A stretch of 41,412 nt of DNA. Origin: Bacillota bacterium (GTDB taxonomy: Bacteria > Bacillota > Sulfobacillia > JAJYWN01). The DNA is taken from the NCBI GenBank assembly GCA_021791495.1, contig JAJYWN010000070.1:1-41412 (forward strand), given 5' to 3'. The translations under genes and the position numbers were made by a program. This document shows positions 1 to 41,412 of the stretch, piece after piece; within the stretch, counting starts at the first letter, position 1; every line of letters begins with the position of its first letter. Under the pieces are notes generated by a model. That model did not search any database, was not told where the DNA came from, and worked only from the letters and a program-made list of their open reading frames with translations.

Positions 1-29
1 CCAAGCTCACAGTGGGAATACCGCGCACC
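1..29. repeat. 29-bp direct copy of the start of the dehydratase gene
   Basis: Bases 1-29 are identical to bases 242-270, which are codons 6-15 of the first gene. Identity stops abruptly at base 30/271. The left limit of the copy cannot be seen because the window starts inside it. Either about 200 bp were inserted behind a duplicated gene start, or this is a contig-end artefact. Confidence 0.9.
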
Positions 30-37
30 TCCGATGA

Positions 38-186
38 GTCTGGAGGAGTGGTACGAAACTCCCAGACCACGGTATGGCGCGCGCCGCGCAGGTGTGAAAG
101 GACAGGCGCCTGCTGATGAGCAGCGCCGCTGTGCAGAAGAGTGACAGGAGTCGCATAGGCTGTCCACGGTGAGAGGAAACCGGTGG
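38..186 (+). ncRNA. Unidentified structured leader upstream of the dehydratase gene
   Basis: Three strong hairpins follow one another. In the first, GTCTG (38-42) pairs with CAGAC (63-67) and GGAGT (45-49) with ACTCC (58-62). In the second, GGCG (105-108) pairs with CGCC (124-127) and CTGCT (110-114) with AGCAG (119-123) around a GATG loop. In the third, CCAC and GGT (164-170) pair with ACC and GTGG (179-186). GGACAG (100-105) can also pair with CTGTCC (160-165), enclosing the second hairpin. The gene start lies 40 nt downstream, so a cis-regulatory leader is possible, but I do not recognise the class. Because it lies between the two copies of the 29-bp duplication, it may instead be part of an inserted element. 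Confidence 0.4.
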
Positions 187-225
187 GTCCGGGCGCGAAT
201 TACTTTTTCAGCAAGGTGAGCAGAC

Positions 226-2529
226 ATGACCCTACTAGATACCAAGCTCACAGTGGGAATACCGCGCACCCTCCTCTATTACTCTTTCTACCCTCTCTGG
301 AGGCGGTTCTTGGAGGAGTTGGGGGCAAGGGTTGTGGTCTCCGCTCCGACCACCAAAGAGACTTTGGATGCCGGTGTGGAGGCGGCGGTCACCGACGCCT
401 GCGTGCCTATCAAGATCATGCACGGGCACGTCAAGGAACTGGTCCAGCGCGTCGACTATTTGTTCCTCCCGAGAGTGGTCTGTACCAACGGCCGCACCGT
501 CTACTGCCCCAAGTTTTTGGGGCTGCCGGACATGATCCGGAGTTCGGTGAGTAGGCTCCCGCGCCTGATCGATGTCCGGGTGGACCTCCGGCGGGGTCGA
601 GCCGAAGCCTCCAAGGTCGCCTTGCGCGTGGGGCGCTTATTCACCAACCAGACGGGGCGGATCCGGAGCGCCTATCAGGTGGCCTTGGCGGAACTGGGCC
701 GGTACTCACGGCTGCTCAGGGACGGGATGGACCCCGAGGCGGCCATGGACCTGGCGCGCCGGGGTGTCGGGGAGAGCGCGGGCCGAGGCCTGGCAGGCGT
801 CGGAGAACCGCCCGCCGTCGCGGAAGCGGCGTTGCACTTGGCGGTTATCGGCTACCCGTATGTCCTTCACGACCCGTTCTTGAACCTCAACCTCCTCGAA
901 AAGTTGCGCCACCTTGGCGCCACCCCCCTGACGTCCCAGATGGTGTCCGCCAGTGAGCTGGAGGTCCAACGGGCCAAGCTCCGGAAAGACCTGTTCTGGA
1001 CCTACAGCGATGAGGCCGTCTCCGCCGCCTACCACTATCTGGAACGCCCCGATAAGGTGGATGGGTTGATCCACCTGACCGCTTTCGGCTGCGGACCCGA
1101 TTCCATGGTTGACAAGATGATCGAATTGCGCGCCCGGGAACTGGGGGCCGTGCCCTTCATGTCTCTCATGATCGACGAACACACGGGTGAGGCGGGGCTG
1201 AACACAAGGTTGGAAGCCTTCACCGACATGCTCCGCCGGCGGAGGCGGCCGGCCGCCACGGGGGCTGTGGCCCCGGTCCCAGCAGCGGCACCAGCGACGG
1301 CCCGGCCTTCGCGCGCTCGGCGCACGACCTTCGCCCGCCGCCCGCGCGTGGTGACCTTCCCCCATGCCGGCAACCTACCACCTATCATGGCCGAACTGGT
1401 CACCGCCCTGGGGAACCAGGTCGTCCTGCCGCCGCGCCCCACCCAGCGGACGCTATCGCTGGGTGCCGCCCACGCCCCGGAATTCGCCTGCCTGCCACTG
1501 AAGATGCTCCTGGGGACGTACCTGGAGGCTCTCGAACAAGGGGCGGACACCATCATCTCCACCGGCGGCGTCGGCCCCTGCCGCGCCGGCCTGTACACCC
1601 AGCTGCAGGAGCTGGTTCTCCGCCAACTGGGGCATCGTGTGGATGTGATTACTCTGGAGCCGCCGCGTGTCGACCTCCGGGATTTCTTCGATAAGATCAA
1701 GGCCTTGAATGTCCGGGGCCACTCCGTCCTGGAAGTCGGCCGGCTGTTGTCGAGAGCCTGGCAGAAGCAGATTGCCGTCGACGGCCTGGAGCGGCTGTCT
1801 CATCACGTCCGGGCCCGCCAGATATCCCCCGGATCGACCACGCCGGTATACGAGGAAGCCCTGCGTCAGATATATCGCGCCGCGGACCGCCGGGAGGTCG
1901 AGGAGGCCTTCCGCCGGGGTGAAACCATGCTCGCCGCCGTCCCCCAAAAGACTGGATATCAGCCTCTCAAGGTCGGCATTGTCGGTGAGATCTACGTCCT
2001 CATCGAACCGTCGTCGAACTTCGAAATCGAGGAGACCTTGGGCGAGATGGGAGTGGAGGTCGAGCGGTCCATCTACTTCTCGGGGTGGGCCCGGGAGAGC
2101 AATCTCCTCGGGAAGCCGGGCGAGGGCAAACGCATCAAGGCGAAGGACCTGGCCCAGCCCTACCTGGGCGAAATGATCGGCGGGCATGGCCAAGATTCGG
2201 TGGGGAACGTGGTGATGTACGCGCACACCGGGTACGATGGGGTCATCCAGTTGGCGCCCTTCACCTGCATTCCGGAGATCGTCGCGAAGAGCGTGTTGGA
2301 GCGGGTCAGCCGTGATTACGGCCTGCCGGTGCTGTCCATTTCCTTGGATGAACAGACGGGCAAAGCGGGCCTGCTCACGCGGTTGGAGGCTTTCGTGGAT
2401 CTGCTGGCCCGGCGACGGTCGGCGCGCCTTTCGGGCACGCGCGCGCCGGCGCCACCCGCCACGTCTCCAGACACAGGAGTGACGGTCGCGGCCCGTCGTG
2501 GAAGCGACAGCGGAGGTGTGGGGCAGTGA
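226..2529 (+). CDS. 2-hydroxyacyl-CoA dehydratase-like protein, two fused DUF2229/HgdB-type modules
   Basis: A 767-residue cytosolic protein built of two related modules. Module 1 (about 8-345) has the DUF2229 signature, with Cys58 in TDACVPIK and the segment CPKFLGLPDMIR. Module 2 (about 375-740) carries GGVGPCRAG and FTCIPE. Both modules end in nearly the same segment (DEHTGEAGL..TRLEAF in module 1, DEQTGKAGL..TRLEAF in module 2), so the protein looks like an internal duplication joined by a Pro/Ala/Arg-rich linker (about 343-375). Such modules are subunits or partners of ATP-activated 2-hydroxyacyl-CoA dehydratases and use Cys-bound [4Fe-4S] clusters. The ATG follows AAGGTGAG at 8 bases. 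The downstream activase overlaps by 4 nt. In the genomes I know, the two modules are usually separate adjacent genes. The substrate is unknown and it may be an orphan reductase rather than a dehydratase. Confidence 0.8.
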   Translation: MTLLDTKLTVGIPRTLLYYSFYPLWRRFLEELGARVVVSAPTTKETLDAGVEAAVTDACVPIKIMHGHVKELVQRVDYLFLPRVVCTNGRTVYCPKFLGLPDMIRSSVSRLPRLIDVRVDLRRGRAEASKVALRVGRLFTNQTGRIRSAYQVALAELGRYSRLLRDGMDPEAAMDLARRGVGESAGRGLAGVGEPPAVAEAALHLAVIGYPYVLHDPFLNLNLLEKLRHLGATPLTSQMVSASELEVQRAKLRKDLFWTYSDEAVSAAYHYLERPDKVDGLIHLTAFGCGPDSMVDKMIELRARELGAVPFMSLMIDEHTGEAGLNTRLEAFTDMLRRRRRPAATGAVAPVPAAAPATARPSRARRTTFARRPRVVTFPHAGNLPPIMAELVTALGNQVVLPPRPTQRTLSLGAAHAPEFACLPLKMLLGTYLEALEQGADTIISTGGVGPCRAGLYTQLQELVLRQLGHRVDVITLEPPRVDLRDFFDKIKALNVRGHSVLEVGRLLSRAWQKQIAVDGLERLSHHVRARQISPGSTTPVYEEALRQIYRAADRREVEEAFRRGETMLAAVPQKTGYQPLKVGIVGEIYVLIEPSSNFEIEETLGEMGVEVERSIYFSGWARESNLLGKPGEGKRIKAKDLAQPYLGEMIGGHGQDSVGNVVMYAHTGYDGVIQLAPFTCIPEIVAKSVLERVSRDYGLPVLSISLDEQTGKAGLLTRLEAFVDLLARRRSARLSGTRAPAPPATSPDTGVTVAARRGSDSGGVGQ

Positions 2530-3623
2530 AGCTCTTCTTGGGCGTGGACGTCGGCTCGGTCAGCACCAACATGGCCTTCGTCGACGAGGCCGGTGAAGTC
2601 TCAGATACCCTGTACCTGCGCACCGACGGGAATCCCATCCGCGCCATCCAGGACGGACTTCGGACCATGGCGGAAAGCCTGCGGCCGGGCGACCAGGTGG
2701 CCGGGGCCGGCAGCACCGGCAGCGCCCGGCTTTTGGCCGGCGTGATGCTGGGGGCCGACGTGGTGAAGAACGAGATCACCGCGCATGCCGTCGCCGCCTT
2801 GAAAACAGTCCCCGATGTCCAGACAGTCATCGAGATCGGGGGGCAGGACTCCAAGATCATCATCATCCGCGACGGGGTGGTGGTGGACTTCGCCATGAAC
2901 ACCGTGTGTGCCGCCGGTACCGGGTCTTTCCTTGACCACCAGGCGGCCCGCCTGAAGATACCCATCGAGGAGTTCGGCGCCATCGCCCTGCGCGCCAGGC
3001 ACCCGGTGCGCATCGCCGGCCGTTGCGGGGTCTTCGCCGAGTCGGACATGATCCACAAACAGCAGGCCGGGCACTCGATGGAGGACATCATCGCCGGCCT
3101 GTGCGAGGCCTTGGTGCGAAATTACCTGAATAACGTGGCCAGAGGCAAACCCATTCACGGACCGGTGGTCTTTCAGGGCGGCGTGGCGGCCAACGCCGGC
3201 ATCCGCGCCGCCTTCGAGAAGACCTTGGGGCAGCAGGTGATAGTCCCCCGCGAACACGGAGTAATGGGCGCCATCGGCGCCGCCATCCTCGCCAAAGAAG
3301 CTACGGAGGCCGCGGGGGCGGCTGCGGGGGCGAGCGCGGGCGCGACCGCCGTTACAGGCTTCAAGGGGTTCACTGTGTCGGATGTGGCCTTCCGGACCAC
3401 GAGCTTCGACTGCAAAGCGTGCGCCAACCAGTGTGAAGTGGTCCAGTTCTGGGCCGGCCGAACGGTGGCGGCCCGCTGGGGCGACCGCTGCGGGAAGTGG
3501 AGCCAGGGGGGCGGGCGGGATCTGCCGCGCGCGGCGAGCGCCTCGTCTAGAGAAGCGGAAGCACCCGCGACCGTGTCGGCGGATGCTTCGTGTGATGGCT
3601 GTGACGGAGTGGCTCAGGCCTGA
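2526..3623 (+). CDS. acyl-CoA dehydratase activase (BadF/BcrA/HgdC ASKHA ATPase)
   Basis: A 365-residue ATP-dependent activator that injects an electron into its dehydratase partner. ASKHA motifs are clear: GVDVGSVSTN (6-15), GSTGSARLL (62-70), IGGQDSKI (104-111) and AAGTGSFLD (129-137). Cys128 and Cys167 (GRCGVFAESD) fit the pair that holds the inter-subunit [4Fe-4S] cluster in HgdC. A C-terminal extension carries CKACANQCEV and a further RCGK, the Cys segment that links activase and DUF2229 parts in the large fused activase proteins, so this is a split form of that architecture with reversed gene order. An Ala/Gly-rich insertion (about 258-278) precedes it. It starts with GTG in a GTGA overlap with the upstream stop, so translation is coupled. 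The family call is firm; the substrate is not known. Confidence 0.88.
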   Translation: MKLFLGVDVGSVSTNMAFVDEAGEVSDTLYLRTDGNPIRAIQDGLRTMAESLRPGDQVAGAGSTGSARLLAGVMLGADVVKNEITAHAVAALKTVPDVQTVIEIGGQDSKIIIIRDGVVVDFAMNTVCAAGTGSFLDHQAARLKIPIEEFGAIALRARHPVRIAGRCGVFAESDMIHKQQAGHSMEDIIAGLCEALVRNYLNNVARGKPIHGPVVFQGGVAANAGIRAAFEKTLGQQVIVPREHGVMGAIGAAILAKEATEAAGAAAGASAGATAVTGFKGFTVSDVAFRTTSFDCKACANQCEVVQFWAGRTVAARWGDRCGKWSQGGGRDLPRAASASSREAEAPATVSADASCDGCDGVAQA

Positions 3624-3671
3624 CGGATACGACCAGGCTCCCCGGGGCGTTTGGGCCCCTTGCCTTCTCTC

Positions 3672-5018
3672 CTACTCGGCGGCCCCGCCCATGAGCTTCC
3701 CGGCCAGATCATCCACGAACTGGCGCGCGGAGCGGCCCGAGCGCGGGTTGTTCCACATGATCCACTGCAGGGCCGCTTCACGCAGTCGCGTGCGGTCGAT
3801 CTTCAGGCCGCGGCGGGCCGCCATGTGTTCGACGATGGCCAGATACTCGTCCTGGTCTGGAGTGGTGAAGTAGACGGTCAGGCCGAAGCGGTCGGCCAGG
3901 GAGAGCTTTTCTTCCATGGCGTCTTGCCCGTGGACCTCGGCGGTCTCCGGGGTATGCCGGTCGGACCACCGCTCCGGCACCAGGTGGCGACGGTTGGAGG
4001 TCGCGTAGAGCAGGACATTGTCCGGGCGCTGTTCCAGGGCGCCTTCCATGTCGGACTTGAAAGCCTTAAAGTCCACTTCCGACTCGTCGAAGGATAGGTC
4101 GTCCAAGAAGATGACGAAGCGCTGCGGGTAGCGGCGTAGCACCGGGAAGAGCGACGGTAAGCTGCCGATGCACCCGCGGGCGATTTCGACCAGCCGGAGT
4201 CCGCGCGCGCCGTAGCGGGAGATGAGGCCGCGCACCATGGATGACTTGCCGGTACCGCGGCTGCCGTAGAGGAGGAGGTTATTGGCGGGTACGCCGTCCA
4301 AGAACTGCTCCGTGTTTCCGAGCACCGCCGTCTTCGCGTCCTGGAGGCCGATGAGGTCCTCGATGTGAAAAACATTGGGGCGGGCGACGCCGCGCAGGGC
4401 CGAACCGTCCCAGCGCAGGTACCAGTGGGTGCCGGGCAGGCCCGCGCCCGCCTGCCGGAAATGGTTTTCCAGCCGCTCCGCCATGTCCGCCCAGTCGGCG
4501 CTTCCGGTCAGCTCGGAGGCAATGGATTTCGCGGAAACCACAGAGGGATCCGCCTCCTCCTCTCCGCTCGAGACCCGAAGGCGCGGCCACAGCGGAAGGT
4601 CGGCCGGGTCGCCTTCGGAGGCGGCCATTTCCCGGCACACCTGTCCGCTAAGCTCAAAGAGGCTCTGCAGAAGCCGCAGGTCGTGGGTGGCCGCTTGGAG
4701 AGTGGTGTCATCCAAGGCGTCAAAGGCCGCACCCATGGTCATGGCGTTCTCATCGGAAAGAAGCTGGCAGAGCAGGTGGTTCTGCCAGGCATCGTCCACC
4801 AGGGCGCGAGTCGAAGCTGTGCCGGACTCGTCGTAGAGGATTCGCACCAGTTCCAGGTATTTCTGCTCAACGGAATCCGGGGACTCACCCCGCATGGCGG
4901 TGTCTAGGAAACCCTTCATCGCCTGGGCGGGGGCGGTATCCAGCACCCGGTGGAATAGTACTAGTCGGCTGAAAGCTTCTGCGGCCGATGTGATGCGGCT
5001 ATGACGGTCATCTCTCAC
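3672..5018 (-). CDS. DUF815-family AAA+ ATPase
   Basis: A cytosolic P-loop ATPase of 448 residues. After an N-terminal helical region (about 1-230) comes the DUF815 core: Walker A GSRGTGKSS near residue 254, Walker B FVIFLDDLSFDE near 300, and the family stretch LYATSNRRHLVPERWSD. The open frame extends 44 codons upstream, but the best start is GTG at 5018 because AAGGAGGA (5034-5027) lies 8 bases before it. The role of DUF815 proteins is poorly known. It ends convergently with the activase gene and is divergent from the DUF5808 gene. An inverted repeat TTTCAC...GTGAAA (5042-5070) lies just upstream and could be an operator. Confidence 0.88.
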   Translation of the reverse strand: MRDDRHSRITSAAEAFSRLVLFHRVLDTAPAQAMKGFLDTAMRGESPDSVEQKYLELVRILYDESGTASTRALVDDAWQNHLLCQLLSDENAMTMGAAFDALDDTTLQAATHDLRLLQSLFELSGQVCREMAASEGDPADLPLWPRLRVSSGEEEADPSVVSAKSIASELTGSADWADMAERLENHFRQAGAGLPGTHWYLRWDGSALRGVARPNVFHIEDLIGLQDAKTAVLGNTEQFLDGVPANNLLLYGSRGTGKSSMVRGLISRYGARGLRLVEIARGCIGSLPSLFPVLRRYPQRFVIFLDDLSFDESEVDFKAFKSDMEGALEQRPDNVLLYATSNRRHLVPERWSDRHTPETAEVHGQDAMEEKLSLADRFGLTVYFTTPDQDEYLAIVEHMAARRGLKIDRTRLREAALQWIMWNNPRSGRSARQFVDDLAGKLMGGAAE

Positions 5019-5235
5019 GGTGAGTCTCCTCCTTGATGAATTTTCACGTGTTCCATGCCAGATAGTGAAATACCTTCCTAAAGCATATTTGTCAGTCATC
5101 GGACGGGCAGAACGGGGCTTACGCTGCATACTCCTGAAGTGGGAAAACATTGACAGGGGAAGGAAGGCACCGGTGGATTAGCGTCGAATAGCACAAACAA
5201 GGTCCGGAAACGGGATCTGCAAAGGAGCCCCAAAA

Positions 5236-5493
5236 ATGAATACGGAGAGCGAGAAGCTGGTTCTGAGCGGGACCGGCGCACCGGAGAGCGCTAAGCCCCG
5301 CATCGACCGCGACGACCCTCGCCTCTGGGTGCTGGGCGGGATTTACTACAATCCCGCCGATCCCTGCATCCTCGTGGACGAGCGCCATGGAGCAGGCTAC
5401 ACGCTGAACTTCGCCAGACATGAAGCCTGGGCCATCGCCGCGGCGTTCTTTGTTCCGGCTATCTACGTGATAGTCCGGAAGCTGATCTTCTAA
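5236..5493 (+). CDS. DUF5808-like small membrane protein
   Basis: An 85-residue protein. Residues 31-55 carry the pattern WVLGGIYYNPADP followed by a GAGYTLNFARHEAW stretch, typical of DUF5808, a short module related to SdpI-type membrane proteins. One hydrophobic segment (about 65-82) ends in a basic RK, suggesting a single membrane span near the C-terminus. The ATG is preceded by AAAGGAG at 9 bases. A perfect TTGACA lies at 5150-5155, but no convincing -10 is seen at the right distance. No partner gene identifies its role; involvement in toxin immunity or signalling would be conjecture. Confidence 0.75.
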   Translation: MNTESEKLVLSGTGAPESAKPRIDRDDPRLWVLGGIYYNPADPCILVDERHGAGYTLNFARHEAWAIAAAFFVPAIYVIVRKLIF

Positions 5494-5597
5494 GGCCGGA
5501 AACCGTCCATCCTGGGTTCGGCATTCGGCAGACAGAGCTGTCCCACCGATCGGTTGGAGACAGACTCTAGATCTTTGTTCTTTTTCGGCCGGCAGGT

Positions 5598-5628
5598 TAT
5601 TTCATCGGTCATGTCAAACGATGAAATA
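5598..5628 (+). promoter_or_regulatory. Perfect 10-bp inverted repeat abutting the TauE/SafE start codon
   Basis: TATTTCATCG (5598-5607) and CGATGAAATA (5619-5628) are exact reverse complements with an 11-base spacer. The right arm includes the A of the ATG at 5628, and no Shine-Dalgarno sequence separates the repeat from the gene. It could be an operator over the transcription start of a leaderless message, or an mRNA hairpin that hides the start codon. Confidence 0.6.
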
Positions 5629-6452
5629 TGCCGCCGGGTTCTCTGCAGCTGTTCATCGCGCCACTCATGCTTGCTCTGGTTGTCTTCGGAGCCAACGCCA
5701 CCGAGGCGGCCCTGGGCTTCGGCGGTACCATCGTCGCCGTGGCTCTGGGCGCCAGTCTGTATCCCCTGGAGTTTCTGGTCCCCACGCTGGTACCACTGAA
5801 TGTCCTTGTCAGCTTGTACATCGCCGTCCGCCACCGGGCGGACATTGACGGTCACATACTGTGGCGCCGCATTCTGCCTCTGACACTGGCCGGACTCCCC
5901 TTGGGACTGGCGGCCTTCACGATGGTGCACTCGTACTGGCTGAAGGCGGCTTTTGGGATTCTCGTGGTGGGGTTTTCCTCGGTGGAGCTGGTCCGCGCCA
6001 CAGGCAACCAGGCCCGCGCTCAGTTGGCGGCGACCTCGGACATGACCACGGAGACGACGGTAGCGGGAGGCAAAGCAGCCGGGATGGCCTTCGGCCCAGC
6101 GGCCTTCTGGCTGGTCGGTGGTGGCGTCATGCAGGGACTCTACGCTTCTGGTGGTCCCATGGTCGTTTCCTACGCCAGCCGCGAGTTAAGGGATAAGGCC
6201 AGTTTTCGGAGCACTCTTTCGGCGCTGTGGACGGTGCTCACCTTGGTCATGACCGTATCGTACACGGTCACCGGACGCATCACGCGGCACACTCTTTCCG
6301 CCGGCCTGATGCTCTTGCCAGTGATGTTGGCGGGCATCGTCGCCGGGGAGCGGCTTCACGGGCGGGTGAACGAGCGTTCTTTCCGGGCGCTGGTCTTCTC
6401 GGTTCTCCTGGTGGCCGGGGTCTCGCTGATTGTCTCCGCGATTCAGCGATAG
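5628..6452 (+). CDS. TauE/SafE-family membrane permease
   Basis: A 274-residue integral membrane protein with about eight hydrophobic segments. The N-terminal EAALGFGGTIVAVALG and a similar second-half segment (ASGGPMVVSYAS) match the two inverted repeats of TauE/SafE (DUF81) exporters of sulfite, sulfoacetate and other organosulfur anions. An in-frame TGA lies 6 bases upstream, so ATG 5628 is the earliest start, but there is no Shine-Dalgarno site. The start codon is part of a perfect inverted repeat. Its 3' end overlaps the convergent APC permease gene by 10 bases. No sulfur gene is nearby, so the substrate is open. Confidence 0.82.
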   Translation: MPPGSLQLFIAPLMLALVVFGANATEAALGFGGTIVAVALGASLYPLEFLVPTLVPLNVLVSLYIAVRHRADIDGHILWRRILPLTLAGLPLGLAAFTMVHSYWLKAAFGILVVGFSSVELVRATGNQARAQLAATSDMTTETTVAGGKAAGMAFGPAAFWLVGGGVMQGLYASGGPMVVSYASRELRDKASFRSTLSALWTVLTLVMTVSYTVTGRITRHTLSAGLMLLPVMLAGIVAGERLHGRVNERSFRALVFSVLLVAGVSLIVSAIQR

Positions 6453-8125
6453 CCGGGGCCGTCTTCCGGCTTGCCCGTGCTATCCGGCCGTTCTCCCATC
6501 TTGCTCGCCTTGTCTTGGTTTCCAGGCACCAGCTCCCGGCTGGCCTCAAAGGCCATTCCAGGACGGGCCGTGGCGCCGACCAAGGGTTTGCCTGCCTTGT
6601 CTTTGGCCCGCGCCGTTCCTTCGCCGCGTGCTTTTCGCGCCAGCAGGCTGGATTTCCGACCATAGGCGAAGTAGATTCCCAAGCCGATGAAAAGCCAGAC
6701 GAAAAAGCGGACCCAGGTGAAGGGCGGCAGGTTGGCGATCAGGTAAAGGGAAAAGGCCGCCGCCAGCGCCGGCAGATAGGGCACCAGTGGTACGCGGAAG
6801 GGGCGGGCCAGGTCGGGGCGCTTGTGACGCAGGACGACCACGCCCGCGCTCACCAGGACGAAGGCGGCCAAGGTGCCGATGTTGGCCAGCTCGGCTACGA
6901 CACCGATGGGCAAGAACGCGGCGATGGCTGCCACCACCGTCCCCGTCAGCGCGGTCGTCGCCACCGGCGTCTTCAGCCTTGGGTGGAGGCGGGCGAAGGC
7001 CGGCGGGAGCAAGCCGTCGCGCGCCATGCTGTAGAAGACGCGGCTTTGCCCGAAGATATTTACCAGAAGCACCGTCGTCAGCCCGGCGATGGCTCCGACG
7101 GATACGACGGCCGAGCCCCATCTTACCCCTACCGACAGCAGGGCTGTGGCGATGGGAGAAGCGGTGTTCAGTTCCCGGTAGGATATCATACCAGTCAGAA
7201 CCGTCGCCACGGCCAGATAGAGAGTGGTGGAAATGGCCAGCGAAGCAATGATGCCCACCGGCAGATCGCGCTGGGGGCGCTTGACCTCCTCAGCGGCCGT
7301 GGACACGGCGTCAAAACCGATGTAGGCGAAGAAGATAACGGCGGCGCCACGCATGACTCCCGACCATCCGAAAGGCATGAAGGGGGACCAGTTCGCCGGC
7401 CGGACGAAACGCAGGCCAAGGAAGAGAAAGAGGAGGACCACGGCTACCTTCACCATGACGATGATCCGTGAGAACCATTTGCTTTCGCGGGTGCCCTCGA
7501 CCAACAGCGTGGTTACCAGGAGGACGATGAGCACCGCAGGCAGGTTTACCAGACCCAGGCCGCCGGCGGCTCCCGCGGCTCCCGACACCGCTCCTCCGGC
7601 AGCGCCACCCGCTTCCACTCCTCCTACCATGGGGGCCACACCGGGTGCGGCGATAGCCCAGGCAGGCAAGTGGATGCCACCCGCCGCCAGCAAGGTTACG
7701 ATATACGACGACCAGCCGATGGCCACGGCGCCGGCCGCCACGGTGTATTCGAGGATCAGGTCCCAACCGATGATCCAGGCGACGATTTCGCCCAGGGCGG
7801 CGTAGGAGTACGTGTAGGCGCTGCCCGACACTGGGACCATGGAGGCCAGCTCAGCGTAGACCAGGGCGGTCAGGGCGGCGGCCGTGCCCGAAACGACGAA
7901 GGAGAGCAGAATGCCGGGACCGGCGTAGCGGGCGGCCGCCACGCCGGTCAGGACGAATATGCCGGTACCGATGATTCCCCCGACCCCGAAGACGGTCAGG
8001 TCGAAAGCGGTTAGAGTCTTCTTCAGTCCTCCGCCGCGCCCTTTCTCCGAAGCCTCGGCCATGAGGTCGGATATGGGCTTGGTGCGGAACAGGCTGCGGC
8101 TGGCGCGCGGTGAGTTCCCGTCCAT
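6443..8125 (-). CDS. APC-family cationic/neutral amino-acid permease (YfnA/CAT type)
   Basis: A 560-residue transporter with about 12-13 membrane helices. TM1 carries FGVGGIIGTGIFVLTG, the substrate-binding glycine motif of the APC superfamily; FFAYIGFDAVSTAAEE marks TM6 and NIFGQSRVFYSMARDG a later conserved loop. It imports amino acids by proton or sodium symport. A Gly/Ala/Val-rich insertion (about 166-200) is unusual, and the C-terminal tail after residue 500 is hydrophilic and basic. The ATG follows GGGAGGA at 5 bases. It lies 165 bases downstream of the amidohydrolase on the same strand, and the spacer between them is open in the same frame, which suggests co-transcription and a shared amino-acid scavenging role. 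Confidence 0.88.
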   Translation of the reverse strand: MDGNSPRASRSLFRTKPISDLMAEASEKGRGGGLKKTLTAFDLTVFGVGGIIGTGIFVLTGVAAARYAGPGILLSFVVSGTAAALTALVYAELASMVPVSGSAYTYSYAALGEIVAWIIGWDLILEYTVAAGAVAIGWSSYIVTLLAAGGIHLPAWAIAAPGVAPMVGGVEAGGAAGGAVSGAAGAAGGLGLVNLPAVLIVLLVTTLLVEGTRESKWFSRIIVMVKVAVVLLFLFLGLRFVRPANWSPFMPFGWSGVMRGAAVIFFAYIGFDAVSTAAEEVKRPQRDLPVGIIASLAISTTLYLAVATVLTGMISYRELNTASPIATALLSVGVRWGSAVVSVGAIAGLTTVLLVNIFGQSRVFYSMARDGLLPPAFARLHPRLKTPVATTALTGTVVAAIAAFLPIGVVAELANIGTLAAFVLVSAGVVVLRHKRPDLARPFRVPLVPYLPALAAAFSLYLIANLPPFTWVRFFVWLFIGLGIYFAYGRKSSLLARKARGEGTARAKDKAGKPLVGATARPGMAFEASRELVPGNQDKASKMGERPDSTGKPEDGPGYR

Positions 8126-8218
8126 GTCTTCCTCCCAACTAGACGTTCCGGTAAGAGCTGCCGGTTTTGTCTTTTCAGGGATAGCATGAACGGGAACAGA
8201 CCATTTAACGCTGGCGAA

Positions 8219-8254
8219 GCCGCCCGAGCCGCCCGAGCCGTCCGAGTCGCCCGA
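8219..8254. repeat. Four tandem 9-mers between amidohydrolase and permease genes
   Basis: GCCGCCCGA occurs twice, then GCCGTCCGA and GTCGCCCGA. Read on the minus strand in the frame shared by both neighbouring genes, the tract would encode a Ser/Asp/Gly stretch of three-residue units. It belongs to the Gly/Ser-type triplet expansions seen across the window. Confidence 0.85.
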
Positions 8255-8290
8255 AACGGCCGCACCGGAGCCGGCGCCGTGCTGCCGCGG

Positions 8291-10045
8291 CTACTTGCGT
8301 CGCAGCACCTCGCCGGAGCGGGAGTGCGTCAGTTGGCCCGCTTCCATGGCGGCTACGCCGTTGACGAATACCCAGCGGTACCCCTTGGGATAGCGGCGCG
8401 TTTCCAGTTCGTCTTCGTTATCCTGGACTTCCTCCGGCCGGAAGACCACCAGGTCGGCCTTGCGGCCCGGGGCGATGACCCCGCGGTCCGGGAGGTTCAG
8501 CCGCTCCGCCGGCAGACTGGTCAGACGCCGGATGCCCTCTTCCAGCCCGAGCAACCCCAGGGCGTAAAGGCGGATGAACCGCGCCATGCCGCCGAAAGTA
8601 TTGTGATTCGGCAGTTGGTAGGGTGGCACGTCGGGGCCGAAGGTGTCGTCGACCAGGAGAGTGTCACAACCCACCATGGCCCTCGGGTGGTTGTAGAACA
8701 CGCGGAGATTCACGTCCAGGGCGAAGGGGCGACGCATCCCGCCGGCCGCCCGCGGATCGGTTACCAGGACATCCATGAGTACGTCCAAGGGGTCGCCGCC
8801 GCGCGCCGCGGTGATCTCGGCGATGCTCTTGCCGCTCAGCTCCGGCATGACGGTGCTCTGGAACACCGTCAGAGCCGCCGTCCAGTTCGGCGTGGTGAGG
8901 GGGTTCAAGGGATACCACTTGCCGGCGTAGATGTAGTCTTTGATCTCGCGGCGGGCGTCGGCGGCCTTCAAGTTCCGGGCCAGTTGCTCGAAGGAGCCGG
9001 CTTCCTTGAACCAGGGCGCCAGAGTGGCCGCCAGCCATCTCTGGTGGGTGGTACCTCCGGTGAGGTGGTTCGGGATGCAGTCGAAGGTCAGGTCGACGCC
9101 ACCCTTGATGGCCTCTTCGACCACCGCCAGGGTTTCCTCGGCCGCCGCCTGGGCGATCTTCGGCGTGGGCCGTGGCGAAATGAGATATCCGGCCGACAGA
9201 TGGGCGACCTCGGTGCGGGCGCCGGTGCGCCGGCCGATTTCGATGCCCTCGCGCAGGCCGTCAATGAGGCCGGGGTTGCCGGCCCCCTGACGCAGTCCGG
9301 TGCGCCGCCAGTGGGTCGAGTAGAAGCCGCCGTGCCGGACGGCCTCTCCGATCACCTCCACCGATTCCTCGGGCGAGGCGAAAACGCCGGGTGGGTAGTC
9401 CATGCCGTTAGAGATGCCCGCGGCGCCCTCGTCCATGGCCTGGGCGACGTAGCGCTTCATAGCGGCCACCTCGTCTGGCTTGGCGTGCCGCTTATAGTCC
9501 TTCCCCATGACGGACGTGCGGACGGCGCCGTGCCCGACCAGGGGGACCAGGTTGATACCCGGTTTGGATGCCGCGACGCGATCCAGCCACCCGCCGAAGG
9601 TGGTCCAGTCGATGTCGAAGCCGTCGTACTCCTTGGCGGCGCGGCGGGCAACCTCAAGGTCGATGGTGTTCTCGGCGTAGTACTTGGCGGGGGCGACCTT
9701 GTCCTTCCAGTTCGCGCCCCAGAGGCTGACGTTAATGTGCTTCCCCAAGGGGCCAAGCGACGAGCCGCACTGCCCACCCACGCTGGTGGTGATGCCCTGG
9801 CCGATGGAGCTTTCACCGCCGGGGTATTGGAGAATGGTCTGGTCGGAGTGGGAATGCATGTCGATGAAGCCGGGGGTTACCACGAAGCCCGTGGCGTCGA
9901 TGGTTCGGGCTGCGGCGGCGCCCGCGTCGGCGAGGTCGCCGATGGCCGCGATGCGGTCGCCAGTGAGGGCGACGTCCACCTTGGCGCGGGGTTTGCCCGT
10001 GCCGTCAATGACCTGGCCGCCCTTGATAATCACGTCAAAAGCCAT
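8291..10045 (-). CDS. N-acyl-D-amino-acid deacylase family amidohydrolase
   Basis: A 584-residue cytosolic metal hydrolase of the D-aminoacylase branch of the amidohydrolase superfamily. It opens with the beta-sandwich start MAFDVIIKGGQVIDGTG, then GFIDMHSHSD (59-68) with the metal ligands His64 and His66. Further conserved parts are VGHGAVR, an AHLSAG segment with the following His, and a C-terminal APGRKADLVVF. Members remove acyl groups from N-acyl-D-amino acids, or dihydropyrimidinase-like substrates. The open frame runs 68 codons further upstream, but ATG 10045 has GGGAGGGA at 6 bases and begins the domain exactly. An amino-acid permease lies downstream. The gene ends in TAG, followed by an uninterrupted 55-codon spacer in frame with the permease. 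Confidence 0.88.
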   Translation of the reverse strand: MAFDVIIKGGQVIDGTGKPRAKVDVALTGDRIAAIGDLADAGAAAARTIDATGFVVTPGFIDMHSHSDQTILQYPGGESSIGQGITTSVGGQCGSSLGPLGKHINVSLWGANWKDKVAPAKYYAENTIDLEVARRAAKEYDGFDIDWTTFGGWLDRVAASKPGINLVPLVGHGAVRTSVMGKDYKRHAKPDEVAAMKRYVAQAMDEGAAGISNGMDYPPGVFASPEESVEVIGEAVRHGGFYSTHWRRTGLRQGAGNPGLIDGLREGIEIGRRTGARTEVAHLSAGYLISPRPTPKIAQAAAEETLAVVEEAIKGGVDLTFDCIPNHLTGGTTHQRWLAATLAPWFKEAGSFEQLARNLKAADARREIKDYIYAGKWYPLNPLTTPNWTAALTVFQSTVMPELSGKSIAEITAARGGDPLDVLMDVLVTDPRAAGGMRRPFALDVNLRVFYNHPRAMVGCDTLLVDDTFGPDVPPYQLPNHNTFGGMARFIRLYALGLLGLEEGIRRLTSLPAERLNLPDRGVIAPGRKADLVVFRPEEVQDNEDELETRRYPKGYRWVFVNGVAAMEAGQLTHSRSGEVLRRK

Positions 10046-10178
10046 GTCTGTCCCTCCCCAGGCATTTCCAGTAAGTGCCCCAAGGTTTCTACGGGGAGGG
10101 GGGTCATGTCCTTCAAGGGGAGTCGTCGGTGTTGCTCCCGGTGGTTCCCCGCTGTCCGCGCGGTGGCGCGGCCAAGGC

Positions 10179-11039
10179 TCAGGGAGTGGCTGTGAACTCC
10201 CAAGTGTAGAAGAAGGCCTGGTCCTTGGTGTCGGTATACCTGACCACAACCTTGTGCTTGCCGGTTGGGAAGGGCTTTTCGACGCCCAAGGTCAACCCGC
10301 CGTTTGAGGGTGGGATGTCCGCCGTCGTAGTCCAAGCGAACTGGCCTGGCCAGGAAGAAGCGTTGACCTGGGCGCCGTCCAAGTAGATCTGGACGCGGGA
10401 GGCCGGGTCCAAGCCCAGGCCGTTGCCGGCGCGGAAGCCAAAACCCGCGCCGATGCCGTCGCGCCGCAGGGTGGCCTGATCGACGGTGGAGCCTTCAGCC
10501 GGGTGTACACTGGTGATGTGGGGCGGGCGCGCCTGCCCGGAGGTGGTGGGACCTTCGTGCGGTAGCAAGGGTTTGACCCACACCATGTAAGAGGTGGTGC
10601 CTTCGCGGAACGCCGAGCCCCCGCCATTGGCGGCCGCTTCGGCATAAAGGCCGCCAGCCGGTGCGCCAGTGATAAGAGCAGGCAGGTAGTCCGGGCGTGA
10701 AGACATGGTCAGCGAGGCCAGGCTTAGATCGGGGAGCGGCCACTCGCGCGGGGGCTGCTGACCTGGGACAGTATTGGGAGGCAGAGCGGAGTCTATCTTG
10801 CCGACCCAAATCTGCACGGCCTCGGGCACGTAGGGCCCTTCATCCATACCATCGCCGGGCGAGAGGGCCTTGGCGTCGAAGGACTTCAGTCTGGTGGCAA
10901 TGGCCTGAAGCTTTGTCATATCGCCGGCGTCTGTACCAGTTATGCCCGGGCTGGCGGCTAGCCCCATGGCGTAATACTCCACGGTCTTGCTCTGCCCGCC
11001 GGCTTTGACGGTGAAGTAGCTGTAGGCGGCGTCGGTCAC
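10179..11039 (-). CDS. Exported protein body of unknown function, probably frameshifted from its signal peptide
   Basis: The open frame encodes 286 residues from GTG 11039. The N-terminal half is not recognisable. The C-terminal 130 residues contain PHITSVHPAEGSTVD and a closing strand-rich VVVRYTDTKDQAFFYTWEF, resembling an Ig-like domain of secreted proteins. This frame has no signal peptide, but a textbook one is encoded in another frame directly upstream (11131-11036), and its stop overlaps this GTG as GTGA. The body frame stays open upstream to a TGA at 11151-11153. The likeliest reading is a single secreted protein split by a frameshift or a base error near 11040-11080. There is no Shine-Dalgarno site for the GTG. 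Confidence 0.6.
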   Translation of the reverse strand: MTDAAYSYFTVKAGGQSKTVEYYAMGLAASPGITGTDAGDMTKLQAIATRLKSFDAKALSPGDGMDEGPYVPEAVQIWVGKIDSALPPNTVPGQQPPREWPLPDLSLASLTMSSRPDYLPALITGAPAGGLYAEAAANGGGSAFREGTTSYMVWVKPLLPHEGPTTSGQARPPHITSVHPAEGSTVDQATLRRDGIGAGFGFRAGNGLGLDPASRVQIYLDGAQVNASSWPGQFAWTTTADIPPSNGGLTLGVEKPFPTGKHKVVVRYTDTKDQAFFYTWEFTATP

Positions 11040-11131
11040 TTGCTCCGAATACTGGTAGTCAAGACCAGGGCGGCGGTGACTAATATGGACAAGGCGCGCT
11101 GCGCCGGACCGCGGCGGGACGAAATGGTCAT
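11036..11131 (-). pseudogene. 31-codon signal-peptide ORF, probable detached N-terminus of the downstream gene
   Basis: ATG 11131 opens MTISSRRGPAQR followed by the hydrophobic core ALSILVTAALVLTTS, ending at TGA 11038-11036. A basic n-region with a hydrophobic h-region is exactly what the following ORF lacks. GGAGGG lies about 11 bases upstream. Translational coupling through GTGA is possible but less likely than a frameshift. Confidence 0.55.
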
Positions 11132-11196
11132 TTGGGGCGATGCCCTCCGTTCAGGTATCATCTGATCCCTGTACCTTCGACGGGAATCGCCGACAT

Positions 11197-11691
11197 TTAG
11201 TTCAGTGGTTTCGCCATCAAAGTGTTGCGGAAGCGCACGCCCCAGACGTCCTTCTCAGAAGTACCGTAGGCCTTGTAGCCGCGGTTTTCGTAGAAACTGC
11301 GGGCCGTGATGCTGGATTCCAAGCGCATCTCGGGCAGTCCCGCGGCGCGGGCTACTGCCTCCAGTTGGGCCAAGAGGAGAGAGCCGATGCCCTGCCCCTG
11401 CCAGTCCTTATGGGTGTAGAGCCGGTTCACCCAGCCATTCGGTGTGAGGTCGGCGAAGCCGAGAATGTGAGGCGAGCCCGGATCTGCCCGCTCGGCGACG
11501 AAAGCCGTGTTTTCAAGGAGGGACTGCGACCACTTGCCGGCGTCGCGGGTGACTGCCGCCCAGGCATCGAGCTGCTCCGGGGTGTAGTCGCCCGCGCAAA
11601 CGGCGTGAATCGTCTCTCTGAACAGCTGCATGATCTCGCCGAGATCCTCCGGCCGGTAAGGCCTGATGTGCCAGGAGCCCTGAACTAACAT
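11197..11691 (-). CDS. GNAT-family N-acetyltransferase
   Basis: A 164-residue cytosolic acetyl-CoA-dependent acyltransferase. The fold is readable from IRPYRPEDLGEIMQLF at the start to motif A KDWQGQGIGSLLL (about 95-107), where QGQGIG binds the pyrophosphate of acetyl-CoA, and the C-terminal SITARSFYENRGY that closes the active site. It resembles PA4866/YafP-type small GNATs. The ATG at 11691 overlaps the stop of the 99-residue ORF as TGATG and has no Shine-Dalgarno site of its own, so translation is probably coupled. The substrate is unknown. Confidence 0.85.
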   Translation of the reverse strand: MLVQGSWHIRPYRPEDLGEIMQLFRETIHAVCAGDYTPEQLDAWAAVTRDAGKWSQSLLENTAFVAERADPGSPHILGFADLTPNGWVNRLYTHKDWQGQGIGSLLLAQLEAVARAAGLPEMRLESSITARSFYENRGYKAYGTSEKDVWGVRFRNTLMAKPLN

Positions 11692-11990
11692 CAAGGCGGC
11701 GCCACCGCTGGCTGTGGGTCGCTTCTTGTATCCAAGAACGCGACGATTCTCTGGAATTGCTCTTCGGCACTGTGCACATCCACCGGACTGAAGGCACAGC
11801 AGTCGTACCTGGCCTGTACGGACGATTCATCCTTGCGTATCCCTGCGACTATCTGACCGGTGGCATCTTTCCCGCTGGGTGCAGGTGTCAAATCAGCCAG
11901 CTCATCGAGACTGTCTGTCGTGTCCGGCTTCCGGGTCTCTGTGGCGACGACCGGTACCGGATGATTCCCTGGAACCAGTATCTCAGCCAT
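11691..11990 (-). CDS. Small hypothetical protein coupled to the GNAT gene
   Basis: A 99-residue ORF not recognised as any family. AAAAGGAG lies about 11 bases before the ATG, slightly long, and its stop overlaps the GNAT start (TGATG), which argues that it is translated. The sequence is acidic, with an SLDELADL segment, a YDCCAF motif near residue 62 and a Pro-rich end. No membrane span or signal is visible. It could be a substrate or regulator of the acetyltransferase, or only a leader ORF that delivers ribosomes. Confidence 0.45.
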   Translation of the reverse strand: MAEILVPGNHPVPVVATETRKPDTTDSLDELADLTPAPSGKDATGQIVAGIRKDESSVQARYDCCAFSPVDVHSAEEQFQRIVAFLDTRSDPQPAVAPP

Positions 11991-12092
11991 CGGCCGAGCA
12001 ACTCCTTTTCGGCAGGCGATTTGGTGGGTCAGCAGTACTCCGTTGTCATATCCTATTCCTGCCAGTTCCAGCCCATTTGACGGCCACCGAAT

Positions 12093-13361
12093 CTACCACT
12101 GGTTTCTCTCTAGGTGCTGTTCCAGAGCCTCGAGATCGCAGGAGTGGACGACAAAATCGCCGGGGGCAAAAGCGCCGGGGTCCTTCAGCCCGTTGCCCGT
12201 GCCGACCAGCACTACGACCGCATCGGCCGGCATCTTGCCGGCGTCCCGGTACTGCAGCGCGGCGGCCAGTGCTCCGGCAGATTCGAACTGGATGAACAGG
12301 CCTTCTTCGGAGGCGATGAGACGCTGGGCCCCCTTCATTGCCTCGTCGCTGACGGCGGTGGCGCTGCCGTGACCCAAACGGGCCATGGTGCGGAGGACAC
12401 GGCTGCCGCTGGGTGGTGAAGGGTTGGCGATGGCGTGGGCGTCGGTCTCGCCGTGGTCCAGGCGGGTGACTTTCCGCTCACCGCGGCGGAAGGCCCCGGC
12501 GATGGGGGCGCAACCGGCGGCCTGCACGGCGACCACCTCCGGATAGCCGGAGATGCCCTGGTAGGTGACCATTTCCTCCAGCGCCTTCAGGAGGCCGGAC
12601 GTATGCCCGCCCGCGCTGGTGGCATTGAAGATGAAGAGGGGAGGGGCGGCGGCGCCGGTGCTCGCCCAGTCCACTCCCAGCTGGCGCAGGTCGCGCACGA
12701 TCTCGTAAGCCGTGGTTTTCTGCCCCTCGACCCGGAAGGGGTCGTCCGAAACGGCGAAGTAAATTCCCAGTTCCTTGCCCAGGGCCAGGGCACGCTCATA
12801 CAGCAGTCCGTAGTCCCCTTCCACGCGGGTCAAGCGTGGTTGGGTGATGGCGATGGCGAAGACTTTCTCCGGGCGCAGGTGGGCCGGGACCAGTACGTCG
12901 CAAGGGAGGCCGGCGCGCGCGGCGTAGGCCGCCACCGACGACGCCATGTTACCGCTGGACACAGTGCCCACGCGGCGCGCGCCCTTGCGCACGGCCCAAC
13001 TCAGGGCCACTGCCGTACCGCGGTCCTTAAATGACCCGGTGGGGTTCGCGCCCTCGTTTTTCAGGTACAGGTTAGGCAGGCCCAGCTTGCGGCCCAGTCT
13101 TGTCAGCGGTACCAGCGGCGTCCCACCCTCGCCCAGCGAGATGCGCTCGGCGGGGGCGAAGGCCGGGAGGACGGCGGACAAGTCGCCCAGGATACCTTCC
13201 AGGGCGCGCCCCAGCGTGCGCCCCCGTCCCGCCAAGGCGGCCGCCGGGCTGATCTCGCCCGGCGCGTAGGCCACTTCCACCGGCTCGCCACATTTTGGGC
13301 AGGGATGGGCGGCGGCCTCCGGAGCGGACTCGTAATCGCAGGCTGTGCAGCGTATCTTCAT
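12093..13361 (-). CDS. thrC: Threonine synthase
   Basis: A PLP enzyme converting O-phosphohomoserine to threonine and phosphate. The 422-residue protein starts with a zinc ribbon (Cys5, Cys8, Cys21, Cys24), then the fold-type II core: GEGGTPLVPL (78-87), NPTGSFKDRG with the PLP lysine Lys112, and VSSGNMASSVAAYAARAG. The C-terminal GTGNGLKDPG binds the phosphate. The length and zinc ribbon match the bacterial and archaeal class found in Firmicutes and archaea. No other threonine gene is adjacent. The leader is a long purine-rich tract (13371-13443 on the plus strand as pyrimidines), ending in AGGAAAGGA about 8 bases before the ATG. Confidence 0.92.
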   Translation of the reverse strand: MKIRCTACDYESAPEAAAHPCPKCGEPVEVAYAPGEISPAAALAGRGRTLGRALEGILGDLSAVLPAFAPAERISLGEGGTPLVPLTRLGRKLGLPNLYLKNEGANPTGSFKDRGTAVALSWAVRKGARRVGTVSSGNMASSVAAYAARAGLPCDVLVPAHLRPEKVFAIAITQPRLTRVEGDYGLLYERALALGKELGIYFAVSDDPFRVEGQKTTAYEIVRDLRQLGVDWASTGAAAPPLFIFNATSAGGHTSGLLKALEEMVTYQGISGYPEVVAVQAAGCAPIAGAFRRGERKVTRLDHGETDAHAIANPSPPSGSRVLRTMARLGHGSATAVSDEAMKGAQRLIASEEGLFIQFESAGALAAALQYRDAGKMPADAVVVLVGTGNGLKDPGAFAPGDFVVHSCDLEALEQHLERNQW

Positions 13362-13370
13362 TGGGCTTGT

Positions 13371-13443
13371 CCTTTCCTCTCTGTTCCCTCTCTGTTCTCT
13401 CTATCTTCTGTCTCCCTTTGGTCTTCTCTCTGGTCCGTCTCCC
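13371..13443 (-). promoter_or_regulatory. Polypurine leader of threonine synthase
   Basis: On the minus strand this tract is almost wholly A and G with repeats of ACAGAGAGGG and GAGAGAAC. It contains several weak Shine-Dalgarno-like cores, is likely to be unstructured, and runs into the thrC start. It could serve as a standby ribosome site or form triplex DNA. Confidence 0.4.
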
Positions 13444-13496
13444 GGAATGGTCGGAGTCGTCGGAGCGCCATTGGGGGGTATCCGGTCGACCTAGCC

Positions 13497-13856
13497 GTCG
13501 CAAGTCAAACCGGGATACTTTCTTGGAGAACCCAGGGTGTCTTGGGTTTACCCGCATTCCCGGACGGTCCTTCAAGGGCGACCGTCGCCCATCAGCGAGC
13601 GGCGTGTGAGACAAAGCCTGCAACATTCCAGCAGGTACAGCACGTCATCCCAGAGCCTTTCGGTTTCCCAGAGTACTGGCAAGGGGCGCGGCCGGATGGA
13701 TGGACCACTCGACGGCGCCCCTCCAGGGGCTCTGAGGAACCCCACGGGGTATTCAAAATACCCCCATGGGGTATACCGAAACCAGGCCGGGTAAACCCAA
13801 GACACTCCCGCCCTCCGCGAAAAGTGTCTGGAGTTGACTCTCGCGGTTTTTGGGCC
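13497..13856. mobile_element. MITE-like element with about 55-bp inverted ends (copy 1)
   Basis: The left end (13501-13553, plus strand) and right end (13789-13845) are imperfect inverted copies. Innermost are the exact complements GGGTTTACCC (13544-13553) and GGGTAAACCC (13789-13798). Each end contains its own short stem: GATAC (13514-13518) with GTGTC (13537-13541) on the left, and GACAC (13801-13805) with GTGTC (13824-13828) on the right. A GTCAA-type motif lies at the outer edge. The interior is 235 bases without a gene. Inside the right end is a hairpin cluster with CCCCACGGGG and TACCCCCATGGGGTA-type palindromes (13740-13777). No transposase is present. Confidence 0.6.
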
Positions 13857-13865
13857 CTATCGAGC

Positions 13866-15095
13866 CTATCCGCCCATCTTCACCTGGTGGAACTGCTTCT
13901 TCCCCTTGCGCAGCAGCAGGCGCCCATCGGTGAGGTCGGCTGTTTTGACCACCTGCGCCGCGTCGTGTACCTGGTCTTCGCCGAAGTAGAGCCCACCCTG
14001 GGTGATGAGGCGGCGGCCCTCGCTCTTCGACGGCGCGAGCCCGGTCAAGACCAGCAGGTCGAGGACGGGGATGCCCGCCTCCAGCGACGCCCGGGCCACC
14101 ATGGTAGTGGGGATGGCGCTGTCGTCCTGGCCGGCCCCGAACAGGGCCTCGGCCGCGGCGCGCGCCTCCTCGGCCGCCTTCTGACCGTGGACGATCTTGG
14201 TGACCTCGAAGGCTAGCACCTTCTTGGCCTCGTTCACCTCGCGGTCACGCAGGGCGCCCAGGCGGCGCACCTCGCCCATGGCCAGGAAAGTGAACAGGGC
14301 CAGGAAGCGAGCCACATCGGCATCATCAACGTTTCGCCAGTACTGATAGAAGTCGAAAGGTGACGTCCGGTCGGCGGCCAACCACACCGCACCGGCTTCC
14401 GTCTTGCCCATCTTCTTGCCGCTGGCCGTGGCCAGGAGTGGGAAGGTGAGGACGTAGGCCTCGCCGCCCTCGATCCGGCGGATCAGGTCCGCGCCCGACA
14501 GCATATTGGACCACTGATCGTCCCCGCCCATCTGGAGGCGGCAGACGTACCGCCTAAAGAGGGTGAGGAAGTCGTATGACTGCAGGAGCATGTAGTTGAA
14601 CTCAATGAAGGAAAGGCCGCGCTCCAGGCGGGTCTTGAAGCACTCCGCCGTGAGCATGCGGTTGACCGAAAAGTGGGCCCCCACTTCCCGGAGGAACTCG
14701 ATGTAGTTCAAGGGGAGGAGCCAGTCGGCGTTATCCACCATCATCCCCTTGTCGTCCGCCGAGATATCGATGAACCGTCCGATCTGCTGGCGGATGCCGC
14801 GCTTGTTCTCCTCGATGGTCTCGGGAGTGAGAATGGGTCGCATCTCTTCCTTGCCGCTGGGGTCTCCGATCATGGTCGTGCCGCCGCCCACCACGGCGAT
14901 GGGCCGGTGGCCGTGGCGCTGCATGTGGGCCAGGGCCATCAAGGGGAGCATGTGCCCCACGTGTAGGCTTGGCGCGGTGGCGTCGAAGCCCACGTAGACC
15001 GTAGCCTTCTCCCTGGTCAGATAGTTCACGAGCGGCTCCTCGTGGCTCATCTGCTGGATGAAGCCGCGTTCTCTGAAGACGTCGTAGACGGACAT
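13866..15095 (-). CDS. tyrS: Tyrosyl-tRNA synthetase
   Basis: A class I aminoacyl-tRNA synthetase charging tRNA-Tyr, 409 residues. The nucleotide-binding HIGH signature is HVGH (45-48) within DATAPSLHVGHMLPL. The KMSKS loop is KKMGKT near residue 230, with Ser replaced by Gly. LQMGGDDQWSN is the tyrosine pocket. The C-terminal 65 residues form an S4 RNA-binding domain (SKSEGRRLITQGGLYFG). The KMGKT-type loop and the length fit the TyrRZ-like branch rather than the TyrS type. The open frame extends 32 codons upstream, but ATG 15095 matches the family start and follows a GGGGGTGA. No T-box was found in the leader. Confidence 0.93.
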   Translation of the reverse strand: MSVYDVFRERGFIQQMSHEEPLVNYLTREKATVYVGFDATAPSLHVGHMLPLMALAHMQRHGHRPIAVVGGGTTMIGDPSGKEEMRPILTPETIEENKRGIRQQIGRFIDISADDKGMMVDNADWLLPLNYIEFLREVGAHFSVNRMLTAECFKTRLERGLSFIEFNYMLLQSYDFLTLFRRYVCRLQMGGDDQWSNMLSGADLIRRIEGGEAYVLTFPLLATASGKKMGKTEAGAVWLAADRTSPFDFYQYWRNVDDADVARFLALFTFLAMGEVRRLGALRDREVNEAKKVLAFEVTKIVHGQKAAEEARAAAEALFGAGQDDSAIPTTMVARASLEAGIPVLDLLVLTGLAPSKSEGRRLITQGGLYFGEDQVHDAAQVVKTADLTDGRLLLRKGKKQFHQVKMGG

Positions 15096-15510
15096 CGACG
15101 ATTCACCCCCGCTTTCTAAGTTATCTGTGTGTTGGTGGCTTGTCCCGGCTGGGACGGGCTTGGCCCGGCGCAGCTTGGCTTCGCCTGGCATTGGCTTCGG
15201 CCGGCTGTTCTGGCCATGCGAATCTCCGGGCGACCAAGTTGCCCCTATTTTAACAGGTGTCGGTGGTTCATGCCATAGGCTGGACTCTGGCGATGGACGC
15301 CCGAAGCCCTCGGGGGCCTATGGTGGGAATCGGGGGTGGAATTCTTGTCAAGGGCGGATGCTGAAAGGTACAATTTTTGCCCACAAACGGGCTTGGGCCC
15401 TTCGGTTCTACCTTGGACCGAGCCAAGGACAGGGGCCAGAGTTAACATAAGTCTGGAAGAGAGCATTTCTTGCCCCTTTCGGCGTAGCTATTTGCATTTC
15501 TTGCATCACC
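15096..15510. other. 415-base intergenic region upstream of tyrS
   Basis: No gene is supported. The minus-strand leader of tyrS holds small hairpins, for example GTCCC (15142-15146) with GGGAC (15151-15155), and CCTTGG (15411-15416) with CCAAGG (15423-15428), plus a repeated CGAAGCCAA. I looked for the T-box sequence AGGGTGGNACCGCG on the minus strand and did not find it. No convincing promoter was found. Confidence 0.5.
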
Positions 15511-16116
15511 TCAGGATAAACGCGTAGGCGTGGCATTCGGGGCGGTGGCTTCGGGTGACGTGAGGAACCGCTCCACCATGAAAGCGCCGGCCGCGTGGGC
15601 GGCCTTGAGCTGCAGGTCCTTGTTCTGGCGGCTGACCGGCAGGTAGACGACGTGCTGAAGCTGCAGGTAGGTCATGTAGCGTTCCACGTTGACGATGGCC
15701 GGCGGGGAACCCGTCCCCGACCCGCCGGCGCAGGCGATGCCGATGACCGGTTTACCCTTGAGAAGTGAGGCTTCCCGGCGCGGCCACTCGGCGCGGCGCA
15801 ACCGGTCCAGGAAGATCTTCCCCAGTTCGGAGATGTCCCAGAAGTAGACCGGCGTGGCGAAAACGATGCCGTCGGCGGCGTGGAGCTTCGCGCGGATGGC
15901 CTGGAAATCGTCGTCTTCGATGATGCAGTCCTTCTCTTGGCGGCATTGGCCCCAGCCGCCGGGAGGGCACATCCGGCAGGGCGAGATCTTGTGCTCGCAG
16001 AGGTGGATGATTTCGGTCTCGGCTCCGGCGGCCGCGGCTCCGTCCAAGACTGATTGGGCCAGCGACGCGGTGAGCCCGGTAGGCCGGTTACTGGAGTGAA
16101 CGGCAATGACTTTCAC
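15511..16116 (-). CDS. Iron-sulfur flavoprotein / NADPH-dependent FMN reductase family
   Basis: A 201-residue flavodoxin-fold protein. The N-terminal strand and phosphate loop read MKVIAVHSSNRPTGLTASLA. A Cys cluster (Cys40, Cys47, Cys50, Cys58, Cys64) in the SPCRMC and QCRQEKDC segments matches the compact [4Fe-4S] site of archaeal and clostridial iron-sulfur flavoproteins. FATPVYFWDISELGK is the FMN-contacting part and the following GGSGTGS closes the site. It probably transfers electrons from ferredoxin or NAD(P)H to an unknown acceptor. The start is GTG 16116 with AAGGAGGT at 9 bases, 13 codons inside the open frame. It is divergent from the His-rich protein gene. Confidence 0.86.
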   Translation of the reverse strand: MKVIAVHSSNRPTGLTASLAQSVLDGAAAAGAETEIIHLCEHKISPCRMCPPGGWGQCRQEKDCIIEDDDFQAIRAKLHAADGIVFATPVYFWDISELGKIFLDRLRRAEWPRREASLLKGKPVIGIACAGGSGTGSPPAIVNVERYMTYLQLQHVVYLPVSRQNKDLQLKAAHAAGAFMVERFLTSPEATAPNATPTRLS

Positions 16117-16264
16117 GGTAAATGAACCTCCTTGACCTGCGTAAGCGTTTCGCATCTCCGACAGGAACGTGGATGAGGACTAGCGGTGACCGGCGCAGGA
16201 TTTTCGCCATCGCCGGGCCGCGTCCCTTTTCGTGTTTAACCGGCCGCCGGTGGGCGAGACTACG

Positions 16265-16298
16265 GAACGTACGACATCAACGAACGTACGGCATTAAC
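16265..16298 (+). promoter_or_regulatory. Two tandem 17-bp direct repeats upstream of the His-rich gene
   Basis: GAACGTACGACATCAAC (16265-16281) is followed without a gap by GAACGTACGGCATTAAC (16282-16298), with only two differences. Each unit contains the palindrome CGTACG. The tract ends 23 bases before the GTG start of the His-rich protein and about 150 bases from the divergent flavoprotein start. It looks like a double operator; the regulator is unknown. Confidence 0.55.
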
Positions 16299-16321
16299 TT
16301 CAAAGAAAGGTAGGTAACGCC

Positions 16322-16852
16322 GTGAAGGAGCAGAGCGAAAACTACCATGCGGAGGCCTTCCAGCCAAGCCCCGGATGGACTGAGCCGCGTTACGGTCCGG
16401 GTTACGGTCGAGGGTTCAGGCACGAGCACCCCCACAACCACACTGATACACAAGGGCAAACGTACACCCACAGCCATTGGCACGGCCACAACGCAAGGGG
16501 CGGAATGGGGCGCGAGCAGAACTTCCAGTTTCAGAGAGGCCCGTGGACCTATGGAGCCCCCTGGGGAGGGTGGGCCCCGGCGTGGACCGGCGGATGGGCA
16601 CGGGGGAACTTTGGACCGGAGACCCATGAGCACGGCCACGGCCACATTCACGGTAGCGGCCCGGCCCGCGATCCTGGAGGCCACGGCCCTTACCCTTACT
16701 ACGAGCAGGGTAGCCAGGGATGGCAGAAAGGGCCGGGTGGGTTCCGCGGCGGTATGATGCGCGGCATGAACCGGGGAGATATTCAGGCTCTCCGGTCGGA
16801 CTTGGCCGACCTGAAACGACGGATCAAGCGGGTGGAGAAGAAGGTTCAGTAG
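16322..16852 (+). CDS. His/Gly-rich protein with C-terminal coiled coil, putative metal binder
   Basis: A 176-residue cytosolic protein without signal peptide or recognised domain. Three His clusters stand out: HEHPHNH (34-40), HSHWHGH and HEHGHGHIH. They are spaced by Gly, Pro, Trp and Tyr-rich stretches. The last 25 residues form an amphipathic coiled coil (LRSDLADLKRRIKRVEKKV). The composition suggests chelation of Ni, Zn, Co or Cu, by analogy with histidine-rich storage proteins. The coiled coil resembles the tail of DUF5320-type proteins. The GTG start follows AAAGGTAGG at 8 bases. It is a single gene, bounded by operator-like repeats upstream and a hairpin terminator downstream. Confidence 0.75.
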   Translation: MKEQSENYHAEAFQPSPGWTEPRYGPGYGRGFRHEHPHNHTDTQGQTYTHSHWHGHNARGGMGREQNFQFQRGPWTYGAPWGGWAPAWTGGWARGNFGPETHEHGHGHIHGSGPARDPGGHGPYPYYEQGSQGWQKGPGGFRGGMMRGMNRGDIQALRSDLADLKRRIKRVEKKVQ

Positions 16853-17214
16853 TCGCCAAGATTTCGGTAGCCACAAGTGTAGAAGCAGAGAAGCGGGCGG
16901 CCGCCCTGATCCGGGACGGCCGCCCGCTTTCAGGCTGTCGACAAAGGTGTCGTTCTCCCCGGCATGAGTGCTTGGGAGCAGCCTATCCGGAAAGAATCCG
17001 CCTTCTTACTTAGGCACCCGTATTGCCGCAGATAAACGGCCCTCCGGGACACACGCCCTGGCTCACAGAAGTGTCCCGAGAAAGCAAGATAGTCGGAATT
17101 GTCACAATCCCCCGGGACGAAGCACGGAAGGAAGCCCGCAAACGTGGTCGGGGTGGGTCTTCAGGCCGCCGGCCGTTTCCGGTACAGGCCGGGTGGGCCG
17201 GCTGAGCTCGCCGG
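16853..17214. other. Intergenic region between convergent genes, with two hairpins
   Basis: Apart from the terminator at 16893-16930, the stretch holds a perfect 8-bp inverted repeat, CGGGACAC (17045-17052) and GTGTCCCG (17071-17078), with an 18-base loop and no T-run. A 60-codon frame at 17023-17205 has no Shine-Dalgarno site and no recognisable content; I do not call it a gene. Confidence 0.5.
16893..16930 (+). terminator. Hairpin terminator after the His-rich gene
   Basis: GCGGGCGGCCG (16893-16903) and CGGCCGCCCGC (16917-16927) form an 11-bp perfect stem with a 13-base loop, followed by TTT. The T-run is short, so efficiency is uncertain. Confidence 0.7.
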
Positions 17215-18411
17215 CTACCCTATCATCCCGCTGGCAGCGAACCTCTGGACGGCTTCGGCCATCCGCTCTTCGCTTTGCACCAGCGCCAGGCGAGCGTAGC
17301 CCTCGCCCCGCTCGCCGAAGCCGATACCCGGCACGATGACGATACCCGTCTTCTCCAGCAGGCGCAGGGCGAACCGCATGGAGTCGGGACGGCCAGCGGT
17401 CTCCGGAATCGGCGCCCAGCAGAACATGGTCGCCTTGGGTTTGGGCATCTTCCACCCGGCGGCGGCCAGCCCATCTACCAGGATATCGCGGCGCCGCTGG
17501 TAGGTGGCGGCGTTCTCCCGGACCCACTCCTGCGGCCCCTCGAGGGCGGCGATGGCGGCCTCCTGAACGGGCCGGAAGATGCCGAAATCCAGGTGCCCCT
17601 TGACCTCTCCCAGCGCCTTGATGACCTCGGGATTGCCCATAGCGTAACCGATACGGCAACCGGCCATATTGAAGGTCTTGGAGAGAGAGTTGAACTCGAT
17701 GCCCACTTCCTTGGCGCCCGGAACCTGCAGGAAGCTTGGCGGACGGTAGCCATCAAAGGTTAGTTCGGAGTAAGCCGCGTCGTGGACGACGACCATTCGG
17801 CGACGGTGCGCGACCTCGACCACCCGCTGAAAAAAGGCCAGGTCGGCGGTGGCGGCCAGCGGGTTGGACGGGTAGTTGAGGAGGATGACCTTGGCGCGGC
17901 GCCAGATGTCCTCTGGGATGGCGTCGAAGTCGGGCAAGTAGCCGTTCTCCTCCGTTAGTGGGACGGGGTAGAGCACGGCGCCGGCCATCACCGGCCCGGC
18001 GCTGTAAATCGGGTAGCCAGGGTCCGGGACCAGGACGATATCGCCCGGGTTCGTGACCGCCAGGGCCAGGTGGGCCAGACCGTCCTGGGAGCCGCTGATT
18101 CCCAGTATCTCCGCGCCCGGATCAAGGTCGACGCCGAACCGCGCCTTGTACCACTTGGCGACGGCTTCGTGAAAACGGGGCTGGGCGGCCATGGGGTAAC
18201 CGTAGAACCCAAGGTCGTGCACGGCCGCGCTGAGGCGCTCGATGACGTGGGGGGCCGGGGCGCGGTCGGGGCTGCCGATGCTGAGGTTGATGACGTCCAC
18301 GCCGGCGGCGCGCGCCTTCCTTGAGGCGGCGTCCATCTCGGCAAAAACGCCGTTGGCCAAGGTCTTCAGGCGATCGGGCTTAACGAACGGTGATCTTGAG
18401 GGCGCTGTCAA
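17215..18411 (-). CDS. Class I/II PLP aminotransferase (LL-DAP/alanine aminotransferase-like)
   Basis: A 398-residue cytosolic fold-type I aminotransferase. Landmarks are INLSIGSPDRAPAPHV (41-56), the ring-stacking Tyr of GYPIYSAG (132-139), NYPSNPLAA with Asn183, DAAYSELTFDG with Asp211 and Tyr214, and NSLSKTFNMAGCRIGY with the PLP lysine Lys245. The C-terminal Arg of GYARLALVQ binds the substrate carboxylate. The pattern is closest to the DapL/AlaC group, so L,L-diaminopimelate or alanine/glutamate are plausible substrates. It starts with TTG 18411, supported by GGAGG at 8 bases. It lies divergent to the PadR gene and alone on its strand. Confidence 0.86.
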   Translation of the reverse strand: MTAPSRSPFVKPDRLKTLANGVFAEMDAASRKARAAGVDVINLSIGSPDRAPAPHVIERLSAAVHDLGFYGYPMAAQPRFHEAVAKWYKARFGVDLDPGAEILGISGSQDGLAHLALAVTNPGDIVLVPDPGYPIYSAGPVMAGAVLYPVPLTEENGYLPDFDAIPEDIWRRAKVILLNYPSNPLAATADLAFFQRVVEVAHRRRMVVVHDAAYSELTFDGYRPPSFLQVPGAKEVGIEFNSLSKTFNMAGCRIGYAMGNPEVIKALGEVKGHLDFGIFRPVQEAAIAALEGPQEWVRENAATYQRRRDILVDGLAAAGWKMPKPKATMFCWAPIPETAGRPDSMRFALRLLEKTGIVIVPGIGFGERGEGYARLALVQSEERMAEAVQRFAASGMIG

Positions 18412-18519
18412 GGACGATACCTCCGGCTGCTATGACTATTCCCGACTTTGCGGTGGAGTTCGCGCCGGCGGCGGCGATTTCCTGTGGCGGGGCTGAATAC
18501 CGGAGTTGAACACCGGGGG

Positions 18520-18548
18520 TTGACGCTCTCCAGACGTGGTGGTATAGT
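18520..18548 (+). promoter_or_regulatory. SigA-type promoter of the padR gene
   Basis: TTGACG (18520-18525), a 17-base spacer and TATAGT (18543-18548) form a near-consensus promoter. Transcription would start around 18555, leaving a leader of about 60 bases. Confidence 0.75.
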
Positions 18549-18554
18549 ACGAAC

Positions 18555-18564
18555 CGATATATCG
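18555..18564 (+). promoter_or_regulatory. CGATATATCG palindrome, candidate PadR operator
   Basis: A perfect 10-bp palindrome sits at the expected transcription start, 6 bases after the -10 box. PadR proteins commonly repress their own operon by binding AT-centred palindromes, so autoregulation is likely. Confidence 0.5.
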
Positions 18565-18615
18565 CGTAGTAATAAGATCAGAGAGCGGAAACCTAAGGGA
18601 AAGGGGGTGACGAGT

Positions 18616-19134
18616 GTGACCAAACTGGAAGCAATCCTGATGGGGCTACTGGCTGAGCGGAACCGGACCGGCTATGAACTGCTGAAAGTGATCTCCGCGT
18701 CGCCGTCCTTCGGAGTCAGGGCCACGGCCGGCTCGGTCTACCCAGCCCTGCAAAGGCTGGTGAAAGCCGGGCTTATCCTGGCCGCCGACGCTTCGAGCGG
18801 GGCGAGACCAGCTTCCAGCTACCGCTTGACTCAGAAAGGCGAGTCGGCTCTTGAAGGTTGGCTGCGGGAGCCGGTGGCCGTCGGAACAGCGGAGGAGACC
18901 GAAGACCTTCTGCTCCGGGTGCTCTTCTCGGATCGGATGCCCACGGACTACCTGCGCTCTCTTCTTTCCGCCTACTTGAGGGAGATGAAGGCTCAGGTAG
19001 CCAGCTTGGAAGCGTCGGCGGCGGCCTGGGTGGCGATGCCGCTACGCCAGCGGCTTTGCCTGGAAAACGGTCTCCGAAGCGCGCGGACGCAGGTGGAGTG
19101 GGCTGAGAGAGCCCTGACAGAGCTGGGAGAGTAA
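18616..19134 (+). CDS. PadR-family transcriptional regulator
   Basis: A 172-residue DNA-binding protein. The winged-helix domain (about 1-85) reads ILMGLLAERNRTGYELLKV then GSVYPALQRLVKAGLI, and the wing ends YRLTQKGESALEGWL. The C-terminal helical part (about 95-170) is the dimerising Vir_act_alpha_C type. The GTG at 18616 is chosen because AAGGGGGTGA precedes it at 5 bases; the open frame upstream covers the promoter and is non-coding. It shares a transcript with the downstream CPBP membrane protein (42-base gap), its likely target. Ligands of PadR proteins vary, from phenolics to drugs and membrane stress. Confidence 0.9.
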   Translation: MTKLEAILMGLLAERNRTGYELLKVISASPSFGVRATAGSVYPALQRLVKAGLILAADASSGARPASSYRLTQKGESALEGWLREPVAVGTAEETEDLLLRVLFSDRMPTDYLRSLLSAYLREMKAQVASLEASAAAWVAMPLRQRLCLENGLRSARTQVEWAERALTELGE

Positions 19135-19176
19135 CCCGGCCGGCGAGAGATGTCGGTGGTATGGGAGGGGAGTCCT

Positions 19177-20028
19177 GTGAAGCAGCAAGTAATGCAACAA
19201 ATCCGCTGGTTTGCCTTTCGGCCGAACCGGGAGGTCTGGTGGTCGCTGGCCGTGGCGGCTGGGGGTATCGCCGCAGTTACGGCGGTTCTACGAGCCGTTG
19301 CCCCCGAGTCGCGCGGAAGCGCGGTGGCTTTCATGTACTCCATCTGGGTCGGGCTGGTGCTTGCCTATGTGGACCGGAAATCTGACCTGGCCGAAGTCGG
19401 TCTAACCGGACGGCGTCTGCTGCCGGGCGTCTTGGTTGCCAGTGCCGTGACGCTCCTGGGTGTAGCCGGCTCCTTGCGGGACCCGTCCATGGCCGGCGCC
19501 ACCTTGACTATCCCGGAGGCTCCGCGGTTTCTGGCTATGGTGGTCACCACGATGGCGGCGGCCTTCGCCGAACAACTGGTGTTCGCCGGATACCTACAAA
19601 TGAGATTCGAAGCGGCCTTCGGCCGTTTGGCCGGCATCCTGGCTTACGCGGTTCTGTTCACCGCTTTCCACGTCGCTTTGGTATGGCTGCCGGGAGCCGT
19701 GCCCCCCACCGGCGCGGGGATGAGGACCTTCGTGGTCGGGATCTTCGTCGCCACGTGCTTGGCGGCGCTGGTCTTCACCTACGTCCGCAACACTTGGGCC
19801 ATGGCCATCGCGGCCGGCCTGAACGCCCTGGTGCTGAATCTTTACGTATTAAGCGTGCGCCCGCGGGACGTTCTGGTCGCCGACCCGAAGGCGCTGGGCA
19901 CTGGGATACCGCTCATCCTTGGCTGGTTGTTCGCCATCTGGCTGACGGGGAAGATGATCCGCCGCGAGGTATGGCTCTGGCGCATCGTGCCTCTCCGGCG
20001 CCAGCTGTCCGCTGCGGAACAGCAGTGA
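19177..20028 (+). CDS. CPBP-family membrane protein with degenerate catalytic motif
   Basis: A 283-residue protein with about eight membrane helices, from the CAAX protease and bacteriocin-processing (CPBP, Abi) family. Motif 1, normally EExxxR, reads AEQLVFAG here: Glu132 is kept, but the second Glu is Gln133 and the Arg is Ala137. Motif 2, FxxxH, is present as FTAFH with His165, and the region near NALVLN may be motif 3. The loss of one Glu and the Arg suggests weak or no proteolysis, so it may act as a membrane scaffold. The GTG at 19177 follows GGGAGGGG at 6 bases. It is in an operon with padR. Confidence 0.72.
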   Translation: MKQQVMQQIRWFAFRPNREVWWSLAVAAGGIAAVTAVLRAVAPESRGSAVAFMYSIWVGLVLAYVDRKSDLAEVGLTGRRLLPGVLVASAVTLLGVAGSLRDPSMAGATLTIPEAPRFLAMVVTTMAAAFAEQLVFAGYLQMRFEAAFGRLAGILAYAVLFTAFHVALVWLPGAVPPTGAGMRTFVVGIFVATCLAALVFTYVRNTWAMAIAAGLNALVLNLYVLSVRPRDVLVADPKALGTGIPLILGWLFAIWLTGKMIRREVWLWRIVPLRRQLSAAEQQ

Positions 20029-20054
20029 GCAGCGGCCCGGCCCAACCCGACTGA

Positions 20055-20084
20055 TTGCCGCGCGCCACCGCCGCGGGGTATAAT
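20055..20084 (+). promoter_or_regulatory. Promoter of the YchF-like gene
   Basis: TTGCCG (20055-20060) and a consensus TATAAT (20079-20084) are separated by 18 bases, with the start codon 50 bases further on. Confidence 0.6.
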
Positions 20085-20133
20085 CAATCCGGTCGGCCGG
20101 TCCAAGCTCATCGCAAAGGGGATAAGGGTAACC

Positions 20134-21333
20134 ATGCTGTCTTGTGGTCTGGTGGGAATGCCTTTAGCAGGGAAGACCACGCTGTTCGAGCTCTTGACCA
20201 CCGCGCAGGGCTCGGCCGACTCCCATACGCAGTTGGCCGCCGGCAAACGCCGGACCGAGACCAAGCTGGCCAATGTCCCGGACGGCCGGGTGGCGCACTT
20301 GTCTTCCCTCTTCCGGCCGAAGAAGACCACCTATGCCCAAATAGCTTTCACCGATATCCCAGGCCTGGGTTCCGCGGGAGGGGCCGGCGTAGTCGGAGGG
20401 GCCGGGGCCGGTGGCGGTAGCGGCGCCGGCGGAGGCGGGTCTAGGGCCGGAAGCGCGGCGGGGCGCAAGGCCAACCCCTTCCTCGAAGGCGTTCGCGAGG
20501 CCGATGCCCTGGTTTTCGTTCTGCGTGCTTTCAACAGCGGCAATCCCGCTGACGATTTAGCCGAGTTGGAAACAGAGTTGGTCATCTCCGACCTCGATCT
20601 GGCCGAGCGTCGTCTGGATAAGCTGGCCTCCCGCCGCAACCCGACTTCAGAAGAGGCGGCGGCGAAGACCGCCATAGAAGCCTGTATCACCCTGCTGAGC
20701 GATGGGACACCCCTCTACCGGGCGAAGGAACTGCCCAAGGGACTGCCCGGAGAGGGCTCGCCCGCCGAAGCGCGGATCCCCTTCCTCACCGCTAAACGGG
20801 TGATCTGGGTCGTGAACCTGGATGAGGACGGCTTGGCCTCCCATTCCTATCCAGGGCGGGACGAACTGCGCCGCACCGCCGAGGCCCAGCGCATTCCCCT
20901 GATCGAATTGGCCGCCGAACTAGAGCGCCAGATTCAGGCGCTCTCTGAAGAGGAAGCCGAGGTTTTCCGCAAAGAATACGGGATAACCACCAGTGGCCTC
21001 GAGCAGCTGGCTCGGGCGGCCTACGACCACCTGAACCTTCAGTCCTTCTTCACGGCGGGCGATGACGAGGTCAAGGCCTGGACCGTGCGACGCGGCGCCG
21101 GCGCGCGCGAGGCCGCCGGGAAGATCCACACCGACATTGAACGTGGCTTCATCCGCGCCGAGGTCCTCCCGTACGAGACGTTCCGTCAGCTGGCCGGTAC
21201 CCTGCCGCCAGCGCCCGGCAACGCCGGCGAAAGAGTCATCACCCAGGCCAAGGAAAAAGGCCTGCTACGACTAGAGGGGAAGGACTACCCGGTAGCAGAC
21301 GGCGATATTATCAACTTCCGCTTCGCGGTCTAG
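20134..21333 (+). CDS. YchF-like OBG-family P-loop NTPase with switch-region insertion
   Basis: A 399-residue cytosolic nucleotide hydrolase. Walker A is GMPLAGKT (8-15), the G3 segment is FTDIPGLGS (72-80), the G4 position reads NLDED, and the C-terminus is the TGS-like DUF933 domain (IHTDIERGFIRAEVLPYE, then YPVADGDIINFRF). YchF proteins bind ATP and associate with ribosomes in stress responses. Between DIPGL and NPFLEGVREAD, where YchF normally has a short switch II loop, this protein carries a Gly/Ala/Ser-rich insertion (about 79-112). The sequence is divergent from canonical YchF (GMPLAGKT rather than GxPNVGKS), so it is probably a paralogue. Its own promoter is visible; the ATG follows a GGGGATAAGGG leader. 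Confidence 0.82.
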   Translation: MLSCGLVGMPLAGKTTLFELLTTAQGSADSHTQLAAGKRRTETKLANVPDGRVAHLSSLFRPKKTTYAQIAFTDIPGLGSAGGAGVVGGAGAGGGSGAGGGGSRAGSAAGRKANPFLEGVREADALVFVLRAFNSGNPADDLAELETELVISDLDLAERRLDKLASRRNPTSEEAAAKTAIEACITLLSDGTPLYRAKELPKGLPGEGSPAEARIPFLTAKRVIWVVNLDEDGLASHSYPGRDELRRTAEAQRIPLIELAAELERQIQALSEEEAEVFRKEYGITTSGLEQLARAAYDHLNLQSFFTAGDDEVKAWTVRRGAGAREAAGKIHTDIERGFIRAEVLPYETFRQLAGTLPPAPGNAGERVITQAKEKGLLRLEGKDYPVADGDIINFRFAV

Positions 21334-21370
21334 CCAGCGCTTCCCGGTTCATCTCACGAGGTCGGGGATG

Positions 21371-21417
21371 CCCGCCGGAGGCCGCTGTCATGGGAGGGTA
21401 CGGCCTCCGGCGGCGGG
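21371..21417. terminator. Bidirectional hairpin between the YchF-like and cytochrome b genes
   Basis: GCCGGAGGCCG (21374-21384) and CGGCCTCCGGC (21401-21411) form an 11-bp stem with a 16-base loop between two convergent genes. On the plus strand it is followed by GGCGGGTTTGGGTT, a poor T-run. It probably serves both genes. Confidence 0.6.
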
Positions 21418-21427
21418 TTTGGGTTGA

Positions 21428-22600
21428 TTACATCCCCAGGTGAGAAGCGGGTTTGGCGACGTAAGCATTCATAGCCAGAAACACGAGGGCCACCGCGATC
21501 AGCCCGCCGGCTACCAGAATCCAGCGCCGGTCTTTCAGGGATTGGGTTTTGGCCCGGTCCACGAAGGGCACCGCCACTGCCAAGAGGCCGAGCAGTGTGG
21601 TGACGACCACCAATCCCTTGATCTGGAACCAGTTCTCGATGGAGTAGATCCACATGAAGACCCAGGGCGGCCGCGTGACCTCGATGCCCGCTACCGGGTA
21701 GGCGCCGATCTTCGGCGGGAACAGGACCGCTAGGGCGAGCACCAGACCAAAGACCGCGTATCCGTATCCGACCAGCTTCTTGATGTGGCGGTCGAAGGTG
21801 TGCCGTTTGGCCACCTTGGCATGGCTGTTCGCCAGAGTGACTGGAGCGCCGGCCGGTTCGCCCGTGGCGCCTTCGGGGGCTATCTCAGCCTTGGTCTTCC
21901 AGGGCAGTGGGGAGATGCCCAGCTTCTTGATGAGCAGCATGTGCGCGCCCAGGAACAGCAGAAGGATCAGGGGCAGTACGACGAAGTGCAGGGAAGCCAC
22001 TCGCGTAAGGAGGGCAGAGCCGGCACCGAACTTGTCGCTGAAGAGGAACCCCAGCGGCCCGGCCAGCTTGGTGGCGGCCACCATATGTTCCAGCGCCTCG
22101 AAGGACTCCTGGTCCCATTTCAGCACTGTGCCGGTGAAGTAGAGGGCGCCCATCAGGCCCGCCAGGACCACGCCGATCAGCCAGTTGGCCTCGCGCGGGC
22201 GATGGTACGAGCCGGTAAAGAACACCCGCATCAAATGCAGTATGAGGGTTACGAAGACCACCTGCGCGGTCCAGTAGTGAATTCCCCGAAGGACGCTACC
22301 GAGGAAGGGCCGCATCGTCAGCGACCGCACGCTCCAGTTGGCCATCTCGGGTACTGGTGTGTAGAACTGGGTCATCAGGATACCGGTCACCGCCAGGATA
22401 CCCACGCAGACCATGGTGATGCCGCCCAGCGTGTAGAAGAAGGTATTGGCATGGGCCGGGACCTCATAACGGAAAGTGTCAAGGGACAGCCGTTCGTTCA
22501 GCCATCCGCCTAGTCCACGGGACGCCGCCGCCTCGCCGAGAGGTTCCATCTGATGGCCCGCCCCCATAGGGTTGTCTTGGGGCATGTTGTGAGCTTCCAT
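21428..22600 (-). CDS. Cytochrome b, b6/subunit IV-type fusion with an altered quinol site
   Basis: A 390-residue membrane protein with a cytochrome b N-terminal four-helix domain and a C-terminal subunit IV-like part (about 270-390, three further helices). Haem ligands are His108/His122 (13 residues between) and His205/His220 (14 between); the 13/14 pattern is that of b6f rather than bc1. Two deviations are clear. The position of the Cys that binds haem c in YCxGG is Thr57 (YTLGG), and the PEWY motif of the quinol-oxidation site reads PPWV (311-314), without the Glu. No Rieske or cytochrome c gene is near. The ATG has GGAGG at 9 bases. It follows the secreted anchored protein by 16 bases and is surely co-transcribed. 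It probably takes electrons from menaquinol for an unidentified partner. Confidence 0.85.
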   Translation of the reverse strand: MEAHNMPQDNPMGAGHQMEPLGEAAASRGLGGWLNERLSLDTFRYEVPAHANTFFYTLGGITMVCVGILAVTGILMTQFYTPVPEMANWSVRSLTMRPFLGSVLRGIHYWTAQVVFVTLILHLMRVFFTGSYHRPREANWLIGVVLAGLMGALYFTGTVLKWDQESFEALEHMVAATKLAGPLGFLFSDKFGAGSALLTRVASLHFVVLPLILLLFLGAHMLLIKKLGISPLPWKTKAEIAPEGATGEPAGAPVTLANSHAKVAKRHTFDRHIKKLVGYGYAVFGLVLALAVLFPPKIGAYPVAGIEVTRPPWVFMWIYSIENWFQIKGLVVVTTLLGLLAVAVPFVDRAKTQSLKDRRWILVAGGLIAVALVFLAMNAYVAKPASHLGM

Positions 22601-22616
22601 CACTTGCTCCCTCCTC

Positions 22617-23060
22617 TCAGGCTCTGGAGACGATCAGGCCACCGGCCAGCATCAAGAGGGCTGCCGCGATCAAAAGGCCATCCTCGGTCTTGGTCCCCTG
22701 GAAGTTCGGCTTCAAGGGGATGGTTGGCTCTGCCTGCACGGTCGTCGGCGAAGCGGTCGGCGCCGCCAGCGACTGTTGCAGCAGGCTGAGGGCCTTGTCC
22801 ATGTCGGTCGCCAGTAGTCCCTGAGCCTGCTTGACCAAATCCATCTTTACGCCAGCCGGGTCATCGGACTCGATGGCATCGTTGACTTTGTCGGTCGCCA
22901 GATCCATGTCCTTATTCTGAATGGCCGCGATAGCCTGTTGGACCAGGGCTAAAGCGTCTTTGGGGTCGTCCCCGCCCCCATGGGCGAAAGCGGTCTGGAC
23001 ACCAGCGATCAGGATGACAGAAATGGTGATGACTCCGAGGATCTTGCTAATCCTGCGCAT
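22617..23060 (-). CDS. Secreted, C-terminally membrane-anchored helical protein
   Basis: A 147-residue protein with a signal peptide (MRRISKILGVITISVILIAG, cleavage probably after AFA near residue 26), a helical outer domain rich in Ala, Asp and Gln (about 30-100), a Pro/Thr linker and a C-terminal hydrophobic span (about 130-145). No haem-binding CxxCH, Rieske or metal motif is present. It is the first gene of a unit with cytochrome b, so it may be an extracytoplasmic subunit or assembly factor of that complex. The ATG at 23060 follows GAGGGGTG at 5 bases; an upstream in-frame GTG at 23075 is less likely. I do not recognise the family. Confidence 0.7.
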   Translation of the reverse strand: MRRISKILGVITISVILIAGVQTAFAHGGGDDPKDALALVQQAIAAIQNKDMDLATDKVNDAIESDDPAGVKMDLVKQAQGLLATDMDKALSLLQQSLAAPTASPTTVQAEPTIPLKPNFQGTKTEDGLLIAAALLMLAGGLIVSRA

Positions 23061-23180
23061 GATTTCACCCCTCACTCAGAATTTGAGTAATGTGTGGATG
23101 CAATGACAAGGGAATGAACGACAGCGGCATTAGGAGATGAAGAATAGGCTGCAACTCTGTCTCAATTCTAGGGGCTAAAT

Positions 23181-23244
23181 GTCACCGCAGTGTAAACGCA
23201 TCGCCAACGGCGGGTAAACATTTCAGACTAACGGCAGAGTAAAC
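23181..23244 (-). promoter_or_regulatory. Three GTTTAC direct repeats upstream of the cytochrome b unit
   Basis: On the minus strand GTTTACTCTGCCGTTAG (23244-23228), GTTTACCCGCCGTTGG (23219-23204) and GTTTACACTGCGGTGA (23197-23182) are spaced 25 and 22 bases apart, about two helical turns. The spacing and TTTAC cores resemble tandem sites of OmpR/PhoB-type regulators, and such a regulator is encoded just upstream. The first repeat overlaps the end of the kinase gene. A TAGAAT that could serve as a -10 lies downstream. Confidence 0.45.
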
Positions 23245-24677
23245 CAAAACGTGGTACCCTTCCCGAGCGCGCTCTCCACACCCACCGTCCCGCCATGGGC
23301 CTCGACCAACTCCTTGACCAATGCCAAGCCCAAACCGGTCCCACCCAGAGCGCGGGAACGTGATTTGTCCACGCGGTAGAACCTCTCCCAGATCCGGAAC
23401 AGGTCCTCAGGGGGGATCCCTACACCCTTGTCTGAGACATCCACACGCGCCACCCGATCATCACGGCGAATCCGGATGTCGATCCGGCCTCCCGGCGGGG
23501 AATAGCGTACGGCGTTGTTCAACAGGTTGGCCAGGATCTGTTCCACCCGGTCGCGATCGGCCAGGACCATGATGGGAAAGATGTCCGTGGCAAGTTCGAG
23601 GTCGAGCCGGGCCGCCTCCACCTGCGGCGTCAGGCTGGCCATCACCCGACGGGCCAGTTCGTTCAAGTCCATCGCGGCACGCGCCAAGTGCATCTGCCCT
23701 GCGTCGAACTGTGCCAGGTCCAGGAGGTCGCCTGTCAGCCGGGCCAGCCGGTCGGCTTCGGAGCGGATGATCTCCAGGTAGTGTGCCTGTTGCTCGGGGC
23801 CCGCCGTACCATCAAGGATGGCTCGGCTGAAACCACGGATGGAAGTGAGAGGTGATCGCAGCTCGTGGGCCACACTGGCCAGGAAATCGCCTCTCATGGC
23901 CTCCTGGCGTTCGAGTTCAGCGGCCATGTGGTTGAAGGAAGCGGCCAGGCGGCCCACCTCGTCGGCCGAGGTTTCCGGCAGACGCACCCCGAAATTGCCG
24001 CGGGCTACTTCACGGGCCAGCCCCGCCAGCCGTATGAGGGGGCCGGCGATGCGCCACGAGTTCCAGTAAGTCAGCACGACCGCCAGAGCCAGAGCCAGAG
24101 CGGCAGATATCCAGATGATGCGGATGACCGCTTGGATGGTTTGGCGCAGGGCCAGAAAAGGCGCGTGGATGGAGACGGCGCCCACCGCTTGGCCGCCAGT
24201 TAGGATCGGTACCGCCACGGAGATGGTCTCCCCGGCATGCCCCGGGATCTGCCCGAACTTGGCCACCTGGTGGCCGGAACCGATGGCCTGCAGTTCCGAA
24301 CTGGTAAACTCGTTACCGGACGGATGAGCCCACAGCTCCAGTTTAGCCGGCAAATCCGCCCCCACCGGGATCACGAGGAAAAGGATGCCACTGCTGTGCT
24401 CTTCGAGGCTCAGCTTCTGCTGGAGGGAGGATGCATCGATCCTGTCTTCCAGGAAACTCTGGAAAGCCGTCGCCGCCTGACTGCCGCTGGCCAACAGGTC
24501 CTGGGTGGTCGACCGAATGTAGTACCTCTCGATCATCCGCGAAACCAGGGTACCCAGGAGCAGGAAAGATAGGACCGTAACCAGAGCGTACGACGCCACC
24601 ATGCGCCGGAAGAGGCCTCCCCGGAACGGGTTTCCCCGGAACGGGTTCCGGAATGGGATCCACCAGTTACGGCGCAT
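23223..24677 (-). CDS. Sensor histidine kinase with HAMP domain
   Basis: A 484-residue membrane kinase. TM1 (about 28-46) and TM2 (about 184-204) enclose an extracellular sensor of some 135 residues without a recognised fold. A HAMP linker (about 205-258) follows, then HisKA with phospho-acceptor His271 in ASVAHELRSPLTSI, and the ATPase domain with N-box ILANLLNNAVRYS, G1 DKGVGIP, F-box and G2 GTGLGLAL. It phosphorylates the regulator encoded upstream; the genes overlap by 11 bases. The cytosolic N-terminus carries a repeated NPFRG encoded by a 15-base tandem repeat (24619-24660). The signal is unknown, but the gene order points to the cytochrome b unit as output. Confidence 0.9.
   Translation of the reverse strand: MRRNWWIPFRNPFRGNPFRGGLFRRMVASYALVTVLSFLLLGTLVSRMIERYYIRSTTQDLLASGSQAATAFQSFLEDRIDASSLQQKLSLEEHSSGILFLVIPVGADLPAKLELWAHPSGNEFTSSELQAIGSGHQVAKFGQIPGHAGETISVAVPILTGGQAVGAVSIHAPFLALRQTIQAVIRIIWISAALALALAVVLTYWNSWRIAGPLIRLAGLAREVARGNFGVRLPETSADEVGRLAASFNHMAAELERQEAMRGDFLASVAHELRSPLTSIRGFSRAILDGTAGPEQQAHYLEIIRSEADRLARLTGDLLDLAQFDAGQMHLARAAMDLNELARRVMASLTPQVEAARLDLELATDIFPIMVLADRDRVEQILANLLNNAVRYSPPGGRIDIRIRRDDRVARVDVSDKGVGIPPEDLFRIWERFYRVDKSRSRALGGTGLGLALVKELVEAHGGTVGVESALGKGTTFWFTLPLV
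24619..24660. repeat. 15-base tandem repeat in the kinase gene
   Basis: CCCCGGAACGGGTTT is followed by CCCCGGAACGGGTTC and a partial third unit. It encodes NPFRGNPFRG just before the first membrane span and adds basic residues there. Confidence 0.85.
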
Positions 24678-25398
24678 TCTGGGGAACCTCGAACTTGTAC
24701 CCTATCCCCCATACGGTTTTGAGGGCGCACTGGTCGCATACCTCCAGAAGCCTGGCACGCAGCCTCTGAATGTGCACATCGACCGTACGGCTGCCACCGA
24801 GGAAGTCGCTGCCCCAGACTGCTTCCATCAGTTGCTCCCTGGTGAACACCTGGTTCGGATGAGAGGCCAGGTAGTGAAGCAGTTCTAATTCCTTCGGCGG
24901 CATCTCCACTCTGTGGCCGTGAATGTACACCACGTACTGGCTCAAATCCACCGACAGGGGGCCTCTCGTCACCGCCGTCGACTTGGGCCTCTGCAGCCCC
25001 GACCGCCTGAGCACCGCGTGCACTCTGGCCACCAGTTCCGGCGGCTCAAACGGCTTGGCCAGATAGTCGTCGGCCCCCAGCTCCAAACCGAGGATGCGGT
25101 CGCTCGTTTGACCCTTGGCGGAAAGAATCAGGATTGGCAGGTTACTTCTCTGGCGTATTTCGCGGCAAACCTGCCACCCGTCCAAGCCGGGCAGCATGAT
25201 GTCCAGGATGACCAGATCTGGTTGAGCTTCCTCCACCGCATCCAGTGCCGCGGGTCCGGTGTGGGCCGTGAGCACCTTGAAACCTTCATGCGATAGGTAC
25301 AACTGGACTAACTCGAGGATGTGTGGGTCGTCATCGACTATCAGCACGACGGGGAACGTCCCGCCCGCTGACGGCGGTGTTCCAAAACCATCACGCAT
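24667..25398 (-). CDS. OmpR/PhoB-family response regulator
   Basis: A 243-residue DNA-binding regulator. The receiver domain (about 17-130) has the acidic pair at Asp22-Asp24, the phospho-acceptor Asp66 in LVILDIMLPG, and the Lys of LAKPFEPPEL. The C-terminal winged helix (about 145-238) has ELELLHYLASHPNQVFTRE and SRTVDVHIQRLRARL, the OmpR recognition helix region. The ATG follows GGGAGG at 8 bases. It is the first gene of the regulator/kinase pair. Its probable target is the GTTTAC repeat array behind the kinase. Confidence 0.92.
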   Translation of the reverse strand: MRDGFGTPPSAGGTFPVVLIVDDDPHILELVQLYLSHEGFKVLTAHTGPAALDAVEEAQPDLVILDIMLPGLDGWQVCREIRQRSNLPILILSAKGQTSDRILGLELGADDYLAKPFEPPELVARVHAVLRRSGLQRPKSTAVTRGPLSVDLSQYVVYIHGHRVEMPPKELELLHYLASHPNQVFTREQLMEAVWGSDFLGGSRTVDVHIQRLRARLLEVCDQCALKTVWGIGYKFEVPQNAP

Positions 25399-25502
25399 GA
25401 CCTAACCTCCCATAGCAACCGGCCCACGGTAGATCGTCAGTGGTAAGCCCTTACACTCGTAGTCTGGCCAGTTATAGGGAAGTTGCTTGTTATGGGTGAT
25501 CT

Positions 25503-25530
25503 GCCGGCGCCATCAAACCCATACGCCGGC
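25503..25530. other. Inverted repeat between tldE and the response-regulator gene
   Basis: GCCGGCG (25503-25509) and CGCCGGC (25524-25530) are exact complements with a 14-base loop and no T-run on either side. It could be a weak terminator for upstream transcripts or an operator. Confidence 0.3.
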
Positions 25531-25592
25531 GGCCACGCTGTACCTGCTAAATCCGCTGAAGCTGATCAGGCCGGCTCCATGTCTTCATGCCA

Positions 25593-26936
25593 TCAGGCCT
25601 TTCCCGCAACCGATACGTCGTTCAACCGGATGTGCGGAGCCCGGAACCACGCGCCGTTGGAGTAGGCCCTGTTCTCCAAGCCGCCGAGGTGGTCGCGCAT
25701 CAGTTCGTAGATGTTGCCGGCGATGGAAACGTCCTTGACGCGACCGCCCAGGCGGCCACCCTCGATCTTGAAAGCCATGGCGACCGGGTGCGAAAAAGCT
25801 CCGTCAAGGAGGTTACCTGTCCCACCGATGACCTCTTCGACATAGAGGCCCTCATCGATGTCGGCCAGGAGTTCCTCCAGGGACTGGTCGCCTGGTTCCA
25901 GAACCATGCCGGTGGAGAGTACACTGGGTGGGAAGAACGCGGTGTGACGGCGGCCGTGTCCCGTCGGCCGGACCCCCAGGTCGCCCGCGCTGGAAAGGTC
26001 ATACATGAACCCCTGGAGCACGCCATTCTGAAGAATGGGGGTGCGTGCCGTCGGGATTCCCTCATCGTCGTAGCTGCTGCTGCCCGGTTCCCAGTCCAGG
26101 GTCGGGTCCTCGACCACGTTCACCCTGGCGTCCACTATGGGTTGCCCAACCCTATCAATGAAGGGGGAAACTTTGGCCCGCACGTTGCGGCCGCTCACAC
26201 CTTCAACCAGGCGGTCCAGGAAAAGGCCGGCCCGCGCGGGTGATAGGACCACAGGCATCCGGCCCGGACGCACCGTGGTCAGCTCCCGGGACAGACGGAA
26301 ATTCCGACAAAGCCTATCGAGGTTGGCCTCAAGATCGTCGTCGCGCCGGACTCCGTGGTGAAATTGCCACAGGTTGGCCACATCGTTCGGCCGTGTCCGG
26401 GAGGCCTCCACTTCCACCGCTAGCCCGGTGTCCTGGCGGACCGCATCCTGGCCGTTGCTGGTCAGGATATGGGTGCGGACCAGGGCTTTCTGGACGAAAC
26501 CGTTGACCACGGCTTCCGGCTCAGCTTCCGCCACTCTCCCCAGCCATTCGGACCCCATGGTCACCAGGTCCGACGCACCCAGACCCGCAGTCACATCGTC
26601 CCAGGTCTTGACCACCGGTCCGGCCGCCCGCTCCGCGAAGTCAAAACGGACCTCCTGCCCCTCGGCCGCCGCCGCCACCGTCCTTTCGACCGCGTCCCCA
26701 AGGTCGGTCAGGTCGCTGGTGGCGTAGAAGCCGAGGCGCCCGCCCTTGATCACCCTTACGGCGACGGCCAGGCGCTGCGACGCCCCCACCGTGCGGACCT
26801 TGCCGGCGTTGAACTGTGCGCCCGTTTCCTCCGATTCGGAGAGGTAGACTTCGACTTGGTCGGCGCGTCTCCGTGCCAGTTCCAGCAGATGTTCCGCCAT
26901 ATCCACCGCCGAGTTCGCGGTCGCAAACCTTGTCAT
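25593..26936 (-). CDS. TldE/PmbA-type metalloprotease subunit
   Basis: A 447-residue cytosolic protein, the non-catalytic partner of TldD in the heterodimeric peptidase that degrades unfolded peptides and matures some RiPPs. The family pattern is clear: QVEVYLSESEETGAQFNAGKV near the start, VVLSPARAGLFLDRLVEGVSG in the middle and a DDEGIPTARTPILQNGVLQG stretch near residue 310. It lacks the HExxxH motif, as expected for TldE. The ATG has GGGGGAGA at 5 bases and lies 21 bases behind tldD. Confidence 0.88.
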   Translation of the reverse strand: MTRFATANSAVDMAEHLLELARRRADQVEVYLSESEETGAQFNAGKVRTVGASQRLAVAVRVIKGGRLGFYATSDLTDLGDAVERTVAAAAEGQEVRFDFAERAAGPVVKTWDDVTAGLGASDLVTMGSEWLGRVAEAEPEAVVNGFVQKALVRTHILTSNGQDAVRQDTGLAVEVEASRTRPNDVANLWQFHHGVRRDDDLEANLDRLCRNFRLSRELTTVRPGRMPVVLSPARAGLFLDRLVEGVSGRNVRAKVSPFIDRVGQPIVDARVNVVEDPTLDWEPGSSSYDDEGIPTARTPILQNGVLQGFMYDLSSAGDLGVRPTGHGRRHTAFFPPSVLSTGMVLEPGDQSLEELLADIDEGLYVEEVIGGTGNLLDGAFSHPVAMAFKIEGGRLGGRVKDVSIAGNIYELMRDHLGGLENRAYSNGAWFRAPHIRLNDVSVAGKA

Positions 26937-26957
26937 GTTCTGTCTCCCCCTCCCGTC

Positions 26958-28343
26958 TCAGCGCCCGCCGATGAGGACTTCGCGCACGCGCACGTGCGGC
27001 GCCCCCATGCCGACCGGTAGCCACATCTCCTGGCCCTTGCCGCAGCTCCCGCCGCTGGCTCCCCAGGTGAAATCGTCGGCCACGGCGTCGATGTTCGCCA
27101 GAGTGGTGAAAAGGTTACCGCCGAAGTTCACATCCCTCACCAGCTCAGCCACCTGGCCGTCGCGGATCATGTACGACCCGCCCGAGGCGAAGGCGAAGTT
27201 CTCCATGAAGGTCTGACCGCCCCCGGAGTACTTCGCGTAGACGCCCAACTTGATGTCGGCAAGCATGTCTTCGAGGTGGTGTGGGCCGGGTAAGATGCGG
27301 GTGTTGGTCATGCGGACGATGGGCGGATACCGGTAGAAGGTGGCGCGGGCGTTGCCCGTTGGCCGCTCGCCCATCCGTCCGGCCGTCTCCCGGCTATGGA
27401 GCCGCCCTACCAATACACCCTCGCGGACCAGGTCGGTGTCGCCGCAGCGCACACCCTCGTCATCGTACTTCATGTTTCCGCGCAGGCCGGGAGCAGCCGC
27501 GCCGCCGTCGGTGATATTCAAGAACTCGCGGCCGAAGCGGCGCCCCAGGGTCATCATCTCCTGGGCCTTCGGACTGTCGGCGAGGAAGTCCGATTCGGAG
27601 AGGTGGCCGAAGGCTTCGTGTACGAATAGGCCGGCCATACGCGGTCCAAGGATAACCGTGTACACCCCGCCCTTCACCGGGGGCGCGGCCAGAAGAGCGT
27701 GGGCCCGCCCCGCGACCTCCAAAGCCACGTCCTCACGCCCCTCAGCCAGGCCGACGTCCAGACCGCAGGCGATACCGTCGCCCGCCGACTGCACTTCCGA
27801 ACCATCGCGGGCTGTGGCGCTCAGCCCGAGAACGGCGTAGGGGTGCTCCTGGTAGATGAAGCTGCCCTCGGAGCTGGCGTAGTAGCAGGCGCAGAAGCGG
27901 TCGGAGAAAGACGTCCGGGCGTCAGTGACGGACGGTTGAGCCAAGATGAGATCGCTGTATCCTTTCGCCAGGGCCTTTTTTGCGGACAGGTTCACCTGGC
28001 GGAAGTCGCGAACGATGGGCGCCGGGACCACGTCCACCACCGGCTCCACTGGCGCCAGGGCCACATCGCCACTGGGCACCGACTGGGCACACGCGTAAGC
28101 CTCATCCACTCGCGCCGGCAAGTCTTCCAGGCTGTTGAAGGATGCTGTACCCCAGCGCCCCCCGGCGAGGCACCGCACGATGCCCCCGCAGTCCCGGCCC
28201 GTGGTCGCCGCCTCCAGGCGGCCGCCTCGGTACCGTACGTCTGTGGTCTCGATGAGTTCCAGCCGGATGTCGGTGAAGTCGGCCCGGCTGGTTCTCAGAG
28301 CCTCAGTCATCCTATCCCGGTAATCGGCCTGCGACAAAGTCAT
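26958..28343 (-). CDS. tldD: TldD-type zinc metalloprotease subunit
   Basis: A 461-residue catalytic subunit. The zinc motif HEAFGH (242-247, HExxxH) is followed by the conserved LSESDFL, and GMKYDD-like NMKYDDEGV precedes the C-terminal Cys ligand region with GASGGSCGKGQ. TldD and TldE form a barrel that encloses the zinc site and cleaves small unfolded peptides. The open frame starts 23 codons earlier, but ATG 28343 with GGAGGG at 6 bases fits the family start. No RiPP precursor or modification gene is visible near it, so a housekeeping role is likely. Confidence 0.9.
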   Translation of the reverse strand: MTLSQADYRDRMTEALRTSRADFTDIRLELIETTDVRYRGGRLEAATTGRDCGGIVRCLAGGRWGTASFNSLEDLPARVDEAYACAQSVPSGDVALAPVEPVVDVVPAPIVRDFRQVNLSAKKALAKGYSDLILAQPSVTDARTSFSDRFCACYYASSEGSFIYQEHPYAVLGLSATARDGSEVQSAGDGIACGLDVGLAEGREDVALEVAGRAHALLAAPPVKGGVYTVILGPRMAGLFVHEAFGHLSESDFLADSPKAQEMMTLGRRFGREFLNITDGGAAAPGLRGNMKYDDEGVRCGDTDLVREGVLVGRLHSRETAGRMGERPTGNARATFYRYPPIVRMTNTRILPGPHHLEDMLADIKLGVYAKYSGGGQTFMENFAFASGGSYMIRDGQVAELVRDVNFGGNLFTTLANIDAVADDFTWGASGGSCGKGQEMWLPVGMGAPHVRVREVLIGGR

Positions 28344-28660
28344 GATCGTCCCTCCGGTTGGCAGTCGGTCAAGGAAGCCGGTCAAGAAACGGCCTGTGGA
28401 GACGGGAGTCATCTAAGGGAAGGGCTGTCCGCCAAGGGGTTCGTCGCGGACACCAATTCTCCTTGTCCGGCGCGAGGCCACCGGCCCGTGCGGTGCCGCG
28501 CTTAGGGTCCGCCGGCCGGCCTCGGCCTGTTGCGGCGAGCGGAAACACCCTGGTCTACCAGGGAGGACTTCCCGCATCTTCCTCGAACTCCAGCCCTTGG
28601 CGCAAATACTACGCCACAGTGCCTCCGGAAGAAGAGGCGCGTCCTGGGGGGTAAAGGGTC
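28344..28660. other. 317-base divergent intergenic region
   Basis: It lies between tldD (minus) and the secreted metallopeptidases (plus). The only structure seen is the inverted repeat TGTCCGC (28426-28432) and GCGGACA (28446-28452), 13-base spacer. No convincing promoter and no gene were found. Confidence 0.5.
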
Positions 28661-30013
28661 TTGTACACGGGCAAAGCACGCCCGCCGTATTCCGCCATGC
28701 GATCGACCTTGATGAGGCTCGTCTTGGCGTCCACCGCCGTCCTTCTCGTTTTGACGCTGGCCGTCTCACCGGTCGCCGCCTACCCTTCTTACGGCTGGCA
28801 TGAGCCGGCCGACGGCAGTGTCGATTCGCCCCACTTCAAGGTCCTCTACAAGCTGACCGGCGACGAGGCCGCCTCCGCCGCCTACGCCAAAGAGGTCAGT
28901 GGCTCGCTGGAGGCTGCCTACGCCAAGTTCGTCACCTCCTACGGCTACCTGAAGCCGCACGACCCGAAAATCCACGTCTACCTGTACTGGGACGCACCCA
29001 GTGTCGGTGGCAAGACCCCCAGCCTCTGGACCACCCAGGAAGGCGAGATCGACATCAACGCCAAGATGAGCCCGCAGAATAACCTCAGCGTCGTGACGGC
29101 CCACGAGCTGTTCCACGTCCTGCAGCGCGGCTACTACGAGTTTGAGTGGGCACCCAAATGGGTGATCGAAGGGACGGCCGTCACCGCCTCCTACCTGGCC
29201 AACCGCGCCACCTCCGTTTCCGCGGCCTCCGACCCCCTGGCCTCGTACTGGAAAGACCAGTTCGGGACATTCATATCCGGCCGTCTGGACCCTCTCTTCG
29301 GCCAGCAGTACACCTCCGGCTCTTTCTGGGCCTACCTCAGCCAGAGGTACGGTGGCGAGCAGTTCCTCCACCGTTTCTTCACCCAGGGCCACGACCTATC
29401 CTGGACCGAGGCCGCCGCGGCCGCGGCGCGTGCCGGCGGGGCGCCGTCGAGTACGACTTTCGACCGTCTCTACCTGGAGTTTGCCCTGGCGGCCTACGCG
29501 GGTAAGGTGGATGTCCTGAGTTTCGTCTCGAACCTGGAGTACGGGCTGACCGATGCCACCCTCGTCTGGAACGGGTGGGCAGAAGCCCTCAGTAGCGGGG
29601 CGGTCACCCTGACCCTCTCCCGTCATGGGAACGTAGTCGAGCGGGCGGTGCCTTTCAAGGTTGCCCGTTACGGCGTCATGGGCATCCGCCTACACCTCGA
29701 CAGTGAGGCGCCCGTCACCCTCGAAGTCACCGACTCCACTTCGTCCCTGCTTCCATACGTTCTGATCACCGGGGCGGACGGGAAGGTGGTCGGAGCGCCA
29801 CTTGCGGGGGGCAAGGTGACTCTGTCGGGCCTGCCGCGCGGCACCAACGGCTGGCTGGTCCTGACGCGCGTGGTACGGACGGGGACCGGTCGCTTCACGG
29901 CCAAGGCCTCGCCTGCCGCGACCGGCGCCTCGCCCGTCAACCTGGTGCCTTTCGACCAGCTGGTCGCTGGTCTTCCGGCCGCTCCCGCCGCAGCCAGCGG
30001 CGGGTCTCGTTAG
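28661..30013 (+). CDS. Secreted HExxH metallopeptidase (gluzincin-like), without cell-wall anchor
   Basis: About 450 residues with an N-terminal signal (LVLASTAVLLVLTLAVSPVA, cleavage near residue 40). The catalytic segment TAHELFHVLQ gives zinc ligands His148 and His152 and catalytic Glu149. Glu170 in WVIEGTA, 17 residues later, is the probable third ligand, a gluzincin arrangement. A strand-rich C-terminal part (about 300-430) may form a beta-sandwich. The next gene is a clear paralogue with these residues at the same positions. The start is uncertain: TTG 28661 follows GGGGGGTAAAGGG, while ATG 28697 or 28712 would give a shorter signal peptide but have no Shine-Dalgarno site. The substrate is unknown. 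Confidence 0.78.
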   Translation: MYTGKARPPYSAMRSTLMRLVLASTAVLLVLTLAVSPVAAYPSYGWHEPADGSVDSPHFKVLYKLTGDEAASAAYAKEVSGSLEAAYAKFVTSYGYLKPHDPKIHVYLYWDAPSVGGKTPSLWTTQEGEIDINAKMSPQNNLSVVTAHELFHVLQRGYYEFEWAPKWVIEGTAVTASYLANRATSVSAASDPLASYWKDQFGTFISGRLDPLFGQQYTSGSFWAYLSQRYGGEQFLHRFFTQGHDLSWTEAAAAAARAGGAPSSTTFDRLYLEFALAAYAGKVDVLSFVSNLEYGLTDATLVWNGWAEALSSGAVTLTLSRHGNVVERAVPFKVARYGVMGIRLHLDSEAPVTLEVTDSTSSLLPYVLITGADGKVVGAPLAGGKVTLSGLPRGTNGWLVLTRVVRTGTGRFTAKASPAATGASPVNLVPFDQLVAGLPAAPAAASGGSR

Positions 30014-30016
30014 GAG

Positions 30017-32191
30017 GTGGGTGCGATCAACCGCACCTTCATCTGCCTGCGCCGGGCAACCCTGACACGGCGGAAGGCGGGCCTCCTACTTGTGGCGGCC
30101 CTGCTGGCGATGGTTATCCTGGGCGCCGCGGTCCCCGCGCATCCGGTGGCGGCCGCCGCCGACCAGGACCAGAGCTTCGACACCCAACACTTCACCGTGA
30201 GATACACTCTCTCCGGCTCCAATGCGGCGACGGAGGATTTTGCCCGCCGCGTCGGGCAACTGGCGGAGAAGGCCTACGCTGCTTTCGTGACCGACGGTGG
30301 GATGCGCCCGCCCCGCGACCCTCGCCCGGAAGTCCGGATCGTCGTGGACGATCCGGCCACCGGTGGCACCCAGGCCACCGACATGGCGACCGGTGATGTG
30401 ACGATCAAGATCAACTACCGGATGCAGTCTTCCATGGACCTGGCGGGTACGGTGGCCCACGAGGTTTTCCACGCGGTGCAGTTCGCCTACATGAACTCCG
30501 ACCAACAGCCCGATTGGGCGATTGAGGGCACGGCTCCCCTGGCCGCCTTCCTGGCGAACCAGGACGTGCCCACCGCGGTCTCGGAGTTTCAGAACACGGC
30601 CTATCTCTATTTGAATGTCCCTCGCCTTCAGCAGCTCACTTCCATCGACTACGCCGCATCGGCTTTCTGGGCCTACATGCAACAACGTTACGGAGGCATG
30701 GCCTATCTAAAGAACCTGCTTGAGGCGGCGGCGAACTACGAGTGGGAAGAGGCCGCGGCGCGGGCGGCCATCCAGGGCGGCGCCCCGGCGGGCAGCACCT
30801 TTGAGTCGCTATTCCTGGAATTCGCGTTGGCCATGGGCACGGGCCAGGTCGACATCTTGAAGTCCAAGCCGGCGGAGGAAGTCGCATCCACGATCTATAG
30901 TGACGTGTTTCCGGGTCCGTCGTGGGACGGGACCAAGAAGGAATTCGCCACAGGGGCTCCCTACATGGAGGCCGATCGTGACGGCCAGTCTATCAGCCGG
31001 AACAAGCCACTACAGGTCCCCCAGTACGCCGTCGGTGGGACTTTGGTGAGTTTCCCTTCGGCGGACCCCGTGACCATAAAGGTGGGGCGGGATGTAGCTT
31101 CTTTGAGGCCCTTCCTGCTCGAAGAGATGAATGACGGCAGTCTCGCGGGAGCGCCCTTCCCCTCCAACGGGGAATTGACGCTGCTCCATCCGCCTGCCCG
31201 CCTCGCCCGTATCCTGCTGCCGAGGGTGGTTGAGGCCGGGACCGGCTGGTACAACTTGAGCGTGGCGCCGGCAGCCGCGGGCGCGGCGGACACGGCTCTG
31301 TACTCCGTTGCCGACCTGACAAAGTCGCTCACGGACGACCGGGCCTTGGACAGGGCCACCCCGGTCAAGCCGGCGTCAAGCGGAGCTACAGGATGGGGTC
31401 AGCCGCCGGCACAGCCTCCGACCATACCTCCAACGGCACCTCCGAGCGTACCCCCAACCATACCTCCCACCGTACCTCCGACAACGCTTCCGAGCACACC
31501 GCCCGTCACCGGTGGAACGAACCCGCCCGGAGGATATCCCGGTGGGACGCCTGGAACAACGGGAACGTTCCAGGGCTTCCCAAACCTGCCTGTCCAGCTG
31601 CATCCGCCGGTGAACATCACTTTCTCGGACATCGGCGGACACTGGGCGGCGGGTACCATCAACCAGTTAGTGCAATTGGGCGTGACCAAGGGGTTTGAAG
31701 ACGGCACGTTCAAGCCGCAGGCAACCATCACCAGGGCCCAATTCATCACCTTCGTGGTCCGCAGTTTCGACATTGCCCCCATGCCTGCCTGGGTAGCCTC
31801 CTTCGGCGATGTTCCCACCAACCACTGGGTTTCCGGCTACGTGGAGACCGCCGTCTACTTCGGAGTGCTGAAGCCCGACGAGTACCCGGGGCGCAACTTC
31901 GGCCCCGACGTACCCATCACGCGGCTCGAGATGGCCACCATCGCCGTGCGGGCTCTGGGCCTCGAGCAGACGGCCCTGGCGCGGGCATCCGTGCCCCTCG
32001 GGTTTGCCGACGCCGGCGACGTCCCGGCCAACCGGGTTGGGCACATCGCGACAGCGGTGGACCGGCAGATCTTCGGCGGATATCAGGAGGGAGCCGGGCT
32101 TCCCACCTTCAAGCCCAACCGTACGGCCACGCGCGCCGAAGCTTCCGCGGTCATCATCCGTCTCCTGAAAGCGGCCGGCAGGTTGCAGTAG
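30017..32191 (+). CDS. SLH-anchored HExxH metallopeptidase, paralogue of the preceding gene
   Basis: A 724-residue cell-surface protein. A signal peptide (core about 21-40) leads to the peptidase domain, with VAHEVFHAVQ (His148, Glu149, His152) and WAIEGTA (Glu170) at the same positions as in the upstream paralogue. A Pro/Thr/Ser linker of PPTIPPT-type repeats (about 458-500) and a Gly-rich stretch follow, then three SLH domains starting near residues 536 (FSDIGGHWA), 595 (FGDVPTNHW) and 660 (FADAGDVPA), which bind secondary cell-wall polymers. The gene starts 3 bases after the upstream stop. AGGAGG (30012-30017) overlaps the assumed GTG start at 30017, and the codon at ideal distance is ATC 30026, so the exact start is open. 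Confidence 0.82.
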   Translation: MGAINRTFICLRRATLTRRKAGLLLVAALLAMVILGAAVPAHPVAAAADQDQSFDTQHFTVRYTLSGSNAATEDFARRVGQLAEKAYAAFVTDGGMRPPRDPRPEVRIVVDDPATGGTQATDMATGDVTIKINYRMQSSMDLAGTVAHEVFHAVQFAYMNSDQQPDWAIEGTAPLAAFLANQDVPTAVSEFQNTAYLYLNVPRLQQLTSIDYAASAFWAYMQQRYGGMAYLKNLLEAAANYEWEEAAARAAIQGGAPAGSTFESLFLEFALAMGTGQVDILKSKPAEEVASTIYSDVFPGPSWDGTKKEFATGAPYMEADRDGQSISRNKPLQVPQYAVGGTLVSFPSADPVTIKVGRDVASLRPFLLEEMNDGSLAGAPFPSNGELTLLHPPARLARILLPRVVEAGTGWYNLSVAPAAAGAADTALYSVADLTKSLTDDRALDRATPVKPASSGATGWGQPPAQPPTIPPTAPPSVPPTIPPTVPPTTLPSTPPVTGGTNPPGGYPGGTPGTTGTFQGFPNLPVQLHPPVNITFSDIGGHWAAGTINQLVQLGVTKGFEDGTFKPQATITRAQFITFVVRSFDIAPMPAWVASFGDVPTNHWVSGYVETAVYFGVLKPDEYPGRNFGPDVPITRLEMATIAVRALGLEQTALARASVPLGFADAGDVPANRVGHIATAVDRQIFGGYQEGAGLPTFKPNRTATRAEASAVIIRLLKAAGRLQ

Positions 32192-32265
32192 TTAGCACCT
32201 GGCCGGCGCCGGCTCAGGCTGGTATGCTACATGTGTGGGCCGCCGGGCCCTGATGGGAGGACCAT

Positions 32266-33060
32266 ATGCCGCCTGACGTCCGCTTCCACGGGAAAGGCCC
32301 CTACGGCGTGGCCGTCGTCCACGGTGGCCCGGGGGCCCCTGGGAGCGTGGCGGCCATCGCCCGGGAACTGGCCCGCGACGGGACCGGCGTCCTGGAACCC
32401 CTTCAGACCAGGACGTCCCTGGACGGCCAGGTACAGGAACTGCGAGATGTCTTAGGGACGCACGCCACGCCGCCGGCTGTACTGATCGGACACTCTTGGG
32501 GGGCTTGGCTGGCCCTCATCTTCGCCAGCCGCCATCCGGAGGCTGTGAGCCGGCTCGTCCTGGTGTCCAGCGGTCCATTCGAGGAGAGATACGTCCCGGA
32601 CCTTGAGAGGAGACGCCTGGAACGTCTCGACCCGGCGGAGCGGGCCGAGTTTCTGGACCTGCTCCGAACAGCCGGCGCCGAAGACTCTTTGTTCGCCAGG
32701 TTGGGCCAGCTTGCCTCGAAGGCGGATAGTTACGACGAAGTCAAGGTCGAGACGGACCCCGCGGATGCCATCGCGGTGGACGGGCGGATGTTTCAGTCCG
32801 TTTGGACTGAGGCGGCCTCCATGAGGCGAACGGGTGCCCTCCTTGAACACGCCGGTCGCCTCGCCTGTCCCGTCCTTGCCATCCACGGCGACCATGACCC
32901 CCATCCGGAGGCGGGCGTGGACGAGCCCCTAAAGGCGGTCGTGGGGGACTTCAGGTTTGTGCTCTTGGAGCGGTGCGGGCACTACCCGTGGAGGGAGCGC
33001 CACGCCAGGGACCGGTTCTACCAGGTGCTGAGGGAATTTGCGGCGCGGGGTGCGGTCTAG
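32266..33060 (+). CDS. Alpha/beta hydrolase
   Basis: A 264-residue cytosolic hydrolase. The oxyanion region is VVHGGPGAPG (17-26), the nucleophile elbow GHSWGAWLA has Ser77, the acid is the Asp of IHGDHDPHPE, and the base is the His of LERCGHYPWRE. A helical cap lies between about 105 and 190. HGGPG at the start resembles proline iminopeptidases and related esterases, but the substrate cannot be told. The ATG follows GGGAGGA at 4 bases. It is 74 bases downstream of the SLH peptidase and may share its transcript or use a separate start. Confidence 0.85.
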   Translation: MPPDVRFHGKGPYGVAVVHGGPGAPGSVAAIARELARDGTGVLEPLQTRTSLDGQVQELRDVLGTHATPPAVLIGHSWGAWLALIFASRHPEAVSRLVLVSSGPFEERYVPDLERRRLERLDPAERAEFLDLLRTAGAEDSLFARLGQLASKADSYDEVKVETDPADAIAVDGRMFQSVWTEAASMRRTGALLEHAGRLACPVLAIHGDHDPHPEAGVDEPLKAVVGDFRFVLLERCGHYPWRERHARDRFYQVLREFAARGAV

Positions 33061-33090
33061 CCGCACTTCCCTAACGTGATCTCGGCCCCT

Positions 33091-33327
33091 TCACACCGGC
33101 TGGTAGTCCGGTGGGGGAGGAGGCGGGGGCGGAGGGTTCTGAGCTTCCGACGGACTTGCTCCGACCTCATCGTGCCGCGGGTACTTGTCCAGTTCCTTCT
33201 CCAGCTTCTTCAATCCCATCTTGCCTATGGTCTTGACCACACCTGTGCGGAACGAGTCATAGTCCTCGAAGCCGAACTGCTTGGCCAGCACCAGTTCCAT
33301 GTCCTCGCGGTAACGCTGTTCCTCCAC
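33091..33327 (-). CDS. Small protein with polyproline C-terminus
   Basis: A 78-residue protein of unknown family. The first 50 residues are charged and helical (YREDMELVLAKQFGFEDY, then KMGLKKLEKELDKY). The tail has nine consecutive prolines before DYQPV. Such a run stalls ribosomes unless elongation factor P is present. The GTG start has AAGGGGTG at 7 bases, which supports translation. The proline run is encoded by CCN triplets of the same kind that give Gly tracts on the other strand elsewhere in the window. It is convergent with the hydrolase gene. Confidence 0.6.
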   Translation of the reverse strand: MEEQRYREDMELVLAKQFGFEDYDSFRTGVVKTIGKMGLKKLEKELDKYPRHDEVGASPSEAQNPPPPPPPPPDYQPV

Positions 33328-33446
33328 TAGCTGACACCCCTTTCAACGCAATATCCCCGCTAGTCTACCCAACCTGCCGCCGGAGTACCTATGTAACAGC
33401 GGCAAGGAGCGAGGGCACAGCGGTCAGGATTGGGAGGCGGTCGGCC

Positions 33447-35174
33447 ATGACCAAGGGGAGACCGGCCCCGGCGGCCGTGCGTCGCTGGAACGGTTGGGGG
33501 CTAGTCGGGACCGAATACCCCGTACCGCCGGGCGCGGCCAGATTCCTCGCCGGTCGCATCACCGCCCATGTCATCGCCGGTAAGGGGGACGACACGGAGT
33601 CCCGCCGCTCCCCCCTTGACGAAAGCGGCGCACCCCTACCGGAACCGGACCATGATCAAGTGGCACGCGCCATCCCGCCTTCCCGTCTCCCATGGCACCC
33701 CGCGGTCTCGACGGACCCTTCCCTCCGGCTCAGCCACGCGCTGGGCCAGAGTCTTCCCGACTGGATTCGTCTCCGCGCGGGCCAGATTCCGGTGGCACCG
33801 GATGGTGTGGCCTTTCCGACCGACGACGAAGAAGTCCGGGGCCTGCTCGCCTACGCCCGTGAGGCCGGGGCGGCCGTCATACCCTACGGAGGCGGGACCA
33901 GCGTGGTGGGCCAGTTGGAGATCGCGCGCGACCTCGGTCGACCGGTGCTGTCGGTAGATACGGGGAAGATGGAGGCGCTCCATTCCTTGGACGCCACCGG
34001 CCACCTTGCTACTTTCGGCGCCGGGGCCAAGGGGCCGGACATTGAAGCCGAGCTAGGGGGGAGGGGGTTCACTTTGGGCCACTTCCCTCAATCGTTCGAG
34101 CTCTCGTCCATCGGCGGTTGGGTGGCGACGCGCTCGGCGGGACAAGAGTCGCTCCTCTACGGGCGGATCGAGGACCTCTTCGCGGGAGGCCGCGTCGAGA
34201 CTCCCGCCGGAACGCTGGTCCTGCCGGCCACGCCCGCTTCGGCCGCCGGTCCCGACCTGCGGCAGTTGGTCCTGGGATCGGAAGGGCGCCTCGGTGTCTT
34301 GACCGAGGCGGTGGTCCGCATCCGGCCCGCTCCGACCGTAAACATGTACGGCGCCGCCTTTTTCCCCGACTTCGACTCTGGTCTGGCCGCGCTGCGCGAA
34401 ATCGCCCAGGGCGGCGGGGGTGGTGGTGCCGGTGGCGGGCGCGGCGGCGGAATTGGGGGCGGTAGTCTCTGCCTGCTCCGTCTGGATTCGGCGGAGGAGA
34501 CGGCCACCACCCTGGCGCTGGCGGGTCACGGCCGCCTCATCCGGCAGTACGAACGGTGGCTGGCATGGCGAGGCGCCACTCAAGGGAAGTGCCTCCTCAT
34601 CTTCGGGGCAGCCGGGGGGCGGCGGCCGGTACGGAGGACTATGGGCGAGGTGTTCGACGCCTGCCGGGCCCACCGGGCGGTGGGCGCCGTAACCCTTTTG
34701 GCTCGCGAGTGGGTGAAGAACCGCTTCCGCACTCCGTACTTGCGTAACACCCTGTGGGAAATGGGTTACGCCGTCGATACGCTGGAGACCGCGGTAACCT
34801 GGTCGAAGGTGGGGAGCCTCCTTTCCCACCTTGAAGTCACCCTTTCGCATGCGCTGGCCGACAAGGGTGAAGGAGTCCACGCCTTCGCCCACATCTCGCA
34901 TGTCTATCGCGACGGCGCCAACATCTACGTGACCTACATCTTCCGGCGGGGGTGGTCCCCAGCGGAGTCGCTGCGGCGGTGGAAAACCGTGAAGGAGGCC
35001 GCCTGCCGGATCATCGTGGAGGCGGGAGGGACCATCAGCCACCAGCACGGGGTCGGCCTCGACCACAAGGCCTACCTGGCGGCCGAAAAGGGGGAGTTGG
35101 GGCTGGCGGCGTTGCGGGGGGCGCTCGGGGTCTTCGATCCGGCTGGGATGATGAACCCCGGTAAGCTGGTGTGA
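33447..35174 (+). CDS. FAD-linked oxidase of the alkyl-DHAP synthase (AGPS) type
   Basis: A 575-residue flavoenzyme. The N-terminal RRWNGWG is the AGPS-family signature, and the PP-loop for FAD is YGGGTSVVG (147-155). The active-site segment is SHQHGVGLDH (about 531-540), where eukaryotic AGPS has HHH. The end DPAGMMNPGKL is typical for the VAO/PCMH superfamily. A Gly-rich insertion (about 321-341) interrupts the middle. AGPS forms the ether bond of ether lipids; bacterial homologues beside glpD are often uncharacterised and may oxidise a hydroxy acid or polyol instead. The ATG has GGGAGG at 9 bases, and the stop overlaps the next gene. Confidence 0.83.
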   Translation: MTKGRPAPAAVRRWNGWGLVGTEYPVPPGAARFLAGRITAHVIAGKGDDTESRRSPLDESGAPLPEPDHDQVARAIPPSRLPWHPAVSTDPSLRLSHALGQSLPDWIRLRAGQIPVAPDGVAFPTDDEEVRGLLAYAREAGAAVIPYGGGTSVVGQLEIARDLGRPVLSVDTGKMEALHSLDATGHLATFGAGAKGPDIEAELGGRGFTLGHFPQSFELSSIGGWVATRSAGQESLLYGRIEDLFAGGRVETPAGTLVLPATPASAAGPDLRQLVLGSEGRLGVLTEAVVRIRPAPTVNMYGAAFFPDFDSGLAALREIAQGGGGGGAGGGRGGGIGGGSLCLLRLDSAEETATTLALAGHGRLIRQYERWLAWRGATQGKCLLIFGAAGGRRPVRRTMGEVFDACRAHRAVGAVTLLAREWVKNRFRTPYLRNTLWEMGYAVDTLETAVTWSKVGSLLSHLEVTLSHALADKGEGVHAFAHISHVYRDGANIYVTYIFRRGWSPAESLRRWKTVKEAACRIIVEAGGTISHQHGVGLDHKAYLAAEKGELGLAALRGALGVFDPAGMMNPGKLV

Positions 35175-36802
35175 TGATGTCCTGGGCCGACGATAGGGAG
35201 CGGATCTTCGGCCGGGGCGGGGCGGCGGAAGCCGGCTGCCGGTGGGACCTTATCGTCATTGGGGGCGGCATCACTGGGGCCGGGCTACTCCGCGAGGCTA
35301 GTGCCTTGGGGTACCGTACGCTGCTCCTCGAGCAAAGGGATTTCGCGTTCGGCGCCTCCAGCCGCTCGGGGAAGCTGGTGCACGGCGGACTGCGTTATCT
35401 AAAGCAAGGTCAGTTTGGTGTGACCTGGCATTCGGTGCGCGAGCGGGAGCGGCTCTGCCGGGATGAGCCGGACCTCGTGAAGCGACACGACGTTCTCCTA
35501 GCGGTAGGCCGGGGCGACCCGTCGGGGCGAGCGGCGTTAGCATTGGGCCTTGCTCTCTATGATCTGATGGGAAAGACCGTGGGCCGCCGTCGTGGCGGCG
35601 GGCCCGTCCGCGTCCGCGTCACCGCCCGCGGCCGCGTCACCGCCGGCGCCACCGCCACCGACTTCCAGGCCCACCGCTATCTGGGAAAAGACGAGCTGTC
35701 AGCCCTTCTCCCCCAGATGCGGCGCGACGGTCTCGTCGGGGGGTTCCGGTACGGGGATGCCCAAACCGATGATGCGGCCCTGGTGCTGCGGGTTTTGCGC
35801 CAGGGTCTGGCGATAGGAGCGAAGGCGGCGGCGGCAACCCCCAGACCCGCAACAGCGACGGCGGTGTCGACGGCCCTGAACTACGCGCAGGTAGTCCGCC
35901 TATCTGACAAAGGCGTGGCCGTCCGGGACGAGCTTACGGGGAGGAGCGCTGAGGTCCGGGCGAAAGTAGTGATCAATGCCACCGGCCCTTGGGCGGACGG
36001 GGTGCGCGCCAAGTTCCGCCGGCCCCTCTTTCCGCGGCTCCGCCCCTTGCGCGGCAGCCATCTGGTGTTCGCCGCCGACCGTTTCCCACTGGCCTGGGCC
36101 GTCAACCTCTGGCACCCCTCCGACGGCCGGCCGCTTTATGCTTTTCCGTGGCAAGGGGCGATAGTCGTCGGCACTACCGACCTTGATCACGACCGCCCTC
36201 TAGCGGAGGAGGCGCGCATCTCACCGCGGGAGGTAGATTACCTGCTTTCCGCGTTACGAGCCTACTTTCCGGCCATAGACCTGGCCGAGGGCGACCTAGT
36301 CTCCACCTTCGCCGGAGTCCGGCCGGTGGTCGGTACCGGGAAGAAGGACCCGTGGCGCGAATCGCGGGAGCACGTGGTTTGGAACGAGGATGGGCTGATC
36401 ACCGTGACGGGCGGCAAGCTGACCACTTTCCGGCTACTGGCGCGCGACGCCTTGCGGGTGGCCCGGCCGGCGCTGGGTGAACCCAGTTACGCGGGGTCAA
36501 CCAGTCGAACCGGTCCAGCAGCCGGGGCGGCTGACCCAGTCGGCCCGGCCGATCCGATCGACCCGACCAGCGCGGAAACCGACGAGACGCAGCAGCTATG
36601 CTATGCGGTCCATCACCTTGACGACCTGATGCTCAGGCGCACCAGGCTGGGGCTCCTCCAGACCGCGGGCGGCAGGCACCTGCTTCCTCAGATCCGCTCT
36701 CGCTTTCAAGCTACTCTGGGTTGGGACGACCGGCGCTGGGAGGACGAGGAGCGTCGCTACCTTGCGATATGGAAGGCCTACTATAGCCCTAGTAGCCTCT
36801 AG
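35171..36802 (+). CDS. glpD: FAD-dependent glycerol-3-phosphate dehydrogenase
   Basis: Oxidises glycerol 3-phosphate to DHAP and passes electrons to the quinone pool at the membrane. 543 residues: Rossmann motif GGGITGAG (31-38) with Glu54, the family signature SSRSGKLVHGGLRYL (63-77), GTTDLDHD, the GVRPVVGTG segment and TGGKLTTFR that closes the FAD site, then a helical C-terminal domain. Low-complexity stretches rich in Arg/Gly/Ala/Thr (about 138-165, 216-238 and 450-475) replace normally short loops. It starts in a GTGATG overlap with the AGPS-like gene, so the two are made together and probably share a glycerol-phosphate or DHAP pool. The 3' end overlaps lgt by 4 bases. Confidence 0.88.
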   Translation: MMMSWADDRERIFGRGGAAEAGCRWDLIVIGGGITGAGLLREASALGYRTLLLEQRDFAFGASSRSGKLVHGGLRYLKQGQFGVTWHSVRERERLCRDEPDLVKRHDVLLAVGRGDPSGRAALALGLALYDLMGKTVGRRRGGGPVRVRVTARGRVTAGATATDFQAHRYLGKDELSALLPQMRRDGLVGGFRYGDAQTDDAALVLRVLRQGLAIGAKAAAATPRPATATAVSTALNYAQVVRLSDKGVAVRDELTGRSAEVRAKVVINATGPWADGVRAKFRRPLFPRLRPLRGSHLVFAADRFPLAWAVNLWHPSDGRPLYAFPWQGAIVVGTTDLDHDRPLAEEARISPREVDYLLSALRAYFPAIDLAEGDLVSTFAGVRPVVGTGKKDPWRESREHVVWNEDGLITVTGGKLTTFRLLARDALRVARPALGEPSYAGSTSRTGPAAGAADPVGPADPIDPTSAETDETQQLCYAVHHLDDLMLRRTRLGLLQTAGGRHLLPQIRSRFQATLGWDDRRWEDEERRYLAIWKAYYSPSSL

Positions 36803-37581
36803 ACCGCCGGCTGCCCTTGGTCCGGCGCTTGAACCCCTGCCTTCAGGCGCCGCAAGATATACCACGCTACCAGGATGAGCGGGACCGCGGTGATCTGCGT
36901 CAGTGTGAGAAACCCGACGCCGAGTCGGTCATTGACGTAGTGGATGATGTACAAGGGGTTATCGCGCAAGGTTTCTTCGACCGCGGCCCGCAGGATGGAA
37001 TACCAAAGAACGAAGGTCCACAACACATATCCGTTCGGGAGACCGCCGCGCCGGAATTGACGGTAAGCGATGATGAGTAGGATCACGCCCAGGAGAGAGC
37101 CGTAGAGCTGCGTCGGGTGTCGCCCGAAGGAGAAGGCGGTCTGGCGCCCCAAGGACTCGCCATTGATGAGGTTACCGATACGTACCAGGATGATCCCCAC
37201 GGACAAGCCCGGGACAAACAAGTCGCCCAGCCAGTTGAAATCCACTTTATAGCGGCGGGTGAAGAACCACACCACCAACGCTCCGCCCATCAAGGCCCCG
37301 TAGAACGACAACCCGCCATGATCCGTGCGCGGGATTTCCGCCGGGTACATGGCATAGAAGTCCCAGTTCGTCACGACGTAAATGAGCCGTGCTCCGATGA
37401 GCCCGGCCAGGAGGGTGAAGGGGATGATCGTCAGGACCACATCTTCAGTGACGCCGCCGCGCGGCTGCGTCTTCATAACGATGCGGAACATGATGAGGAG
37501 GCCGATGACGATCGAGAGCCCCATCAGGAAGCCGTACCACCGGACTTCGATCGCGCCGATTCGGAACATGGTTGGGTCCAT
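36799..37581 (-). CDS. lgt: Prolipoprotein diacylglyceryl transferase
   Basis: Transfers diacylglycerol from phosphatidylglycerol to the lipobox Cys of prolipoproteins at the outer face of the cytoplasmic membrane. 260 residues with about seven membrane helices. The signatures HGGLSFYGALMGG (88-100) and RIGNLINGESLGR (134-146) and the segment RHPTQLYGS are all present. The C-terminal RRLKAGVQAPDQGQPAV tail is hydrophilic. The ATG follows CGGAGGTATGT. A good promoter lies 30 bases upstream. It ends convergently with glpD, overlapping by 4 bases. Confidence 0.94.
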   Translation of the reverse strand: MDPTMFRIGAIEVRWYGFLMGLSIVIGLLIMFRIVMKTQPRGGVTEDVVLTIIPFTLLAGLIGARLIYVVTNWDFYAMYPAEIPRTDHGGLSFYGALMGGALVVWFFTRRYKVDFNWLGDLFVPGLSVGIILVRIGNLINGESLGRQTAFSFGRHPTQLYGSLLGVILLIIAYRQFRRGGLPNGYVLWTFVLWYSILRAAVEETLRDNPLYIIHYVNDRLGVGFLTLTQITAVPLILVAWYILRRLKAGVQAPDQGQPAV

Positions 37582-37611
37582 ACATACCTCCGAAACCTAT
37601 CGACATTCCCT

Positions 37612-37641
37612 AGTATAGCCCACAACGACAGGGCCAGTGAA
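37612..37641 (-). promoter_or_regulatory. Promoter of lgt
   Basis: On the minus strand TTCACT (37641-37636), an 18-base spacer and TATACT (37617-37612) form a good SigA-type promoter about 30 bases before the start codon. Confidence 0.6.
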
Positions 37642-37682
37642 CCACAGAATAATGGAGAACTCGTGAGCTATCAGGTCGGGGC

Positions 37683-38054
37683 TCACTTCTGTCCGGGGAG
37701 CAGGCGTTTCACGCGGGCGACCAGATCTTCCAGGTCGAAGGGTTTGCTTATCAGCATCTGGTACGTGCCCGGAGGCGGGTAATCCCGTTCGTGAGGGACC
37801 GCCCCTGTCACCACGATTACCGGCACGTTCTTCAAAGCGGGGTCGGCACGGAGCCGGGTGATGAAGTCCCTCCCGTTGAGTTCCGGCATATAAAGGTCGA
37901 CCAAGATGAGGTCGGGAGCGGGCGGCCGGGAGGCGGTGGCCAAGGCCTCCTTGCCGTCGCCTGCGGTAACGACGTCAAATCCCTCGTCCGCAAGCACCTG
38001 CTCAAGCACCATCGTGATGGTTACCTCGTCATCTGCCACCAGGATTCGGGCCAA
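37683..38054 (-). CDS. Single-domain response regulator
   Basis: A 123-residue CheY-like receiver without an output domain. It has Asp8 and Asp9 in LVADDE, phospho-acceptor Asp53 in ILVDLYMPELNG, the Thr of VVTGAV and the Lys of ISKPFDLED. It could relay phosphate or control a kinase or a motor; no kinase gene is adjacent. The TTG start at 38054 lies behind AGGGGAGG, but this site is within the hairpin GGGGAG-CTCCCC, which may reduce translation. It is followed by the lgt promoter region. Confidence 0.85.
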   Translation of the reverse strand: MARILVADDEVTITMVLEQVLADEGFDVVTAGDGKEALATASRPPAPDLILVDLYMPELNGRDFITRLRADPALKNVPVIVVTGAVPHERDYPPPGTYQMLISKPFDLEDLVARVKRLLPGQK

Positions 38055-38188
38055 GGCCGGGGAGCCTCCCCTTGGTTTTTGGAAATCCTGAGGGAAAAGT
38101 CCTCGTACCTATTCGCTTGAGCAGCCTGAACTCCTTTGCGCCGTTGGCCTGAAGTCGCATGGGGCGCGGCGGCGGTACTTTCTGGTGG

Positions 38189-38683
38189 TCAAAGGTCCTC
38201 GTGGCGCGGTCCACCCTTGTCACCTTCGCCGCTTCCACCGCTTCCGCCCCTTCCGCTGTCTTCGCCTCTTGCACCGCTCGCACCGCTCCCGCGGTTACCC
38301 CCGTCCATGGCCGCCACAGGCACAGTGTGGCTGTTCAAGAGGTACTGATGGAAGAAGTACTCGGCAATACCGATGGCCACGGCGGCCACGAGGCTCATCA
38401 CCATGCTCATGGCCGACGACGACGGGCTCGGGGTCAGGGTCCCGGGCATGACGGTCCCGGACCGGAGGATTAGAAAGGCGACGGCGGCGTCGGCGATGGC
38501 GGCCACCCAGTTGCCGAAATAGCGGAGCATGACCAGATCGCCGAGGATATAGAGGGCCGCCGTAATAACCAGGCCGAGCCATAGGGCACGGGTGATGGTC
38601 GCTCCTCCAGCCCACCAGGTGGTCACGGCCACGATAGCCGTGATGAAGACGTACTTGTAGACCAGGGCCAAGACATGTCTCAA
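38189..38683 (-). CDS. DUF2512 (YndM-like) membrane protein with Gly/Ser-rich tail
   Basis: A 164-residue protein with four predicted membrane spans (about 2-22, 27-46, 58-75 and 90-112), the layout of DUF2512, a family found in spore-forming Firmicutes. The sequence FVLRYFGN-like LVMLRYFGNWVAAIADA is typical. After the last span it has a long hydrophilic tail rich in Gly, Ser, Arg and Glu that is not usual for the family and is encoded by triplet-repeat-like DNA. The TTG at 38683 with GGAGG at 8 bases is a better start than the GTG at 38692. Function unknown. Confidence 0.75.
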   Translation of the reverse strand: MRHVLALVYKYVFITAIVAVTTWWAGGATITRALWLGLVITAALYILGDLVMLRYFGNWVAAIADAAVAFLILRSGTVMPGTLTPSPSSSAMSMVMSLVAAVAIGIAEYFFHQYLLNSHTVPVAAMDGGNRGSGASGARGEDSGRGGSGGSGEGDKGGPRHEDL

Positions 38684-38828
38684 GAAACCCACCTCCGCGC
38701 TCTAGATTGTGGCGGGTAAGGTAACGTTATCCCGGCGAGGTTTTTGGCGACCGATGCAGGAGAATACTGGACGGACGGCCAATGATCGTAGCGAACACCA
38801 GTTCGCTACGAGGCTAGGGGAGAGGGAT

Positions 38829-40145
38829 TTGTCGATCGAAGGGGATGTGGTCAAGGGGGCCGCGGACCACGGCGGCGGTCGCGAGGTGCGCGTGACACGA
38901 GAACAGGCCAGGCGGTATCTGGTGGGCCGGGACCTCCTCGCCCGCCGGCGGCCGAGTAGCGCCCCGGCTGTGGTGGAAGCCGTGCGGAAACTGGAATACG
39001 TCCAGATAGATCCGGTTTTCGTGGTTGAGCGGAATCACCATCTGGTGCTGTGGTCACGGCTGGATGGTTACCGCCCCGACGATTTGGATGAAGCGCTTTA
39101 CGGGTGTCCGGACCTAATCGAGGTAATGGGGTTCGTCCGGATGATTGTTCCGACCGAGGATTTCCCCCTCTTCCGCCCAGCCTTCGACCGCGTCCGGGCC
39201 GAGAACGAGAGGCGGTTCGCCGCGCTGGCTCCCTTGATGGAGCAGGTGCGGGAGCGCATCAGGGGCGAGGGACCTCTGTCGTCGGCCGAAATCGAGGACG
39301 ACGGGCGCGTGGATAGCTGGTGGCGGGCCTCCGCCAGGGCGGCCAACCAGGCGCTGAACCTTCTGTGGTATACAGGGCAAGTGGCTGTGTCGGGGCGGCG
39401 GAATAACCGCCAGTACTTCGACCTGCCTGAAAGGGTTGTCCCCGCCGCCATTCTGGAGAAGCGGCCGGCCGATCCGGAACGGGAGTTGACCCTGAAGTAC
39501 CTCGACGCCTACGGGCTCGGTCTACCGGCGGATGTGCAGTATGGGTGGTTCCACGCCCCGTCGGCCCGCCGGACGGAAATAAGCGAGCAGTTGGTTGAGG
39601 AAGGCCTGGCCGTGCGCGTGGTGCTGGAAGGGGCGAAGAGGCCGTACTACGCCCCGAAGGCGGAGGAGGAGGCTTTGGTGGCGGCCGCGTCCCCGAGCGC
39701 CGTGCCGGCATCGCCTTTCACCGGCGCCCACGGCCCCTTGGTGCGATTCCTGGCCCCCCTGGACAACCTGCTGGCCAGCCGCCGGCGGCTGTCGGAGGTC
39801 TTTGGGTTCGATTACACCTGGGAGATATACCTGAAGCCCGAAAAGCGCAAGTACGGTGCCTACACCATGGTGGTGCTCTACGGCGACCGGTTGGTGGGGC
39901 GGTTCTCGCCTTCGCTGGACCGGGCCAACGGCGTGTTGAACGTGGAGGGGTTCTGGCTGGAGGACCAGTTCGAACCTACCCCCGGCCACGCCCCCGACCA
40001 TGCCATTGACCATGCCTTCTCTTTTACGGAAGGCCTGCTGGAAGAGCTGAAGAAGTTCGCGCGTTTTCACGGCGCCGGGGTGGTGCGCTTCACCGGCCCG
40101 AGGCCGCCGGTCCTTAAGACCCTGGGGGACAAAATCAAAACCTAA
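38829..40145 (+). CDS. AlkX/YcaQ-type winged-helix DNA glycosylase (HTH_42 family)
   Basis: About 438 residues, all helix-turn-helix modules of the HTH_42/YcaQ family. The catalytic Q-x-D is visible as VQIDPV (Gln59, Asp61 counted from TTG 38829), the form found in E. coli YcaQ/AlkX, which unhooks interstrand crosslinks; AlkZ has Q-x-Q. Further family segments are RNHHLVLWSRLDGY, YPDL-like YGCPDLIEV and the C-terminal FLAPLDNLLASRRRLSEVFGFDY with YTWEIYLKPEKRKYG. The frame is open from 38709, but TTG 38829 follows AGGGGAGAGG and lies closer to the domain start. It probably protects DNA against alkylating or crosslinking agents. Substrate range is inferred from the motif only. Confidence 0.78.
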   Translation: MSIEGDVVKGAADHGGGREVRVTREQARRYLVGRDLLARRRPSSAPAVVEAVRKLEYVQIDPVFVVERNHHLVLWSRLDGYRPDDLDEALYGCPDLIEVMGFVRMIVPTEDFPLFRPAFDRVRAENERRFAALAPLMEQVRERIRGEGPLSSAEIEDDGRVDSWWRASARAANQALNLLWYTGQVAVSGRRNNRQYFDLPERVVPAAILEKRPADPERELTLKYLDAYGLGLPADVQYGWFHAPSARRTEISEQLVEEGLAVRVVLEGAKRPYYAPKAEEEALVAAASPSAVPASPFTGAHGPLVRFLAPLDNLLASRRRLSEVFGFDYTWEIYLKPEKRKYGAYTMVVLYGDRLVGRFSPSLDRANGVLNVEGFWLEDQFEPTPGHAPDHAIDHAFSFTEGLLEELKKFARFHGAGVVRFTGPRPPVLKTLGDKIKT

Positions 40146-40234
40146 AACTTCACGCCTGGACCCCATCATCGGGGCACCCGGATTGGACTACCGGCATATG
40201 TTCTAGCAGGTATGTCCCTCCGGGAGGCGATCTC

Positions 40235-40993
40235 ATGGGCAGAGCTTACGGGGCCGTTCCATCTCGGCCCGACCCTCGCGACCACAAGGTACACCGGTAT
40301 ATGGCCGTGGCCCCCGAAACCATGCCGGCGTCGTTTCAATCCACGCCCCTGGTGCCCATCTATGACCAGGACGGCTACGGGATGTGCGTCGCCTTCACCC
40401 TTGCCGAGGTGAAAGAGGCGGAAGAGGCGGTGGACAAGGGTTCACAGACCCGCTTCTCACCGGCCTTCATCTATGGTAACCGGGGGATTTTCGACGCCAA
40501 GGGCGAAGGAATGTCCCCGCGCGACGCGTTAAAGCAGTTACGGAAGGGCGGTGTCTGCCCATGGTCGATGTACTCGATTCTGGGCGACTACCGCACCTGC
40601 CACAAAGGCATTACGAAAGCCATGCGCCGCGCGGCCACCCCTCACGTCATCCAGGCTTTTGCCAGGGCCACCACGCCCGACGAATTGAAATCCGCCATCT
40701 ACCACACGGGGCCATGCATGCTCTGCATCCCGGTTTATGACAGCTTCGAGAGTGTAGGCAATAGCGGCGTGGTGCCGATGGTCAAGTCGGGTGAGCGCCT
40801 TCTCGGATACCACGCTACCATGGTGTATGGCTGGACTGCGGACGGCTACTGGAACGTCCAGAACTCCTGGGGGAAGACCTGGGGGAATGGCGGGCGCTGC
40901 TTAATCCCCTTGGATTACTTTACCCTTTCCACCAGCGCTTCTGAGGATCAGAGGATGGAAGGCTGGACCATCGTCGATAGACTTGCAGAGTAG
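40235..40993 (+). CDS. Papain-like (C1 family) cysteine peptidase, cytoplasmic
   Basis: A 252-residue protein with the full papain active site: Gln45 in YDQDGYGMCVAF as oxyanion residue, nucleophile Cys51, His193 in GYHATMVYGW and Asn210 in NVQNSWGKTWG. There is no signal peptide or membrane span, and no inhibitory propeptide: the first 40 residues are short and contain the RPDPRDHK segment common to bacterial C1A proteins. Such cytosolic members may process peptides or act as bleomycin-hydrolase-like enzymes. The ATG follows GGGAGG at 7 bases. The gene is monocistronic, with repeat DNA downstream. Confidence 0.86.
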   Translation: MGRAYGAVPSRPDPRDHKVHRYMAVAPETMPASFQSTPLVPIYDQDGYGMCVAFTLAEVKEAEEAVDKGSQTRFSPAFIYGNRGIFDAKGEGMSPRDALKQLRKGGVCPWSMYSILGDYRTCHKGITKAMRRAATPHVIQAFARATTPDELKSAIYHTGPCMLCIPVYDSFESVGNSGVVPMVKSGERLLGYHATMVYGWTADGYWNVQNSWGKTWGNGGRCLIPLDYFTLSTSASEDQRMEGWTIVDRLAE

Positions 40994-41412
40994 GTCTTGA
41001 CTCAATCGGACGATATTGGAAGAGATTCAGTATCCGATAAGCAATCAACTCCTTTGTCCGTCGTGTAACGAGGGACAACTGACCCCTGAATGCCATTCCG
41101 CCCGTGATTTTCGCCAAGGCGCGGTAGCAACCACAGGTGGAGTCAATCCCAGATACCTTTCGCGAATTGACAGGGTATCTTGGGTTTACCCCCCTTCGCG
41201 GAACCATACCCCGGGGGGGTATTGGAAAGCCCTTTCGGACCTTTGCTGCCGACTGTCGGAACCCACCGTCCCCCGGACTGTCGCGCTATCCGGGAACGCG
41301 AACCTGGACCCGTGCTTTCTAGCAGCAGAAAGGAAAGCAAGGTCGCGTGATCCTCACCTCGAGAGACCTGCCGCCTCCTCGTGAAAGTCGGCTCAATGGG
41401 CGGGGGTAAACC
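40994..41412. other. Intergenic end of the window, mostly a repeat element
   Basis: No gene is seen. About 130 bases of unremarkable sequence follow the peptidase stop, and the rest is the second MITE-like copy, which the window edge cuts. Confidence 0.6.
41131..41412. mobile_element. MITE-like element (copy 2), cut by the window edge
   Basis: The left end (41138-41191) matches the right end of copy 1 as reverse complement: GAGTCAA, the stem GATAC (41152-41156) with GTATC (41175-41179), then GGGTTTACCC (41182-41191). Just inside, ATACCCC and GGGGTAT form the same hairpin as in copy 1. After a 212-base interior the window ends in GGGTAAACC (41404-41412), the first nine bases of the opposite inner inverted repeat. 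The interior has no gene and little similarity to that of copy 1. Confidence 0.55.

Follow-up and report, generated by a model that had tools for sequence, protein, structure and literature searches.

The repeat that occurs twice in the analysed stretch of DNA (hereafter the window, the whole 41,412 bp of contig C20 of the source genome G000) is probably a worn-out non-autonomous transposon, placed beside gene terminators that were duplicated in the process. With a probability of roughly 0.7, we assign it to an old, MITE-like family of DNA repeats, private to the source genome, whose members were inserted at terminators by a trans-acting transposase with duplication of the terminator hairpin. 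In what follows, repeat loci are labelled L001, L012 and so on, and contigs of G000 are labelled C4, C5 and so on; the window copy is L012.

The window copy spans positions 13473–13845 on the plus strand, as delimited by covariance model R1 and blastn, and contains the core only, i.e., a left block, a private interior and a right block. Model R1 scored 70.9 bits at 13473–13556, and blastn found similarity only at both ends (13473–13553 and 13758–13840); the interior has no detectable similarity to other copies. Judged from its sequence, this copy is a member of a divergent subfamily that has only the hairpin ends in common with the main subfamily. On the plus strand, a G-run followed by GGGTATCC at 13473–13483 makes up a conserved block that flanks the left hairpin on its outer side; in alignment A1, columns 2–4 (GGG) and 6–11 (GTATCC) are invariant in 22 copies. 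It is followed by the left imperfect hairpin at 13501–13554 (arms 13501–13518 and 13537–13554), the palindrome ATACCCCCATGGGGTAT within the right end at 13758–13774, and the right imperfect hairpin at 13788–13841 (arms 13788–13805 and 13824–13841). The loop of each hairpin is 18 nt, and both were defined by alignment and pair counts. Within the right-end palindrome, ATAC and GGGTAT are invariant in the 22 copies of alignment A2.

The second copy, found by blastn and by reading the sequence, lies on the minus strand at 41073–41412 and belongs to the main subfamily. Only its right part is present, the left hairpin being cut by the contig end. It is 80% identical (blastn) to query positions 169–528 of a 547-bp copy on C5, and the sequence ends in CGGGGGTAAACC. 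Its right hairpin (41139–41192, minus strand; arms 41139–41156 and 41175–41192) was recognised by sequence, blastn and covariance model, and its palindrome ATACCCCGGGGGGGTAT (41206–41222, minus strand) was read directly from the sequence and compared with alignment A2. An earlier sequence-only reading had placed three such ends in the window, two of them as an inverted pair at 13.5 kb. All three are in place, with exact motif matches at 13537–13553 (minus), 13789–13805 (plus) and 41175–41191 (minus), against a chance expectation of 0.13 for the window; at 13.5 kb, the pair forms an 18/18 inverted repeat. The third end (41138–41191) is indeed present, but it belongs to another copy, of which it forms the right half: the contig-cut one at 41073–41412 on the minus strand. 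The end of the window (41402–41412) and the start of contig C44 (C44:1–164) both break within one conserved 17-mer of the repeat; the fragment that opens C44 may be the missing left half of the second copy, and C20 and C44 may be neighbours.

Genome-wide counts were obtained by a pattern search for GGGTAAACCCAAGAYAC with up to two mismatches, with the reversed motif as control. In the 4.2 Mb genome, 47 matches were found (22 forward and 25 reverse), compared with none for the control; the repeat is real. The search gave 22 complete inverted pairs with a spacing of 230–285 bp. With nearly all matches paired, and with partial copies added by blastn using one full copy as query (three of these at contig ends), the repeat amounts to about 25 dispersed, intergenic copies, of which full-length ones of about 547 bp were found by blastn on C5, C62, C44, C35, C4 and C49. 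Contigs C6, C20, C44 and C78 have copies at their ends. A simple codon-usage gene caller predicted no gene overlapping the repeat in any of 22 copies, and every arrangement relative to neighbouring genes is seen among them. As in MITEs, there are many dispersed copies without a coding gene. The proposal of a MITE-like element is well supported: the copies are dispersed, intergenic and ORF-free, they have inverted ends, the flanks are duplicated in several of them, and the subfamilies have common ends but different interiors.

The anatomy of the unit emerged from comparing the flanks of the inverted pairs outwards to find conserved boundaries. In the main subfamily, the unit measures about 547 bp and is bounded by 11-bp inverted repeats, TTGTTGACAAA and TTTGTCAACAA. 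Its left side consists, in order, of TTGTTGACAAAG..., a left arm measuring some 100 bp, the G-run with GGGTATCC and the left 55-bp hairpin. Then come an interior of 160–215 bp, the palindrome ATACCCCCCTGGGGTAT and the right 55-bp hairpin, after which a second hairpin (CACCCGTGGTTT...AAACCACGGGTG) leads to ...TTTGTCAACAA. The two 55-bp imperfect hairpins face inwards and are inverted relative to each other, and GGGGTAT stands 5' of both on the same strand. The 55-bp sequences, initially described as the termini of the element, are in the main subfamily subterminal hairpins inside the larger unit; inverted ends, as in MITEs, are the outer 11-bp repeats in full-length copies and the subterminal hairpins in all copies. 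A TTCGCGAAA-like centre, likewise put forward as a common feature, is not family-wide; variability is highest in the right-hand loop (34% divergence). An ordinary terminator pair was rejected, since a T-tract is missing from the 55-bp hairpins.

Of the 11 genomic occurrences of TTGTTGACAAA, 9 fall within repeat copies. The other occurrences were considered as autonomous elements and rejected: one, on C54, is a solo end next to a hairpin, and one, on C22, is a distant relative at a contig end. The outer arms are missing in several copies, which start at the G-run or end after the right hairpin (the window copy, L015 and L034, where visible), and, as a point against the preferred reading, either the G-run or TTGTTGACAAA/TTTGTCAACAA may be the mobile boundary. 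The end blocks of L012 and L034 are common with the main family, and their interiors have no detectable similarity to it or to each other; the copy on C28 has lost its interior wholly.

Outside the 11-bp outer repeats lies a G+C-rich terminator-like hairpin, with its stem 0–7 nt from the repeat. At 23 outer ends, the adjoining 45 bases on the outside have a median folding energy of −20.2 kcal/mol, compared with a mean of −12.5 kcal/mol for random 45-mers of the window (p=4e-9), and 74% of the 23 ends fold at −18 kcal/mol or below, compared with 12% of the random 45-mers. A check of the copy borders for duplications, as suggested earlier, found flank hairpins of about 20–32 bp directly repeated in at least three copies, namely L005 (28/32 bases), L019 (24/28) and L024 (18/20), each scoring above every mismatched left/right pairing. 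Target site duplication is clear in these three. The match between left and right hairpins is weaker in L001, yet above its mismatched pairings; it does not exceed them in L020, and the comparison failed to give a match in L028. In the remaining copies, the window copy included, any duplication may have been lost. It counts against the preferred reading that no more than three copies have convincing hairpin duplications, and that these are of palindromic G+C-rich sequence. The right-hand hairpin of L005 and L024 lies ahead of a gene start and not at a gene end, a position more in keeping with duplication than with a terminator belonging to a second gene. As a separate observation, L028 has its right end broken by a group II intron domain V (46 bits), which stops precisely where the outer end of the repeat lies, beside a hairpin site. 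This domain V (L036:1431–1500, the same as G000 C62:72911–72980) is the only one found in the genome, and an IS200-like fragment apparently adjoins it at L036.

In its target behaviour the repeat family can be seen as resembling IS1630, an IS30-family element of Mycoplasma fermentans (Calcutt et al. 1999, cited in PMC3317919), whose reported targets are inverted repeats that vary in sequence and are duplicated on insertion. The duplications reported are 16–26 bp (PMC3317919), to which the duplicated hairpins of about 20–32 bp may be likened. The resemblance to IS30/IS1630 in targeting and duplicating inverted repeats is one of behaviour only: IS1630 encodes an IS30-type transposase of its own and has terminal repeats of 27 bp, whereas the repeat is ORF-free, with 11-bp terminal repeats and subterminal 55-bp hairpins, in a genome without an IS30 transposase. 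Bacterial MITEs (e.g., QMITE2; PMC10969869) are likewise short, gene-free and intergenic, with inverted ends, direct repeats and stable folding, but the repeat differs from them in being G+C-rich and not A+T-rich, in its 547 bp with nested hairpins, and in a flanking duplication that comprises a whole terminator hairpin.

A transposase with the same terminal sequence had also been suggested as a check; the draft genome (81 contigs) yielded no transposon with these ends. IS30 was rejected as the parent, with no match to profile NF033563 in the genome. IS1634 was considered because a transposase fragment, EVFPGNTADPLTV, is fused to the L003 and L029 copies; its transposase is represented by four remnants, mostly partial or interrupted, and with no full-length parent and no matching ends among them it was rejected as well. 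The IS1634-type fragment lies on the left side of these closely related copies (about 1280–1410 in L003, the left flank in L029), and was apparently captured and then copied with them. Palindrome-associated elements derived from IS200/IS605, as well as REP/BIME sequences, have imperfect hairpins near their ends, as the repeat family does. The copies might thus be elements of the IS200/IS605 type, moved as single strands by a hairpin-recognising Y1 transposase, in agreement with the imperfect subterminal hairpins at both ends, with GGGGTAT 5' of both on the same strand and with the Y1 transposase genes present in the genome, mostly partial or interrupted. However, blastn of the genome found no repeat copy at or linked to a Y1 locus, the hairpins are paired in inverted orientation, no tetranucleotide is shared at the G-run boundary, and the flanking hairpins are duplicated, whereas IS200/IS605 elements produce no target duplication. 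We find this origin distinctly unlikely. Since IS30 is absent, and the IS1634 remnants and Y1 genes lack these ends, the mobilising enzyme is taken to be lost, unassembled or unrecognised.

For the preferred terminator-inserting, MITE-like family, we propose that a transposase supplied in trans would recognise the subterminal hairpins, the terminal repeats or both, and that copies would insert at gene terminators. The terminator hairpin, about 20–32 bp, would be duplicated at insertion, which would leave the upstream gene with its terminator; with the source of the transposase gone or out of sight as described, the copies would now be decaying. By landing next to terminators and duplicating them, the family seems to spread harmlessly. 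To our knowledge, few insertion sequences choose their targets in this way.

It had been claimed that the stem arms vary together and that compensatory change points to selection on a folded single strand. Scored on 22 copies, each hairpin separately and against shuffles, neither claim finds support. The left hairpin has 86.5% paired cells compared with 85.9% in shuffles, and the right hairpin 82.8% compared with 82.7%, with a covariation score of 0.071 compared with 0.074; each contains one doubly changed cell. At the T-A/C-G position of the right ends, T-G occurs 11 times, T-A 7 times, C-G twice and C-A twice, i.e., GACAC stands opposite GTGTC twice and opposite GTATC twice, so that with C the partner and the mismatch are equally frequent. 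The hairpin ends are real, but the apparent covariation is a false impression from three sequences, and the folded-RNA reading built on it is unsupported; such covariation can disappear once all copies of a family are tallied.

Even so, conservation within the repeat is highest in the stems, and copy-specific changes are rarer in the inner stem arms (8/680, 1.2%) than in the centre (124/4519, 2.7%; p=0.013), which is compatible with end recognition and perhaps a mild later constraint. This depletion, and the fact that both strands fold far better than shuffles, would also suit a multicopy structured RNA (an sRNA or cis-regulatory leader) with stems selected as RNA. Folding of both strands is, however, expected of any inverted repeat, and the lack of covariation beyond shuffles, the variety of orientations to neighbouring genes, the sharing of only the ends between subfamilies, an empty Rfam scan of the window and a window copy without a promoter-like or terminator-like site make a structured RNA improbable. 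A known RNA family was rejected, with Rfam on the family copies matching only a neighbouring riboswitch or intron. Two matches lie near one copy, at L035:2835–2983 (minus) and 3108–3367 (plus): an FMN riboswitch scoring 83.7 bits and a weak T-box-like one that, at 43.6 bits, stays below gathering.

The nearly invariant stem arms and left block, with their scarcity of copy-specific changes, could alternatively mark a fixed, non-mobile regulatory or chromosomal site, such as a protein-binding palindrome kept by the host. The nested, truncated sharing of arms, interiors and outer sequences is typical transposon debris, the flanks are duplicated, and the repeat was not found in the three genomes of the same order, all of which speaks against such a site and makes it very unlikely. 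Within the mobile reading, a lineage-private family whose enzyme reads both hairpin ends and hairpin targets and copies intrinsic terminators, with stems later kept for host use (e.g., as transcription barriers), is a rather doubtful extension.

Relatives were sought well beyond the source genome. None was found by blastn in the 100 nearest genomes; the covariance model, run over 154 genomes of the class, matched only the source genome and none of the 153 others; two patterns run on GTDB contigs gave only four isolated 18-mers, with no covariance-model match at that site; and IMG/VR pattern scans found no relative. Because the GTDB and IMG/VR scans require exact matches and the nearest genomes compared are from another family of the order, private here means private at this sampling. 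The family has apparently not been described before in the collections searched. Pairwise identities among copies range from about 95% (L003/L007/L029) to below 80%, and the family is therefore considered old. At the end of C22, L079:1577–2151 is the distant relative mentioned above: it opens with a terminator hairpin and TTGTTGACAAAGG, has GGGGGGTATCC 260 bp inwards, and gives a weak model match of 16.5 bits.
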